Origin: Caulobacteraceae bacterium PMMR1
GTDB taxonomy: Bacteria > Pseudomonadota > Alphaproteobacteria > Caulobacterales > Caulobacteraceae
Direction of reading: 5' to 3'
DNA length: 64,000 bases
NCBI GenBank assembly: GCA_000733915.1
Contig: JPOM01000001.1
Location: 1,612,001 to 1,676,000, forward strand
Positions 1 to 64,000 of this stretch are shown in pieces. Position numbers and translations under genes: made by a program. The first letter of the stretch is position 1. Every line of letters starts with the position of its first letter. The notes beneath the pieces were generated by a model. That model saw nothing but the letters and a program-made list of their open reading frames with translations. It made no database searches and was not told the DNA's origin.

Positions 1-390
1 CTCGACGGGGAACAGCTTGCAGAGCGCGTGGCCGGCCTCCAGCGCCGCCAGGGCCTCGGTGGGCGTCGCCACCCCGGGCAGAAGCGGCGCCAGCGCGGCG
101 CGGGAGACCTGAGGACTGAAGCCCGGGCTGACGAGAAAGCGGGCGCCCGCCCGGGCCGCGGCTTCCGCCTGGGCAGGGGTCAGCACCGTGCCCGCGCCCA
201 CGACAGCGCCCTCGACCTCGCCGGCGATGCGCCGCAAAGCGTCCAGCGCCGCAGGCGTGCGGAGCGTGATCTCGAGCACCGGCAGGCCGCCCTCGACCAG
301 GGCGCGGGCCAGGGGCGCGGCCGAGGCGGCGTCCTCGATCACCAGCACCGGCACGACCGGGGCCAGGCCCAGCATCTGTTCCAGCGTCAT
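1..390 (-). CDS. eda: KDPG aldolase (partial, runs off left edge)
   Basis: Cleaves 2-keto-3-deoxy-6-phosphogluconate to pyruvate and glyceraldehyde-3-phosphate, the last step of the Entner-Doudoroff pathway. Reading from the ATG at 390 the protein starts [20 protein letters not shown] and contains the family segments [28 protein letters not shown] and KLFPVE; the last holds the Schiff-base lysine region. About 130 residues are present of a usual ~205-215; the C-terminus lies outside the window. The start overlaps the pgl stop as ATGA, so translation is probably coupled in a zwf-pgl-eda operon. Confidence 0.93.
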
Positions 391-1133
391 GGGCTTTCCT
401 CCGCCGTCCAGAAGACCTCCACCGGTGCGCGGGCGTGGGCGAAGACCGCGCCGATGGGCAGGGCGCGATCATCCTCGCCGGCGAGAACGGCGTTGAGCGT
501 CGCGCGCTTGGCTCCGCCGGCGATCGCCAGCAGCACGGCCTCAGCGCCGGCGATCTCGGGCAGGGTAAGCGTCAGCCGCGCCTGGGCCGGGGCCGGGGCG
601 TGCGGCTGGACGGCGAGGCAGCGGCGCGGCGTCAGGGGGTCGAGGCCCTGCGCCAGTTCCGGCGTGTCCGGAAACAGCGAGGCCGTATGCCCGTCCTGCC
701 CCATGCCGAGCAGGACCGCGTCGAAGGGACGTGGGCGCGCAAGAAGCCGGGCGTCCGCCGCCGCTGCGGCGGCGACGATGTCCGGCGCGTCGCTCCATAG
801 CCGCTCCAGCCGCGCCGCCGCGCCGGGCCCGGCGCTGAGCGCGCGTCGCACCATGCGTGCGTTGCTGAGCGGGTCCTCGGGCGCAACCCAGCGCTCGTCC
901 GTCAAGGTCAGGCGCACCCGGTCCCACGGCAGGTCGCGCGCGCCCAGGCGGCGATAGGCCGGCTCGGGCGTGCGCCCGCCGGAAAGGGCCAGCAGCGCCT
1001 CGCCGGACCGCGCGACCGCGCGCTCCACCTCGCCCGCCAGGCGCAGCGCGACCGCCTCGGCCAGCGCCGCCAGCGACGGCAGTTCGACGAGCTGAGCCCG
1101 CGCGCCCAGGCCGGCGGCGGCGACCTCACTCAT
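387..1133 (-). CDS. pgl: 6-phosphogluconolactonase
   Basis: Hydrolyses 6-phosphogluconolactone made by Zwf to 6-phosphogluconate in the cytoplasm. The 248-residue protein is of normal length and shows the DevB/Pgl family features [16 protein letters not shown] near residue 47, LTDERWV near 76, and [13 protein letters not shown] near 145. The start ATG lies inside the 3' end of zwf (8-base overlap) and the stop overlaps the eda start, so the three genes look like one tightly coupled Entner-Doudoroff operon. Confidence 0.95.
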
Positions 1134-2532
1134 TCCAGCTGCGTCCGAACTGGGCGATCAGGTTGTAGGCGGCCGAGGGCCCCCAGCTCCCGGGCTCGTA
1201 GGGCTTGCACCCCTGCCCCGCATGCGCCCAGGCCGCGCGGATGCCGTCGATCCAGGCCCAGGACGCCTCGACCTCGTCGCGCCGCACGAACAGGGTCGAG
1301 TTGTTGGCGATCACGTCGAGCAGCAGCCGCTCATAGGCGATCCGGCGACGCCCGCCGCCGAACGCCCGCGACAGGCTGAGGCTGAGCGGCAGGGGCGAGA
1401 GGCGGAAGCCCTCGCGGTCCAGACCGGGCGTCTTGTTCATGACCGTCAGCTGGATGTCCTCCTCCGGCTGCAGGTCGATCACCAGGCTGTTCGCCATCAG
1501 ATCCGCCCGGGCCGCGCCTGAGAAGATCGAGTGCGGCACCGGCTTGAAGCGGATCACGATCTGGGTGGTCTTCGACCCCAGCCGCTTGCCGGTCCGCAGG
1601 AAGAACGGCACCCCCGCCCAGCGCCAGTTGTCCACATAGGTGCAGAGCGCGACATAGGTCTCGGTGTCGGTCGGGCGGCCGCACTCCTGGGCATAGCCGC
1701 GGTACTGGCCGCGCACGGTCAGGTGGCTGACATCGCCTCGGGAGATGGGCCGAAGCGAGCGCAGGGTCTTGACCTTCTCATTGCGCACGCTGTCCGGATC
1801 GAGGCTGGCGGGCGGCTCCATCGCGACCAGGCACAGGAGCTGCAGCATGTGGTTTTGCAGCATGTCCCGAAGCGCGCCGAAGTCGTCGTAATACGGCCAG
1901 CGGTCGCCCACGCCCTCGCTTTCGGCCACTGTGATCTGGACGTGGTCGACGGACTGGCTGGTCCAGAGCGGCTCGAACAGCACATTGGCGAACCTCAGGG
2001 CGATCAGGTTCTGGACCGTCTCCTTCCCGAGGTAATGGTCGATCCGGTAGGTCCGGTCCTCGTGGAAGGCGCGCGCCACCGCGGCGTTGATCTGGCCCGA
2101 GCTCACGAGGTCCCGCCCGATCGGCTTTTCCAGCACGACCCGGTTGGGAGCTTCGCTCAGCCTTGCGCCGCGCAGCGTCTCGCAGATGGCGTCGAACAGG
2201 GTGGGCGATACCGCAAGGTAGAAGATCGTCTCCACCCCGCCGAGCCGAACCTTCAGCGCGCCTGCGCCTTCGGGCCGGGCGAGGTCGGCGGCGAGATAGT
2301 CGAGGCGGGCGGCGAACCGGCTCCAGACCGCCGCATCGAGCCCGCCCTCGGCCCTCGCCTCCACAGCCTCCCGCGCCAGCCGCACGAATCCGTCGCGGTC
2401 CAACGCCTGACGGGACAGGCCCACGACGCCGAGGTCCGCCGGCAAGAGGCCGTCCGCGTCCAGGAAGTAGAGCGCGGGCAGGAGCATGCGCCTGGCGAGG
2501 TCGCCCGTGCCGCCCGCGATGACGATCTTCAT
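1126..2532 (-). CDS. zwf: Glucose-6-phosphate dehydrogenase
   Basis: Oxidises glucose-6-phosphate with NAD(P)+, the entry step to the Entner-Doudoroff and pentose-phosphate routes. I chose the ATG at 2532 (MKIVIAGGTGDLARRML) because it starts directly before the Rossmann GxxGDLA loop; an upstream in-frame ATG would add 17 residues unlike the family. The active-site signature RIDHYLGKE is intact near residue 160. Length 468 residues, slightly short of the usual ~490. First gene of the zwf-pgl-eda set. Confidence 0.95.
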   Translation of the reverse strand: MKIVIAGGTGDLARRMLLPALYFLDADGLLPADLGVVGLSRQALDRDGFVRLAREAVEARAEGGLDAAVWSRFAARLDYLAADLARPEGAGALKVRLGGVETIFYLAVSPTLFDAICETLRGARLSEAPNRVVLEKPIGRDLVSSGQINAAVARAFHEDRTYRIDHYLGKETVQNLIALRFANVLFEPLWTSQSVDHVQITVAESEGVGDRWPYYDDFGALRDMLQNHMLQLLCLVAMEPPASLDPDSVRNEKVKTLRSLRPISRGDVSHLTVRGQYRGYAQECGRPTDTETYVALCTYVDNWRWAGVPFFLRTGKRLGSKTTQIVIRFKPVPHSIFSGAARADLMANSLVIDLQPEEDIQLTVMNKTPGLDREGFRLSPLPLSLSLSRAFGGGRRRIAYERLLLDVIANNSTLFVRRDEVEASWAWIDGIRAAWAHAGQGCKPYEPGSWGPSAAYNLIAQFGRSWNE

Positions 2533-2602
2533 GCCCGGTCTCCGCCCGTGCGCGGACACTAGTGAAGCCCCCGTCCGCCGCAAGCGTCGCCCACGCCCGC
2601 GC

Positions 2603-4147
2603 CTACTGCGGCAGGGGGACTGCGCCGAACCCGATCTTTAGCGTCTCGGCCTCTTCCAGAATCTGCGCCCGGCGCTCAGACGTCATCGCCGCGGCGGAGC
2701 GGTAGATCACCCCCATGCGCGGGTTGCCGGCCAGCCGCTCGCGGTTTCGCAGGATGAAGTCCCAGTAGAGGATGTTGAAGGGACAGGCGTCCGGCCCCGC
2801 CTTCGCCTTCACGTCGTAGCGGCAACTCCCGCAATAGTTCGACATGCGATCGATATAGGCGCCAGACGCCGCATAGGGCTTGGTGCCCATGACCCCGCCG
2901 TCCGCGAAGGTCGCCATGCCGTGCGTATTGGGCAGCTCTACCCACTCATAAGCGTCGGCATAGACGACCATGTACCAGTCGTTGATGTCCGGCGGGCGCA
3001 CGCCCAGCAGCATCGCCAGATTGCCGGTGACCATCAGTCGCTGGATGTGGTGCGCATAGGCGTGGTCGCGCGTGACCTCCACGACATCGCGGACGCAGGC
3101 CATGTCGGTCTGCGCCGACCAGTAGAACCAGGGCAGGGCCCGGTCGGCGGCCAGCGCGTTCCTGAGCTTGTACTCGGGCATCTTCAGCCAGTAGATGCCG
3201 CGCACATACTCTCGCCAGCCGAGGATCTGGCGGATGAAGCCCTCCACGGCGTTGATCGGGGCGCGTCCGGCGCGGAACTCCGCCTCAGCGCGACGACATA
3301 CCTCGAGGGGATCGAGCAGGCCGAGGTTCATGGCCGCGGAGATATGGGCGTGCCACATCCAGGGCTCGCCCCGCGCCATGAAGTCCTGGAAGTCGCCGAA
3401 CGTCGGCAGGCCGTTCGCCAGGAAGTCGGCCAGCACCTTGTCCGCCGCCTCCGCCGTGACCGCGTATTCGAAGCGGTCCAGCGTGCCGAAGTTGTCCGGA
3501 AACCAGCGGCGCACATCGGCGATCGCGCCCTCGGTCACGCTGTCCAGAGGCGGCACGTAGCGGGGCGGCGGGCGCAGGCCCTTGGGCGGGCGCTTGCGGT
3601 TCTCCGCGTCGTAGTTCCAGCGGCCGCCCACCGGCTTGCCGCCGTCCATCAGCAGGCCGGTCTCGCGGCGCATCTTGCGATAGAAGAACTCCATCACGAG
3701 GTTGGCCTTGTCCGCCGCCCACCGCCTGAAGCGCGCGTGCGAGCAGATGAAGCGGTCGTCCTCGCGGACCTCCACGGGCAGGCCCAGCCGTTCGTGCAGC
3801 GTCAGGAGCTCCTGCTGCAGGCCCCACTTGCCGCATTCGGTGAGGACCACGCGCTCGAAGTCGCGCCCGGCCAGAGCGCGCCTCAGCTCGCCTTCCAAGT
3901 CCTGGGTGTTCTCCGGATCGTCGAGGCGCACGTAGCGCACCCGCACGCCGCGCCTGCTCAGACGCTCGGCGAAATGGCGCATGCCCGCGTAGACCAGCAC
4001 GAGCTTCTGCTTGTGGAAGCTGTGGAAGGTCGACTCCCGCCGCACCTCCGCCATCAGCACCTCGTCCCGAGCGGGATCGAGGTCGTTCAGGGCGGAGAGC
4101 GTGTCGGTGAGCTGGTCGCCCATGACCAGCCGGAGCGCGCCGGGCAT
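2603..4147 (-). CDS. FeS-type photolyase/cryptochrome-related protein (PhrB/DPRP family)
   Basis: A 514-residue member of the deoxyribodipyrimidine photolyase-related family (iron-sulfur bacterial cryptochromes and photolyases; characterised members repair (6-4) photoproducts). It starts LRLVMGDQL, typical of the family N-terminal Rossmann domain. The C-terminal FAD domain includes the DINDWYMVVYADAYEWVELP stretch. Cysteines in MSNYCGSCRYDVK and GPDACPFN are where the family binds a 4Fe-4S cluster; all look present. It lies 44 bases downstream of the EipA-like gene on the same strand. Together with the class I photolyase at 23215 this cell has two light-driven repair proteins. Exact lesion specificity is inferred. 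Confidence 0.88.
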   Translation of the reverse strand: MPGALRLVMGDQLTDTLSALNDLDPARDEVLMAEVRRESTFHSFHKQKLVLVYAGMRHFAERLSRRGVRVRYVRLDDPENTQDLEGELRRALAGRDFERVVLTECGKWGLQQELLTLHERLGLPVEVREDDRFICSHARFRRWAADKANLVMEFFYRKMRRETGLLMDGGKPVGGRWNYDAENRKRPPKGLRPPPRYVPPLDSVTEGAIADVRRWFPDNFGTLDRFEYAVTAEAADKVLADFLANGLPTFGDFQDFMARGEPWMWHAHISAAMNLGLLDPLEVCRRAEAEFRAGRAPINAVEGFIRQILGWREYVRGIYWLKMPEYKLRNALAADRALPWFYWSAQTDMACVRDVVEVTRDHAYAHHIQRLMVTGNLAMLLGVRPPDINDWYMVVYADAYEWVELPNTHGMATFADGGVMGTKPYAASGAYIDRMSNYCGSCRYDVKAKAGPDACPFNILYWDFILRNRERLAGNPRMGVIYRSAAAMTSERRAQILEEAETLKIGFGAVPLPQ

Positions 4148-4191
4148 CGAGGGGGGTTAGCAGCGCCTCCGCCCAGAGCCAAGCTCGGCCG

Positions 4192-4887
4192 CTAGAACGG
4201 CAGCAGGTGGCGGGTGCGGCTGTAGCTGAGATAGCCGACGTTGGCGCCCAGGCGCAGGCCGAGCCCGGCGCGGATGGGGGCTAGCACGATGTCGTCGGCG
4301 CGCTGGTAGTTCACGCCCAGGCCGCCGATCAGATAGGCCGAGCCTTCGACCCCGGGGAACCGGCGGAAGATGGCGTCCGGGTAGTGCAGATTATAGCACA
4401 GGGTGAACACCCGGCTGGCGTTGCCGCCGAGGTCCCAGCCGATCGAGGGCCCCTGCCAGAAGACCCGCTGGGTCGGGCGGTTCTTCATGTAGAGCAGGCC
4501 TTTGCCGTAGCGCGCGCCGATGGTGATCGCCGCCGAGGCCTCCTCCCCCGCGATATAGCCGGTCGGACGCCCGTTCTCGGCGAAGAGGCGCTCCACCACG
4601 CTGCCGGCGGCCTCCGCCGTCACGCCCAGGAAGTCGGAAACCTGGTTGACGATCTCCTCCCGCGAATAGGTCTCCGCGCGGGTGTTGGCGGGATACTCGG
4701 CCGTGTGATCGGGCGGGGCGGGATAGCTCGCGGGCGGCGGCTCAGGGGGCGGCGGATAGGCCCCCTGCTGGGTCGTGGTGGACGGATAGGGTTGCGAGGA
4801 CGGTGCGCTTTGGCCCCGCGCCGCGTCGGCCAGCACGAAGCTGGCGCCGGAGGCGAGGCTGGTCAGGATGAGGCTGCGCCGGTCCAT
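4192..4887 (-). CDS. DUF1134 / EipA-like periplasmic envelope protein
   Basis: 231 residues with an N-terminal export signal (MDRRSLILTSLASGASFVLADAARG region), a Pro/Tyr/Ser-rich linker to about residue 70, then a compact glycine-rich domain matching DUF1134. The Brucella member EipA is periplasmic and needed for envelope integrity; that role here is by family. The linker rich in PPPPEPPPASYPAPP may be a flexible spacer. Starts 152 bases from the divergent lepA start, so promoters for both probably share that gap. Confidence 0.8.
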   Translation of the reverse strand: MDRRSLILTSLASGASFVLADAARGQSAPSSQPYPSTTTQQGAYPPPPEPPPASYPAPPDHTAEYPANTRAETYSREEIVNQVSDFLGVTAEAAGSVVERLFAENGRPTGYIAGEEASAAITIGARYGKGLLYMKNRPTQRVFWQGPSIGWDLGGNASRVFTLCYNLHYPDAIFRRFPGVEGSAYLIGGLGVNYQRADDIVLAPIRAGLGLRLGANVGYLSYSRTRHLLPF

Positions 4888-5039
4888 CCGCGTGAACTCC
4901 GTCGAAATCCGTTGAGCCGTCCCCCGCCCTGTCTCGCCCGACCCGTCTTAACGGCTCGTGAACCATGCCTCGAAGGCGAGGGTGAGGCGCGACCACGCCC
5001 CGCCCTCGCGTGCGGCGCACAATGTGCTAAGCGCGCCCG

Positions 5040-6842
5040 ATGTTCCCCATCGAGCGAATCCGCAACTTCTCCGTGGTCGCCCACATCGACCACGGCAAGT
5101 CCACTCTCTCCGACCGCCTGATCCAGGAGACCGGCGGCCTCTCCGCCCGGGAGATGAAGGAGCAGGTGCTCGATAACATGGAGCTGGAGCGCGAGCGGGG
5201 CATCACCATTAAGGCCCAGACCGTGCGCCTGAGCTACAAGGCGGCCGATGGTCTCGACTATGTGCTGAACCTGATCGACACCCCCGGTCACGTCGACTTC
5301 GCCTACGAGGTCTCGCGCTCCCTGGCCGCCTGCGAGGGCTCGCTGCTGGTCGTGGACGCCAGCCAGGGCGTGGAGGCCCAGACGCTCGCCAACGTCTATC
5401 AGGCCATCGACAACGGCCACGAGATTGTGCCGGTCCTGAACAAGATCGACCTGCCCGCCGCCGACGTGGAGCGGGTGCGCGCCCAGATCGAGGATGTGAT
5501 CGGGCTGGACGCCTCAGACGCGGTGCTGGCGTCGGGAAAGACCGGCCTCGGCATCAAAGACGTGCTGGAGGCCATCGTCACCCGCCTGCCCCCGCCCAAG
5601 GGCGACCCGGACGCGCCGCTCAAGGCCTTGCTTGTGGACGCCTGGTACGACGCCTACCTCGGCGTCGTGGTGCTGGTGCGGGTCATGGACGGCGTGCTGA
5701 GGCCCGGCCAGCAGATCCGCCTCATGCAGACCGGCGCCAGCTATCGCGTCGAGCGCCTGGGCGTATTCCGTCCCGCCAACACGCCGGTGGAGGCGCTAGG
5801 CCCCGGGGAGATCGGCTACTTCACCGCCGCGATCAAGGAAGTCGCGGACGCCGCCGTGGGCGACACCCTGACCGACGAGCGCCGCCCCACCTCGCAGCCC
5901 CTGGCCGGCTTCCGCGAAGTGCAGCCGGTGGTGTTCTGCGGCCTGTTTCCTGTGGACGCCGCCCAGTTCGAGGACCTGCGCGCCGCAGTCGGGCGTCTTC
6001 GGCTCAACGACGCCTCCTTCACCTTCGAGATGGAGACCAGCGCGGCCCTGGGCTTCGGCTTCCGTTGCGGATTCCTCGGCCTGCTGCACCTGGAGATCGT
6101 GCAGGAGCGCCTGGCGCGGGAGTTCAACCTCGATCTGATCGCGACGTCGCCGAGCGTGGTCTACAAGATCACCCTGACGAACGGCGAGGTGATGGAGCTC
6201 CACAATCCGGCCGACATGCCCGACCCGGTCAAGATCGAGCACATCGAGGAGCCGTGGATCAAGGCGACCATCTTCACCCCCGACGAGTACCTCGGCAGCG
6301 TGATCAAGCTCTGCCAGGACCGCCGGGGTGAGCAGCGGGAGCTATCCTACGTCGGCTCGCGCGCCATGGTGGTCTACGACCTGCCGCTGAACGAAGTGGT
6401 GTTCGACTTCTACGATCGGCTGAAGTCGATCTCGAAGGGCTATGCCTCCTTCGACTATGCCATCGAGGGCTATCGCCAGGGGGACCTGGTGAAGATGTCG
6501 ATCCTGGTGAACGGCGAGCCGGTCGACGCCCTCTCCATGCTCGTGCACCGCCAGCGCGCCGAGATGCGCGGCCGCGGCATGGTCGAGAAGATGAAGGACC
6601 TCATCCCCCCGCACCTGTTCCAGATCCCGATCCAGGCGGCCATCGGCGGCAAGGTGATCGCGCGCGAGACGGTGCGGGCGCTGCGCAAGGACGTGACCGC
6701 CAAATGCTACGGCGGCGACGCCAGCCGCAAGCGCAAGCTCCTCGACAAGCAGAAGGAGGGCAAGAAGCGCATGCGCCAGTTCGGCAAGGTCGAGATCCCG
6801 CAGGAGGCCTTCATCGCGGCGCTGAAGATGGACGCGGACTGA
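5040..6842 (+). CDS. lepA: Elongation factor 4 (ribosome back-translocase)
   Basis: Cytoplasmic translational GTPase that back-translocates stalled ribosomes. At 600 residues it has normal LepA length. G-domain motifs are intact: AHIDHGKST (P-loop, near residue 14), DTPGH (near 80) and NKID (near 134). The C-terminal LepA-specific region ending in [19 protein letters not shown] is present, which separates it from EF-G. Transcribed alone; the upstream gap is shared with the DUF1134 gene. Confidence 0.97.
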
Positions 6843-6848
6843 CGGCGC

Positions 6849-8074
6849 TTAAAGGACGCCGCGCCTCCTTAGCGCCTCCAGCTCTTCGAGCGTGAGGCCG
6901 AGATCGCCGCAGAACACCTCGAAGTTGTGCTGGCCGACGGTGTCGGGGCGCGGCGGCGCACCCCGCCAGGGGTCTCGGAGAAGCGGGGAAAGGCGTCCTG
7001 CATGCGCAGGTCGTCGAAGCGGGGATGGGGAACGCGGACCACCGCGCCCGCGCCGCCACGTGCGGGTCGGCCAGGATGTCGGGGCCTTGTAGATGCGGCC
7101 GACGGGCACCTGGGCATCGAGCATGGCGGCCTCGACCTCCGCCACGGTGCGCGTGCGGGTCCAGTCGGCGATGAGGGCGTCGAGCTCGGCCTGGTGCTCG
7201 CCGCGGGCGCGGTGGGTGGCGAAGCGCGGATCGCGCGTCCAGCCCTCCTGCCCCACGGCCTTGGCCAGGCGGGCGAAGATCGCCTCGCCGTTGCCGCCGA
7301 TCAGGATATCGCCGTCGGAGCAGGGGTAGGCGTTGGACGGCGCGATGCCCGGCAAGTAGGAGCCCGACCGCTCGCGCGTGACCCCGCCACCGTATACTCC
7401 GGGATCAGGGCCTCCATGACCTGCAGCACCGACTCGTAGAGCGCGCTGTCGATCACCTGCCCACGGCCGCTCCGCTGGCGATGGTGCAGCGCGGCCAGCA
7501 CGCCCATGCAGCCGTAGGTCGCCGCCAGGCTGTCGCCGATGGAGACGCCCATGCGCGCGGGCGGCCGGTCGGGCTCGCCCACCAGGTTGCGCCAGCCGCC
7601 CATCGCCTCTCCGATCAGGCCGTAGCCCACGCGCTGGGCATAGGGCCCGGTCTGGCCGTAGCCGGACATGCGCGCCACGATCAGGCGGGGGTTGTCGGCG
7701 AGCAAGGTGTCGGGCCCGAGGCCCCAGCCCTCCAGCGCGCCCGGGCGGAAGTTCTCCACCAGCACGTCGGCGGTCGCGATCAGGCGGCGCGCCAGGGCCT
7801 GGCCCTCGCCCTGGCGCAGGTCGAGGGAGACGGAGCGCTTGTTGCGCGCGATCACCTCCCACCAGACCGGCGCGCCGTTGCCCCAGGCGCGCATGGGGTC
7901 CCCCGCCCCGGGCGCCTCGACCTTGATCACATCCGCGCCCATGTCGCCCAGGAGCTGGCCGCAGAAGGGGCCGGCGATCAGCTGACCCATCTCAACCACG
8001 CGCAGCCCCTTGAGCGGGCCGGTGTTGGCAGGGCCGGCGTCGCCCGGGCCGGCGTCGGAAGCCCCGTCGGTCAT
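6849..8074 (-). pseudogene. CaiB/BaiF family CoA-transferase, broken by four single-base shifts
   Basis: Family III CoA-transferase, moving CoA between carboxylic acids; substrate unknown. From ATG 8074 the protein reads well through LKGLRVVEMGQLIAGPFCGQ, the catalytic-Asp region and the MSGYGQTGPYA segment. It then needs one added base near 7382-7385, near 7080, near 7047-7049 and near 6944 to keep frame; with those, the C-terminus reads continuously to EELEALRRRGVL. All four changes are losses of one C on the plus strand, two in the same context (TCGGGG where TCCGGGG is expected). No large gap or in-frame nonsense is otherwise seen. Either a recent pseudogene or sequencing error; see findings. 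Confidence 0.75.
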
Positions 8075-8163
8075 GCGCAGCGAAGGTCGCGCCCGGTGGC
8101 GGCGAGCGCGACCCGCGCCGCCGCTGCAACGGCTGAGCCGACGAACTGGATCAGGCAGCTCAT
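8071..8163 (-). CDS. Possible 30-residue small ORF upstream of the CoA-transferase
   Basis: An ATG at 8163 opens a 30-codon frame (MSCLIQFVGSAVAAAARVAL...) with a hydrophobic, alanine-rich sequence. It stops with TGA overlapping the CoA-transferase ATG (ATGA), a pattern of translational coupling. I know no family for it and see no strong ribosome binding site; it may be chance. Confidence 0.2.
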   Translation of the reverse strand: MSCLIQFVGSAVAAAARVALAATGRDLRCA

Positions 8164-8286
8164 GCCCGCACCGTCCGGCCCCGTCGCCCCGCGTCAAGCC
8201 AGCCCTGAGCCGCGCCGCGGCGCTTGCGGTCCCGGCGCGAAGCGGGCTCTAAGGCGGCCCACCGAGCCAAAGCCTGGAGGCGACCC

Positions 8287-9711
8287 ATGATCCGCGCGCG
8301 CAAAGCCCGCATGGTGGCGACCCTCGGGCCGGCCAGCCGCGCCCCCGACAAGGTGCTGGCCCTGGCCGAGGCCGGCGTCGACGTGTTCCGCCTGAACTTC
8401 AGCCACGGCGTCCAGGAGGATCACGCCCGGGCGCTCGAAGCCGTGCGCGCGGCGGAGGCGACGCTCGGCCGCCCTCTCGGCGCATTGGCCGATCTGCAGG
8501 GGCCAAAGCTTCGCATCGGCGCCTTCGACACCGGTTTCGTGAGCCTGGAGCCGCACCAGAGCTTCCGGCTGGATCTTGATCCGACGCCCGGCGACCAGCA
8601 CCGCGTCGGCCTGCCCCATCCCCAGCTCTTCAAAGCCATGACGCCCGGATCGGTGCTGCTGCTCGACGACGGCAAGGTGCGCCTGAAGGTGACGCGCTGC
8701 GACGATCACTCCGCCGACACCGAGGTGCTGGTCGCGGGCAAACTGTCCGACCGCAAGGGCATCGCGCTGCCGGGTTCGGTCATCCCCATGGCCGCCATGA
8801 CGGACAAGGACCACTCCGACCTGAACTTCGCCCTCAGGATCGGGGTCGATTGGGTGGCGCTCTCGTTCGTGCAGCGCCCGGCCGACATGGCGGACCTGCG
8901 CAAGCTGGTGCAGGGGCGCGCGGCGGTGATGGCCAAGATCGAGAAGCCCTCCGCGCTCGCGGACCTCGAGGCGATCTTGGACCTCTGCGACGGGGTGATG
9001 GTGGCCCGCGGCGACCTCGGCGTGGAGCTCGAGCCCGAGGAGGTGCCCCCCGCCCAGAAGACGATCCTGCGCGCGGCCAGGCGGCGGGGCGTCCCGGTGA
9101 TCGTGGCGACCCAGATGCTGGAGAGCATGATCACCAGCGCCACCCCGACCCGGGCGGAGGCGTCCGACGTGGCCAACGCGGTCTACGAGGGCGCCGACGC
9201 CCTGATGCTGTCGGCGGAGACGGCGTCCGGCCAATATCCGTTGGAGTCCGTGCGCATGATGAACCGCATCATCGAGCGCACCGAGCGGGACCCGCGCTGG
9301 CCCGGCCTGATGGACGCAGAGCATCCGTCGCTGGAGGACGACGACGCCGACGCGATCGTGGCGGCGGCCCGGCGAGCGGCGGAGAGCTCGTCCACGGCTT
9401 GCCTGGTCGCCTTCACCGCCCGGGGCGCCTCGGCCCGGCGCATGGCGCGGGAGCGACCGCTGCAGCCGGTGCTCGCCCTTACGCCCTCGCCCGATACGGC
9501 GCGACGCCTGGCGCTGGTCTGGGGGCTGGAGCCGCGGGTCGTGCGCGACCCGACGGACCTTGAGGACATGACCTCCCAGGCGGTGGAGGAAGCCGTGCGG
9601 CTGGGCGTGGCGCCGCCGCTGGGGCGCATCCTGATCGTGGCTGGGGTGCCGTTCGGCTCGCCCGGCTCGACGAACCTGCTCCGCCTCGCCCACGCCCCCT
9701 GGAAGGGCTGA
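8287..9711 (+). CDS. pyk: Pyruvate kinase
   Basis: Converts phosphoenolpyruvate and ADP to pyruvate and ATP. The ATG at 8287 follows GGAGGCGACCC, a good ribosome binding site, and starts MIRARKARMVATLGPAS as in other pyruvate kinases. 474 residues. Landmarks: RLNFSHG, substrate loop AKIEKPSAL, MVARGDLGVE, and TQMLESMITSATPTRAEASDVANAV, the family signature area with Thr/Ser and Mg2+-binding acidic residues. Monocistronic. Confidence 0.96.
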   Translation: MIRARKARMVATLGPASRAPDKVLALAEAGVDVFRLNFSHGVQEDHARALEAVRAAEATLGRPLGALADLQGPKLRIGAFDTGFVSLEPHQSFRLDLDPTPGDQHRVGLPHPQLFKAMTPGSVLLLDDGKVRLKVTRCDDHSADTEVLVAGKLSDRKGIALPGSVIPMAAMTDKDHSDLNFALRIGVDWVALSFVQRPADMADLRKLVQGRAAVMAKIEKPSALADLEAILDLCDGVMVARGDLGVELEPEEVPPAQKTILRAARRRGVPVIVATQMLESMITSATPTRAEASDVANAVYEGADALMLSAETASGQYPLESVRMMNRIIERTERDPRWPGLMDAEHPSLEDDDADAIVAAARRAAESSSTACLVAFTARGASARRMARERPLQPVLALTPSPDTARRLALVWGLEPRVVRDPTDLEDMTSQAVEEAVRLGVAPPLGRILIVAGVPFGSPGSTNLLRLAHAPWKG

Positions 9712-9714
9712 GCG

Positions 9715-10527
9715 GACCGGTTGAGCGCGACCGGCTCCGGCCACGCGGCGGGTCGGCGAGGACGCGGTTTCCGCGGCGAGGTCGCGGACCTGCGAGACCG
9801 CGAGGCTCTGCTCGGAGCTCGCGCAGGCTCCATTTGTAGTAGAGAAATCCCCTCCAGCAGAACATGCCCTCGGCGAAGTCCGCCGGCTCCATGCGCATGG
9901 TGAGCCGCAGCGGCTCCATGTCGGCGGAGGCCGTGTTGGACAGGATCTTGGCCGCGAGGTTGGCCGCCGAGGCGTTGAAGGTCACGTCGCTGTTGAAGGT
10001 CAGACTGACCAGGTCGCGCACCTCCGCCTGCACGAAGGCGAACATGCGCTTCAGGTCGGCCTAGGAGATGTCGAAGTAGGCGGCGGCCGGGGAGAAGCCA
10101 TGCCGTTTCAGGTACTCGCGCAGCAGGAACGGGTCGAAAGACGGGATGGTGTCCAGCACCTCGAGCGCCGACGGTCATACGCGCTCTCGAGCGCCCCGCC
10201 TTGGCCCAGAATCGAACTCCGGATCGGCTCCCACCCCTTCTGGCCGATGAAGGCGTAGTGCCCTCCCGCCCGCAGGTCCGCGGAGTCGATCGGCAGCACG
10301 ATCTTGGTCGCCGACGTGCGAAAGCCGTCGAACAGGTCCGTCGCTTTGGCGCGCAGCCGGTGCTTGATGATCAGCGCGCGGTTCAGGGTGACGTTGCGGA
10401 AGAACGGCGGGTCGATCAGCTCGCCCTCGGTCTTCGCTTTGGCGTGAGCCTTGAGCAAGTTGAGGACGCGGCTGGTCGAGGCCGTCGTCTGCAAGTTGCT
10501 GAGACTGCGGACGGCGCGGTCCTTCAT
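9715..10527 (-). pseudogene. Decayed conserved hypothetical gene (frameshifts and internal amber codon)
   Basis: From ATG 10527 a convincing protein begins MKDRAVRSLSNLQTTASTSR and runs to about residue 118 (LGQGGALESAYD). It then requires one extra base near 10172 to continue as SALEVLDTIPSFDPFLLREY and meets an in-frame TAG near 10061-10063 (context YFDIS-stop-ADLKRMFAFVQ, probably a CAG to TAG change). It resumes as EVRDLVSLTFNSDVTFNASAAN through WRGFLYYKW, and breaks again near 9825. The 3' end cannot be placed because no stop follows in the last frame before the convergent pyk gene. I do not recognise the family. Mixed lesion types make true gene decay more likely than for the other broken genes. 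Confidence 0.55.
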
Positions 10528-10663
10528 GAGGCTCCTGGCGGGCGGGCTTATGGCTAAGCTAGGTGAGTGGCCTTAACACAACCTTTCCGCGCAGGTCTCG
10601 CCTCAGGAACAGATTGCGAACACGGGCTGGTCCGGCGCCCTATTCTGACGTTATGCTAGGTCG

Positions 10664-13160
10664 ATGGACGCCTTCGCGCCCCCTGCCCTGCTGCCCCCGC
10701 CTTCGATCAGTGGTTCGCCGGACGCGGCTGGACGCCCCGCATGCACCAGCTGGCGATGGTGCAGGCCGCGCAGGAGGGCCGCCACGCCCTGCTCATCGCG
10801 CCCACCGGCGGGGGCAAGACGCTGGCGGGCTTCCTTCCGAGCCTGGTGGAGCTGGCGGGGCGAGCGTCCGGCGAGGGCCCAGGCCTGCACACCCTCTACG
10901 TCTCGCCCTTGAAGGCTCTGGCGGTGGACGTGCAGCGCAATCTGCAGCGACCCATCGCCGAGATGGCCTTGCCCATCGCCGTCGAGACCCGGACGGGCGA
11001 CACCAACACCGGGAAGAAGGCGCGCCAGCGTCGCACCCCGCCTGACATCCTTCTGACCACGCCCGAGCAGCTGGCCCTGTTCTGCGCGTGGGAGGGCGCG
11101 CGGGAGTACTTCTCGACCCTGCGCTGCGTGGTGCTGGACGAGATCCACGCCCTGCACGCCTCCAAGCGCGGGGATCTCCTGAACCTCGCCCTCGCGCGGC
11201 TGCAGCGCTTCGCCCCTACAATGAGGCGCGTGGGCCTCTCCGCCACGGTGGACGAGCCCGAGCGCCTGCGCGCCTGGCTGGCCCCGGGGGGCGAGCCTGA
11301 GCGCGTCGCGCTGGTGCAGGGGCAGGACGGGGCCGCCCCATCGTGGAGGTGCTGACGCCGGGCGAGCGCACCCCCTGGGCCGGGCATCACGCCGGCCACG
11401 CCATGGCCGACCTCTACGACGCGATCCGGCGCGCCCGCACCTGTCTCGTCTTCGTCAATACCCGCTGGCAGGCGGAGTTCGCCTTTCAGGAGCTCTGGCG
11501 CATCAATGAGGACAACCTGCCCATCGCCCTGCATCACGGCAGCCTCGCCGCCGAGCAGCGCCGCCGGGTGGAGGCCGCCATGGGTCGGGGCGAGCTGCGG
11601 GCCGTCGTGTGCACCTCCACCCTGGACCTCGGCATCGACTGGGGCGACGTGGACCTCGTGGTGCAGCTCGCCGCGCCCAAAGGCTCCTCGCGCCTGGTGC
11701 AGCGGATCGGCCGCGCCAACCACCGCCTGGACGAGCCGTCGCGGGCGTTGCTGGTTCCCGCCAACCGCTTCGAGATGCTGGAGTGCGCCGCCGCCCGCGA
11801 GGCGGTGATGGAGAACGCCCTCGACGGCGACCCCGTGCATCCCGGCGCCCTGGACGCCCTCGCCCAGCACGTCATGGGGCTGGCGTGCTCGGAGCCGTTC
11901 GACGCGCTTCAGCTCTACGAGGAGATCACTTCCGCCGGCGCCTATCGCGACCTGAGCTGGGAGGACTTCGAGCGCGTCGTCGATTTCGTCTCCACAGGCG
12001 GCTATGCGCTGCGCGCCTACGACCGCTTCCGCCGCATCGTGAAGGGCCCGGACGGCCTCTGGCGCGTGCGCAACAAGGAGGTCGCCCAGCGCCACCGCAT
12101 GAACGCGGGCGCGATCGTGGGCGCAGGCGTCCTGGCCATCCGCGTCGGCAAGCCGGACCGCGCCAGCCCCGGGCGCAAGGTCGGAGAGGCCGAGGAGTGG
12201 TACTTCGAGCAGCTCTCGCCCGGCGACACGTTCCTTTTCGCGGGGCAAGTCTGGACCTTCCAGGGCATCCGCGGCGTCGACGCCCTGGTCACGCCGTCCA
12301 AGTCCGCCGACCCTAAGATCCCGAGCTGGGGAGGCTCGAAGTTTCCGCTCTCCACCTTCTTAGCGCGTCGCGTGCGCCGCATGATCAGCGATCCGTCGGA
12401 GTGGCGCGCGCTGCCGGCCGACGTGCAGGAGTGGCTCTCCATCCAGCAGGACAAGAGCCTGATCCCCGCCCCCGACGAGCTGCTGATCGAGACGTTCCCG
12501 CGCGGCAGGCGCAACTACCTCGTCTGCTACCCCTTCGAGGGGCGACTCGCGCACACGACTCTGGCGATGCTCCTGACCCGCAGGCTGGACCGGCTGGGCG
12601 TCGGCCCGCTGGGCTACGTCTGCAACGACTACGCCGTGACCATCTGGGCGATGCGTCCCCTGGGCGGCCTGGACCTCGACGCCCTCTTTGCGGAGGACAT
12701 GCTAGGCGACGACCTGGAGGCGTGGCTGGACGAGAGCTTCATGATGAAGCGCACCTTCCGCTCCTGCGCCGTCATCGCCGGGCTCATCGAGCGGCGCATG
12801 CCTGGACGGGAGAAGACCGGGCGGCAGGTCACCTTCTCCACCGACCTGATCTACGACGTGCTGCGCCGGCACGAGCCGGACCACCTGATGCTCCGCTGCG
12901 CGCGCGCAGACGCCGCAGCCGGCCTGCTGGACGTGGCGCGCCTGGGCGACCTACTGAGGCGCGTCCGCGGGCGGCTCCGCCACGCGGACCTGCCCCGCGT
13001 CTCGCCCCTCGCCGTGCCGATCCTGCTCGAGATCGGACGCGAACGCGTCAACGGGGAGGCTGGCGAGCTGGTGCTGGCCGAAACCGAGGCGGAGCTGGTG
13101 GCCGAGGCCCTCTGGGAAGAGGGCGCGGTGGACGATGTGGAGGCGGCGGGGCTCAGGTGA
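10664..13160 (+). pseudogene. Ligase-associated DEXH-box (Lhr-type) helicase, two one-base frame breaks
   Basis: ATP-dependent helicase of the Lhr-like group that occurs with an ATP-dependent DNA ligase, an exonuclease and PdeM in bacterial repair sets. Translation from ATG 10664 needs one added C in the CCCCC run at 10694-10698 to join LLPPAFDQWFAGRGW, and one added C in CCCC at 11336-11339 to join GAAPIVEVLTPGERTPW. With these, about 832 residues of full family length result. Motifs present: IAPTGGGKT (Walker A), DEIHALH (DEXH), SATVDEPERLR, TSTLDLGIDWGDVDLVVQ, QRIGRANHR (motif VI). Because both breaks are in C runs, the gene may be intact in the cell. Directly followed by pdeM. Confidence 0.85.
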
Positions 13161-13192
13161 GCGCAGTTGCAAGGCTTGAACCGGAGCGGCGG

Positions 13193-13930
13193 ATGACGCG
13201 CACGTCCTGCGGCTCCCTGTGGCTCGCCATCGCCGGCGCGCGTTGCGCCCTGACCTGCGCGGGCGCGCTCTGGTTGCCGGCCGCGCGGGCGCTCGTGGCG
13301 GGCGACCTCCATCTGGAAAAGGGGTCGGCCTATGCGGCCAAGGGCTCCCTCTTGCCCCCCTATGACACGCGGGAGACCCTGTCCGCGCTGGAGCGCGAGC
13401 TCGAGCGGCTCAAGCCCCGCACCCTTGTGTTGCTGGGCGACAGCTTCCACGACCCCCGCGCCCTGGCTCGCCTGCAGTCCGACGACGCTCTGCGCCTGGC
13501 CGCCCTGGCGAGGGGGCGCGACGTCGTCTGGGTGGAGGGCAACCACGACCGCAAGGGCGAGGCGACGGCGCTGGCGGCCCTCCCCGGCCTGGTTTGCGAC
13601 GAGGTCGAGATCGACGGCCTGACGCTCCGCCACGAGCCTCGCCCGGGGCCGCAGCCCGGCGAGGTCTCAGGCCACCTGCACCCGAGCGCCCGGGTGGTCA
13701 GCCGCGGCCGGGCGGTGCGCCGGCGCTGCTTCCTGACCGACGGGGAGCGACTGATCCTGCCGGCGTTCGGCGCCTATGCGGGCGGGCTGAACGCGCGCGA
13801 TGCGGCCTTCGCGGGCCTTTTCCGCAGCGCGCCGCTGGCCGCCGTGCTGGGGCGCGAGCGGGTCCGCGCCATCCCCTATGCCGCGCTCTGGGGCGACTCG
13901 ATATCGGACATCAGCCGCAGCCCGTCGTAG
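13193..13930 (+). CDS. pdeM: Ligase-associated DNA damage response endonuclease PdeM
   Basis: Calcineurin-like metallophosphoesterase found beside Lhr-type helicases and ATP-dependent ligases. 245 residues; metal-binding motifs GDLHLEKG, LLGDSFHD, GNHDRK and GHLHPS are all present. I chose ATG 13193, preceded by GGAGCGGCGG; a GTG at 13157 that overlaps the helicase stop as GTGA is an alternative and would add 12 residues. The 3' end overlaps the convergent MBL-hydrolase gene by about 55 bases. Confidence 0.88.
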   Translation: MTRTSCGSLWLAIAGARCALTCAGALWLPAARALVAGDLHLEKGSAYAAKGSLLPPYDTRETLSALERELERLKPRTLVLLGDSFHDPRALARLQSDDALRLAALARGRDVVWVEGNHDRKGEATALAALPGLVCDEVEIDGLTLRHEPRPGPQPGEVSGHLHPSARVVSRGRAVRRRCFLTDGERLILPAFGAYAGGLNARDAAFAGLFRSAPLAAVLGRERVRAIPYAALWGDSISDISRSPS

Positions 13931-14709
13931 GCCGGCTCCACCCCGGGCGGCAGGCTTCGGCGCAGCGTCGCGTAATCCAGGTCGATGTGCATGTTGGTGA
14001 GGATGGCGCGCGCCGGCCTCAGCGCCTGGATCCAGCCCAGGGCCTTGTCCAGGTGCGCGTGCGTCGGGTGCGGCGCGTAGCGCAGCGCGTCCACAATGAA
14101 GACGTCCAGGCCTTGAAGCTGCGCCATAGCGTCGGGCGGCAGCTCGACCACGTCGCTCGAATAGGCCACGTCGCCGAAGCGGTAGCCGACCGAGCGCACG
14201 CCCCCGTGGTCCTGGTCGAAGGTCACGACAGGGATCGCCCCGGAAGGCCCCTCGACCGACCAGGGCGTCCCGTGCGGCGGGAGGGTGCGGGCCTCGCAGA
14301 CCGCCGGATAGCCGCCCTCGCCCTCGAAGATGTAGCGGAAGCGCCGCCCGGCGAGGCTCTCGCGGCACGCCGGGTCCATCCAGCAGGCGATGGCCTTGCG
14401 CTGGCGCACGAAGAAGGCGCGGACGTCGTCCAGCCCGTGCGCCTGGTCGGCGTGGTCATGGGTCATGAGCACGGCGTCCAGCCGGCGCGCGCCCGCCGCG
14501 GCCATCTGCAGCCGGAACTCCGGGGAGGTGTCCACCACCACCGTCGTGGCCTGCGCCGCGTCCGCATAAGGGCTGCGCCGGACGAGCAGGCTGCAGCGCG
14601 AGCGGCGGTTCTTCGGCTCGGAGGGGTCGCACACGCCCCACGACCCGTCCGCCCGCGGCGCCCCGCCCGAGGACCCGCAGCCCAGGATGGTGATCTCGAG
14701 GGCGCTCAC
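13876..14709 (-). CDS. MBL-fold metallo-hydrolase (PhnP-like)
   Basis: 277 residues. N-terminal ITILGCGSSGGAPRADG, zinc motif THDHADQAHGLDD near residue 83, and a later SSDVVELPPDAM and NMHIDLDY segment mark a metallo-beta-lactamase fold hydrolase of the PhnP-like group that regularly follows tatD in alphaproteobacteria. The substrate is not known. Starts ATGA-overlapped with tatD, so it is the last gene of the rlpA-tmk-holB-tatD run. Its 3' end overlaps pdeM on the opposite strand. Confidence 0.87.
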   Translation of the reverse strand: MSALEITILGCGSSGGAPRADGSWGVCDPSEPKNRRSRCSLLVRRSPYADAAQATTVVVDTSPEFRLQMAAAGARRLDAVLMTHDHADQAHGLDDVRAFFVRQRKAIACWMDPACRESLAGRRFRYIFEGEGGYPAVCEARTLPPHGTPWSVEGPSGAIPVVTFDQDHGGVRSVGYRFGDVAYSSDVVELPPDAMAQLQGLDVFIVDALRYAPHPTHAHLDKALGWIQALRPARAILTNMHIDLDYATLRRSLPPGVEPAYDGLRLMSDIESPQSAA

Positions 14710-15485
14710 GGGCGGGGAATCCGGTCGAACAGGTTGAAGAAGGCGTCCGTGGTCCGCGCCTCCGCCTCCTCAGGCGACCAGCCGCGGATCTCCGCCAGCT
14801 TGGCCAGCACATGGCCGATATAGGCCGGCTCGTTGCGCCGCCCCCGATAGGGCGCAGGCGCGAGGTAGGGGCAGTCGGTCTCCACGATGATGCGGTCGTC
14901 GGGCATGTCGCGGATCACGGCCCGGACGTCCTCGGCGGCCTTGAAGGTGGCGATGCCGGAAACGGAGAACCACGCCCCCATGGCGGCGGCCTCCCGCGCC
15001 AACTCCGCCCCGCTGGTGTAGCAGTGCAGGAGTAGCTTGAACGGCCCCTCGGCATGGGCTTGCCGCAGCATGGCGGCCATATCCGCGTCCGCTTCGCGGG
15101 TGTGCACGACCAGCGGCAGTCCGGTCGCCCGCGCCGCGGCGATGTGCGCGGCGAAGACGCGGCGCTGCACGTCTCGCGGGCTGAGGTCGTAGTGGTAGTC
15201 GAGGCCGCACTCGCCGACGCCGACGACGCGCGGATCGGCGGCCAGGGCGATCAGCGGCTCGGCGGCGAGGTCGGGGTCCTCCTTGGCCTCGTGCGGATGG
15301 GTTCCCACCGTGCACCAGATATCCGGGTGGGCGTGGGCGATGGCCCGCACCGCCTCGAAGTTCGAGACCTTGTCGCAGATCGTGACCATAAGGCCGACGC
15401 CAGCCGAGCGCGCGCGGGCGATCACCTCGTCCCGGTCCTGCGCGAACTGGGGCGCGTGCAGGTTGACGTGGCTGTCGATCAGCAT
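14706..15485 (-). CDS. tatD: TatD family metal-dependent DNase
   Basis: 259-residue TIM-barrel amidohydrolase-like nuclease. It begins MLIDSHVNLHAPQFAQD with the metal site in a HxN/H-like form (HVNLH where HxH is commoner; seen in many TatD proteins). It continues with GVGECGLDYHYD, VVHTREADADM, HCYTSG and IVETDCPYLAP. Translationally coupled on both sides (overlaps holB stop and MBL start). Confidence 0.92.
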   Translation of the reverse strand: MLIDSHVNLHAPQFAQDRDEVIARARSAGVGLMVTICDKVSNFEAVRAIAHAHPDIWCTVGTHPHEAKEDPDLAAEPLIALAADPRVVGVGECGLDYHYDLSPRDVQRRVFAAHIAAARATGLPLVVHTREADADMAAMLRQAHAEGPFKLLLHCYTSGAELAREAAAMGAWFSVSGIATFKAAEDVRAVIRDMPDDRIIVETDCPYLAPAPYRGRRNEPAYIGHVLAKLAEIRGWSPEEAEARTTDAFFNLFDRIPRP

Positions 15486-16477
15486 GCGCGCGCCTCGACC
15501 TCCACCGTCTCGCGCAACAGCTTCATGGTGGTCCAGAAAACGTCGTTGCGGTCGAGGTTTACGGCCTCGGCCTGATCAAGCGTGTGCAGAAGCCTCTCCC
15601 GCGCCTCCGCCCAGCGCGCGGCGGCGAAGGTGCCGGGCCGGGCCAGGGCGCGGGCGCGGCAGCGGTCCGCCAGGCGCTCGATGAACAGGCGCAGGCGCGC
15701 GCCCGCCTCTTGGCCCCTGAAGGTGTCGGCGATGGCCTGGGCGCGGGCGGGATCGAAGCGCGGCAGGCTGTCGGCCAGCTCCGCGGCGGCCCGGTCCGCC
15801 TCCAGCGCGCCGGCCGCATGCAGGCGCAGCGCCCGGCCCGGGGCGCCCTCCGCCATCCCGGCCAGGCGGGCCGCGTCCGCCTCAGGCAGGGCGAGCTCGT
15901 CCTCGATGAAGGTCCGCAGCGCCTCCGCCGGCCAGGGCGCGAAGCCGAGCCGGCGGCAGCGGCTGCGGATGGTGGCCAGCAGCCTGCCCGGCGCATGGCT
16001 GACCAGGAGCAGAACGCCCCGGCCGGGCGGCTCCTCGAGGGTCTTCAGCAAGGCGTTGGCGGCGTTCAGGTTCAGGTCGTCCATCGCGTCCACGATGGCC
16101 ACCCGAAGGGGCGCGATTGCAGGCGACTTGGCGAAGAACTCCGGCAGGCGGCGCGCCTGATCTACCGTGATGTCGCGCTTAGTCCTGCCCCCGTCCGTCT
16201 CGCGTTCCAGCACCAGCAGGTCCGGGTGCGACTGGGCCGAGATCAGGCGCGAGACGGGATCGTCGGGGCTCACCTCCAGACTGTCCGCCGGTCCCTTGCC
16301 GCCGAGCAGCCGGCGCGCTGCGCGATAGGCGAAGCTGGCCTTGCCCACGCCCTCCGGCCCGGTGAGCAGCCAGGCGTGGTGCAGGCGCCCCCGCGCGACG
16401 GCGTCCAGCACCGCGCGGTCCTGATCGGCCACGCGCTGCAGCGGGCGGCCCTCGCGGGGGTGGGCGGGCGCCGTCAC
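15479..16477 (-). CDS. holB: DNA polymerase III subunit delta'
   Basis: Clamp-loader subunit. The likely start is the GTG at 16477, which overlaps the tmk stop as GTGA and gives VTAPAHPREGRPLQRVADQD; a longer ATG-started frame would add 32 poorly coding residues. 332 residues. The AAA+ P-loop is GPEGVGKASFAYRAA near residue 47, sensor-1 region LLKTLEEPPGRG with VSHAPGRLLATIRSRC. The usual alphaproteobacterial neighbour metG between holB and tatD is absent here. Confidence 0.92.
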   Translation of the reverse strand: MTAPAHPREGRPLQRVADQDRAVLDAVARGRLHHAWLLTGPEGVGKASFAYRAARRLLGGKGPADSLEVSPDDPVSRLISAQSHPDLLVLERETDGGRTKRDITVDQARRLPEFFAKSPAIAPLRVAIVDAMDDLNLNAANALLKTLEEPPGRGVLLLVSHAPGRLLATIRSRCRRLGFAPWPAEALRTFIEDELALPEADAARLAGMAEGAPGRALRLHAAGALEADRAAAELADSLPRFDPARAQAIADTFRGQEAGARLRLFIERLADRCRARALARPGTFAAARWAEARERLLHTLDQAEAVNLDRNDVFWTTMKLLRETVEVEARAC

Positions 16478-17118
16478 GCCGCGGGCTCGGGGACAGGCAG
16501 GCGGGCTTGCACCGCCGACCAGATCGCGGCCTCCACGGCCTCGGGCGAGCCTGAGGCGTCGATCATGACGCAACGCGCCGGCTCGGCGGCGGCCAGGGCG
16601 CGGAAGCCCTCGCGCAGGCGCTGGTGGAAGGCCAGCCCCTTGCCCTCGAAGCGCGCGTCCGCCCCGCCCCGGCCCGCCGCCCGCTCCAACCCCAGAGCAG
16701 GATCAAGATCGAACACGAGGGTCAGGTCGGGCCAGTCCGCGCCGACCACCGCCTGCTCCAGGGCCGCAATCAGGGCAGTGGAGCCGCCGCCCGCCGCTCC
16801 CTGGTAGGCGCGGGTGCTGTCGGCGAAGCGGTCGCTGATCACCCACGCCCCGCGGTCCAGAGCCGGGCGGATGGTGCGGGTCAGGTGGTCGTCCCGCGCC
16901 GCGTAGAGGATCAGGGTTTCCGCGGTCGCGGACCAGCGGTCGGCCTCGCCCTGGACCAGCAAGCGCCTCAGCGCTTCCGCGCCGGGCGAGCCGCCGGGCT
17001 CGCGCGTCGCCACGACCTGCAGCCCGCGCGCGCGCAGGCGATCGGCCAGACGGGCGGCCTGGGTGGACTTGCCCGCCCCCTCCCCGCCTTCGAAGCTGAT
17101 GAAGCGACCCCGCGTCAC
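16474..17118 (-). CDS. tmk: Thymidylate kinase
   Basis: Phosphorylates dTMP to dTDP. 214 residues with P-loop FEGGEGAGKSTQ near residue 9, TREPGGSPGAE, the DR(F/Y) motif in SDRFADSTRAYQG, and the lid region GRGGADARFEGKGLAFHQR. Overlaps the holB start (GTGA) and lies 40 bases after rlpA. Confidence 0.96.
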   Translation of the reverse strand: MTRGRFISFEGGEGAGKSTQAARLADRLRARGLQVVATREPGGSPGAEALRRLLVQGEADRWSATAETLILYAARDDHLTRTIRPALDRGAWVISDRFADSTRAYQGAAGGGSTALIAALEQAVVGADWPDLTLVFDLDPALGLERAAGRGGADARFEGKGLAFHQRLREGFRALAAAEPARCVMIDASGSPEAVEAAIWSAVQARLPVPEPAA

Positions 17119-17158
17119 CGGCCTCAGATCGGCCGGAACGGGCGCGGACGCAAGCGCG

Positions 17159-18142
17159 TCAGAAGGTGCGCACGCGTGCGTCGGGGAAGCCGGCCGCGGC
17201 GATGCGCGCCTGGGCCTCGCCGGCGCTCGCCCGGTCGAGCCAGGGGCCGACCAGCACGCGCCAGCCGCCGTCGGAGGGCGCCACCCGGGCGGCGCCGAGG
17301 GTGTTCAGCCGGGCGGCGGCGCGGCGCGCCTGCTCGGGATCGGCGAAGGCGCCGGCCTGCACCGCGAACCCGCGCGGCGTGGCCAGGCTCTGCACCGGCG
17401 GGCGGACTGCCGGGCGGACGGGCGGGCCGGCGGACGGCGCGCCCTCGACCCAGCTCATCGGATCGACCTCGGCGCTCCCGGGCGCGGCATAGGCGGCGGG
17501 AACGTAGGCGGCATCGAGCAGCTCGCTGCGCCGGACCTCATAGGGCGGCGGCGACCAGGGCTTGGGCGCGGAGCGCGCGATCTGGACCGGGGCGTCCAGC
17601 CCCTCCGGCGCGCGGCGCACGAACCGCACCCGGACCCGCGCCGTGCCCTTTTGGACAAAGCCGAGCGCCTCGGCCGCGGCGTGGGACAGGTCGATGATCC
17701 GCCCCTCGACGAAAGGCCCGCGGTCGTTGACCCGCACCTGCAGCGACCGCCCGTTCTCCAGATTGGTCACCTCCACGATGCAGGGCAGCGGGAGGGTCGT
17801 GTGCGCCGCGGAGATTCCATAGGTGTCGAAGATCTCGCCGGTGGCGGTCGCCTTGCCTTGGAAGCCCGGGCCGTACCAGGAGGCGATGCCGGTCGCGTCA
17901 TAGTCCGGCTGGTCGGCCGGAACATACCAGACGCCGTTCACCTGGTAGGGCTTGTCTGTGCCGCGCAGGCCCGGCGCGATGTAGGGCGCGCGCGCCTGAG
18001 GCGGAGGGGCGACCGGCCGGCGGGCGCGCGCCGCCGAGGGGTGGTATCCTTGGACCGGGGCGGGCGGCAGCGGCCGAACGCTTGCGCACGCGCCGAGCAG
18101 CAGCGCCACGACCCCGATCGCGCAAAGCTTGAAACGTCCCAC
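17159..18142 (-). CDS. rlpA: RlpA-like septal lipoprotein with SPOR domain
   Basis: 327 residues. Lipoprotein signal with lipobox LLGAC near residue 19, a proline-rich stretch, the double-psi beta-barrel RlpA domain (GIASWYGPGFQGKATATGE through VNDRGPF and RIIDLSHAAAEALG, about residues 85-175), a linker, then a C-terminal SPOR domain (FAVQAGAFADPEQARRAAARL, about 255-327) that binds denuded septal glycan. RlpA proteins act as lytic transglycosylases on naked glycan strands in some bacteria; activity here is by family. In many alphaproteobacteria a dacC/dacF-like carboxypeptidase separates rlpA from tmk; here it is missing. Confidence 0.92.
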   Translation of the reverse strand: MGRFKLCAIGVVALLLGACASVRPLPPAPVQGYHPSAARARRPVAPPPQARAPYIAPGLRGTDKPYQVNGVWYVPADQPDYDATGIASWYGPGFQGKATATGEIFDTYGISAAHTTLPLPCIVEVTNLENGRSLQVRVNDRGPFVEGRIIDLSHAAAEALGFVQKGTARVRVRFVRRAPEGLDAPVQIARSAPKPWSPPPYEVRRSELLDAAYVPAAYAAPGSAEVDPMSWVEGAPSAGPPVRPAVRPPVQSLATPRGFAVQAGAFADPEQARRAAARLNTLGAARVAPSDGGWRVLVGPWLDRASAGEAQARIAAAGFPDARVRTF

Positions 18143-18271
18143 CGCGCCTGTCTTTCTGACCAGCTTCGAGGGACACGGTAAGCGGAACCGCTCAAAACGC
18201 GGCTAAGAGAAGAGGTTAACGGCAGGTGTCCGGCGCGCGCCCAGGCGGATCGGTCGCGGGCGGCTCAGGCC

Positions 18272-18712
18272 TCACCAGACGCCGGTGTTGGGCATGGACG
18301 CCCAGGGTTCCGCCGGCGGCAGGGCCGCGCCCTTCTGCAGCAGCTCGATGGAGATGCCGTCGGGCGAGCGGACGAAGGCCATGCGACCGTCCCGCGGCGG
18401 CCGGTTGATCACCACCCCGCCCTCCGCCAGCCGCTGGCAGGCGGCGTAGATGTCGTCGACCGCATAGGCGAGGTGGCCGAAGTTGCGCCCGCCGCCGTAG
18501 GTCTCCGGGTCCCAGTTGTAGGTCAGCTCCACCAGCGGAGCCTGATCGCGCTGGGCGCGCTCCAGGTCGTCGGGCGCGCTCAGGAACACCAGAGTGAAGC
18601 GCCCGCCTTCGTTCTCGATCCGGCGGACCTCCACGAGGCCGAGCTTGGCGCCGTAAAAGTCGAGCGCGGCGTCCAGGTCGTGCACCCGCACCATGGTGTG
18701 GAGATACCTCAC
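18272..18712 (-). CDS. gloA: Lactoylglutathione lyase (glyoxalase I), VOC family
   Basis: 146 residues. Isomerises the glutathione-methylglyoxal hemithioacetal to S-lactoylglutathione. The four metal ligands expected in GloA are visible: His in YLHTMVRV, Glu in LVELTYNWD, His in [11 protein letters not shown], Glu in GISIELLQK. The [14 protein letters not shown] segment is typical of GloA rather than other VOC enzymes. The C-terminal 15 residues ([14 protein letters not shown]) are the usual tail for Caulobacterales-type proteins. Confidence 0.9.
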
Positions 18713-18763
18713 GGAGACCCTCGATCGTCTGGGACAGGAAACGCCTGCACGTCCATGGGGAAC

Positions 18764-20686
18764 CTAGGCCACCGCTGCCGAGGGAGCCAGCAGGGGCGCA
18801 GCGTCGTCGAGGCCCTCTGCGTCCGGGTCCGCCTCGGGATCGCCGCCGCCGCGGGTCTGCTTGCGCCAGAGGGCGGCGTATTCGCCGTCGAGCGCCAGCA
18901 GGCTCGCGTGATCGCCCTGCTCCACGATGCGGCCGTCCTTCAACACCAGGATCAGATCGGCGTCGGCGACGGTGGAGAGGCGGTGCGCCACGACCAGGGT
19001 CGTGCGGCCGGCCTTGGCGCGGCGGAGCGTCGCCTGGATGGCGGCCTCGGTGCGGCTGTCCAGCGCAGAGGTCGCCTCGTCCAGGATCAGGAGCCGCGGG
19101 TCGGCCAGGAGCGCACGCGCCAGGCCCACGCGCTGGCGCTCGCCGCCGGAGAGCTTCAGCCCCCGCTCGCCGACCTTGGTCGCCAGTCCGTCTGGCAGCG
19201 CCTGGATGAAGCTGCCAAGTTCGGCCGCCTCCGCCGCGACCCAGACCTCCGCCTCCGTGGCCCCCGGTCGGGCGAAGGCGATGTTGGCGGCCAGGGTGTC
19301 GTTGAAGAGGGCCACGTCCTGCGGCACCAGGGCCACCGCCTGGCGCAAGGACGCCTGGCGAACGCGGGTCAAGGCCTGGCCGTCGAGGCGCACCTCCCCG
19401 GACTGGGGGTCGAGCAGTCGGAGCGCCAAGCGCACCATGGTGGTCTTGCCCGCGCCAGACGGGCCGACCAGCGCCACGGTCTGGCCCGGGGCGGCCCGGA
19501 AGCTGACCTTCGACAGGCCGGCCACGCGCGCCGAATGCCGAAACGACACCGCGTCGAAGACGAGCTCCGCGCCGCGGGCGTCCTGGCGGGCGGGCAGGTC
19601 GATCGCGTCGGGAGCGTCGGCGATGTCCGGCGCCTTGGCCGAGAGCTCCAGCATCGCCTCCATGTCGATCATCGATTGGCGCACCTCGCGATAGGCGAAG
19701 CCCAGGATGTTCAGGGGCTGGTAGAGCGAAACCAGGATCAGCACCGACGCGGTCACGTCGCCCGGGCCCATCCGCCCCGCCGCGGCCTCCGCGCCCGCCA
19801 GGATCGCCATGACCCCCAGGCCCAGGCTCATGACCAGGCCCTGGACGATGTTCAGCACCGCCAGCGAATTGTTGGCCAGCTCAGACGCGCGGCCGTAGAC
19901 CGCCAGCGCCCGGTCGTACTCGGCCGCGGCGCGGCGCTCGCCCCCGAAAGCCTTCACCGTCTCATAGTTCAAAAGGGCGTCCACCGCCCTGCCCGAGGCC
20001 TCGGAATCCGCCTCGTTCAGCACCCGCCGGTGGCCGATCCGCCAGTCGGAGATGGCGAAGGTCAGGGCGCCGTAGACGCCCACCGTCACCACCGCGGTCG
20101 CAGCGAAGCGCCAGTCGTAGGCCCGGGCCAGCACGCCAGCGGCGAACACCAGCTCCACCGCTGTCGGCACGAGGTTGAAGACCAGCACCCGGAGCAGGAA
20201 GTCCACGCTGCGCGCCCCCCGGTCGATGGTGCGCGCCAGCGAGCCCGTGCGCTTGGTCTGGTGGTAGTCGATGCTGAGCGACAGGGCGTGGGCGAAGGTC
20301 TCCGCCGCCGCGCGCCGCTGAGCCGCCTGGGCCACGGGGCCGAAGACGATGTCGCGCGCCTGGGGCGCGGCGGCGGCGATGAAGCGGATCAGGGCCCAGC
20401 CGGCCGCCAGGGCGGCGAAGCTGACGCTGAGCTGCACCGCGGCGTGATGCTTGCCGCCGAGCTCGTTCACCGCCCGGCCAAGGAGCAAGGGCGCGAGCAC
20501 GCCGGTGAACTTGCCGCCGAACGTCAGCACGAGCGCGAGCGTCAGGCGCCAGCCAAGACCGCGGGCGCCGGAGCGGGCGACCAGCCGGGCGAGGTCGCGC
20601 ATGGCCCGGCCGAGGCCCGCCTTGGCGGCCGGCGCCTCGCTCGCCTCGCGGGGACGGCGGGAGGGCGAGCTTGCGCGCACGCTCAT
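18764..20686 (-). CDS. Atm1/HMT1-type ABC exporter (permease-ATPase fusion)
   Basis: 640-residue half-transporter: about 30 cytoplasmic residues, six-helix membrane domain (residues ~45-350), ATPase domain (~385-615). ATPase motifs: Walker A VGPSGAGKTTMVRLAL, Q-loop ALVPQDVALF, signature LKLSGGERQRVGLARALL, Walker B LLILDEATSALDS, H-loop VVAHRLSTV. The membrane-domain stretch RTGSLARTIDRGARSVDFLLR is typical of Atm1-like exporters of glutathione-linked or heavy-metal compounds. Start overlaps the upstream lipoprotein stop (ATGA). Substrate is inferred. Confidence 0.88.
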   Translation of the reverse strand: MSVRASSPSRRPREASEAPAAKAGLGRAMRDLARLVARSGARGLGWRLTLALVLTFGGKFTGVLAPLLLGRAVNELGGKHHAAVQLSVSFAALAAGWALIRFIAAAAPQARDIVFGPVAQAAQRRAAAETFAHALSLSIDYHQTKRTGSLARTIDRGARSVDFLLRVLVFNLVPTAVELVFAAGVLARAYDWRFAATAVVTVGVYGALTFAISDWRIGHRRVLNEADSEASGRAVDALLNYETVKAFGGERRAAAEYDRALAVYGRASELANNSLAVLNIVQGLVMSLGLGVMAILAGAEAAAGRMGPGDVTASVLILVSLYQPLNILGFAYREVRQSMIDMEAMLELSAKAPDIADAPDAIDLPARQDARGAELVFDAVSFRHSARVAGLSKVSFRAAPGQTVALVGPSGAGKTTMVRLALRLLDPQSGEVRLDGQALTRVRQASLRQAVALVPQDVALFNDTLAANIAFARPGATEAEVWVAAEAAELGSFIQALPDGLATKVGERGLKLSGGERQRVGLARALLADPRLLILDEATSALDSRTEAAIQATLRRAKAGRTTLVVAHRLSTVADADLILVLKDGRIVEQGDHASLLALDGEYAALWRKQTRGGGDPEADPDAEGLDDAAPLLAPSAAVA

Positions 20687-21521
20687 GCGCTCACGCCCTT
20701 GGTCGGGTCGAAGACCAGGGTGGTCTGTTGGCCGCCGCCCGGCAGGGCCCAGACGACGCGCCAGTCGCCCGCCTCCCGCTCGGCGCGGAAGGGCGCCTTA
20801 AGGGTGGGCGCGCCGATGACCTGGGCGGAGACGGCCGCGAAGCCTGCAGGCGTCTCGATGCGGATCACGCGAGCGCCGGGCTTCAGCGTCACGCCCGTGA
20901 GCGGGAGGGAGAAGCGTCCGTCCGCGGCGGCGCGGCCCATGGCGACGGCTGTTTCGTCGATCAGCGCGCGCACGGCGACGCCAGGAGGGGCCAGGCCGGA
21001 GACGGCGGCTGCGCCCGTCGCGCCATAGTCGAGGGCGGCGATCACCGGCGGACCGGCGACGCGTCCCATCGCGAGCGCGCCCTGCCCCGGACGCACGACC
21101 GCCGCAGGGAAGCTCGGGGCGGGCAGGACCAGCACCACGCCGTCGCCGCTGACTGTGCCGGCGCCCGCCTCGGCCGTGAGCTTCAGCAGGCGCGGCCCCG
21201 AGGCGGCTGGAAGCTCGATTCGCCATGTCCCTTGCGCGTCCGCGGTGGCGCCGAACGCCTGGCCGTCCGCGCCGGAGAGCCGGATCCGCGCGCCGGGACT
21301 GAACACGCCCGACAGGGTCACGCCGCCGTCGCCCCGCCGCTCCGCCCCGCCCAGCGTCGGCGTGGGCTGGTAGTCCGCGCCGCCGGCGGCCGCCGCCCTT
21401 CCGCCCGTCGCGGCGCGCCCGGCCCGCACGCGGCCAGCCCGACGGACAGCGCCGCCACGCCAGCGCAGCCGATCACGCGAAGGCGCCAGCTTGGCGGGGA
21501 TCGAGTGGAGGATGATTGCAT
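20683..21521 (-). pseudogene. Secreted Ig-like-fold lipoprotein, one-base frame break
   Basis: From ATG 21521 a lipoprotein signal is read (VIGCAGVAALSVGLAACGP, lipobox LAAC). The frame is lost near 21396-21402; adding one base gives RAGRAAAAGGADYQPTPTLGG and then a clean 235-residue frame to the end at 20683. The mature part contains repeated beta-rich units such as FSPGARIRLSGADGQAFG with DAQGTWRIELP, resembling bacterial Ig-like/carboxypeptidase-regulatory modules. Function unknown. Stop overlaps the ABC exporter start, so the two are probably co-expressed. The frame break may be a sequencing error. Confidence 0.6.
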
Positions 21522-21605
21522 TCAGCCCTACATAAGCGATGGTGCTTAGGTTGCGAGCGTGGCGCCTCAGGCAGGGCCGCGACGCGATGGAAAGGCAAGA
21601 AGCTG

Positions 21606-22241
21606 GTGCAAGCGTCCGATGACCGTGCGGGCAGGGCCCGCGCGTCCTCCATCTGTCTTTTCTGCGGCTCCTCGGACAGCGCAGATCCCGTCTATCTCGA
21701 GGCGAGCGCGACCTTCGGCCGAATGCTGGCGCAGAGCGGGCGCAGGCTGGTCTACGGCGGCGGCGGCATCGGGCTGATGGGCCGGGCGGCCAAGGCGGCG
21801 CACCATGCGGGCGGCAAGGTGCTGGGGGTCATGCCGGAGTTCCTCCGGCGGCGCGAGGTTCTCTACGACGACGTCGAGACGGTGGTCGTGCGCAATATGC
21901 ACGAGCGCAAGCGGCTGATGTTCGAGCAATCCGACGCCTTCGCCGTGTTCCCTGGCGGCATCGGGACGCTGGAGGAGGTGGTGGAGCTGCTGTCCTGGCG
22001 GCGGCTGGAGCTGCACCACAAGCCGATCGTGTTCCTGAACCTCAAGGGCTTTTGGGACCCGCTCTTCGCTTTTATCGAGCACACGATCGCGGAAAAGGTG
22101 ACCCCGCCGTGGATGGCGCGCTGCTGGGGCGTGGTCGAGCGGGTCGAGGACGTCTTGCCGTTGATCGACCAGCTAATGCCCGCGCCGCAAGACGGCCCGG
22201 ACCGCGACTTCGACTCCGCCAAGCTCGCGAGCAAGATGTGA
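21606..22241 (+). CDS. LOG-family (TIGR00730) Rossmann-fold nucleotide hydrolase
   Basis: Family members release free base from nucleoside 5'-monophosphates (cytokinin-type phosphoribohydrolases). 211 residues from a GTG at 21606 chosen just before the conserved SSICLFCGSSDSADP; an ATG at 21516 would add 30 low-quality residues and sit inside the upstream gene's promoter area. Signature motifs GGGGIGLMG and PGGIGTLEE (PGGxGTxxE) are intact. Divergent from the lipoprotein gene; convergent with kdsA, 6 bases apart. Confidence 0.85.
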   Translation: MQASDDRAGRARASSICLFCGSSDSADPVYLEASATFGRMLAQSGRRLVYGGGGIGLMGRAAKAAHHAGGKVLGVMPEFLRRREVLYDDVETVVVRNMHERKRLMFEQSDAFAVFPGGIGTLEEVVELLSWRRLELHHKPIVFLNLKGFWDPLFAFIEHTIAEKVTPPWMARCWGVVERVEDVLPLIDQLMPAPQDGPDRDFDSAKLASKM

Positions 22242-22247
22242 GGCGGC

Positions 22248-23111
22248 TCAGGCGGCGGCCGCGAGCCGTCGCTTGGCGAGCGCGTCGTAGTCGAGGAGCT
22301 CGCGCACAAGCGGCTCGAAGTCCTTCAGCGGCACCATGTTCGGGCCGTCGGACGGCGCACGGTCTGGGTCCGGATGGGTCTCCATGAAGACGCAGGCGAC
22401 GCCTACGGCCACCGCGGCGCGCGCCAACACCGGCACGAACTCGCGCTGGCCTCCGGAACTCGTCCCCTGCCCGCCCGGCTGCTGCACGGAGTGGGTGGCG
22501 TCGAACACCACCGGGCAGCCGATCTCGCCCAGGATCGGCAACGCGCGCATGTCGCTGACCAGGGTATTGTAGCCGAAGCTGACCCCCCGCTCGCAGGCCA
22601 TGACGTTCGGATTGCCGGCCCCGGTCACCTTAGCGACGACGTTCTTCATGTCCCAGGGGGCGAGGAACTGGCCCTTCTTGATGTTCATCGCCCGCCCGGT
22701 CCTGGCGGCGGCGACGAGCAGGTCCGTCTGGCGCGACAGGAACGCTGGGATCTGGATCACGTCCACCGCGGCGGCGACCTGCGCGCAGTGCTCCACCTCG
22801 TGCACGTCGGTCAGGGTGGGCAGGCCGACGCTCTCGCGGATCTCGGCGAACACCGGCAGCGAGTCGTTCAGCCCGATGCCGCGCGCCGCAGCGGCCGAGG
22901 TGCGGTTGGCCTTGTCGTAGCTGGTCTTGTAGATCAGCCCGATCTGAAGCCGCTCGGCGATCTCGCGCAGCGCATGGGCCGTCTCCAGGGCGTGGGCCCG
23001 GCTCTCCATCTGGCACGGGCCGGCGATGATCGACAGGCGCTCGCGGTTGCCGATGCGCACGGGCGCGCGGCCGGGGGCGGAGACTTCGACGATGGCGTTA
23101 GGGGCGGTCAC
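22248..23111 (-). CDS. kdsA: KDO-8-phosphate synthase
   Basis: Condenses PEP and arabinose-5-phosphate to 3-deoxy-D-manno-octulosonate-8-phosphate for LPS core. 287 residues from the GTG at 23111 ([14 protein letters not shown]), preceded by GAGAGCC; the longer ATG frame adds 37 unlikely residues. Motifs [41 protein letters not shown], and [12 protein letters not shown] are intact. Confidence 0.94.
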
Positions 23112-23214
23112 GGGCGGCTCTCGCGAGAAATCACGGCCGGTCGTCGCTTCCGCCGCCGGCTCTGCGAGCCTAAGTGGCGGGGCTTGAACTTCGCCGCAAG
23201 CCGGAGCGGACCGC

Positions 23215-24678
23215 ATGCCCACCCCGCGCGACGATCAGCCCGCCTCCGAGGCGCCCGCGATCGTCTGGTTTCGACGCGACCTGCGCCTGTCCGACAACCC
23301 CGCCCTGCACGCCGCCCGCGCCAGCGGCCGCCCCGTCGTCCCGCTCTATGTGCTGGACGAGAGTCCGGCGATCCGCCCCCTCGGCGGGGCGTCGAAGTGG
23401 TGGCTCGACAAGTCGCTGGCGAGCCTGGCGCGAGACCTGGAGGCGATTGGCTCCCGCCTCATCCTGCGCCGCGGCCCGGCGGAGGCGGTGCTGGCCGCCC
23501 TCGTACAGGAGACCGGCGCGGGGCTGGCGACCTGGAACCGTCTTTACGACCCCGGCTATCCGGAACGCGACGGAGCCCTGGAGCGGCGCCTTGTCGCCGC
23601 CGGCGTCGAGGTCTCCACCCACGAGGGCTGCTACCTGCTGGCGCCCGACGCGGTGCAGAAGAAGGCCGGCGGGACCTTTAACGTCTTCACGCCCTTCTGG
23701 CGTGCAGCTCGCACCCTGGTGGAGGAGCGCCCCGCCCTGCCCCGGCCCTCGCAGCTGAAATCGCCCGCGCGGTGGCCGGCGTGCGAGGCGCTGGCGAGCT
23801 GGGGGCTGCACCCGACGCGCCCCGACTGGTCCACCGGCTTTGACTGGCGGCCCGGCGAGGCCGACGCCGACGCCCTCCTGCGCGAGTTCCTGTCCGGAGC
23901 CCTCAAGAGCTACGCGGCCGACCGCGACCGCCCGGGGGTCGAGGGCACCTCGCGCCTGTCGCCGCACCTGCACTGGGGAGAGATCGGCCCCCGCCAGGTC
24001 TGGCGCGCCGCCCACCGCGCGCAGGAGCGCCGCGCCGCGCCGGACGACCAGATCGACAAGTTCCTGGCCGAGGTCGGCTGGCGCGAGTTCAACCTGCAGA
24101 TCCTGGCGAACAAGGGCGACTTGGCCAAGGTCAGCTTCGACCCGGCCTTCGACCGCTTCCCGTTCCGGCGAGACCCCCAGGGCCTGAAGGCCTGGCAGAA
24201 GGGCCTGACCGGCTATCCGATGGTGGACGCCGGCATGCGCCAGCTCTGGGCGCTCGGCTGGATGCACAACCGCGTGCGGCTGATCACGGCCTCGTTCCTG
24301 GTCAAGCACCTCCTGATCGACTGGCGGGAAGGCGAAGCCTGGTTCTGGGACACGCTGGTGGACGCCGACCACGCCAACAACGCGGGCAACTGGCAGTGGG
24401 TGGCCGGCTCAGGGGCAGACGCCAGCCCCTGGTTCCGGATCTTCAACCCCGTGACGCAGGGCGAGAAGTTCGATCCGTCCGGGGACTATATCCGGCGCTG
24501 GGCGCCTGAGCTGGCGAAGCTGCCGGCCTCAGCCATCCACGCGCCCTGGACCGCCCCGCCGGACGTGCTCGCCGCCGCGGGCGTTCAGCTCGGCCGTACC
24601 TATCCGCGCCCCATCGTGGACCATGCCGCCGCCCGCGCCCGGGCGCTGGACGCCCTGAAGAGCCTGAGGGCCGCCTGA
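23215..24678 (+). CDS. phrA: Class I CPD photolyase
   Basis: Light-driven repair of cyclobutane pyrimidine dimers. 487 residues. N-terminal antenna-binding domain starts [19 protein letters not shown]; the C-terminal FAD domain has [55 protein letters not shown] and [18 protein letters not shown], including Trp residues of the electron-transfer chain. ATG 23215 follows GGAGCGG. Together with the FeS-type homologue at 2603 it gives redundancy suited to a light-exposed organism. Confidence 0.96.
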
Positions 24679-24757
24679 TGGCGAAAGGCGGTGGAAGAGA
24701 GCGGCGCGCGCGAAAAGCGCTTAACGCCGCGGCCAAGCCCGCTTAAGTCCGGAGTCC

Positions 24758-25438
24758 ATGAGCGAGCTTCTGTTCGATCCGCCGCCGCCGGTGCTGGCGC
24801 CCGTGGCCGGAGGCGGGATGTTCCCGGTCCGGCGCATTCTGTGCGTGGGGCGCAACTACGCGGCGCACCGGCGCGAGATGGGCGGCGACGACCGCGAGCC
24901 GCCCTTCTTCTTCACCAAGCCCGCTGACGCGCTCGTCACCGGACCGCGCGCCGCCTACCCCACCGCCACCGCAGAGCTGCACCATGAGATCGAGCTCGTG
25001 ATCGCGCTGAAGTCGGGGGGCGTCGGCATCACAGCCGAGGACGCTCTCGCTCACGTCTTCGGTTATGCGGCGGGGGTCGACCTGACCCGCCGGGACCTGC
25101 AGGCCGCGGCAAAGGCCAAGGGGCAGCCCTGGGACGCCGCCAAGGGCTTCGACGCGAGCGCGCCCCTAGGTCCGATCCGACCCTGGCGAGGGGCGCCGCC
25201 GCAGGGCCGAATCCGGCTTGAGGTGGACGGGCAGACGCGCCAGGACGCGAGCCTCGCCGACATGATCTGGTCCGTGCCGGAGATCATCGCTGAGGCCTCC
25301 AAGCTCTGGCGGCTGGACCGGGGCGACCTGATCTTCACCGGCACGCCGGAGGGCGTGGGCCCCCTCCTCCCCGGCCAGCGGGTGCTAGGCGAGATCGAGG
25401 GCGTCGGCGAGGTCGCCTTCGCGGCGGCCCCGCGATGA
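24758..25438 (+). CDS. Fumarylacetoacetate hydrolase family protein (probable fumarylpyruvate/fumarylacetoacetate hydrolase)
   Basis: 226 residues with the FAH fold: CVGRNYAAHRREMG, metal-binding acidic residues in LHHEIELVIAL and AAGVDLTRRDLQ, and GDLIFTGTPEGVGPL. Hydrolyses a C-C bond of a beta-diketo acid. The directly overlapping maiA-type gene argues for a fumarylpyruvate or fumarylacetoacetate substrate, from gentisate or tyrosine breakdown; the sequence alone cannot separate these. Confidence 0.88.
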   Translation: MSELLFDPPPPVLAPVAGGGMFPVRRILCVGRNYAAHRREMGGDDREPPFFFTKPADALVTGPRAAYPTATAELHHEIELVIALKSGGVGITAEDALAHVFGYAAGVDLTRRDLQAAAKAKGQPWDAAKGFDASAPLGPIRPWRGAPPQGRIRLEVDGQTRQDASLADMIWSVPEIIAEASKLWRLDRGDLIFTGTPEGVGPLLPGQRVLGEIEGVGEVAFAAAPR

Positions 25439-26073
25439 GCCTGACCCTCTACGGCTACTGGCGCGCGACGGCGCCCTATCGCGTGCGGATCGGACTGGCG
25501 CTGAAGGGCCTGGCCTACGACTACCGGGCGGTGAACCTGGCCGGCGGCGACCAGCACGCTGAGGACTACCGGGCCGTCAACGCCCAGGCGCTGACGCCGG
25601 CGCTGGGCATCGGCGCCGGCGTGTTCCTGAACCAGAGCCTGGCCATCCTGGAGTGGCTGGACGAGACCCATCCCGAGCCGCCGCTCCTCCCCGGCGACGC
25701 GCTTGGACGGGCGCGCGTGCGGGCCATTGCGGGCATGATCGCCTGCGACATGCACCCGCTGAACAACCTCCGGGTCCTGCAGGAGCTGGCGCGGCGCGGC
25801 CAGGACGAGGACGCCCGCAACGCCTGGGCGCGGCGCTGGATCGAGGACGGCTTCAAGGCGCTCGAGCCCATGGTCGCCGCCGAGGGCCGCGGCTGGGCCT
25901 ATGGCGACACCCCGACGCTCGCCGACTGCTGCCTGATCCCACAGGTCTTCTCGGCAGGTCGCTTCGGCGTGGACATGAGCGCCTTTCCCGCCATCGCCGC
26001 CATCGCCGCTCGCGCCGAAGGGCACCCGGCCTTCCAAGCCGCGCACCCTAGCCGCCAGCCGGACGCCGTCTGA
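25435..26073 (+). CDS. maiA: Maleylacetoacetate (or maleylpyruvate) isomerase, zeta-class GST
   Basis: 212 residues. Begins LTLYGYWRATAPYRVRIGLALKG, close to the zeta-class SSCSxRVRIAL active-site segment but with A-T-A-P in place of the double Ser-Cys, as in the maleylpyruvate-type enzymes; INQSLAI-like FLNQSLAILEWLDE and DMHPLNNLRVLQ follow. Start overlaps the FAH gene stop (ATGA), so the two steps are coupled: cis-trans isomerisation then hydrolysis. Confidence 0.87.
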   Translation: MSLTLYGYWRATAPYRVRIGLALKGLAYDYRAVNLAGGDQHAEDYRAVNAQALTPALGIGAGVFLNQSLAILEWLDETHPEPPLLPGDALGRARVRAIAGMIACDMHPLNNLRVLQELARRGQDEDARNAWARRWIEDGFKALEPMVAAEGRGWAYGDTPTLADCCLIPQVFSAGRFGVDMSAFPAIAAIAARAEGHPAFQAAHPSRQPDAV

Positions 26074-26718
26074 ATGTCCATCGAGCGCCTGATCGCCAAC
26101 AACCGCGTCTGGTCCAAGGCCAAGACCGAGGCGGACCCGGACTTCTTCGCCCGCCTCGCGCTCCAGCAGGCCCCGGAGTACCTGTGGATCGGCTGCTCCG
26201 ACAGCCGGGTGCCCGCCAACGAGATCGTGGGGCTCGATCCCGGCGAGCTCTTCGTGCACCGCAATGTGGGCAACCTCGCCTCGCCCCAGGACGCCAACTA
26301 CCTGGCCGTGCTGCAGTACTCGGTGCAGGTGCTGAAGGTGCGCCACGTCCTGGTCGTGGGGCACTATGACTGCGGCGGGGTGCTGGCGGCGCTGCGCCGG
26401 CCCGGTCACGGGGTGGTGGACCACTGGATCACGCCGATCCGCGAACTCGCGATCCATCACCGCGCCGAACTGGAGGCGCTCGAGCCAGAGCGACGCCGCA
26501 ACCGGCTGGCGGAGCTGAACGTCGCCCGCCAGGTGCAGCACGTGGCCGCCAACCCGCTCGTACTCCAAGCCTGGGCGCGGGGCCAGGGCTTGCGGGTGCA
26601 CGGCTTGTGCTACGCGACCGAAAACGGCGAGCTGCGCGACCTCGGCGGCTCGGTCGGGAGCCCGCAGGAGGTCAAGGAGCGCTTCGGCTCGGACGTGGGG
26701 GCTATAGACGCAAGCTGA
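26074..26718 (+). CDS. can: Beta-carbonic anhydrase
   Basis: Interconverts CO2 and bicarbonate. 214 residues. Zinc ligands and active-site dyad in WIGCSDSRVPANEIVG (Cys, Asp, Arg) and VVGHYDCGGVLAAL (His, Cys). Its ATG abuts the maiA stop without a gap, so it is probably the last gene of the three-gene transcript. Convergent with the DHA2 transporter, 9 bases apart. Confidence 0.94.
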   Translation: MSIERLIANNRVWSKAKTEADPDFFARLALQQAPEYLWIGCSDSRVPANEIVGLDPGELFVHRNVGNLASPQDANYLAVLQYSVQVLKVRHVLVVGHYDCGGVLAALRRPGHGVVDHWITPIRELAIHHRAELEALEPERRRNRLAELNVARQVQHVAANPLVLQAWARGQGLRVHGLCYATENGELRDLGGSVGSPQEVKERFGSDVGAIDAS

Positions 26719-26727
26719 GCCTCCCGC

Positions 26728-28290
26728 TCAGTCCATATGGACGGCGGCGGCCCCGGCCGGATTGCGCGGCCGCCTCATGAGCAGCAGCAGCGGCATCGAC
26801 GCCAGCGCCAGCCACATCATAAGGCGGAACCCGTCGTCATAGGCCACCATCGCCGCCTGGCGCGTGATTTCCGCGTTCAGCGCCGCTGCGTCCGCCGCCC
26901 CGCTGAGGTCGAAGGCGCCCTGGAGCCTGGGATCGCCCGGCGCGATCTGGCCGGCGAGCCCGGCATGCACCGTCGCCGTGTTGGACGTCAGAAGCGCCTG
27001 CATCAGGGCGATGCCGACGCTCGCACCGAGGTTGCGGATGAGGGTGAAGATGGACGCCGCCTCGGTCCGAAGCTGAGGGTTCAGGGTGGCGAACCCGATC
27101 GTGGACAGGGGCACGAAGATCAGACCGGTCCCCAGACCCGAGATGACGCCCGTCCAGATGATCGGGCTGGAGTTCATGTTCAGCGCAAAGCCGCTCATCT
27201 GGAAGAAGGTGAAGGCCGTCAGCCCGAGGCCCAGCAGCATGATCAGGCGCACGTCGAAGCGCACGATCAGCCGCCCCACGATCATCATGGAGATGAAGGA
27301 GCCGATCCCCCGCGGCGAGCTGACCAGCCCGGTGGTCACGACCGGATAGCCCAGCAGCGTCTCCATCATAGGCGGAAGAAGGGCCAGGGTGGCGAACAGC
27401 ACCACCCCCACGACGAAGCCCAGCACGGTCGCCGTCGCAAAGTTGCGGTCCTTCAGCAGGCTCGGCGGCAGGATCGGCTTTTCGGCCGTGAGCGAGTGGA
27501 TGACGAAGGTCGCCAGCCCTAGCACCGCGACGATCGCCTCGATCCAGATTTCGGCGGAGCCGAACCAGTCCTGCGTCTCGCCCCGGTCCAGCATCAGCTG
27601 CAGCCCGCCGATGAAGGCGGCCAGGGTGAAGAAGCCGAAGAAGTCGAAGCGCGAGGGCCCCTCCCGCCTGTGCTCCCGCACGAAGGCCAGGATGCCGAGC
27701 CCGCTCAGGATTCCGAACGGCAGGTTGACGAAAAAGACCCATCGCCATGAGAAGTTGTCGGTCAGCCAGCCGCCGAGCGAGGGTCCGAGGATCGGGCCGA
27801 GCACCGCGCCCGCGCCCCAGATCGCCATGGCTTGGCCGTGCTGCTCCGGCGGATAGGTGTCGAGCAGCACCGCCTGGCTGAGCGGGATCAGCGCCGCGCC
27901 GCAGATGCCCTGCAGCAGGCGGAAGAACACGATCTCCGGCAGGCTGGCGGCGATGCCGCAGAGCATGGACGCAACGGTGAAGCCCGCGACGGAGATCAGG
28001 AACACGCGCTTGCGCCCGAACCGCCCCGCCAGCCAGCCGGTCAGGGGCGTCATGATCGCCGCGGCCACGATGTAGCTGGTCAGGACCCAGGTGATCTGGT
28101 CCGCCGCCGCCGAGACGCTGCCCTGGATGTGCGGCAGGGCGACGTTGGCGATGGTGGAGTCCAGCGAGTTCATCAGGGTCGCGGCCATGATCGAGGCCGT
28201 GATCAGGGCGCGCAGCATCTTGGGGCTGAGGCCTGCCGCCAGGTCCTGCACCCCCTCCCCGCTCGTGCGCACTGCCGGAACCGCCGCCAC
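26728..28290 (-). CDS. DHA2-family (EmrB/QacA) drug efflux MFS transporter
   Basis: About 520 residues and 14 predicted membrane helices. Family motifs: LDSTIANVALPHIQGS in the first helix (motif D1), WLAGRFGRKRVFL (motif A), RLLQGICGAALIPLSQ (motif B), GPILGPSLGGWL (motif C). The start is uncertain: GTG 28290 gives VAAVPAVRTSGEG; an ATG at 28386 would add 32 basic residues. No emrA-type adaptor gene lies next to it, unlike many EmrB loci. Confidence 0.88.
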   Translation of the reverse strand: MAAVPAVRTSGEGVQDLAAGLSPKMLRALITASIMAATLMNSLDSTIANVALPHIQGSVSAAADQITWVLTSYIVAAAIMTPLTGWLAGRFGRKRVFLISVAGFTVASMLCGIAASLPEIVFFRLLQGICGAALIPLSQAVLLDTYPPEQHGQAMAIWGAGAVLGPILGPSLGGWLTDNFSWRWVFFVNLPFGILSGLGILAFVREHRREGPSRFDFFGFFTLAAFIGGLQLMLDRGETQDWFGSAEIWIEAIVAVLGLATFVIHSLTAEKPILPPSLLKDRNFATATVLGFVVGVVLFATLALLPPMMETLLGYPVVTTGLVSSPRGIGSFISMMIVGRLIVRFDVRLIMLLGLGLTAFTFFQMSGFALNMNSSPIIWTGVISGLGTGLIFVPLSTIGFATLNPQLRTEAASIFTLIRNLGASVGIALMQALLTSNTATVHAGLAGQIAPGDPRLQGAFDLSGAADAAALNAEITRQAAMVAYDDGFRLMMWLALASMPLLLLMRRPRNPAGAAAVHMD

Positions 28291-28474
28291 GCCCTTGAAC
28301 CTGCTTGACCTCTCGGGACCCCGTCTCCCTTTTGAGCCAGGGTGCGGGCCACAACTGCGCCGGGCTCGCCGACGTTCGCGGCCCAATATGGATTTTTGGA
28401 CGCCTCAGTCCAACCCGCGGCCGGAAAGAATCGTCCTCGCCGCCGCCCGGCTGGGAGCGGCCTTCAGAGCCAGC

Positions 28475-30250
28475 TTAGGCGAACAGCTTCTTCACCTCGG
28501 ACTTCAGGATCTTGCCGTTGGCGTTGCGCGGCAGCATCTCGCGCTGGAACAGGATTTTCACGGGCACCTTGAAGGCGGCGATCCGCTCGGCGACGAAGGC
28601 CCGCAGCTCCGCCTCGGTGGCCTCCGCGCCGGGCTTCAGCGTCACCGCCGCCGCGGGCTCCTCCCCGAGCGTCTTATGCGGGAGGCCGATCACGGCGGCG
28701 TCCATGACCGCGGGGTGCTCGTAGAGGGCGTTCTCGACCTCCACGCAGTAGATGTTCTCCCCGCCCCGGATCAGCATGTCCTTGGCGCGGTCGATGATGT
28801 AACAGAAGCCCTCCTCGTCGATGCGCGCCAGGTCGCCCGTGCGCACCCAGCCGTCGACGAAGGTCTGGGCGGTCGCCTCCGGCTTGTTCCAGTAGCCGAT
28901 CACGACGTTCGGTCCGCGGCCCCACAGCTCGCCGACGCTGCCGACCGGCAGAGGCTTGCCGGTCGGGTCGGCCGGATCGCAGACCTTCATGTCGCAGACC
29001 GGCACGGCCGTGCCGCAGCTGTCGGGCCGGTTCAGATAGTCCTCCGCCGAGTTGCCGGTGAAGGTCGCGGAGGTCTCCGTCATGCCCCAGCCCTGGCCGG
29101 GCTGGCTGTTCGGGAAGGTCTCCTTGATCTTGCGCACGAGTTCGGGAGCGGAGGGCGCGCCGCCGTAGGACACGCTCTCCAGCGACGACAGGTCGAAGCG
29201 CGCGCGCTCCGGATGTTCGATGAGCTGCCAGGCGATGGTCGGCACGCCGCCCGCCGCGCGCACCCGCTCCCGTTCGATCAGCTCGAAGGCGCGGATCGGC
29301 TCCCATTTGTGCATCATCACGATCTTGCCGCCGGCGACGAGCATCGGCCCCAGGATCGCGAAGCAGCCTGTGGCGTGGAAAAACGGGATCGACAGCAGGA
29401 TGGAGTTCTGCGGCGCGTTCGGGTCCGGCGCCGGCGGCTGCTCGCCTCGCCTGAGGAACGCGCGCGCAGCGCCGTAGGCTGAGGCCATGACGTTGGAGGT
29501 GATGTTGCGATGGGTGCCGAGCGCCCCCTTCGGCTTCCCCGTCGTGCCCGACGTGTAGAAGATCGTCGCCGGATCGTCGGGGAGCACCTCAACGTCGGGC
29601 AAGGCTTTCTCGGGCAGCTGTGCATACGCAGGGGGCGCCCCAATCACCCTCTCCAAGGCGGCGGCCTTGGGGTGGGCGATCTCGTCGGTCTCGCGGCTGA
29701 CGTAGACCCGCTCCAGGGCGGGACAGTTGGGCAGGTGCTCGACCAGGCGCTGGTAGCGCTCGGCGTCCATGATCGCGACCTTGGAGCCGGAATCGGTCAG
29801 GCCGTATTCGAGCTCGGGTCCCGTCCACCAGGCGTTCAGGGGCGTGCAGATCGCGCCGATGGAGACCGCCGCATAGAAGGCCACCGGCCACTCCGGGAGG
29901 TTCCGCATGATCAGGGCGACACGGTCGCCCTTGCGCACCCCCTGCGCGGTCAGCTCGTGCGCGAGGGCGGAGACCGCCCAGCGGAAGCCCTCGAACGTGA
30001 CGCGCTCGTCCTCGTAGACAAGGAACACGCGGTCGGAGAGGAAGTGCTGGGTCGCCTCGACCTCGGCGCGAAGGCTCGGCGGGGCGTTCTTCCACACCCG
30101 GGTCGGGACGCCCCGGATGACGAGCTCCTCCATCTCGAAGGGCATGCCCGGGGCGGTCAGGATGGCCTCGGCTTGCTTGATGGACATCGCCGGCCAGGCC
30201 GCCTTGGCCGGCGCAGCCGCGGGGGACTCAGGCGTCAGCAGGTCGGTCAT
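28475..30250 (-). CDS. Acyl-CoA synthetase / AMP-forming ligase
   Basis: 591 residues, ANL superfamily. ATP-binding motif FYTSGTTGKPKGALGTHRN near residue 233, GWGMTETSATFTGN near 385, WVRTGDLARIDEEGF and IDRAKDMLIRGGENIYCVEVE near 470, and the C-terminal lysine motif LPRNANGKILKSEV. The substrate is probably a fatty or carboxylic acid; not determinable from sequence. Transcribed alone on the minus strand. Confidence 0.88.
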   Translation of the reverse strand: MTDLLTPESPAAAPAKAAWPAMSIKQAEAILTAPGMPFEMEELVIRGVPTRVWKNAPPSLRAEVEATQHFLSDRVFLVYEDERVTFEGFRWAVSALAHELTAQGVRKGDRVALIMRNLPEWPVAFYAAVSIGAICTPLNAWWTGPELEYGLTDSGSKVAIMDAERYQRLVEHLPNCPALERVYVSRETDEIAHPKAAALERVIGAPPAYAQLPEKALPDVEVLPDDPATIFYTSGTTGKPKGALGTHRNITSNVMASAYGAARAFLRRGEQPPAPDPNAPQNSILLSIPFFHATGCFAILGPMLVAGGKIVMMHKWEPIRAFELIERERVRAAGGVPTIAWQLIEHPERARFDLSSLESVSYGGAPSAPELVRKIKETFPNSQPGQGWGMTETSATFTGNSAEDYLNRPDSCGTAVPVCDMKVCDPADPTGKPLPVGSVGELWGRGPNVVIGYWNKPEATAQTFVDGWVRTGDLARIDEEGFCYIIDRAKDMLIRGGENIYCVEVENALYEHPAVMDAAVIGLPHKTLGEEPAAAVTLKPGAEATEAELRAFVAERIAAFKVPVKILFQREMLPRNANGKILKSEVKKLFA

Positions 30251-30380
30251 GGGCGATCCTCCCGGAACGTTTGCCGCCGGATCGATCGCCCGGCGCTAGC
30301 CTCGAGCAAGAGCACACCGGCGCAGCGCTTGTAAACGCCGATCAGGAAGGACCGGGCGGCCCTAGGCGCCCGGGGAGGCC

Positions 30381-32687
30381 CTACGCGCAATGGGCCCGGC
30401 GCTCGGCCCCGGCGGGTTGCTCCCGCTGCAGGAACTCCAGCAGCGCCGGCAGGCCCATGGGCCGCGCCACGCCATAGCCCTGGGCCATGTCGCAGCCCAT
30501 GCCGGCCAGGAGCGCGGCGTGCGTATCGGTCTCCACCCCCTCCGCGGTGACCTTCATCCCCAGGCTGTGCGCCAGCGATATGGTCGAGCGGACCAGCAGG
30601 GCGTCACGGCCGTCCCGGTCCATGCCCAGCACGAAGGCCTTGTCGATCTTCAGCTCGTGCGCGTTCAGCTGCTTCAGATAGCTGAGCGAGGACAGGCCCG
30701 AGCCGTAGTCGTCGATGGCGATCAGGCCCCCGGCGGCGGCCAGGGCGTCGAGATTGGCGATGGCGCGCTCGGGCTCGGCGATCACGGCCGTCTCGGTGAC
30801 CTCCATGCAGAGCCGGCCGGGGCTCGCCGCGATCCGCTGCGCTAGGCCCTGCATGAAGCCATCCTCGGCCAGCAGCCGCCCGGAGAGGTTCACCGACATC
30901 ACTAGGTCGTGGCCGGCCTGTGCGAGCGCGGCCTGATCGGCGATGGCGCGCTCCAGCACCCAGTCGGTCATGGCGCGGATGTGGCCGGTCTCCTCCGCCA
31001 TGCCGACGAAGAGCTCAGGCGACAGACGGCCGCGCTCCACGTGGGTCCAGCGGGCGAGCGCCTCCACCCCGGTCACCCGGCGCGCGCGCAGATCGTACTT
31101 GGGCTGGTGGTGCAGGTCGAAGTCGCCCGACGCCATGCCCTTCAGCATCTCGCTCATCAGCGAGAGATTGCTGGCCGGATCGCCGTAGGCCTCCGCGTCG
31201 AAGGCCATGACGGAGCGCCGCGCGGCCTGGGCCTGGCCGAGGGCGATGCCGGCGCGTTCGATCAGGAGCGGCGGGGTGGGGGCGTGCAGGGGAAGGACCG
31301 CGAGACCCGCGGTCAGGCCGACGTCGACGTCGGCGCCGCCCACGCGATAGGCGCCGGCCAGGGTGGCCTGGACAGAGGCCGCGATCCGCTCGCCCTCGGT
31401 GAGGCCGCCGCGACCGGCCAGGCCCAGCACGCCGTCGGACAATCTGGCGGCGGAGAGCTCCGGATGCCGCGCGATCAGCCGGCGCCCGACCTCGCCCGCC
31501 AGCTCCGCGGCCAGGGTATGACCGATGGCGGCCCGGAAATGGGTGTAGCGGTCGATGCCGAGCGCGATGGCGAACACCGGCCCGCCGGGGCCGGCGACGC
31601 GCGCCGCCGCGCTCTCCAGCGCCTGGCGGTTGGGCAGCCCCGTCTCGGAATCCTGCTGAGCCAGTTGGGTGATGCGCGCCTCGCGGTCGCGCACGGCACC
31701 GACGAGCCCGTTGAAGCTGTGCGCCAGGCGGGCGACTTCGTCGCGGCCCGCCACCTCGACCTGAGGCGCCTCGCCGGCCTCCAGGCGGTGCACGGCGGCG
31801 TCGAGGGCGGCGATCGGCCGGGCCACGCCGCGGGCCAGCAGCCAGCTGCCCGCCACGACCAGCACCAGGCCCCCCAGCGCAATCAGATAGACGGTCTGCA
31901 GCAGGCTCTGGAACGGCGCCATGGCCTGGGCGAGGGGATAGGTCAGCAGCAGCCCCGCCGCCACCTTGCCGTCCAAGCCCTTCAGCGGCCGGGCAAGGGC
32001 GATGGCGCGCCCCCGGCGTTCGCCGATCAGGCCGGGCGTCGCGGCGCGGCCGGCGCGGTCCGTCAGGGCGGCCTGAACGAGCTTACGCGCCTCTCCCTGC
32101 ACCTGGCTGGGCTGCACCACCGCAGCGCTCAGGGGGATGGGCGAAAGCCGCTCGAGCGCCCGCAGCGCCTTGGCGTCCACCGGGGCGGTGAACAGCACCC
32201 AACCCTGGGGTTCAGGGGCCAGCACGGGGGTCAGCACCGCCTCGAGCGGCTGACCGTTCAGCATGAGAAGCCCGGCCGCGGGCGTGTAGGGGTCGGCGAA
32301 GGCGCTGAGCCGCCGGGCGACCCCCGCCATCTCCGGGGACGCGGTTCCGATCACCGCGCCGTCGGGCCGCACCACGATCCCGCGGTCCACGCCCAACCGG
32401 TCGGCGAGATTGTCAAGCGCGGAGCCCACCGTGGGCGCGTCTCCGGTCGCTAGCGCCTGGCGAAAGCCGAAGTCGTGGGAGATCAGCCTGGCGCCGTCCT
32501 CCATCTGCGCAGCGCGCAGCGTCCAAAGCCGGTCGAACACCGCGCCGGAGGCCTGCATCTCGCCCGTCACGATCCGCCGGGCGTGCGCCGACACCGCCCA
32601 CTGCGCCGCGAGCGCCACGAGCAGCAGCGCGCCGCCGAACAGCACGGCGGACATCACCGCGAGCCGGGTCTGCAGGCGGGTGAACAT
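30381..32687 (-). CDS. Membrane c-di-GMP phosphodiesterase with degenerate GGDEF and intact EAL
   Basis: 768 residues: N-terminal helix (about 12-32), periplasmic sensor region to about 255, second helix (~265-285), HAMP-like linker, GGDEF-like domain (~340-490), EAL domain (~510-755). The GGDEF signature is replaced by RLSDGVLGLAG, so cyclase activity is unlikely. EAL residues look intact: VEALARW, VNLSG, CMEVTET, IDDYGSG, LKIDKAF, AEGVET, AQGYG. It therefore probably degrades c-di-GMP in response to a periplasmic signal; a receptor role is the alternative. Confidence 0.88.
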   Translation of the reverse strand: MFTRLQTRLAVMSAVLFGGALLLVALAAQWAVSAHARRIVTGEMQASGAVFDRLWTLRAAQMEDGARLISHDFGFRQALATGDAPTVGSALDNLADRLGVDRGIVVRPDGAVIGTASPEMAGVARRLSAFADPYTPAAGLLMLNGQPLEAVLTPVLAPEPQGWVLFTAPVDAKALRALERLSPIPLSAAVVQPSQVQGEARKLVQAALTDRAGRAATPGLIGERRGRAIALARPLKGLDGKVAAGLLLTYPLAQAMAPFQSLLQTVYLIALGGLVLVVAGSWLLARGVARPIAALDAAVHRLEAGEAPQVEVAGRDEVARLAHSFNGLVGAVRDREARITQLAQQDSETGLPNRQALESAAARVAGPGGPVFAIALGIDRYTHFRAAIGHTLAAELAGEVGRRLIARHPELSAARLSDGVLGLAGRGGLTEGERIAASVQATLAGAYRVGGADVDVGLTAGLAVLPLHAPTPPLLIERAGIALGQAQAARRSVMAFDAEAYGDPASNLSLMSEMLKGMASGDFDLHHQPKYDLRARRVTGVEALARWTHVERGRLSPELFVGMAEETGHIRAMTDWVLERAIADQAALAQAGHDLVMSVNLSGRLLAEDGFMQGLAQRIAASPGRLCMEVTETAVIAEPERAIANLDALAAAGGLIAIDDYGSGLSSLSYLKQLNAHELKIDKAFVLGMDRDGRDALLVRSTISLAHSLGMKVTAEGVETDTHAALLAGMGCDMAQGYGVARPMGLPALLEFLQREQPAGAERRAHCA

Positions 32688-32845
32688 CAGGGGGCGGGGC
32701 GCAGGGCGCGCGAGGTCATGTCGCTCTTCTACCGGCCGCTGCTGAAACCGGAGTTAAGACCGCCGCTGTGACAACTCGCCGGCAACACTCTCCATCGCAG
32801 ACTCAGCTTAGATTCGCACTTTGCAATGACGGGTTTGTCGAAACG

Positions 32846-33310
32846 ATGCTGTCGAGCTTGCTCCCGGGCCTAGCCCTCGTCGTCGCCTCAGGTATCCTGG
32901 CCCTGGCCCAGCCCGCGGCGGCGGGCGAGCCCACGCAGGTGACGCCGATCCACGACCCCGCGCTCCTGAAGGCCTTCCATGGCGAGGCGGGCATCCGCCG
33001 CATCACCGCCGACGCCTTGCAGCGCTACCAGCACGATCCGCGTATCGCCGACATCTTCAAGGGCCACGACCTCGTAAGGCTGGAGAAAGAGCTGGGCGAC
33101 CACACCTGCTGGCTGCTCGGCGGGCCTTGCGTCTACAGCGGCCGCAACATGCGCGAGGCGCACCGCAATCTGGGCCTGCAGGCCCGCGACATGGATGCCT
33201 TGGTCGAAAATCTGCAGGCCGCCATGGACAAGGAGGGCGTGCCCTTCTCCGCCCAGAACAGGCTCTTGGCCAAGCTCGCGCCCATGAAGCGTGATGTCGT
33301 CGAGCGCTGA
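32846..33310 (+). CDS. Periplasmic group 1 truncated haemoglobin
   Basis: 154 residues from ATG 32846 (MLSSLLPGLALVVASG), which begins a Sec signal peptide ending near AQPAAAG; an upstream ATG at 32768 would bury the signal. The mature part has the trHb1 layout: haem-pocket segment ELGDHTCWLLGGPCVYSGRNM and proximal-His region REAHRNLGLQ. Most trHb1 proteins are cytoplasmic, so export is unusual; a role in NO or O2 chemistry in the periplasm is inference. Confidence 0.8.
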   Translation: MLSSLLPGLALVVASGILALAQPAAAGEPTQVTPIHDPALLKAFHGEAGIRRITADALQRYQHDPRIADIFKGHDLVRLEKELGDHTCWLLGGPCVYSGRNMREAHRNLGLQARDMDALVENLQAAMDKEGVPFSAQNRLLAKLAPMKRDVVER

Positions 33311-33522
33311 AGCGCCGGGAGCGGCGAGGCCCCTCGCCTTGGCGGGCCGTGGCCGGGCCGTAGCGCCAGGCGCCGGGGCTAGACCATCAGCCCGAAAGGT
33401 GTCGCAGCTTGTGGGCCTGGCTCGGCGCAAGACCAGCGCGATAAGGCATGAGAGATACTGACCTCAACCGCCGCCTTCCGAAGCTCTCGACAGCGTTCGG
33501 AGTGCGACGCTGACTTCGAAGG

Positions 33523-33607
33523 TGGTGCGGGTGGTCGGGCTCGAACCGACACTCCTTGCGGAACCGGATTTTGAGTCCGGCGCGTCTACCAATTCCACCA
33601 CACCCGC
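33523..33607 (-). tRNA. tRNA-Leu (anticodon CAA)
   Basis: Minus strand folds as a class II tRNA. Acceptor stem GCGGGTG pairs with CACCCGC, anticodon stem GCCGGA/TCCGGT encloses loop CTCAAAA (anticodon CAA), a short variable arm follows, and the T arm is GTCGG-TTCGAGC-CCGAC. An encoded CCA lies at 33523-33525. The accessory IS/CRISPR block begins on its 5' side, so its 3' end is not split or duplicated. Confidence 0.95.
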
Positions 33608-33749
33608 GCCGAGCCGCTTGGCTCCCCTGCGCCTCCTAGCCCAATTTCAGCTGTTCCGCCAAGCCCACGCCGGGCGGCCGATCGTGTTTCGAGCCGTGGT
33701 GTAGCTTCGGCGGTGTGATCCCCGCGATCTCCGGCTGAGCCGGGTCTGG
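33608..33749. other. Short spacer between tRNA-Leu and IS256 remnant
   Basis: 142 bases with no gene I can support. It should contain the tRNA promoter on the minus strand and possibly the outer end of the IS256-family element, but I could not find a second inverted repeat to confirm an IS end. Confidence 0.4.
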
Positions 33750-33976
33750 TCAGGCGGCCATGGCGGGCAGGCGGACGAGGGCATTATCGCTGAGCGGTGC
33801 GAAGCTTTCCAGCGGCATGTAGCGGGAGCGCTGGACGGCCCATTCGTCGGATTGCTCGAGCAGGATGGCGCCGACGCGGCGGGCGAGCGCTGCCTCGTTT
33901 GGGAAGATGCCGACGACCTCGGTTCGCCGCTTGATCTCCCGGTTCACTGGCTCGATCGGGTTCACCGAGTGGATCT
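33750..33976 (-). pseudogene. IS256-family transposase, C-terminal remnant
   Basis: The last ~75 residues of an IS256-family (MULE-type) transposase: [40 protein letters not shown], and a terminal [20 protein letters not shown]. The N-terminal ~300+ residues with most of the DDE site are gone. The 5' break coincides with the IS3 element's left end at 33977; an apparent Met start (MKGGGQ) just upstream is encoded by the IS3 end, not by IS256. Confidence 0.85.
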
Positions 33977-33994
33977 TGACCTGACCCCCGCCTT

Positions 33995-34920
33995 TCATCC
34001 AGCGGCGACCAGAGACCGGCCGGTGTTGTCGCGCAGGAGCGCGAGTGAAGCAACGGGCGGGGTTAACCCCGCCCGTTGCTGTTCGAGTTCGGCGGCGAAG
34101 GCTGCCGGGGTGGCGTAACCGAGCGAGGAGTGCGGCCGCTCATTGTTGTAATCGTCGACCCAGCGGGCGAGGATCGAGCGGGCCTGACCGATAGTGAAAA
34201 ACAGCGTCTCGTTGAGCAGCTCGTCGCGCATGCGACCATTGAAGCTCTCGACGAACCCGTTCTGGGTCGGCTTGCCGGGCGCGATGTAATGCCACTCGAC
34301 GCCGGTATCTCCGGACCAGGCGAGCACCGCGTTCGAGGTCAGCTCGGTGCCGTTGTCGCTGACGATCATCTTCGGCCTGCCGCGTTCGGCGATCAGATCG
34401 GCCAGCTCCCGCACGACCCGCCGACCCGAGATCGAGGTATCGACCACCGCCCGGAGGCACTCGCGCATCACGTCGTCGACGATGTTGAGCACGCGGAACC
34501 GCCGGCCAGTGACGAGCTGGTCGTGCACGAAGTCTAGGCTCCAGCGCTGGTTGGGGAGCGCCAGCACCGGCGTGGCGCCCGCGCGCCAACGGCGCGCCTT
34601 CGCCCCTTCCTGCGCCTGACCGTCAGCCCCTCCTCACGGTAGAGCCGCTGGGTCTTCTTGCGGTTGATCGTGATGCCATCACGGCGGAGCAGGATGTGCA
34701 GCCGTCGATAGCCGAACCGCCGACGCTGCTGCGCCAGCTCGCACAGCCGCGACCGCAGGCCGCCATCATCTTCCCGGCACGACCGATACCGCATGCTCTT
34801 CCGGTCCGCCGAGATCACCCGGCACGCCCGCCGCTCGCTCATCCCGAACGCCGCCTGCAAATGCATGACGGCTTCGCGCTGGGCTGCGGCGGTCACCACT
34901 TTTTTGACAGCAGGTCTTTC
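33995..34920 (-). pseudogene. IS3 transposase OrfB (catalytic part), one-base frame break
   Basis: The rve/DDE integrase part. The upstream half (HLQAAFGMSERRACRVISADR to [21 protein letters not shown]) and the downstream half ([19 protein letters not shown] onward) are in different frames; one missing base near 34573 explains the break. The DDE residues are visible: Asp in WSLDFV, Asp in IVSDNGTE, Glu in FVESFNGRM. Normally made as an OrfAB fusion by -1 slippage from orfA. As sequenced, the element cannot make full transposase. Confidence 0.8.
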
Positions 34921-35159
34921 AACCTCGCATTGTCCAGCATGGCGTCCGCTAGCAGCCGCTTGAGCTTGCCGTTCTCGTCCTCCAACGCGCGCAGCCGCTT
35001 TGCCTCGGACACCTCCAGGCCGCCGTACTTGGCCTTCCACGCATAATAGGTCGCGCTCGACATGCCGTGCCTGCGGCATAGCTCCGTCACCACCGCGCCC
35101 GCCTCGGCTTCCTTCAGGATGCCGATGATCTGCTCTTCCGTGAACTGCTTCCGCTTCAT
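34893..35159 (-). CDS. IS3 transposase OrfA
   Basis: 88 residues: helix-turn-helix (FTEEQIIGILKEAEAGAVVT, SSATYYAWKAKYGG) then a leucine-zipper-like coiled coil (LRALEDENGKLKRLLADAML). The 3' end contains A-AAA-AAG at 34899-34906 on the minus strand, the slippery heptamer used by IS3 elements for -1 frameshifting into orfB. Confidence 0.88.
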   Translation of the reverse strand: MKRKQFTEEQIIGILKEAEAGAVVTELCRRHGMSSATYYAWKAKYGGLEVSEAKRLRALEDENGKLKRLLADAMLDNARLKDLLSKKW

Positions 35160-35223
35160 CTGTCCGTCCCATCAAGGGGCTGGTCTCTAGGTCCAGGTAA
35201 ATGAAGAAACGGGGGTCAGATCA

Positions 35224-38220
35224 CGGGAAGACCGTTGCCACGCCAGAACAGTTGGAGCTATTTGAAAGCAAGCTTCAATGAGGCCCGGGCTTAGAGCCCG
35301 GGAAGACTATGATATTCGCACCAGCCATCGCCGAACAATCCAGCTTCAATGAGGCCCGGGCTTAGAGCCCGGGAAGACCCTTGACGCCGTCCCTCCGTCG
35401 CCTGTTGAGCAAAGCCTGCTTCAATGAGGCCCGGGCTTAGAGCCCGGGAAGACCCGAGCACATCCTGCTTGGCTGGGAGGGCGTCACCGAGCTTCAATGA
35501 GGCCCGGGCTTAGAGCCCGGGAAGACAACGCGCCTATGACAAGATAGGCGGCACCTTCATTGAGCTTCAATGAGGCTCGGGCTTAGAGCCCGGGAAGACC
35601 GCTTGTAACTGTAACTTTGGGCGTTGCGCTCGGTGCTTCAATGAGGCCCGGGCTTAGAGCCCGGGAAGACTCTTCGATCACGGCGCGCCGCCGAGCGAAC
35701 GCACCAAAGCTTCAATGAGGCCCGGGCTTAGAGCCCGGGAAGACGGCGGCCGCGACCGACATGCCGTCGAACCCTGGGGCGCTTCAATGAGGCCCGGGCT
35801 TAGAGCCCGGGAAGACGACCCGCTCGGAGCCCCAATAGGGCGGGTCGAGGTAGCTTCAATGAGGCCCGGGCTTAGAGCCCGGGAAGACGCGGCGCACCCG
35901 ATCGGGGACACCGGCCAGACCTACTCGCTTCAATGAGGCCCGGGCTTAGAGCCCGGGAAGACCTGGTGCGAAGACCAGGGGAACGACCGCGTCATGAGCG
36001 CGCTTCAATGAGGCCCGGGCTTAGAGCCCGGGAAGACTTGTGGGCGCGGCGGCATGGTCGAGCCGCGCGCGAGCCGCGCTTCAATGAGGCCCGGGCTTAG
36101 AGCCCGGGAAGACCGTCGCCGACCACGAAGTGCGTCGCGCCGTCGGTGATCGTGCTTCAATGAGGCCCGGGCTTAGAGCCCGGGAAGACCGCCATCGACG
36201 TGCGCCGCGGCGACGAAATCCTGCGGCTTCAATGAGGCCCGGGCTTAGAGCCCGGGAAGACCTGACCTGGGGGAAGGGATACGCCGGGAAGTCCAGCATG
36301 CTTCAATGAGGCCCGGGCTTAGAGCCCGGGAAGACGCTTGCAGGATCGGGTCGCCGCGGCCGCCGGTCTCGGCCGGCTTCAATGAGGCCCGGGCTTAGAG
36401 CCCGGGAAGACGGCCCAGGATCGCGGCCGCCTGAACGAAGAAATCGCGCTTCAATGAGGCCCGGGCTTAGAGCCCGGGAAGACCAACACGTACGGAAACA
36501 TGACCGTCATCCATGCGCTGCTTCAATGAGGCCCGGGCTTAGAGCCCGGGAAGACGGCCAGCACCAGGGGCGCCGCGGCGGACGCCACGGCGCTTCAATG
36601 AGGCCCGGGCTTAGAGCCCGGGAAGACCCATCTGCCCGTCCTGCGACGGAACGGGCGAAGTCGCTTCAATGAGGCCCGGGCTTAGAGCCCGGGAAGACCA
36701 AGTCAGGCAGCGAGGACGCGAGGGTCGAAAGAAAGCTTCAATGAGGCCCGGGCTTAGAGCCCGGGAAGACCCCCAGGTCAGGGTCACGCGCCGGTGTCCG
36801 GGTTTCGCTTCAATGAGGCCCGGGCTTAGAGCCCGGGAAGACGAAACGGGCCGGTCCTCCCCGACGCTTCGGAACTTCGCTTCAATGAGGCCCGGGCTTA
36901 GAGCCCGGGAAGACCTTCCTGGAGCCCGCCGAAGTCAAGCGGGAGCACTTGCTTCAATGAGGCCCGGGCTTAGAGCCCGGGAAGACGGCGGCCGCGACCG
37001 ACATGCCGTCGAACCCTGGGGCGCTTCAATGAGGCCCGGGCTTAGAGCCCGGGAAGACGACCCGCTCGGAGCCCCAATAGGGCGGGTCGAGGTAGCTTCA
37101 ATGAGGCCCGGGCTTAGAGCCCGGGAAGACGCGGCGCACCCGATCGGGGACACCGGCCAGACCTACTCGCTTCAATGAGGCCCGGGCTTAGAGCCCGGGA
37201 AGACCTCGGAGTAACGCTGCACCTTGCCTTAGTTCAAGGGCTTCAATGAGGCCCGGGCTTAGAGCCCGGGAAGACTGCGTCTGCAGCGCCCTCGCTCAAC
37301 CTGCCCGTCCCGCTTCAATGAGGCCCGGGCTTAGAGCCCGGGAAGACGGGGGCCGGGGCTTACGACCTTGGTCATGAACAAGGACGTGCTTCAATGAGGC
37401 CCGGGCTTAGAGCCCGGGAAGACACGCGCAAGGAACTGCCGGGCTGTCGCATCACGGCGCTTCAATGAGGCCCGGGCTTAGAGCCCGGGAAGACCCAGCT
37501 TTCCCAGGTCTCTGGGTTCCTTCGGGAGCTGCTTCAATGAGGCCCGGGCTTAGAGCCCGGGAAGACTCGCCCACGCGTGGCGCGAGAGCTTGGAGGTCGA
37601 ATTGCTTCAATGAGGCCCGGGCTTAGAGCCCGGGAAGACCCCCAGCCTGTTCGACATCTTCGATGCGATCAACGCGGCTTCAATGAGGCCCGGGCTTAGA
37701 GCCCGGGAAGACCGCTTCGACCCCTATACGGGTCAACGTCGCTGCGACGCTTCAATGAGGCCCGGGCTTAGAGCCCGGGAAGACTAGGCGCGCACAGCCG
37801 CAAAGGGCTGGGGCTTGACAGCTTCAATGAGGCCCGGGCTTAGAGCCCGGGAAGACCGACCGGCCTGGTGACCGCCGCGCCCAAGGCCGGCGGGCTTCAA
37901 TGAGGCCCGGGCTTAGAGCCCGGGAAGACTGTGCTTCAGGGCGATCTGCTGCAGCAGGTCCTGGGCTTCAATGAGGCCCGGGCTTAGAGCCCGGGAAGAC
38001 CGGTTCCGGGCGAGGCGATCACCTGTTTCCTGCAGGTGCTTCAATGAGGCCCGGGCTTAGAGCCCGGGAAGACAGCGGTGCATCTATGGCGACTCCGCCG
38101 AGGGCTGCCGAGCTTCAATGAGGCCCGGGCTTAGAGCCCGGGAAGACCGCGTGGTAGACGTAGGCCCCGGCCGGACCGGCGACCGCTTCAATGAGGCCCG
38201 GGCTTAGAGCCCGGGAAGAC
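35224..38220 (-). CRISPR. CRISPR array: 41 full 36-bp repeats plus a truncated one, 41 spacers
   Basis: Full repeats start at 35272, 35343, 35418, 35491, 35564 and so on to the last at 38185-38220; spacers are 35-40 bp. On the plus strand each repeat begins GCTTCAATGAGG, has the palindrome CCCGGGCT-TAG-AGCCCGGG (8-bp stem), and ends GAAGAC. All copies I read are identical except the one at 35564 (C to T at 35577). On the minus strand the repeat ends ATTGAAGC, the conserved 3' form of type I repeats, so transcription is right to left from the leader beside cas2. Three spacers at 35745-35926 recur at 36987-37168, leaving about 38 unique. A 9-base repeat end (35224-35232) abuts the IS3 element. 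Confidence 0.98.
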
Positions 38221-38438
38221 CGCATCCCCACAAGCCTCTGGAGCCCAAGGATAAACGGGCCTGAGCGCGAGCGGGTCGCGACCTGGGATCGGCGTCATCC
38301 CAAGACACTTATCAAAACTACACGATTTCAAAGAACAAGTAAAGAGATTCAGCCTTTTATCGCGGTTCGAGCGGGTCTGGCGCGTCTGCCGTCGTCGGAC
38401 CGCTCGCGTTCGGACCGGCAATCACACGGGTCAGGGCC
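38221..38438 (-). promoter_or_regulatory. CRISPR leader region
   Basis: 218 bases between the newest repeat and the cas2 stop. The middle (about 38300-38365: ACTTATCAAAACTACACG, AAAGAACAAGTAAAGAGATT, TTTTAT) is clearly more AT-rich than the surroundings, as expected of a leader carrying the array promoter and integration signals. Orientation is supported by the cas2 position, by intact repeats at this end, and by a degenerate and a truncated repeat at the other end. No ORF of quality. Confidence 0.75.
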
Positions 38439-38729
38439 CTAAATCACTATAGCCTCGCGCCGGATCGGCTCGAAGCTCTTTCCGAAACTCTCCACGCGGG
38501 GATCGACCTGGTCGGCCGGGCCGAGGTCGAGAATCACCACGTGGTCCTCGCGGGCGTGGATCAGCGCCTCCAGCTTGGCCGCCATATCCGCCCGCCGCCG
38601 CGCCGACAGGCGGCACTGGAACACCGAGAGCTGCAGCCAACGGCCGTAGCCCTTCATGGTCTTGAACACCCGCCGCCAGCGCTTGGGCGAGGCCACGTCA
38701 TAGGCGACGATGTAGAGCCGCTCGCTCAT
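38439..38729 (-). CDS. cas2: CRISPR-associated endonuclease Cas2
   Basis: 96 residues, normal length. Forms the integration complex with Cas1 that inserts new spacers. Starts MSERLYIVAYDVASPKRWRR with the family beta-strand and Asp (YDV), followed by GRWLQLSVFQCRLSARRRADM. ATG 38729 overlaps the cas4-cas1 stop (ATGA); a longer frame would add 62 residues from inside cas1 and is rejected. Next to the leader, as usual for adaptation genes. Confidence 0.95.
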   Translation of the reverse strand: MSERLYIVAYDVASPKRWRRVFKTMKGYGRWLQLSVFQCRLSARRRADMAAKLEALIHAREDHVVILDLGPADQVDPRVESFGKSFEPIRREAIVI

Positions 38730-40435
38730 CGGGGCTCGTAGTGCAGATAGCGGTCGGTCTCGCCCAGGAAGTGCCGGGCGAGCAGGCGAGCCTGCACGTG
38801 CAGCAGGCGACGCAGGGATAGACGGTAGCCAAAGACCGGATGGGTGGTCTCCTGGTCCAGCCGCCGCTCGAAGGCGGCGATGAAGCGACGCCGGGCGTGG
38901 GGCTTCAGCGCGCAACCCTGGGCGGTGGAGAGGAAGTCATCCGGACCGATCTCGCCCTGGTTCAGGACAGTGATCACAGCGGAATCGGCGATGATCGGGC
39001 GATACGGCTCCATGAGGTCCAGCGCCAGCGCGGGCTTGCCGGGCCGCATGGCGTGATAGAGGCCGGCCCAAGGGTCCAGCCCGGCGATCTGCAGATCGGC
39101 GGTCAGCTGGCGGGTCAGTAGCGAATAGGCGAGCGACAGGCAGGCGTTCACAGGGTCGGCTGGCGGGCGGCGGTTGCGCCGCTCGAAGGCGAAGGCCGGC
39201 AGCCCGCGGGCGATCTCGGAAAAGAGGCTCGGCAGGGCGCGGAAATAGGCCGCCGCGGCGTCGCCCTCGAGCCCGAGCAGGCTGGCCGGGTCCGGCGCCG
39301 CCGGCGCCTTGGCCGCTAACCACTTCAGCCGGACCAGGACCGCCTCGCGGTCGGGCTCGGGACCGCGCCAGTTGCGGCGAAGCAGGGTGCGACTGTTGCG
39401 GATCTTGGCGGCCACCAGCCCGCGCGCGAACTCCAGGCGGAAGCGGTCGTCGCGGATGCGCGCGAACTGGGCCGCCCTCACCTGCGCGGAGCGCGGCCCC
39501 TCCGCCCCGGTCGAGCCAAGGAACCAGAAGCCGGACGACATCCAGGCGATCGGCCGTCCGCGGCGCACCAGCTCGTTCACCGCCGGGGTGGACAGCGAGA
39601 CGGGCCCGGCCAGGATCAGCTCGGAGACATCGTCGAGCGCGATCCGGCGCTCCCCCTCCCCTTCGCACGCGACAACCAGTTCCTCGCCCGACTTGCCGAC
39701 GCGTGCGCCGGGCGTCTGGACATAGAGCGGCAGGGCCGTATCGGACGGCGGCGGCAGGGGTCGCGGCGGCGCGCCGTCACGGAACCAGTTCACCTCGTCG
39801 GGAAGGCAGATAGGCAGGAGCGAACAGCGGGGGCACTTGGGGCTGTTCTCCAGAGGCGGCGGCGGCCGGCCCGATGCGGCGGTCAGGCGCAATTCGTTGG
39901 CCGCCTTGAGGCTTGCGGCCCTGAGATCGGCGTCGAAGGCGACCGGCACGCGATCCCGGCTCTCGGCGAACCACAAAAACCCGTCGTTCACCTGGTAGCC
40001 ATTGTCCTCCAGGATCAGCGCCTGCACGCAGAGCTGCACCCGCTCGGGGTCGTAGGCGCCCATCTTCACGTGGGGCCGCTTGCCTTTCTTGTACTCGATG
40101 GGGGTGAGACGGCCGTCCTCGCCCTCCACCACGTCGATCTTGGCGATCAGACCCAGACGCGCGGAGGACAGCTCCACCGAGCGCGCGACGAAGGGCGCCG
40201 CCTCCTCCACCGCGTCCGGGGGCGGCAGGCGGCCGGGGCTGCGGTCCACCCTCAGGTGGGTTCGGCGCCCCTCGGCGGTGTCGCCGCTCTCCGCCCACTG
40301 TCCCTCCACCCATTCGAGATAGGCCAGCCGCGGGCAATAGACCCACTCGTTGACCATGCGCGCGGGAACGAGCGGCTCATCCTCCGCTGCGGCGGGCGCT
40401 GGCAAGGCGAGCTCGAATTGAGCGCCGGACGCCAT
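38726..40435 (-). CDS. cas4-cas1: Cas4-Cas1 fusion protein (CRISPR adaptation)
   Basis: 569 residues from ATG 40435, preceded by GGGGGA. Residues ~20-215 are Cas4, a RecB-like nuclease that trims prespacers and selects the PAM: iron-sulfur cysteines C34, C201, C204, C210; nuclease residues H60, D101, E114 and K116 (IEYKKGK). Residues ~230-569 are Cas1 integrase, with SLSTPAVNELVRRGRPIAW, the catalytic Glu in GLEGDAAAAYFRAL, His in GLYHAMRPGKPALALDLMEP and a following acidic site. Such fusions are known from type I-G (formerly I-U) and type V-B systems; the repeat's ATTGAAGC end favours type I-G. No effector gene follows or precedes it. Confidence 0.95.
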   Translation of the reverse strand: MASGAQFELALPAPAAAEDEPLVPARMVNEWVYCPRLAYLEWVEGQWAESGDTAEGRRTHLRVDRSPGRLPPPDAVEEAAPFVARSVELSSARLGLIAKIDVVEGEDGRLTPIEYKKGKRPHVKMGAYDPERVQLCVQALILEDNGYQVNDGFLWFAESRDRVPVAFDADLRAASLKAANELRLTAASGRPPPPLENSPKCPRCSLLPICLPDEVNWFRDGAPPRPLPPPSDTALPLYVQTPGARVGKSGEELVVACEGEGERRIALDDVSELILAGPVSLSTPAVNELVRRGRPIAWMSSGFWFLGSTGAEGPRSAQVRAAQFARIRDDRFRLEFARGLVAAKIRNSRTLLRRNWRGPEPDREAVLVRLKWLAAKAPAAPDPASLLGLEGDAAAAYFRALPSLFSEIARGLPAFAFERRNRRPPADPVNACLSLAYSLLTRQLTADLQIAGLDPWAGLYHAMRPGKPALALDLMEPYRPIIADSAVITVLNQGEIGPDDFLSTAQGCALKPHARRRFIAAFERRLDQETTHPVFGYRLSLRRLLHVQARLLARHFLGETDRYLHYEPR

Positions 40436-40967
40436 GACGAAAATCCCCCGAAACTGCAGCCTATAGGAGACCCCGGACGCGGCAGACGCAATCCCCTTCA
40501 ACTTCAGCGCACGCTGTCCACGCGGGCTTGGCGGCGATCAGCGAGGCCTTGTGACTGTAGTGTTCGAACCGGCTGGCCCGAACCGCGCGAACTTGTGCAG
40601 ACGGAGTACGATGCAGATTTCGCGATCTGTATGGCCGCTGACGAGTTGCGACTTGTACAGAGAGGAATGGCGGCGTCCGCAAACCCTGTCCGCCTGAAAG
40701 AGCGGCGTTAGGTTGGCAGGTCATCGACGCAACGGGCCGTATGGGGAGCGAAGGTTTGGCGAGCCCTCTCACCGTTACCGGTTCGGAGGACAGGCCCTCT
40801 GCTGAGCCGCTCTCGTCAGGGCGGCGGCATTCGCCCCCGAGTCCTGCCCTCTGAGCCCTGACCCTCAGGCCTTGAGCCTCGCCCTTGACGCACGGGTCCG
40901 CAGGGTCCCTCATCCCTGGGCGGCCGATCGGCTTGCCGTCTGCAGGACACAGCGTCAGGGGGCGTCA
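40436..40967. other. Gene-poor gap between cas4-cas1 and bciA
   Basis: 532 bases without a convincing gene. A complete type I-G locus would place csb2, csb1, csx17 or cas3 homologues here, but none is recognisable in any frame. A plus-strand frame ending at 40711 (AADELRLVQRGMAASANPVR) and a minus-strand frame ending at 40461 are open but match nothing I know. The gap must hold the cas promoter (minus strand) and the bciA promoter (plus strand). Confidence 0.5.
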
Positions 40968-41987
40968 TTGAGCAAGGTGCTCGTGCTGGGGGCGACCGGG
41001 TCTTTGGGCAGGGCGACGACGCAGGCTCTAAGACGTCGCGGACACGAGCTCGTCTGCGTGCTCCGCCCCCGACACCGCAACGGCGCTGACTCCGGCTGGC
41101 CTGCCGCCAACCTCGCCCGGCCGCCGGGGGGCGAGCGCGCCGAACTCCGCTACGCCGACGTCACCGACCCCGTGTCGCTCGCGGAGGAGGGCTTCCGGGG
41201 CGAGCGGTTCGATGCGGTCGTCTCGTGCCTCGCCTCGCGCACCGGCGCGCCGGACGACGCCTGGGCGATCGACCATCGCGCCCACCTCAACGCGCTTGAG
41301 GCCGCACAGGCGGTCGGGGTCGGCCACTTCGTGCTGCTGTCGGCGATCTGCGTGCAAAAGCCCCTGCTGGCCTTCCAGCGCGCCAAGCTCGCCTTCGAAG
41401 CGGCCCTGATCGCGTCCGGCCTGCGCTATTCGATCGTGCGGCCCACGGCCTTCTTCAAGTCCCTGTCCGGTCAGATCGAGCGGGTGAGGCGCGGCAAGCC
41501 GTTCCTGATGTTCGGCGACGGCGCCCTGACCGCGTGCAAGCCGATCAGCGACGACGATCTGGCCGACTACATCGCCCGATGCCTGGACGACGGCGCCTGC
41601 TGGAACCGGGTCCTGCCCATCGGCGGTCCCGGGCCGGCGATCACGCCGCGGGAGCAGGGCGAGCGCCTTTTCGCCCTGCTCGGCCGACCTGCACGCCTGC
41701 AGAGCGTGCCCGTCGCGCTGCTCGACGGGATCGTGGGCGGGCTGTCGATCCTGGGGCGGGTCTCGCCGGCGCTCGCCCGCAAGGCGGAGCTGGCCAAGAT
41801 CGGGCGCTACTATGCGACGGAGTCGATGCTCGTCCTTGACGCCGCGACCGGGCGCTACGACGCAGCCGCAACGCCCTCGACCGGCACGCGGACGCTCTTC
41901 GACTTCTATGCCGATGTGATCGCGGGCGCCCCTGCGCCGGAGCTCGGCGACCACGCCGTCTTCGCCCAGAGGGCCCGGCGGGCCTGA
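40968..41987 (+). CDS. bciA: 3,8-divinyl (proto)chlorophyllide 8-vinyl reductase BciA
   Basis: NAD(P)H-dependent reduction of the C8 vinyl group in (bacterio)chlorophyll synthesis. 339 residues. Rossmann start SKVLVLGATGSLGRATTQAL and the BciA-typical middle VQKPLLAFQRAKLAFE, YSIVRPTAFFKSLSGQ and KPFLMFGDGALTACKPISD. I place the start at TTG 40968, six bases after AGGGGG; an ATG far upstream (40872) would add 32 residues of poor quality. It stands about 18 kb from the puh genes, outside the visible photosynthesis cluster. Confidence 0.88.
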   Translation: MSKVLVLGATGSLGRATTQALRRRGHELVCVLRPRHRNGADSGWPAANLARPPGGERAELRYADVTDPVSLAEEGFRGERFDAVVSCLASRTGAPDDAWAIDHRAHLNALEAAQAVGVGHFVLLSAICVQKPLLAFQRAKLAFEAALIASGLRYSIVRPTAFFKSLSGQIERVRRGKPFLMFGDGALTACKPISDDDLADYIARCLDDGACWNRVLPIGGPGPAITPREQGERLFALLGRPARLQSVPVALLDGIVGGLSILGRVSPALARKAELAKIGRYYATESMLVLDAATGRYDAAATPSTGTRTLFDFYADVIAGAPAPELGDHAVFAQRARRA

Positions 41988-42106
41988 GGGGCCTAGCTAG
42001 CGAGCACGCGATTTCGCCCGGCCGCGTCCTGCTCTAGGCTGGCGCCAGGCGATTAACGGACGGGCGGAATCACGGTGTGCTGGTCCATGGACGTCGGGAG
42101 TCACGC

Positions 42107-42721
42107 ATGAAGACGATCGCAGCCCTTGCGGCAGGCCTGCTCGCGGCGCTCAGCCTCGCCGGATGCGGCAAGAGCGGCGCCGGCGGGTCGGCCGCCATGA
42201 CCGACGCGGACATGAGCCTCGGCAATCCGAACGCCAAGGTCACCATGGTCGAATATGCTTCGATCACCTGCCCGCACTGCGGAACGTGGGAGAAGGAGGT
42301 CTGGCCGGCGTTCAAAGCCAAGTACGTGGACACCGGCAAGGTGAAGTACGTCTTCCGCGAGTTCCTGATCCACCCGGAGGTCGACGCCGCCGGCTATCTG
42401 CTCGCCCGCTGCGCCGGCAAGGACAAGTATTTCCCAACCATCCAGGCGATCTTCGCCGCCCAGCCCGAGCTGTTCCAGACCGGCGACGCCCACGGCATCT
42501 TGCTGCGCATCGCCAAGGCGAACGGCATGAGCGAGGCGCAATTCAACACCTGCGTGACGAACGAACAGGCGCTGAAGGCCCTCGCCGCGCGCCAGCAGAC
42601 CTACGAGCAGACCGACAAGGTCAACAGCACGCCGACATTCTTCGTCAACGGCAAGGAGGTCGCCAACGGCGAGGCGCCCCTCGCCACCCTCGACGCGGCC
42701 ATCCAGCCGCTGCTGAAGTAA
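42107..42721 (+). CDS. DsbA-like thioredoxin-fold lipoprotein
   Basis: 204 residues from ATG 42107 ([20 protein letters not shown]), a lipoprotein signal with lipobox LAGC. The mature domain has the redox site [11 protein letters not shown] (CPHC as in DsbA) and the cis-Pro loop [12 protein letters not shown]. Likely a periplasmic thiol oxidase or isomerase anchored in a membrane. Lies 24 bases upstream of smc, an arrangement common in Caulobacterales-type genomes. Confidence 0.9.
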
Positions 42722-42744
42722 GGCGCGGCTCTAGCCGCAGGGCC

Positions 42745-45700
42745 GTGCAGTTCCAGAAGCTCAAGCTCACGGGCTTCAAGTCCTTCGTCGAGCCGACGGA
42801 GTTCCGGATCGAGCCCGGCCTCACCGGCGTCGTGGGGCCGAACGGCTGCGGCAAGTCCAACCTGCTGGAGGCGCTCCGCTGGGTCATGGGCGCCAACTCC
42901 GCCAAGGCCATGCGGGCGGAGGGCATGGACGACGTCATCTTCGGCGGCACGAGCGGGCGCCCGGCCCGCAACCACGCCGAGGTGCAGCTCGTCATCGACA
43001 ACAGCGCCCGTCGCGCCCCGCCGCAGTTCAATGCGCACGACGTGCTGGAGGTCAGCCGCCGCATCGACCGCGGGGCCGGCTCGCTCTACCGGATCAACGG
43101 GGCGGAGGCGCGCGCCCGGGACGTGCAGCTGCTGTTCGCCGACGCCTCCACGGGGGCGAACTCTCCGGCACTGGTGCGGCAGGGACAGATCTCCGAGCTG
43201 ATCGCAGCCAAGCCGTCCAACCGGCGGCGCATTCTCGAAGAGGCGGCCGGCGTCTCGGGCCTGCACACCCGCCGTCACGATGCGGACCTGCGCCTGAAAG
43301 CGGCGGAGGCGAACCTCGCGCGGCTGGACGACGTCGTGGGCGAGCTCGAGACCGCCCTGAACCGGCTAAAGCGCGAGGCCCGCCAGGCGGAGCGCTACAA
43401 GCGCCTGTCCGCCGAAATCCGGGGGCTGCAAGGCGCCTCGCTGCACGCCCGCTGGACGGAGGCGATCGCCGCGAAGACGCGGGCGGAAGGCGAGCTCGCC
43501 GCGGCGTTGGCCGCCGTTGAGACCGCCGCCCGCGAGGCGGCGCGGGCCGAGGCGGAGGCGCTCACTGCGGCTAAGGCGCTAAACCCGCTCCGGGAGGAGG
43601 CCATGGTCGCGGCCGCGGTGCTGCAGCGTGCGATCCTGGAGAAGGACAGGCTGGAGCGTGACGAGACCGAGGCCTCGGCCGCGTTGCAGCGCGCCCGGAC
43701 CGAGGCGCAGCGGATCGCGGCGGACCGCGCGCGTGAAGGCGAACTGGCCGCCGACGCCGCCGAGAGCCGCAGCCGCCTGGAGCGCGACCTGGCCGAGCTG
43801 GAGCGCCAGATCGCCGCGGCGCCCGAGCGGACGCCGGAGCTGCAGGCGGCGATCGCGGCGGCGGAGCTCGCCCGCGCCGAGGCCGACCGCGCGGTGGAGA
43901 TGCTCGCCGCCGAGGCCGCCGCCGACGCCGCCGCGCGCCAGGCCTCCCGAGGCGCCCTCGACAGCGCCGAAGCCGCCGCGCGCGCCGCCGCCCAGCGCCG
44001 TCAGGACGCCGAGGCGCGCCTCGCCCGCACCCGGCGCGCGCTTGACCAGGCCCGGGCCGACCGCGCCCGGATCGCCCTCGCCGATCCCGCCGCCGCCCTC
44101 GCCCTGGCGGCGCTGGCCGAAGCCGAGGCGCGCCTGGCCGAGGCGAAGCGCGCGCTGGCAGAGGCCGAGCAGGCCCGCCAGTCCGCCCAGGCGCAAGAGA
44201 TTGAAACCCGCGACGCCGCCCGCAGCTTGGCCGACCGCCTCGCCTCCCTGAAAGCCGAGGCGCAGGGCTTGGCCGCGCTGTTGAAGCCCGCCCAGGGCGG
44301 CAAGGCCTGGCCGCCGGTGCTGGACCAGGTCCAGGTCGAGGCCGGGTACGAGAAGGCGCTGGCGGCGGCCTTGGGCGAGGACCTCAGCGCGGCCCTCGAT
44401 GCCCGCGCGCCTACCCACTGGTCCGCCCTCGACCGCGCCGGGGCGAGCCTCGCCTGGCCGGAGGGCTGCCAGCCGCTCGCCGCGCACGTGCAGGCCCCCG
44501 CAGCGCTGGCGCATCGCCTGGCCCTTGTCGCGGTGGTCGAGGCCGGCGAGGGGGCGCGTCTGGCCGCCCGCCTGCCAGTCGGGGCGCGGCTGGTGTCCAA
44601 GGCCGGCGACCTCTGGCGCTGGGACGGGTTCGTGGCCCGGGCCGATGCGCCCCGCCCGGCGGCCCAGCGCCTGGTGCAGCGCAACCGCGTGAGCGCCCTG
44701 GAGACCGAGATGCGGGCCCTCGCGCCTGACGCCGAGGCCGCCGCCGCCGCCCACCGCCGCGCCGCGGACCAGGTGCGCGCCGCCGAGGACGCCTTGCGCC
44801 TCGCCCGGCGGGCGCCGGAGCCGGCCGAGCGCGCCGTCGCGGAAGCCCGCGCCGGGGTCGAGCGCCATGCCCGCGAGGCGGCGCGCCGGGAGGCCCAGGC
44901 CCAGGCGCTCGACGAGACCATCAGCCGCTTCGAGGTCGAGGCCGAGGAGGCGCAGGTCCTGGCCGAGGGCGCGATGCGCGAGGCCGAGGCCGCCGCGGCC
45001 GGCGTCGCGGAGCTGCGCGCCCGCATCGCCGAAGGACCCGGCCGCGACTTCGGCCCCGCCCTTGCCGAGGCCCGCCGCCGCGCGGGACAGGCCCGCGAGG
45101 CCGAGGCCGCGGCGCGCGCCGCCCTCGAGGCGGAACGCCGCGCCCGCGAAGGCCGCGCTCGTCGCCGCGAGAGCCTGACGCGGGAGCTTGCCGACTGGCG
45201 CCGCCGCGCCGAGGCCGCCGCCCGTCGCGAGGCCGAGCTCGAGGCGGAGGCGGCGCGCGCCGCCGCCGCGGTCGCCGCCGCCGAGGCGGGCCCCGCTGCG
45301 CTCAGCGCGCGCCGGACGCGCCTGCTGGACGAGCTGGGACTAGCCGAGGCCCGCCAGGCCAGGGCCAGCGATGCCGTCCAGGCCGCCGAGGCGGCGCTGC
45401 AGGCCGCCGACCGCTCCAGTCGCGCCGCAGCCCAGGCCGCCGGCGACGCCCGCGAGGCTCGCGCTGCGGCCGAGGCGCGCCTGGAGGCGGCGCGCGAGAA
45501 GGCGGAGGCCGCCGCCGAGCAGATCCGCCAGACCCTGCGCCTGGAGCCCGAGGCGCTCGGCCGCCGCCTCGCCGAGGAGGCCATCGCCGCCCCGCCCGAC
45601 CCGGACGCGCTGGACGCGCACCTGGCGCGGCTGGAGCGGGAGCGGGACCAGCTCGGCGCGGTGAACCTGCGGGCCGAAGAGGAGGCGCAGGAGCACGCCA

Positions 45701-46275
45701 GGCGGCTGGAGAGCCTGCTGGGCGAGCGCGCCGACCTGACCGGGGCCATCGCCAAGCTGCGCGCCGGGATTTCGGAGCTGAACGAGGAAGGGCGCGACCG
45801 CCTGCTGGCCGCCTTCACCCAGATCAACGAGAGCTTCCAGGTGCTCTTCCAGACGCTCTTCGCGGGCGGCCAGGCGGAGCTGCGGCTGGTCGAATCCGAC
45901 GACCCCCTGGAAGCCGGCCTGGAGATCTACGCCTGCCCGCCGGGAAAGCGGCTGTCGGTCATGAGCCTGATGTCCGGCGGCGAGCAGGCCCTGACCGCCA
46001 CCGCTTTGATCTTCGCGGTGTTCCTGGCCAATCCCGCCCCCGTGTGCGTGCTGGACGAGGTGGACGCGCCCCTCGACGACGCCAACGTCGACCGCTTCTG
46101 CCGCATGCTGGACGATATGCGCACGCGCACCCAGACGCGCTTCATCGCGATTACGCACAACCCGGTGACCATGTCGCGCATGGACCGCCTCTATGGGGTC
46201 ACCATGGCGGAGCGGGGCGTGTCGCAGCTGGTGTCGGTCGACCTGCGCCAGGCCGAGGCCCTCGCGGCGGAATGA
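42745..46275 (+). CDS. smc: Chromosome segregation protein SMC
   Basis: 1,176 residues from GTG 42745 ([20 protein letters not shown]); the frame is open far upstream but only this start fits the family. Walker [10 protein letters not shown] near residue 32; two long Ala/Glu/Arg-rich coiled-coil arms (~165-500 and ~650-1000) flanking a hinge (about 510-640, including [17 protein letters not shown]); C-terminal signature [14 protein letters not shown] and Walker [14 protein letters not shown]. The very high GC of the coiled coils gives long open frames on other strands that are not genes. Confidence 0.96.
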
Positions 46276-46351
46276 CCGCCCGATCGCTCCACCCCGCAGG
46301 CGGGTGATTTCTGCCTGTGTTTTCAACCGCTTACGGAGTCCTTCGGATCGC

Positions 46352-46378
46352 TTGACCGTGGCGGCGAGCCTCTATAGG
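46352..46378 (+). promoter_or_regulatory. Possible sigma-70 type promoter for the atp F0 operon
   Basis: TTGACC at 46352-46357 and TATAGG at 46373-46378, 15 bases apart, 66 bases before the atpI start. The spacing is shorter than the ideal 17, so this is tentative. Confidence 0.3.
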
Positions 46379-46444
46379 TTCCGCGCCGATTAAGGGACGG
46401 GGGCCTTTCGGCTCGCGCCCCTCGAAAGGCGTTACCCTCAAGCC

Positions 46445-46804
46445 ATGCCCTGTCCCGACGACCCGCGCCACGAGGCGCTCGGCCGCCTCGACGAGCGGGC
46501 CAAGGCCTTGGTGGCGCGGACCCAGCGTCCCGCCGGGGGCCATGCGGGCGAGCAGGCGGTCAGCCAGGCCTATCGGATCATCGCCGAGCTCGTCGGCGGC
46601 GTCCTGATCGGGCTTGCGGCGGGCTTCCTCTTCGACCGCGTTGCGCACACGACGCCTTGGGGCCTGATCGGCGGAGTCCTCCTGGGCTTCGCGCTCTCGA
46701 TCTACATGGCGCGGCGAACGGCCAACCGGCTGATGGCGCTGGCGAAGCAGGAACAGGCCGGGCGGCCCATGCCGCCGTCCGTGCCCGACGACGAGGAGGA
46801 GTGA
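46445..46804 (+). CDS. atpI: ATP synthase protein I (AtpI/AtpZ-like)
   Basis: 119 residues, two transmembrane helices (IIAELVGGVLIGLAAGFLFD; WGLIGGVLLGFALSIYMAR) and a C-terminal acidic tail. Helps assemble the c-ring in studied systems and precedes atpB in alphaproteobacteria. Its stop overlaps or is 8 bases from the atpB start. Confidence 0.88.
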   Translation: MPCPDDPRHEALGRLDERAKALVARTQRPAGGHAGEQAVSQAYRIIAELVGGVLIGLAAGFLFDRVAHTTPWGLIGGVLLGFALSIYMARRTANRLMALAKQEQAGRPMPPSVPDDEEE

Positions 46805-46812
46805 TCAGGACC

Positions 46813-47619
46813 GTGGCCGAACCTTCCGGACCGATCCAGCCGATTCACCAGTTCGAGATCACCAAGCTGGTCGATTTCGGGCGCGTAAACCTGCCCGTCT
46901 TCGGGCCGACGGACCTTGCCTTCACCAATTCGCACCTGGCGATGACCATCGCCTTCCTGCTGATCGTGCTGTTCATGACGGCCGTGACCGCCAACATGAA
47001 GGTCGTGCCCGGCCGCCTGCAGGCCGCCGGCGAGAGCCTGTTCGGAATGATCGACGGGCTTGCGGAGAGCATCATCGGTCACGAGGGGCGCAGGTACTTC
47101 CCCTTCGTGTTCACGGTGTTCAGTTTCATCCTGGCGATGAACCTGCTGGGCCTGCTGCTGACCTTCACGGTCACGAGCCAGCTCGCCATCACGGCCGCCT
47201 TTGGGGTTTTGACCATCCTTCTGGTGCTGGTCGTCGGCTTCGCCAGGAACGGCCTCGGCTTCTTCAAGCTGTTCGTTCCCTCAGGCGTGCCGATCGTGCT
47301 CTTGCCCGTGATCGTGCTGATCGAGTTCGTCTCGTTCCTGCTGCGCCCGATCACCCTGGCGCTGCGTCTGTTCGGCAACATGCTGGGCGGCCACGTGGCC
47401 CTGTCGGTGTTCGCGAGCTTCGTCGTGGCGCTCGGCGTCTATGCCGGCCACGGCGGCGCGAGCCTGCTCGTCGGCGCCCCCGGCGCGGCGCTCTCGATGG
47501 TCATGGTCGTCGCCCTGACCGCGCTGGAGGTGCTGGTCGCCTTCCTGCAAGCCTTCGTCTTCGCCGTTCTGACCTGCATCTACCTGAACGATGTGGTCAA
47601 CCTCGGCCACGGCCACTGA
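46813..47619 (+). CDS. atpB: ATP synthase F0 subunit a
   Basis: 268 residues from GTG 46813 (VAEPSGPIQPIHQFEITKL), with GAGGAGGAG about 11 bases upstream; a GTG at 46801 overlapping the atpI stop is an alternative. Proton-channel subunit: the essential Arg lies in LALRLFGNMLGGHVAL, in the family signature near residue 190. Five or so membrane helices. Confidence 0.94.
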   Translation: MAEPSGPIQPIHQFEITKLVDFGRVNLPVFGPTDLAFTNSHLAMTIAFLLIVLFMTAVTANMKVVPGRLQAAGESLFGMIDGLAESIIGHEGRRYFPFVFTVFSFILAMNLLGLLLTFTVTSQLAITAAFGVLTILLVLVVGFARNGLGFFKLFVPSGVPIVLLPVIVLIEFVSFLLRPITLALRLFGNMLGGHVALSVFASFVVALGVYAGHGGASLLVGAPGAALSMVMVVALTALEVLVAFLQAFVFAVLTCIYLNDVVNLGHGH

Positions 47620-47667
47620 CGCCGGGCCCCTCCTCCACCCAAGCCATCCTCAAGGACAAGAAAGACC

Positions 47668-47892
47668 ATGGACGCAAACGCAGCTAAGCAAATCGGCGCT
47701 GGCCTGGCCACGCTCGGCATGATCGGCGCCGGCATCGGCGTGGGCAACATCTTCGGCAACTTCCTGAACGGGGCGCTGCGCAACCCGTCGGCCGCCGCCA
47801 GCCAGATCGGCAACCTGTTCGTGGGCGCCGCCCTGGCGGAAGCCCTGGGCATCCTGGCCTTCGTGCTCGGCATTCTGCTGAAGTACGCCTGA
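47668..47892 (+). CDS. atpE: ATP synthase F0 subunit c
   Basis: 74-residue proteolipid: two helices joined by the polar loop [11 protein letters not shown] (RNP), with the proton-carrying Glu in [13 protein letters not shown]. Forms the rotor ring. Ribosome site AAGGACAAGAAAGACC precedes ATG. Confidence 0.97.
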
Positions 47893-47977
47893 TCCTTCGA
47901 CGCGTCCTCCGGTCCGGGCCGAGGGAGCAAGCCTCCTTCGCGTCCGGGCTGGAGCCTGATCTCTGAACGGACCCTCG

Positions 47978-48595
47978 ATGGCCGACACCGACAACGCAAC
48001 CGCCGCCGGGACGGTGGAGTCCGCGGCCGCCCGCTCCGCGCTTCACATCGGCCAGGGCGCGACGCCCGAGACGACCACCGCGACCCGCGAAGCTCAGGGC
48101 GGCGCAGGCGGCCTGCCGCAGTTCCAGTTCCAGCACTGGGCGGGGCAGATCGGCTATCTGCTGGTCCTGTTCTTCATCCTCTACCTCCTGATGTCGCGGG
48201 TGTTCGCACCCCGCATCCGCAGGGTCTTCGACGAGCGGTCGCGCACCATCGAAGAGGCGCTCGCCGCCGCCCGCAAGGTGCAGGCCGAGGCCAGCGCCCA
48301 GGCGGAGGAGGCCCGCAAGGCCCTCGCCGACGCCCGCGCGCGCGCCCAGCGCACGGCGGCTGAAGCCAAGGCGCGGGCGGAAGCGGAGGCCAAGGCCCGC
48401 AACGCCCAGCTCGAAGCCGAGCTGAACGCGCGCCTGGCCGAGGCGGAGGCGCGCATCCGCGCCAGCCGCGACAGCGCCATGGCCAATGTCGCCGCGATCG
48501 CCGGCGACATCGCCGAAGCGATCGTGGACAAGCTGACCGGGCTCGCCGCCCCCCGCGAGGCGGTCGATCAGGCCGTCGCCAAGCTGCAAGGGTAA
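47978..48595 (+). CDS. atpF': ATP synthase F0 subunit b'
   Basis: 205 residues: a ~55-residue cytosolic or periplasmic Gly/Thr/Ala-rich N-terminal extension, one membrane helix (IGYLLVLFFILYLLMSRVF, about 65-85), then a long Ala/Glu/Arg coiled coil forming the peripheral stalk. Phototrophs and alphaproteobacteria use a b/b' pair rather than a b2 dimer. Confidence 0.92.
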   Translation: MADTDNATAAGTVESAAARSALHIGQGATPETTTATREAQGGAGGLPQFQFQHWAGQIGYLLVLFFILYLLMSRVFAPRIRRVFDERSRTIEEALAAARKVQAEASAQAEEARKALADARARAQRTAAEAKARAEAEAKARNAQLEAELNARLAEAEARIRASRDSAMANVAAIAGDIAEAIVDKLTGLAAPREAVDQAVAKLQG

Positions 48596-48598
48596 GCC

Positions 48599-49114
48599 AT
48601 GCCGGCCTTCTTCGATCCGGAGTTCTGGAACCTCGCCAACCCCGAGCTGTGGGTGGGCGTCGGCCTGATCGCCTTCCTGGCCATCGTCGTCTTCGCGGGC
48701 GCGCACCGGGCGGCGTTCAGCGCGCTGGACGCCAGGAGCAAAGCGATCCAGGACAATCTTGACGAGGCTCAACGCCTGCGCCACGAGGCCGAGGCCATGC
48801 TGGCGGACATCCGCCGGCAGCGCGAGGAGGCCGCCGTCCGCGGCGCCCAGATGCTGCGCGAAGCCGAAGAAGACGCCGCCCGCCTGGAGGCTGAGGCCAA
48901 GGCGCGGCTCGAGGCGCAGATCAAGCGCCGCAGCGAGCTGGCCGACCGCCGCATCGCGCTCGCCGAGCAGCAAGCCGCCCAGGACGTGAAGGCCGCGGCG
49001 GCCGAACTCGCGGCCCGCGCGGCGGAGGCCGTTCTGGCCGACCGCCTCGCCGCCCAGAAGGGCGACCGGGCGCTGGACGGCGCCATCCAGCAGATCGCCG
49101 CTCGCCTGCAGTAG
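48599..49114 (+). CDS. atpF: ATP synthase F0 subunit b
   Basis: 171 residues with an N-terminal membrane helix (LWVGVGLIAFLAIVVFAG) and coiled-coil stalk. Three bases after atpF'. The operon ends here; F1 genes (atpHAGDC) are not in the window, the usual split arrangement in this group. Confidence 0.92.
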   Translation: MPAFFDPEFWNLANPELWVGVGLIAFLAIVVFAGAHRAAFSALDARSKAIQDNLDEAQRLRHEAEAMLADIRRQREEAAVRGAQMLREAEEDAARLEAEAKARLEAQIKRRSELADRRIALAEQQAAQDVKAAAAELAARAAEAVLADRLAAQKGDRALDGAIQQIAARLQ

Positions 49115-49370
49115 AGCTGCGCCCAGCGGTTTCGCCGCTCAGGGCGGCGATGGGCGCGTCCGCGCCCAAGACGGCCAAATAAGCGGTCGCGGTCCGCTGA
49201 AGGCGCGCGATGCGACCCTGCGGCGACCCGACATCGACCCCGATCGCCCGGGTGCTTTGATGCAACAACAGCCTGGCCGTTTCCGCCGCCAAGCTTTCGT
49301 CGGGCAGGAGATCGAGCTCGACCTGGAAGATCTCGCCCGCCGCGTCGATGAGACCGAACGTGTAGATCAT
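48921..49370 (-). CDS. Hypothetical protein, uncertain (overlaps atpF 3' end)
   Basis: From ATG 49370: MIYTFGLIDAAGEIFQVELD then LLPDESLAAETARLLLHQ, a short alpha/beta-looking domain of about 75 residues that reads like a real protein (it resembles small Caulobacterales hypotheticals that start with an aromatic beta strand). The frame then runs 194 bases antisense into atpF with low-quality residues, so the true stop may lie near 49120 after a frame break. No function can be given. Confidence 0.35.
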   Translation of the reverse strand: MIYTFGLIDAAGEIFQVELDLLPDESLAAETARLLLHQSTRAIGVDVGSPQGRIARLQRTATAYLAVLGADAPIAALSGETAGRSSTAGERRSAGWRRPAPGRPSGRRGGRPERPPPRGPRVRPPRPSRPGRLAARRARCGGRPARCGA

Positions 49371-49587
49371 GCCCGACCGCCGCTCATGACCGGTCAGCCG
49401 CGAATACTTGCTGCGATGCCGCACGCCGTTGCGCGATGACTTCGAACCGGCCTCGACCCAGCGCGGCTGCCCCTCGCCTTAGAGTTTCTATGATCGCGCT
49501 TTCGCCCCCGCGACCGTATGTAGCTCGTGGACGCCGCGGCCTGAGCGGGCGGGTCGCCCGACCGAGCGCGGTCTGATGGAGGCGAGG

Positions 49588-50604
49588 ATGCAGGGACTCT
49601 CACGGCGCGACGCGCTCGCCACGATCGGCGGGGCAGGCTTGGGCGTGACGCTAGCCGGCCATGCGCAGGCGCAGGCCTCCGCCGGGGCTCTGCTCAACGT
49701 CAGCTACGATGCCACGCGCGAGTTCTACCGGGACGTCAACGGCGCCTTTGCGGCGGCCTGGAAGACGCGGACCGGCCAGGACGTCACGATCCGGCAGTCG
49801 CACGGCGGCTCCGGCGCCCAGGCCCGCAGCGTCATCGACGGACTGGAGGCGGATGTGGTCAGCCTCGCCCTGGCCTACGACATCGACCAGATCGCCAGCC
49901 GGGGCTTGCTCGCGCCCAATTGGCAGAGCCGCCTGCCCCAGAACTCAAGCCCTTACACCTCCACCATCGTCTTCCTGGTCCGCAAGGGAAACCCGAAGCA
50001 GATCCGAGACTGGGGCGACCTGACCCGGCCAGGCGTGCAGGTCATCACGCCCAATCCGAAGACCTCCGGCGGGGCGCGCTGGAACTTCCTGGCGGCCTAC
50101 GGCTATGGCTACCGCAAGGGCGGCGACACGGCGGCGCGGAAGTTCGTGGCCGAGCTCTATTCCCGCACGCCCGTGCTCGACACCGGGGCGCGGGGCGCGA
50201 CCAACACCTTCGCCCGGCGAGGGCTCGGCGACGTGCTGCTGGCCTGGGAGAACGAGGCTTTCCTGTCCATCGCCGACGCGGGGCCGGGCCGGTTCGAGAT
50301 CGTCACGCCCTCGGTCAGCATCCTGGCCGAGCCGGCGGTCGCTGTCGTCGACAAGGTCGTGGACCGGCACGGGACGCGCGCGCTCGCCGAGGCCTATCTG
50401 CGGTTCCTCTACACCGACGAGGGCCAGGCGCTCGCGGCCAAACACTATCTGCGACCCCGCTCCGCAAAGGCCATCGCGCCCTATCGCGACCGCCTGCCCA
50501 GGATGCCGCTGTTCACGATCGACAACTTCGGCGGCTGGGCCAAGGCGCAGAAGACGTTCTTCGCCGACGGCGGCGTGTTCGACCAGATCTACAAGCCGGG
50601 CTGA
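49588..50604 (+). CDS. sbp: Sulfate/thiosulfate ABC transporter substrate-binding protein
   Basis: 338 residues from ATG 49588, preceded by GGAGGCGAGG. The signal [21 protein letters not shown] has a twin-arginine (SRRDAL) character, unusual for Sbp proteins. Family segments: [68 protein letters not shown]. Binds sulfate or thiosulfate in the periplasm for CysTWA. Confidence 0.93.
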
Positions 50605-51455
50605 CCCAGCTGCGCCTCGCCCCCGCCCTCCGCTGGAAGGAACCCTCGGCCCTGCCGGGGTTCGGGCTCTCGTTCGGCCTGACCCTCGCCTATCTCGGCG
50701 CCCTGGTGCTCCTGCCCATGGCGGCCCTGATCTCGCGGCCGTGGGAGCATGGGCCGCAGGCGGTCTGGTCGGCGGTGAGCGCACCGCGGACGCTGAAGGC
50801 GCTCAGCCTCAGCTTTGGCATGGCGCTGGCGGCGGCGGCGGCCAATGTCGTCTTCGGTTTGGTCGTGGCCTGGATGCTGACGCGCTATCGCTTTCCCGGC
50901 CGCAGGGTCGCCGACGCCCTGGTCGATCTGCCCTTCGCCCTGCCCACCGCGGTCGCGGGCATCGCGTTCGCCACCCTCTACGGCCCGAGCGGGTGGCTGG
51001 GCGCGCCGCTGGCGAAGCTCGGGATCAAGGTGGCCTACACGCCCTTGGGGATCTTCGTCGCCCTGGTCGCGGTCGGGCTGCCGTTCATCGTGCGCTCCGT
51101 CCAGCCGGTGTTGCAGGACCTGGAGGCGGAGCTGGAGGAGGCCGCCTTCACCCTGGGCGCCACGCCGGCCCAGCGCTTCTGGCGCGTCACCCTGCCCACG
51201 GCCTTGCCGGCGCTGCTGACCGGCTTCACCCTCGCCTTCGCCCGCGCCGTCGGCGAGTACGGCTCGGTCATCTTCATCGCCGGCAACATGCCCGGCGTCA
51301 GCGAGATCGCGCCCCTGCTGATCGTCATCAAGCTGGAGCAGTTCGACTATGCCGGCGCAGCCAGCGTCGGGGTCGCCATGCTGGCCGTGTCCTTGGCCGC
51401 CTTACTCCTGATCAACGGCGTTCAGGCCCTGCTCGTGCGGCGGGGGTGGGCGTGA
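50601..51455 (+). CDS. cysT: Sulfate ABC transporter permease CysT, probable CTG start
   Basis: Permease with six helices. The conserved N-terminus ([19 protein letters not shown]) begins just after the sbp stop, but no ATG, GTG or TTG is available in frame before the first helix. CTG 50601 overlaps the sbp TGA (CTGA) and would give [16 protein letters not shown], 284 residues, matching family length. EAA-type loop [21 protein letters not shown] contacts CysA. An alternative is a missed frame break or coupled re-initiation. Confidence 0.88.
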
Positions 51456-52285
51456 GGACCGTCGAGCCCCTGCCGGTCAGATCGGCCGGCGCCGTCGCCC
51501 TGATCGCGCTCGGCCTCGGCTGGCTGGCGCTGGTCGTGGTCCTGCCGCTCGCGGTCGTCTTCACCGAGGCCCTGAGGCGAGGCGCAGGCGCGGCGCTGGC
51601 GGCCCTGAGCCAGCCCGACGCCCTGGCCGCCGTGCGCATGACGCTGCTGGTTGCAGCGATCAGCGTGCCCCTGAACACCGTATTCGGCGTCGCGGCCGCC
51701 TGGGCGGTGGCCAAGTTCCGATTCCGCGGCAAGGGCCTGCTCGTGACCCTGATCGACCTGCCGTTCTCGATGTCGCCGGTCGTCTCGGGCCTGGTCTGGG
51801 TGCTGCTGTTCGGCGCCAACGGCTGGTTCGGGCCGATGCTGCAGGCCTCAGGCGTCAAGATCGTCTTCGCGGTTCCCGGCTTGGTGCTGGCGACCGTCCT
51901 GGTCACCTTGCCCTTCGTCGCCCGCGAGCTCATCCCGCTCATGCAGGAGCAGGGCGTCGACGAAGAGGCCGCGGCGGTGACCCTCGGAGCCGACGGCTGG
52001 ACGGTGTTCCGGCGCGTGACCCTGCCCAACATCCGCTGGGGGCTGCTCTATGGCGTCCTGCTCTGCAACGCCCGCGCCATGGGCGAGTTCGGCGCCGTCT
52101 CCGTCGTCTCCGGCCACGTGCGGGGCCTGACCGAAACCCTGCCGCTGCATGTGGAGGCGCTCTATAACGACTACGATACGGTGGGCGCCTTCGCCGTCGC
52201 CTCCCTTCTGGCCGGGCTGGCGCTGGTGACGCTCGCGGCCAAGACGGCGCTGGAGCGGCGCGACGCCCATCCGGGCGGAGCCTAG
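51452..52285 (+). CDS. cysW: Sulfate ABC transporter permease CysW
   Basis: 277 residues from GTG 51452, overlapping the cysT stop as GTGA. Six membrane helices and the EAA loop [23 protein letters not shown]. The segment [32 protein letters not shown] is characteristic of CysW. Confidence 0.92.
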
Positions 52286-52294
52286 CGCGATCCC

Positions 52295-53359
52295 ATGTCC
52301 CTGATCGTCTCGGACCTGACGAAGAGCTTTGGCCGCTTCCCCGCGCTCAAGAGCGTGTCGCTGAGCGCGGAGCCGGGCGAGTTCCTGGCCCTTCTAGGCC
52401 CGTCCGGCTCGGGCAAGACTACCCTGCTGCGGGTCCTGGCGGGGCTCGAGGCCCCCGACGCCGGGCGCGTCGCCCTGGACGGCGAAGACTTCCTGGCGCT
52501 GAGCGCACGAGAGCGCCGCGTCGGCATGGTGTTCCAGTCCTACGCCCTGTTCCGCCACATGAGCGTGGCTGAGAACATCGCCTTCGGGCTGAAGGTGCGC
52601 CCCGGGCGCGAGCGCCCGAGCGCGGCGGAGATCAAGGCGCGGGTCGCGTCCCTGCTCGACCTCGTGCAGCTGCCGGGCCTGGACAAGCGCCGCCCCGCCC
52701 AGCTGTCCGGGGGCCAGCGCCAGCGGGTGGCGCTGGCCCGAGCGCTGGCCGTCGAGCCCCGCCTGCTCCTGCTCGACGAGCCCTTCGGCGCGCTGGACGC
52801 CAAGGTGCGCCAGGAGCTCCGCCGCCAGTTGCGGGAGATCCACGAGGCGACCGGCGTCACGACGGTCTTCGTCACCCACGACCAGGACGAGGCCATGGCG
52901 CTGGCCGACCGGGTGGCGGTGCTGAACCGGGGCGAGATCGAGCAGGTCGGCCGCCCGGACACGCTGGAGCGCGCCCCAGCCAGCCGCTTCGTCTTCGAGT
53001 TCCTGGGCGAGACCAACGCCCTGCCCTGCCGACGCGAGGGGGCGCGCGCCGTCTTCGACGGCTATGCGGCGGAGGTCGCCGGCGGCGACGCCCCGAACGG
53101 ACCGGCCGACGCCCTCTTCCGGCCCGAGGCCGTGGCGCTGGACCTCAACCCCGACGGGCCCGGAGAGCCCGGGACGATCCTCGCCCTGACCCGTCAGGGC
53201 TCGCGCTTGAAGCTGGAGGTCCGCCTGGGCGGCGGCCTGTTGCTCCACGCGGAGACCGATCGGGCCCGCGAGGCGGATTTCGCCCCTGGCCAGACGGTCC
53301 GTGCCCGACCTTTGCGCGTATTCGCCTTTGCACGGAACGGCCCTTCGCAGGCGCAATAA
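52295..53359 (+). CDS. cysA: Sulfate/thiosulfate ABC transporter ATPase CysA
   Basis: 354 residues. Walker [19 protein letters not shown], signature [16 protein letters not shown], Walker [19 protein letters not shown]-loop [10 protein letters not shown], then a C-terminal regulatory TOBE-like domain ([19 protein letters not shown] onward). Energises uptake through CysTW. Ends the four-gene sulfate operon. Confidence 0.95.
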
Positions 53360-53508
53360 GTAGGCCCGAAGCTTGCTGCAGCGCACTGAGGTTTGATCGC
53401 CGCTCACGGATTGCCTAAAACGCGTCCCAAACCGGCCTCAAACCGCAACCTGTCACATACCTGCGCCTTCTGTGTCCGGAACCGAGGCGTAGCTGTAACG
53501 GAGTTCCC

Positions 53509-55395
53509 GTGACCCAGACCCTCGACATACCCGGCCTCGAGCCGGCTCCGACCCGTCACCAGGGACTGATCGCCTGGGTCCGTGACATCGCCGCCCTCGC
53601 CAAGCCCGACCGGGTGCACTGGTGCGACGGCTCCGACGCCGAATGGGAGGCTCTGACCGCTCAGCTGGTCGAGGCCGGCACGCTGAAGCGGCTGAACCCC
53701 GAGAAGCGGCCGAACTCCTTCTACGCCGCCTCCGATCCCCGCGACGTGGCCCGGGTGGAGAGCCGCACCTTCATCTGCTGGCGCGACAAGGACGACGCCG
53801 GCCCCACCAACAACTGGATGGCGCCGGACGAGATGCGCGCCAAGCTGAATCGCCTGTTCGACGGCTGCATGCGCGGACGCACCCTTTACGTGGTTCCCTT
53901 CTGCATGGGCCCCCTCGGCTCCAAGATCAGCGCCCTGGGCGTAGAGATCACTGACAGCGCCTATGTGGCGGCGTCCATGCGCATCATGACCCGCATGGGC
54001 AAGGGCGCGCTAGATCAACTCGGCGAGGACGGCTTCTTCGTGCCCGCCGTACACACCGTGGGCGCGCCGCTGGAGGCCGGGCAGAAGGACGTGCCCTGGC
54101 CCTGCAACGAAGAGAAGTGGATCGTCCACTTCCCCGAGAGCCGCGAAATCTGGTCGTATGGCTCGGGCTACGGCGGCAACGCGCTCCTCGGCAAGAAGTG
54201 CTACGCGCTGCGCATCGCTTCGGTGATGGCCCGCGACGAGGGCTGGCTGGCCGAGCACATGCTGATCCTTAAGCTGACCTCGCCGTCCAAGGAGGTCCGC
54301 TACATCGCCGCCGCCTTCCCCAGCGCCTGCGGCAAGACCAATCTCGCCATGCTGCAGCCGACCCTGCCGGGGTGGACGGCGCAGACCATCGGCGACGACA
54401 TCGCCTGGATGCGCTTCAGCGAAGACGGACGGCTCTACGCCATCAACCCCGAGGCCGGCTTCTTCGGCGTGGCGCCCGGCACCGGCGCCAAGACCAACAA
54501 GAACGCCATCGATGCGCTGGACCGCAACTGCATCTTCACCAACGTGGCCCTGACGCCGGACGGCGACGTCTGGTGGGAAGGCCTGACCGAAGAGAAGCCC
54601 GCCCGGCTGATCGACTGGAAAGGCCGCGACTGGACGCCGGACTCGCTCGAGCCCGCCGCCCACCCCAACGCTCGCTTCACCGCGCCCGCGCAGCAATGCC
54701 CGGTCATCGCACCGGAGTGGGACGACCCCAAGGGCGTGCCGATCAGCGCGATCCTGTTCGGCGGTCGCCGCGCCACCGCCGTGCCGCTGGTGACGGAAGC
54801 CTTCGACTGGGCGCACGGCGTGTTCCTGGCCTCCAACGTCGCCTCGGAAGGCACGGCGGCGGCGGAGAACAAGGTCGGCGAGCTCCGTCGCGATCCCTTC
54901 GCCATGCTGCCGTTCTGCGGCTACAACATGGGCGACTACTTCGCGCACTGGCTGAGACTGGGCGAGCGGGCGGACCCGGGGAAGCTGCCGCGCATCTTCT
55001 TCGTCAACTGGTTCCGCAAGGACGCCCGCGGCCGTTTCGTCTGGCCGGGCTATGGCGAGAACAGCCGCGTGCTGGCCTGGATCTGCGACCGGCTGGACGG
55101 GAAGGCCGAGGCGGTCGACACGCCCATCGGCCGGGTCCCCGCCCGCGGCGGCCTCAACACCGAGGGTCTGGACCTTACGCCCGAGCAGATGTCGCTCTTG
55201 CTCGACGTCGACCTCGATGTCTGGCGCGAAGAGGCCGCCCTGATCGAACCGCACTACAATGCGTTCGGCGCCCGTCTTCCGGAGCCGCTCTGGGAGCAAT
55301 ACGAGGCGCTGATCGAGCGTCTCGCGGCGGCGTCCGACGCTCGCGAGGCCGGCCGCAAGGGCGCGCCGCGTCCGGAAGCGATTGCGGCCGAATAA
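53509..55395 (+). CDS. pckG: Phosphoenolpyruvate carboxykinase (GTP)
   Basis: 628 residues from a GTG start. Converts oxaloacetate to PEP with GTP; gluconeogenesis and anaplerosis. Landmarks: [20 protein letters not shown]-loop with reactive Cys [13 protein letters not shown] near residue 270, [10 protein letters not shown] metal-site region, and [21 protein letters not shown]. The GTP enzyme is less common in alphaproteobacteria than the ATP enzyme PckA. Confidence 0.95.
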
Positions 55396-55411
55396 GCCGG
55401 ACGCGCCCGCG

Positions 55412-55445
55412 GTCAGGTCCTCCGCCTTGCCGCGGGGGACCTGAC
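55412..55445 (+). terminator. Hairpin after pckG
   Basis: GTCAGGTCC (55412-55420) pairs with GGACCTGAC (55437-55445), extended by a few inner G-C pairs. It lies 17 bases after the pckG stop. No T-run follows, so termination strength is uncertain. Confidence 0.5.
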
Positions 55446-55599
55446 GGCCCCAAGTCGCCGTCCCCGCAGGTCTTGCCCGCTGCACAATATGCTTCAGGCC
55501 CGCGTTAACCCTGTCACGCTTCTTAAGCAAACCTGTCAGAATCCAAGATTAGCCAAGCTTTAGGACCTGTCTGGTCTAAGTCGAACGTCGGAGTTCGCC

Positions 55600-57795
55600 A
55601 TGACCACACTTCGCAAGACCGCCAGCCGTATCGATCCTGTGTTTCCGGATACGCTCGGACAGTCTTTATACGAACGATTTCGTGAAGAACCGGACTGCCT
55701 GGCGGTGGCGGTCGTGGACGACCAGCGCCGCCCCGTCGGCCTGGTCGAGCGCAACGCCTTCGTGCTCAAGATGGCCGCCGAGTACGGCCGGGCGCTCTGG
55801 GCCAAGCGGCCGATCTCCATGATCATGGACGCCGACCCGCTGGTCGTCGAGGCGAACGCCTGGGTCGCGGACTTCACCGCCCAGGCCCTGTCGGACCGGG
55901 CGTCGGACCTGCTGCGCGGGTTCATCGTCGTCGAGGACGGACGCTATTTCGGGGTCGGGTCCGCCCTGGCGCTCCTGAAGCACACCAGCGAGGCGACGCG
56001 AAAGCACGCCGACGAAATGGCCGCCCTCGCCGCCCAGCTCGCGACCGCGAACGGCGACGCGCACGAAGCACGCACCTTCATGAGCGAAATCATCGAGAAC
56101 ATCCCCGCCATGGTGTTCGTGAAGTCGGCCAAGGACCTATCCTTCGTGCTGATGAACAAGGCCGGGGAGGAAATCCTGGGGTTCCCGCGCGACTCCCTCA
56201 TCGGCAAGAGTGACCGGGATTTCTTCCCCGACGACCAGGTCGACTGCTTTGCCGAGCGCGATCGCGCGGTCCTGAATTCCGGCGAGGTCTGCCTGATCGA
56301 GGAGGAGCAGGTGCGGCGCGCGGACGGATCGGAGGTCCTGCTGCGCACCAAGAAGCTGGCCATCAAGGACCAGGCGGGCCGACCCCGCTATCTGCTCGGC
56401 GTCTCCGAGGACATCACCGAGCGGCGCCAGCACGAGCGGCTGATTGCGCGCATGGCGCACTACGACCCGCTGACCGACCTGCCCAACCGGGTGCTGTTCC
56501 GCCAGGAACTGGAAGCGGCGCTCGCGCGCACCGGCCGCGGCGCCGGGCCCGCCCAGAGCGTGGCGGTGCTCTGCCTGGACCTCGACCACTTCAAGACCGT
56601 CAACGACACCATGGGCCATCCGGCGGGCGACGCTCTTCTGAAGATGGTCGCCCATCGCCTGCAGGGATGCCTGCGCAGCGGCGACCTGGTCGCGCGCCTG
56701 GGCGGGGACGAGTTCGCCATCGTGCAGGCCACGCCCGAGGGCGCCAACGCCGCCGTACGCCTCGCCCAGCGCATCGTGGACGCCCTGGCCGCGCCCTTCG
56801 ACCTAGAGGGCGCCGTCGTGGTCATCGGCGCCAGCGTCGGCATCGCCATGTCGCCGGTGGACGCGCGCCAGGCGGACGAACTGCTCAAGAAGGCTGATAT
56901 GGCGCTCTACCGCGCCAAGAGCGAGGGCCGGGGCGCCTTCCACTTCTTCGAGCGCGGCATGGACGAGGCGCTGCAACGCAAGCGCGCCCTGGAGATCGAC
57001 CTGCGCTCGGCCCTCGCCGGGGGTCAGTTCGAGCTGCACTACCAGCCGCTCTACGCCTTCGCCCGCGACGAGATCGTGGGCCAGGAGGCGCTGTTGCGCT
57101 GGCGTCACCCCACGCGGGGCCTAGTCTTCCCCGGCGAGTTCATCCCCCTGGCCGAGGAGATCGGCCTGATCGCCGCGATCGGCGAGTGGGTGCTGCGCCG
57201 CGCCTGCGCCGACGCGGCGAGCTGGCCGAACGCCCACAAGCTCGCCGTCAACATCTCGCCCGTCCAGTTCCGCTCGCGGGACCTGGTGCGCAGCGTCGTC
57301 TCCGCCTTGTCCGTCTCAGGGCTGTCGCCCAGCCGCCTGGAGCTCGAGATCACCGAGTCCGTGCTGCTGAGCGAAAGCTCCGCTAACAGCCGCATGCTGC
57401 ACCAGCTCCGACAGTTGGGCGTGCGCATCAGCATGGACGATTTCGGGACCGGCTATTCCAGCCTGAGCTATCTGCGGCGCTTTCCCTTCGACAAGATCAA
57501 GATCGACCAGTCCTTCGTCCGCGACCTGCCCGGCAACGGCGAGGCGCTGGCGATCATCCGCGCCGTGGTCGAGCTCGGCGCGAGCCTCGGCATGACCGTC
57601 ACCGCCGAGGGCGTAGAGACCCCCGAGCAGTTGGAGGAGCTCCGCAAGGCGGGCTGTCACGAGGCGCAGGGCTATCTGATCGGGCGGCCCGAACCCCTGC
57701 CCAGCGCCCTGCCCCTGTTCGCCGGCGAGGTGGCGACGCTGCACGACGCCGAGGCGGCCGCGCCTCAGCCGAAGCCGGACCGCGCCGCAGCCTGA
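55600..57795 (+). CDS. CBS/PAS/GGDEF/EAL c-di-GMP regulator
   Basis: 731 residues, no membrane segment. N-terminal ~150 residues resemble a CBS-like/sensor unit (VVDDQRRPVGLVERNAFVLKM, RPISMIMDADPLVVEANA), PAS domain ~165-285 (ENIPAMVFVKSAKDLSFVLM), GGDEF ~290-455 with an intact signature RLGGDEFAIV, EAL ~470-710 with intact QEALLRW, VNISP, LEITESV, MDDFGTG, IKIDQSF and AEGVETPEQ. Both making and breaking of c-di-GMP are possible; the sensor decides. Contrast with the degenerate GGDEF protein at 30381. Confidence 0.92.
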   Translation: MTTLRKTASRIDPVFPDTLGQSLYERFREEPDCLAVAVVDDQRRPVGLVERNAFVLKMAAEYGRALWAKRPISMIMDADPLVVEANAWVADFTAQALSDRASDLLRGFIVVEDGRYFGVGSALALLKHTSEATRKHADEMAALAAQLATANGDAHEARTFMSEIIENIPAMVFVKSAKDLSFVLMNKAGEEILGFPRDSLIGKSDRDFFPDDQVDCFAERDRAVLNSGEVCLIEEEQVRRADGSEVLLRTKKLAIKDQAGRPRYLLGVSEDITERRQHERLIARMAHYDPLTDLPNRVLFRQELEAALARTGRGAGPAQSVAVLCLDLDHFKTVNDTMGHPAGDALLKMVAHRLQGCLRSGDLVARLGGDEFAIVQATPEGANAAVRLAQRIVDALAAPFDLEGAVVVIGASVGIAMSPVDARQADELLKKADMALYRAKSEGRGAFHFFERGMDEALQRKRALEIDLRSALAGGQFELHYQPLYAFARDEIVGQEALLRWRHPTRGLVFPGEFIPLAEEIGLIAAIGEWVLRRACADAASWPNAHKLAVNISPVQFRSRDLVRSVVSALSVSGLSPSRLELEITESVLLSESSANSRMLHQLRQLGVRISMDDFGTGYSSLSYLRRFPFDKIKIDQSFVRDLPGNGEALAIIRAVVELGASLGMTVTAEGVETPEQLEELRKAGCHEAQGYLIGRPEPLPSALPLFAGEVATLHDAEAAAPQPKPDRAAA

Positions 57796-58014
57796 GCGTC
57801 TCCCGCGGTCTCGCCTGTCCGACAAAGAATCCAAGTTGTCGCCAGGCGCTTGACGGGTGAAGCGACTAGCCGACACTGCGGAGCCTTGTAGACCAAGGAC
57901 CGTGCGGACCGGCTTGACTGTCGCGGCGCGGCTCTGATTTATGAGGTTGGGCGTTGTCTTGGATCCGTCAGTTCTTCGAAGGCCTGACGGCGGAAACGAG
58001 GACAGGAGATACGC

Positions 58015-58299
58015 ATGACGGACGAGGTGAAGCCGGCGACCCGGCGTACGGTCTTGGGCGCTGCGGCTGCGCTCGCGGTTCTGCCCGTCGTGATCCCGAC
58101 GGCGGCCTCAGCGGGTGTGGTGACCCAGGCGAACGCGAAGTATCAGGACAAACCCAAGGGTGCGGCCCATTGCGCGATCTGCACCTACTTCATCCCCGGC
58201 CCGAAGCCAGACGCGAACGGGGCCTGCAAGCAGGTCGCGGGCAGCATTTCGCCGAACGGCTGGTGCCAATTCTACGCCAAGAAGCCGGGGGCGAAGTAG
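58015..58299 (+). CDS. hip: High-potential iron-sulfur protein (HiPIP)
   Basis: 94 residues with a twin-arginine signal (KPATRRTVLGAAAALAVLP, cleavage near ASAG). The mature part carries the four HiPIP cysteines: AHCAICTYF, ACKQV and GWCQFYA, which bind a 4Fe-4S cluster. HiPIPs carry electrons in the periplasm and in many phototrophs reduce the reaction centre; lying beside the puh cluster supports that role here (inference). Followed by a strong hairpin terminator. Confidence 0.92.
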   Translation: MTDEVKPATRRTVLGAAAALAVLPVVIPTAASAGVVTQANAKYQDKPKGAAHCAICTYFIPGPKPDANGACKQVAGSISPNGWCQFYAKKPGAK

Positions 58300-58326
58300 G
58301 CCGCGACTTGAACCGATAAGGTTTCA

Positions 58327-58366
58327 GAGCGCCGCTGCCCCGCCTGGGGAGCGGCGCTCTTCGCTT
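58327..58366 (+). terminator. Rho-independent-like terminator after the HiPIP gene
   Basis: GAGCGCCGCT-GCCCC pairs with GGGG-AGCGGCGCTC (58327-58359), a 14-pair stem, followed by TTCGCTT. It lies 28 bases after the stop and before the IS5 left end. Confidence 0.7.
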
Positions 58367-58376
58367 GGGCGGCTAG

Positions 58377-59217
58377 GCTCCAAACCCAATCACGCGCTTG
58401 AGGCCGGTGGGCAAATCATGATTCCGGCGCCCTGAGCGGCGTTGGAGGGGGGCATGGGCCTGTTCTGGTTGTCGGACGAGCAGTGGGCGGCGATCGAGCC
58501 GCACCTGCCGCAGAACCAGCCCGGCGCCAGGCGGGTGGACGACCGGCGGGTGATCTCGGGCATCCTCCACGTGCTGAAGGTGGGTTGCCGCTGGCAGGAC
58601 TGCCCCGGCGACTACGGCCCGCACACGACGGTCTACAACCGGTTCAACCGATGGTCTCGCCGACGGTTCTGGATCCAGCTGCTGGAAGCGCTCGCCGCCT
58701 CCGGCGCGGTGACGAAAAGCACCGCGGTGGACAGCACTTACGTCAAGGCGCAGCGCTCGGCCTTCGGGGGAAAAGGGGGCGCGGGCGCAGGCGATCGGCC
58801 CCTCGCGCGGCGGTCAGACCACCAAAGTTCATGTCCTCACCGACACCGTCGGGCGCCCCTTCGCGCTGACGCTGACCCCGGGCAACGTCTCCGACATTAC
58901 TGTCGCGCCGGCCCTGCTCGCCCGCGCCCAAGGCGCCCGCTACGTGCTGGCCGACAAGGGATACGACGCCGACGCGCTCCGCCGGATGCTGCGGCAGTCC
59001 GGAGCCGTGCCGGTCATCCCAGGCCGAAGCACCCGCAAACGCCGCATCGCCTACGATCAAGACCGCTACCGAGAGCGCCACCGGATCGAGAACGCCTTCT
59101 GCAGGCTCAAGGACTTCCGCCGCGTGGCCACCCGCTACGACAAGCTCGCGGCCAACTTCCTCTCCGCCGTCGCCCTTGCAGCGCTACTGTCCTTCTAGCT
59201 GTGAATGAGTCTTGAGC
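58377..59217 (+). mobile_element. IS5-family element (IS427-like) with CTAG target duplication
   Basis: 841 bp. Ends form imperfect inverted repeats: left GCTCCAAACCCAATCAC, right read inward GCTCAAGACTCATTCAC (13 of 17 matching). CTAG flanks both sides (58373-58376 and 59218-59221), a 4-bp target duplication. The right CTAG overlaps the hemA stop codon. Contains one transposase gene split by a frameshift. Confidence 0.85.
58454..59198 (+). CDS. IS5-family transposase (two frames, possible programmed frameshift)
   Basis: ATG 58454 follows GGAGGGGGGC and starts MGLFWLSDEQWAAIEPHLPQ. First frame runs through AVDSTYVKAQRSAFGGKGG; the second frame begins within AQAIGPSRGGQTTKVHVLTD and ends NFLSAVALAALLSF. 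The change lies near AAAAGGGGGCGCGGGCGC (about 58769-58786), a plausible slip site; IS427-group elements often need frameshifting. DDE residues: Asp in VDSTY, Asp in ADKGYDAD, Glu in HRIENAFCRLK. Confidence 0.82.
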
Positions 59218-60438
59218 CTAGGCGGCGGCGGCCGAGCGGCTCAGAGCGCACATCGACCACAACTCGGAGATCGCGGTCACGAGCTTGGCGATGTCGGCAT
59301 CGGAGTGCACCGGCGAGGGCGTGATGCGAAGTCGCTCCGTCCCTCGCGGCACCGTCGGATAGTTGATCGGCTGGATGTAGATCGCGTAGTTGTCCAAGAG
59401 CCAGTCGCTGATCATCTTGCACTTGACCGGGTCGCCGACCATTACCGGGATGATGTGGCTTTCGTTGTCCATCACCGGGATGCCCGCGGCGGCGAGTTGC
59501 TTGCGCACCTTGGCCACCCGGTTCTGGTGACGCGCCCGCTCCTGCCCGCTGACTTTCAGGTGCCGGATGCTGGCGAGCGCGCCCGCGGCGAGCGCTGGCG
59601 ACAGGGCGGTGGAGAAGATGAAGCCCGAGGCGAAGCTGCGGACGAAGTCGCACAGAGCCGCCGAGGCTGCGATGTAGCCGCCCATGACGCCGAAGGCCTT
59701 GGCCAGGGTGCCCTCGATGACCGTGATCCGGTCCATCAGCCCCTCCCGCTCCGCCACGCCCCCGCCCCGCGGACCGTACAGCCCCACCCCGTGCACCTCG
59801 TCCAGGTAGGTCATGGCGCCGAACTCGTCGGCCAGGTCGCACAGGGCGGCCAGGGGCGCGATGTCGCCGTCCATCGAATAGACGCTCTCGAAGGCGATCA
59901 GCTTGGGCCGCGTCGGGTCCGCCGCCTCCAAAAGCGCGCGGAGGTCGTCCAGGTCGTTGTGGCGGAACACCTGGCACTGCGCCCGGCTGTGCCGGATGCC
60001 CTCGATCATCGAGGCGTGGTTGCCCGCGTCGGAGAAGACGATGCAGCCGGGCAGGCGCGCGGCCAGCGTCGAAAGCGCCGCCATGTTGGACACGTATCCG
60101 GAGGTGAAGGTGAGGGCCGCCTCCTTGCCGTGAAGGTCGGCCAGCTCCTGCTCCAGGAGGACGTGGAAGTGATTGGTGCCCGAGATGTTGCGGGTGCCGC
60201 CGGCCCCCGCCCCGCAGCGGTCCAGGGCGTCGTGCATGGCGGCCAGCACCTTGGGATGCTGCCCCATGCCGAGGTAGTCGTTGGAGCACCAGACCGTCAC
60301 GTCCTGGACCCCGCCCTCGCGATGGCGCACCGCGGCCGGGAACTGCCCGGCCTTGCGCTCCAGGTCGGCGAAGACGCGATAGCGACCCTCGGTGCGGAGC
60401 CCGTCGAGCTGGTCCTGGAAGAAGGCTTCATAGTTCAT
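59218..60438 (-). CDS. hemA: 5-aminolevulinate synthase
   Basis: PLP enzyme joining glycine and succinyl-CoA, the first step to haem and bacteriochlorophyll in alphaproteobacteria. 406 residues from ATG 60438 ([20 protein letters not shown]); a longer frame adds 50 non-coding-like residues. Motifs: [40 protein letters not shown], and the PLP lysine in [14 protein letters not shown]. The stop codon TAG lies in the CTAG duplicated by the IS5 insertion. Last gene of the puhBC-acsF-puhE-hemA run. Confidence 0.95.
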
Positions 60439-60469
60439 GGCCGGTCTCCGACGCGGATCGCTTCTTGGT

Positions 60470-61301
60470 TCATTTGAGGGGCTCGACCGCAGGCTCGGCG
60501 GGGACGAGGGTCTGACGCGAGGGGCGTGCCGGCGGGCGCTCCCGAGCCGGCAGCGCCCAGCGCCACAGGGCCGCGTCGGGCAGGGCAAAGGCCATGAAGA
60601 GATGCTCCAGCAAGGCCAGGGCGGCCAGGGCGAACACCAGCGCCCAGCCGGTCGCGGCCGCAGGGCTCGCCCCGCCGTCCAGCGCCAGGCGCAGGGCGGC
60701 CGCCGCCGCGAGGGTCAGGCCCGCCAGCGAGGCCGGATAGAGCGCCGTGACCGGCCCCTTGCGGAGGTAGGTCGTCAGATACTCCAGGCGCGCGGGGAAG
60801 AACTCGACGCTGAAGTTCGGCACGCCCAGGAAGAGGTTCATCTTCGCGCTGAGCCGCGCGGCGAACAGCAGCAGGAAGGTCCAGCCGGCGACCGGGTTGG
60901 CGCGCCCAAGCGTCAGGCCGGCGACCGCAAGGGCACTTAAGGCCAGCGCCGCCTCGTGGTGGATCAGGGTCGCGGCCGCGCGGCGGAAACGGGCCAGGCC
61001 TCGCGCCCCCGGGGGCAGGGGCGACCGAGGGGCCGGTCACAAGGCCCGTCAGAAAGCTGAGCTCGTGCCAGCCCCAGAGCGCCAGGGCCGTGGTGAAGGC
61101 CGCGCCGGCCGCCAGCGGCGTCTGCACATCCCGCGTGAGGACGAGCGCCGCGCCCGCCACCCCGGCCGCCGCCGTCGCCCCGGCGAGGCTCCAGCCTCGG
61201 GCGGCGCACGGCAGGCGGGTCAGCCACAGGATCGCGCCCGTGCTGAACCACCAGAGGCCCAAGGCGTAGAGAACCGCCAGCAGGACGGGGGACAGGCTCA
61301 T
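60470..61301 (-). pseudogene. puhE: Photosynthetic complex assembly protein PuhE, one frame break
   Basis: DUF3623 membrane protein needed for reaction centre/LH1 assembly. From ATG 61301 (MSLSPVLLAVLYALGLWWFS) to GWHELSFLTGLVTGPSVAP one frame is used; then, after CCCCCGGGGG near 61009-61018, a second frame gives LARFRRAAATLIHHEAAL, and further RLSAKMNLFLGVPNFSVEFF to the stop. An indel in this C5G5 run accounts for it. Total about 276 residues and several helices, normal for PuhE. Because the rest is well conserved, a sequencing error is as likely as a real mutation. Confidence 0.85.
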
Positions 61302-61305
61302 CGGC

Positions 61306-62424
61306 TCACCATGCGGGCTGCAGGCGGGTCGTGGCCGGCAGCGCATTGGGCTGCGACGGCACGAAATAGAGCCGCGCAAAGCTCAGCCCGGCCGCCAGCG
61401 CCAGCCCGACCCGCCTCACCGCCCCGACCAGCCCGCTCTGCGCCTTGGCCGCGCTCATCGCCGCCGTGATCGCCGCCAGCCGGTCCATGCCGGCGCGGAA
61501 GGCCGGCGCATCGATGTCGAGCGTCAGCGGGAAGACCTGCTTGGAGATCTCCGAGCAGCAGCGGAACACGCGATAGTCGTAGTCGGTCGGGTCCAGGCCC
61601 AGCCCGGCATGGAACGCCGGCCGGGCGTGGTCGCGCACGTACATGGTCGCATAGACCGAGAGCAGGAAGAACTTGACCCAGAGCTTGTTCGCCCCGGTCA
61701 GCAGCTTAGGGTCCGACCGCATCAGCAGGGCGAAGGCCTCGCCGTGGCGGAACTCGTCGTTGCACCACTCCTCGAACCAGCTGAAGATCGGGTGGAAGCG
61801 CCGATGCGGATTGCGCTGCAGGTGCCGGAAGATGGTGATGTAGCGCGCGTAGCCGATCTTCTCCGACAGATAGACGGCATAGAAGATGAACTTGGGCTTG
61901 AAGAAGGTATATTTCTTTGTCTTGGTTAGAAAGCTCAGGTCGACGCCGATATCGTAGTCCTTGAGGCAGCCGTTGATGAAGCCGGCATGCCGCGCCTCAT
62001 CCCGGCTCATGTACTTGAACAGCGCCTTGATGTCGGGATTGGTCACCCGCTTGACGATTTCGGCATAGAGCACACAGCCGGAGAACTCCGCGGTCAAGGA
62101 GCTCACCAGGAAGTCCACGAACTCCCGGCGTAGCTCCGGTTCCAGCTGCTCCAGCCGGTGCTCGAAGGCCTCGGTCCGCTTGAAGTGGTCCCGGTTGGGG
62201 TCGCTCGCCATCTCGGCGAGCAAGGCGTCCCATTCCGCCCGCACCGGGGTCACGTCGATCCGGTCCATGGCCTTGAAGTCGGTCGTATAGAAGCGCGGGC
62301 TGAGGACCGTATCCTCCTGCGCCATTCGGGTGGTCTCGCCGGCGCCGCGGCGGGCCTTGGCCGGGGCGTCGGACGGGTGCGCCTGGCGGGCGACGGAGAG
62401 GACATCAAGGGCGGCGTCGGTCAT
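61306..62424 (-). CDS. acsF: Aerobic Mg-protoporphyrin IX monomethyl ester oxidative cyclase
   Basis: O2-dependent formation of ring E of bacteriochlorophyll. 372 residues from ATG 62424 ([17 protein letters not shown]). Di-iron site residues in [21 protein letters not shown] and [30 protein letters not shown] is typical of AcsF. Presence of AcsF points to an aerobic or micro-oxic phototroph. puhE begins 4 bases downstream. Confidence 0.95.
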
Positions 62425-62705
62425 TTGGCCCTCCCGGGCGTGAAGCTGACTTCGTAGAGCTCGGCCAGGTCGAAGCGGGCGAGGAGCCGGGTCCACTGCC
62501 GCTCCAGCCAGCTCGCACGGACGACCGTGGCCTGGCGGCGCAGGGTCATGACATCGCCAAAGCGGACGCGGACCGGCTCGCCGTGCACCCTGACCCGGTC
62601 GCCGGGCCGCAGCGGCGGCGCGTCGTCCAGCGCCACGTGGGCGTGCAGGCTCCGCTCGGAGTGCTCGATCTCGATGGTGCAGGCGGTGAGAAGGGCGCGA
62701 CTCAT
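62421..62705 (-). CDS. Small photosynthesis-cluster protein of unknown function
   Basis: 94 residues ([20 protein letters not shown], then [20 protein letters not shown] and a tail [15 protein letters not shown]). Soluble, mainly beta-looking, with a short basic/aromatic C-terminus. Its start overlaps puhC's stop and its stop overlaps acsF's start, so it is made with them. A similarly sized unnamed gene occupies this slot in many alphaproteobacterial clusters (general knowledge); role unknown. Confidence 0.8.
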
Positions 62706-63163
62706 GCGGGGCGGCCCCGCCGGGGCAGGAAGGCGGCGAAGGACGCGCGGTTGTCCTCGCCGAAGGCCTGCAGGTCGATCAGCCGTCCGGTCGCCGTATC
62801 CTGAAGCCACATGCGGTCTCCCGCGTCGCGGCTCAGCAGGAACGGCGGCTCCGCGCCGATCCGGCGGCTGATCCGGTCCCGAGCCAGGCCGCGCATGACG
62901 CCCCGCACGAAGCCGTTGCTGTCGGGCGCCAGGGTCGCGACCGGCGCGCCCGAGCGGGCGTCGCTGACCACGATGGCGCCGTCCGCCCGGTCGGCGAAGC
63001 GCAGGCTCACAGCCTGGACCGCATGGGGAGCAGCCGACGCCGGGGGGGGCGCGGAGAGGTGCGTCAGCCGCGCCGCGGTTGTGGTCGCCAGCGCCAGGCT
63101 GAGCACGCCCGCCGCCGCGATCAGGGCGCCCTTCGGGAACGGTTCGGTGTCGATGTGGCTCAT
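62702..63163 (-). CDS. puhC: Photosynthetic complex assembly protein PuhC
   Basis: 153 residues: one N-terminal membrane helix ([19 protein letters not shown], residues 12-30) and a periplasmic beta-rich domain ([52 protein letters not shown]). The RGLARDR segment is typical of PuhC. Aids reaction centre and LH1 accumulation. Confidence 0.9.
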
Positions 63164-63173
63164 CGCCGTCGCC

Positions 63174-63842
63174 TCACGCTGTCGCAGCTTCAGGGCGCTG
63201 CGGGAGGCCGCCGCGCCGCTTCGACACGCGGGCCTCCAGCGCCGCCGGGACGACCGCGGCGCCGACCGCCGCCTGCATGGCCGAGGTCAGGACCCGCGCC
63301 GCAGCCTCCGCGTCGGGCAGGGCGCGCAGGGTCGGCTGGGGCGCCGCCACCCGCCAGGGGCGGGCATGGGGCCAGATGTGCAGGAAGGCGAGCTTGTTGG
63401 GCGCCTTCAGCGTCACCGCCACGTCGCCCGATCCGTCGGCGAAGCGCTTCAGCGCCCCGCTCTGGATGACGGCGAAGGGCAGGTTGACCGCCTTGGTCAG
63501 CGCCACGCCATAGCGCAGAACGATCCGTCGGCTGGTGATGGTGTAGACGGTCGTGCGGGCGCTCGCCCAGGCCAGCAGAGCCAAAAGGCCCACGGCCGCC
63601 CCCGCGATCGGGGCTACGGAGAGCGCCGCCTCCAGCGCCTTGACCGGGGGCGTGCCGGCCTGGATCGCCGCTCCCGCCCGCCAGGCCAGCATCAGGGCGA
63701 AGTAGGCTGCGACCGCCCGGATGTGGAAGGCCTCGCAGGCCAGTCGCGTCCAGCGCGGCGCGCCTTGCCAGAGCAGGATCTCGCCCTCCGGCAAGGCGCC
63801 TGGAAGGCCGCGGATGGGCTCGAAGTCGTGCTCGTGGTTCAC
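63174..63842 (-). CDS. puhB: Photosynthetic complex assembly protein PuhB
   Basis: 222 residues from a GTG at 63842 that overlaps the puhA stop (GTGA). PH-like (bacterial PH) domain protein with membrane helices (~40-60 and ~72-95) followed by YTITSRRIVLRYGVALTKAVNLPF. Starts NHEHDFEPIRGLPGALPEGE as in other PuhB proteins. Acts in reaction centre assembly in the inner membrane. Confidence 0.93.
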   Translation of the reverse strand: MNHEHDFEPIRGLPGALPEGEILLWQGAPRWTRLACEAFHIRAVAAYFALMLAWRAGAAIQAGTPPVKALEAALSVAPIAGAAVGLLALLAWASARTTVYTITSRRIVLRYGVALTKAVNLPFAVIQSGALKRFADGSGDVAVTLKAPNKLAFLHIWPHARPWRVAAPQPTLRALPDAEAAARVLTSAMQAAVGAAVVPAALEARVSKRRGGLPQRPEAATA

Positions 63843-64000
63843 AGCCAGGGCTCCGCACGGTTAGGGGTGGCGTAGAGGTAGCCGCCGCCGAAATAGGCCG
63901 CGATGCGCTCTTCCTCGTCGCGGGTGACCTGGTCCGGGGCCGCCGTCGAAGGCGCATCGGCGAACTGGCTGGCGAGGACGGCGTCGGTCTGTACGACCTT
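63839..64000 (-). CDS. puhA: Photosynthetic reaction centre subunit H, C-terminal end (partial)
   Basis: Only the last 53 codons are in the window: KVVQTDAVLASQFADAPSTA, then RDEEERIAAYFGGGYLYATP and NRAEPWL. The AAYFGGGYLYATPxRxEP ending is diagnostic of the H subunit, which caps the reaction centre on the cytoplasmic side. The rest lies to the right of the window. Confidence 0.9.
   Translation of the reverse strand, partial: KVVQTDAVLASQFADAPSTAAPDQVTRDEEERIAAYFGGGYLYATPNRAEPWL

Follow-up and report, generated by a model that had tools for sequence, protein, structure and literature searches.

Type I-G CRISPR-Cas systems with a Cas4/1 fusion have been described (PMC10274657, PDB 7mi4), and the system comprises a Cas4-Cas1 fusion and Cas2. 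Damage to CRISPR-Cas loci by insertion sequences (ISs) is also known; PMC10359306 reports IS insertions in cas genes, accompanied by target site duplications (TSDs), and notes that insertion of ISs into CRISPR loci had been observed before. Deletions adjacent to ISs are documented in long-term lines of E. coli, in which every one of the 14 IS150-associated deletions examined arose where an IS had already inserted, and none has a TSD (PMC11708052). Finally, recruitment of crRNAs in trans is known for other subtypes, e.g. III-G (PMC12669027).

The locus that is described here shares features with each of these systems. It lies within a 64,000-nucleotide stretch of the genome of Caulobacteraceae bacterium PMMR1, referred to below as the window. 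As in PDB 7mi4, it encodes a Cas4-Cas1 fusion and Cas2. As in the IS-inactivated loci, an insertion sequence has damaged a CRISPR-Cas locus, but in the cases of PMC10359306 cas genes were hit and TSDs were present, whereas in the window the damage is at the old end of the array and the adaptation genes remain complete. The resemblance to the IS150 deletions (PMC11708052) is that an IS3-family element without a duplication lies between flanks of two origins and neighboring DNA appears to be gone; however, ancestors of the IS150 lines were observed to carry the prior insertion, whereas the ancestor of the window is unseen and the deletion would touch a CRISPR array. Titles and abstract openings among the matches listed in our literature search on IS damage to arrays contained no description of an array whose old end had been trimmed by an IS3 element in this way. 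The junction thus adds one more case to a process already known, and damage of this kind is ordinary in genomes.

Organization of the type I-G locus

The assembly consists of one contig, C1 (2,673,433 bp; completeness 99.9%), of which the window is C1:1612001-1676000. The features of the locus are listed in Table 1. It is a type I-G adaptation module with an array and no adjoining effector genes. In the window, no tblastn match to cas3, cas8g, cas7g or cas5/6g was found, that is, the same-locus effector genes by which a type I-G locus is judged are absent from it. This differs from the arrangement in most relatives. In neighborhood counts drawn from 61 loci that encode a Cas4-Cas1 relative, effector genes stand beside the module, upstream of cas4-cas1, in 41 of the 46 loci with at least 8 kb of upstream sequence (on the same strand in 35 of the 41).

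Table 1. Features of the locus (positions are those of the window)
Feature	Position	Strand	Evidence
tRNA-Leu (CAA), left neighbor	33523..33607	-	ARAGORN
IS256-family 3' remnant, last 297 bp, broken within the transposase gene	33680..33976	-	Pfam Transposase_mut; ~98% identity to other copies in the genome
IS3-family element, both inverted repeats	33977..35223	-	Genome search, Pfam, alignment with relatives
IS3 orfB with rve integrase core; frame lost near 34573	33995..34896	-	Alignment with five relatives
IS3 orfA, 88 aa	34893..35159	-	Translation
CRISPR repeat stub, 9 bases, against the IS3 right end	35224..35232	-	Sequence
Oldest remaining spacer, 39 nt	35233..35271	-	Sequence
CRISPR array, 41 repeats of 36 bp, spacers of 35-40 nt	35272..38220	-	
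Presumed leader	38221..38438	-	Position (cas2 side, repeat orientation); weak leader-like match in L054
cas2g ORF	38439..38915	-	PADLOC Cas2g 5.6e-30
cas4-cas1 fusion, type I-G	38726..40501	-	PADLOC Cas1g 5.3e-178; whole-length match to PDB 7mi4

The PADLOC Cas1g match of the Cas4-Cas1 fusion extends over residues 45-591, and residues 42-588 align over nearly the whole length with the solved fusion 7mi4; the cysteines are conserved, as are the motifs surrounding the active sites of Cas4 and Cas1. At E <= 0.001, the window gene is the only Cas4-Cas1 match in the genome. In the cas2g ORF, the Cas2 domain comprises residues 64-158; because it begins only at residue 64, the true start of cas2g is probably further in than the start of the ORF.

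Of the 41 repeats of the array, 40 are identical and one carries a single change. The repeat ends ATTGAAGC, as in relatives' arrays, and is predicted to fold as a hairpin (-15.7 kcal/mol, z -2.4). In the crRNA sense it reads GTCTTCC...CATTGAAGC; the relatives' arrays also come after cas4-cas1 and read ...CATTGAAGC. The sense of the repeat, together with the position of cas2, indicates that the leader would be on the right and IS3 at the old end of the array. No convincing spacer target was found in the phage and plasmid searches or in viral contigs: the spacer search gave one weak phage match (E 0.07), the array as a query matched five plasmid records, and the newest two spacers, trimmed to lengths of 25 and 23 bases, had no exact match in the viral contigs.

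A preliminary description of the window had proposed a comparison of the interval between tRNA-Leu and bciA in relatives. Three other genomes with bciA were present among 60 sampled from the family, and their bciA neighborhoods do not resemble that of the window. Across the three bciA stretches (11-16 kb each), bciA alone of 19 window ORFs was matched, the one exception being a weak match of 61 residues in L104; a tRNA was likewise not found in them.

Structure of the junction at the old end of the array

The IS3-family element is 1,247 bp long, with terminal inverted repeats TGACCTGACCCCCG at 33977-33990 and CGGGGGTCAGATCA at 35210-35223. Its boundaries could be fixed because its ends match those of four plasmid-borne relatives (85.5-87.7% identity), which end TGACGTGACC...GGTCACGTCA. 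The inverted ends begin with TG and end with CA, which is typical of the IS3 family, and the reading frames correspond to OrfA and OrfB with HTH_21 and rve domains (Pfam). A family-wide search of 298 Caulobacteraceae genomes found IS3 matches in 31, including the window's own; the others, at 71-74% likeness, were of no use as markers of the ends. The window orfB has one base fewer than all five aligned relatives. The missing base, near 34573, disrupts the reading frame of the transposase, so that orfB is not intact and the element is probably now dead. It would consequently have acted before this change or with help in trans. The window copy is the only full-length IS3 in the genome among the best 40 of 117 candidates scored, and a 90-bp IS3 left end at C1:1116871 shows that a further IS3 copy once existed.

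On its left, the element adjoins an IS256 remnant. Other IS256 copies in the genome read GTGGATCTTCACCCGATGG, whereas the window reads GTGGATCT and then TGACCTGACC; because the other copies continue at the point at which the window switches to IS3, the break lies inside the IS256 transposase gene, near base 890 of 1,195. The T at 33977 is common to IS256 and IS3. The preliminary description had thus correctly set the left inverted repeat against the transposase interior, and the exact left end at 33977 is a small correction. The remnant is not full length (the last 297 of 1,195 bp, not including both ends) and retains only the C-terminal end of the PF00872 (Mutator-type transposase) domain. 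It differs from four other copies at 4-6 of 298 sites, and those four differ from one another at 0-3, so the window piece is probably the older copy. The genome searches for IS3 and IS256 scored the best 40 of 117, 107 and 272 candidates, respectively, and may therefore have missed a short stray piece.

On its right, IS3 ends at 35223, and the next bases are the stub CGGGAAGAC, which matches perfectly the final 9 bases of the 36-bp repeat and ends exactly at IS3. In the crRNA sense, the stub is the 5' part of the leader-distal repeat. The succession of stub, 39-nt spacer and first full repeat, already noted in the preliminary description, is borne out by the ends of the IS3 relatives and by the register, which is consistent with the spacers of 35-40 nt. 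The chance of a 9-base match at the register position is ~4e-6, or ~2e-5 if spacers of 35-40 nt are allowed (equal base use).

The flanks of IS3 read ATCT and CGGG, with no 3-4 bp TSD, as had been described. The missing duplication had also been taken as the mark of a deletion or recombination, and this we rejected as proof of a rearrangement. Among six copies of IS3 relatives with both ends read, five have no duplication either, and one has a duplication of 4 bp (GGCC). One of these six copies is interrupted, with its two ends separated by a further insertion (L150 and L157), and the W06 copy was excluded because the pattern found its right end only. Likewise, none of the four two-ended IS256 copies of the window genome has a duplication (by eye).

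Origin of the junction

Both ends of IS3 are present, yet its flanks come from different sequences, and this supports a rearrangement anchored at the element. To this extent, the earlier proposal of an insertion in a repeat followed by an adjacent deletion or recombination holds; insertion into an internal repeat does not follow, since the last repeat is degenerate in nine of 17 relatives' arrays. We consider it likely that an insertion of IS3 followed by a deletion produced the present order. The target of IS3 would have been either a copy of IS256 or the leader-distal CRISPR repeat, within it or at its border; a later deletion would have removed what lay between one end of IS3 and the second site, and the remainder would be the IS256 interior, IS3 and the repeat stub. 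Deletion is the best reading because no reciprocal half-repeat or IS256 piece was found elsewhere. A whole-genome search for other repeats or for the 23-base front part (up to three mismatches) gave no match outside the window array and all 41 inside it, and IS256 fragments elsewhere have different breakpoints, none at base 890 (best 40 of 272 candidates). The check proposed in the preliminary description, for the missing IS256 5' end beside CRISPR repeats elsewhere in the genome, thus found nothing within this scope, in support of a deletion. That the partner pieces were deleted, and by which route, is our inference; the unseen ancestral state and the broken frame of orfB weigh against it.

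The likeliest route, to which we give about an even chance, is an adjacent deletion by the IS3 transposase; the features of such deletions, namely two IS ends, flanks of different origin and no duplication, are all found here. The same junction, also without a duplication, would be expected if IS256 and the array had each carried an IS3 in the same direction, and homologous recombination of these two copies had removed the intervening segment and left one hybrid copy. The 90-bp remnant would be a trace of such a further copy, but this route requires two insertions in one region and no second full copy exists today among the best 40 of 117 candidates, and we regard it as the next likeliest route, though a rather unlikely one. 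An inversion or translocation at IS3, with its other product later lost or unrecognized, would fit a genome with much shuffling, to which the two-ended IS256 copies without duplications point; it is improbable given that no reciprocal joint was found, neither other repeats nor, among the best 40 of 272 candidates, an IS256 piece broken at base 890. An exchange between IS256 copies was considered and discarded, as crosswise comparison of their outer flanks by eye gave no pair with the window flank and the breakpoints do not match. That the multicopy IS256 led to an assembly chimera is very improbable: the genome is one nearly complete contig, IS3 is single-copy at full length among its scored candidates, and the IS256 piece, with its differences from the four copies, is not simply one of them.

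A separate question is where IS3 stood relative to the array before the deletion. The stub could be a natural truncated last repeat, with IS3 just beyond the array, in which case the loss would have been confined to DNA outside the array and a part of IS256. In several of the nine arrays with a degenerate last repeat, the 5' part is kept (L046, L070 and L066; script output read by eye), but the stub is perfect and stops exactly at IS3, and in the other eight of the 17 arrays the script showed no clear degenerate last repeat. We give this explanation serious weight, although somewhat less than an even chance.

Consequences for the array and the adaptation genes

The preliminary description had the lost segment holding older spacers and possibly cas genes. 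The first claim is weakened: because the stub could be a natural last repeat, the number of spacers lost may be zero. Loss of cas genes on this side is unlikely, as tblastn showed no type I-G gene past the array in any of the 21 relatives that have an array followed by 2 kb or more of sequence. The leader, cas2 and cas4-cas1 are untouched on the other side of the array. Neither the uptake of spacers nor transcription of the array should therefore require the lost end, and nothing observed suggests that either would be harmed.

Distant effector genes and relics

The only complete type I-G set that was found, cas3g-cas8g-cas7g-cas56g, is located at C1:2640610-2648256, ~1 Mb from the array. A partial phage-type integrase lies directly upstream of it, and directly downstream is a transposase gene that resembles the DDE transposase near the csb1 relic (see below) and that we take to be of the IS5 type. 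No array was seen in C1:2618000-2673433; the single periodic stretch in this region is built of 63-bp and 48-bp tandem repeats. This set would comprise the genes most likely to use the window array, in trans.

Two relics were also found. A csb1 (cas7g) relic at 1.075 Mb contains stops and frame changes, and a full-length IS256 copy cuts its 3' end; compared with csb1 of Caulobacter sp. S45 (L031), the pieces of the relic show 80-86% identity. A cas3g is split over two ORFs at C1:2172757-2175055, between two IS256 copies. The order of genes in L031 is csb1, a csb2-like gene, cas3, a gene for a 329-aa protein, cas4-cas1, a cas2-sized gene and the array (csb2 and cas2 by position). Because csb1 in L031, the relative with the closest csb1, is upstream of cas4-cas1, on the opposite side from the IS256 remnant, a direct joining of the csb1 relic to the window array by IS256 is not supported.

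In the Cas4-Cas1 tree (52 rows, each a tblastn hit of 450 aa or more; from the set formed by the 61 loci plus the window, 10 were dropped), the window is sister to Hyphomonadaceae bacterium PRO2 (L028) with support of 96/92. With effector branches labeled by bit-score cut-offs of our own setting, no locus in the window's tree group of 11 is labeled with an effector of the distant set's branch. This has to be weighed against frequent label changes on the tree (28 versus 31.9 in shuffles, with a number as low in six of 200) and against L074, dropped from the tree, in which Cas4-Cas1 pieces are 62-78% identical to those of the window and the effector belongs to the distant set's branch. On balance, the original effector of the window array was probably of the csb1-relic kind, a conclusion that we hold with moderate confidence.

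The PRO2 locus resembles that of the window in having a long array, no effector match within 10 kb upstream and an effector set (828, 786, 323 and 543 aa) encoded on a different contig, where the 20-kb stretch examined contains no array. It differs in that its array has at least ~129 repeats, reaching the edge of the stretch, and its effector proteins are ~33% alike to those of the window genome, no closer than to those of other relatives. A split of module and effector may thus be common to the two genomes, and with effector proteins only ~33% alike it may have arisen twice.

Implications

Tentatively, and with well under an even chance, the observations can be combined into a two-locus type I-G system, in which the original effector of the module would have decayed amid IS256, IS3 and IS5-type activity, leaving the csb1 relic, and the module would survive by lending crRNAs in trans to an effector of a different branch ~1 Mb away. 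The junction illustrates how a CRISPR memory can be shortened at its old end by insertion sequences that spare the parts required for new memory. With its scattered type I-G pieces, the genome provides a testable case in which one adaptation module and its array would work with a distant effector from another branch, and if this is true, type I-G modules can be mixed across loci.

Cas genes and insertion-sequence derivatives outside the array locus

A complete type I-G effector set is encoded elsewhere on the 2,673,433-bp contig that contains the window (C1). Upstream of this set lies a partial integrase, and a transposase gene follows on the downstream side; neither an adaptation module nor an array was found near the set. 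Two broken effector genes lie in other parts of C1: a csb1 (cas7g) relic, which contains stops and frame changes and whose 3′ end is cut by a full-length IS256 copy, and a cas3g split into two ORFs, immediately preceded by an ORF that matches the helicase families SngC and BrxHI. Two IS256 derivatives carry an internal deletion with a common joint (at about bases 290 and 873), and one of them is without the 3′ end; together they resemble a mobilised non-autonomous form.

Coordinates of the features (L-numbers denote other stretches of DNA)
Feature	Position	Position in C1
Palindrome in IS3	window 34050-34079	
Array block, first copy	window 35709-35964	
Array block, second copy	window 36951-37206	
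1,370-aa ORF	window 42163-46275	
csb1 relic	L089 12853-14054	1074852-1076053
Region with split cas3g	L162 9911-14556	2170410-2175055
cas3g, two ORFs	L162 12258-14556	
Tandem repeats	L170 15132-17786	2633131-2635785
Effector set	L090 4611-12257	2640610-2648256
IS256 derivative	L094 5885-6498	
IS256 derivative	L093 7485-7967	

Other genes and repeats

The 1,370-aa ORF contains SMC/RecF-type domains and also matches mad3 of a defence set (1.6e-53); it may be nothing more than an SMC protein. The long stretch of 63- and 48-bp tandem repeats is probably a gene for a repetitive protein. Within the IS3-family element, a perfect 30-nt palindrome follows orfB when read on the strand that the transposase and the array share, and a similar palindrome is present in four IS3 relatives. 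In the CRISPR array itself, a 256-nt block occurs twice in identical form, so that three consecutive spacers (nos. 7-9) recur as nos. 24-26, as would be seen after unequal crossing-over between repeats.
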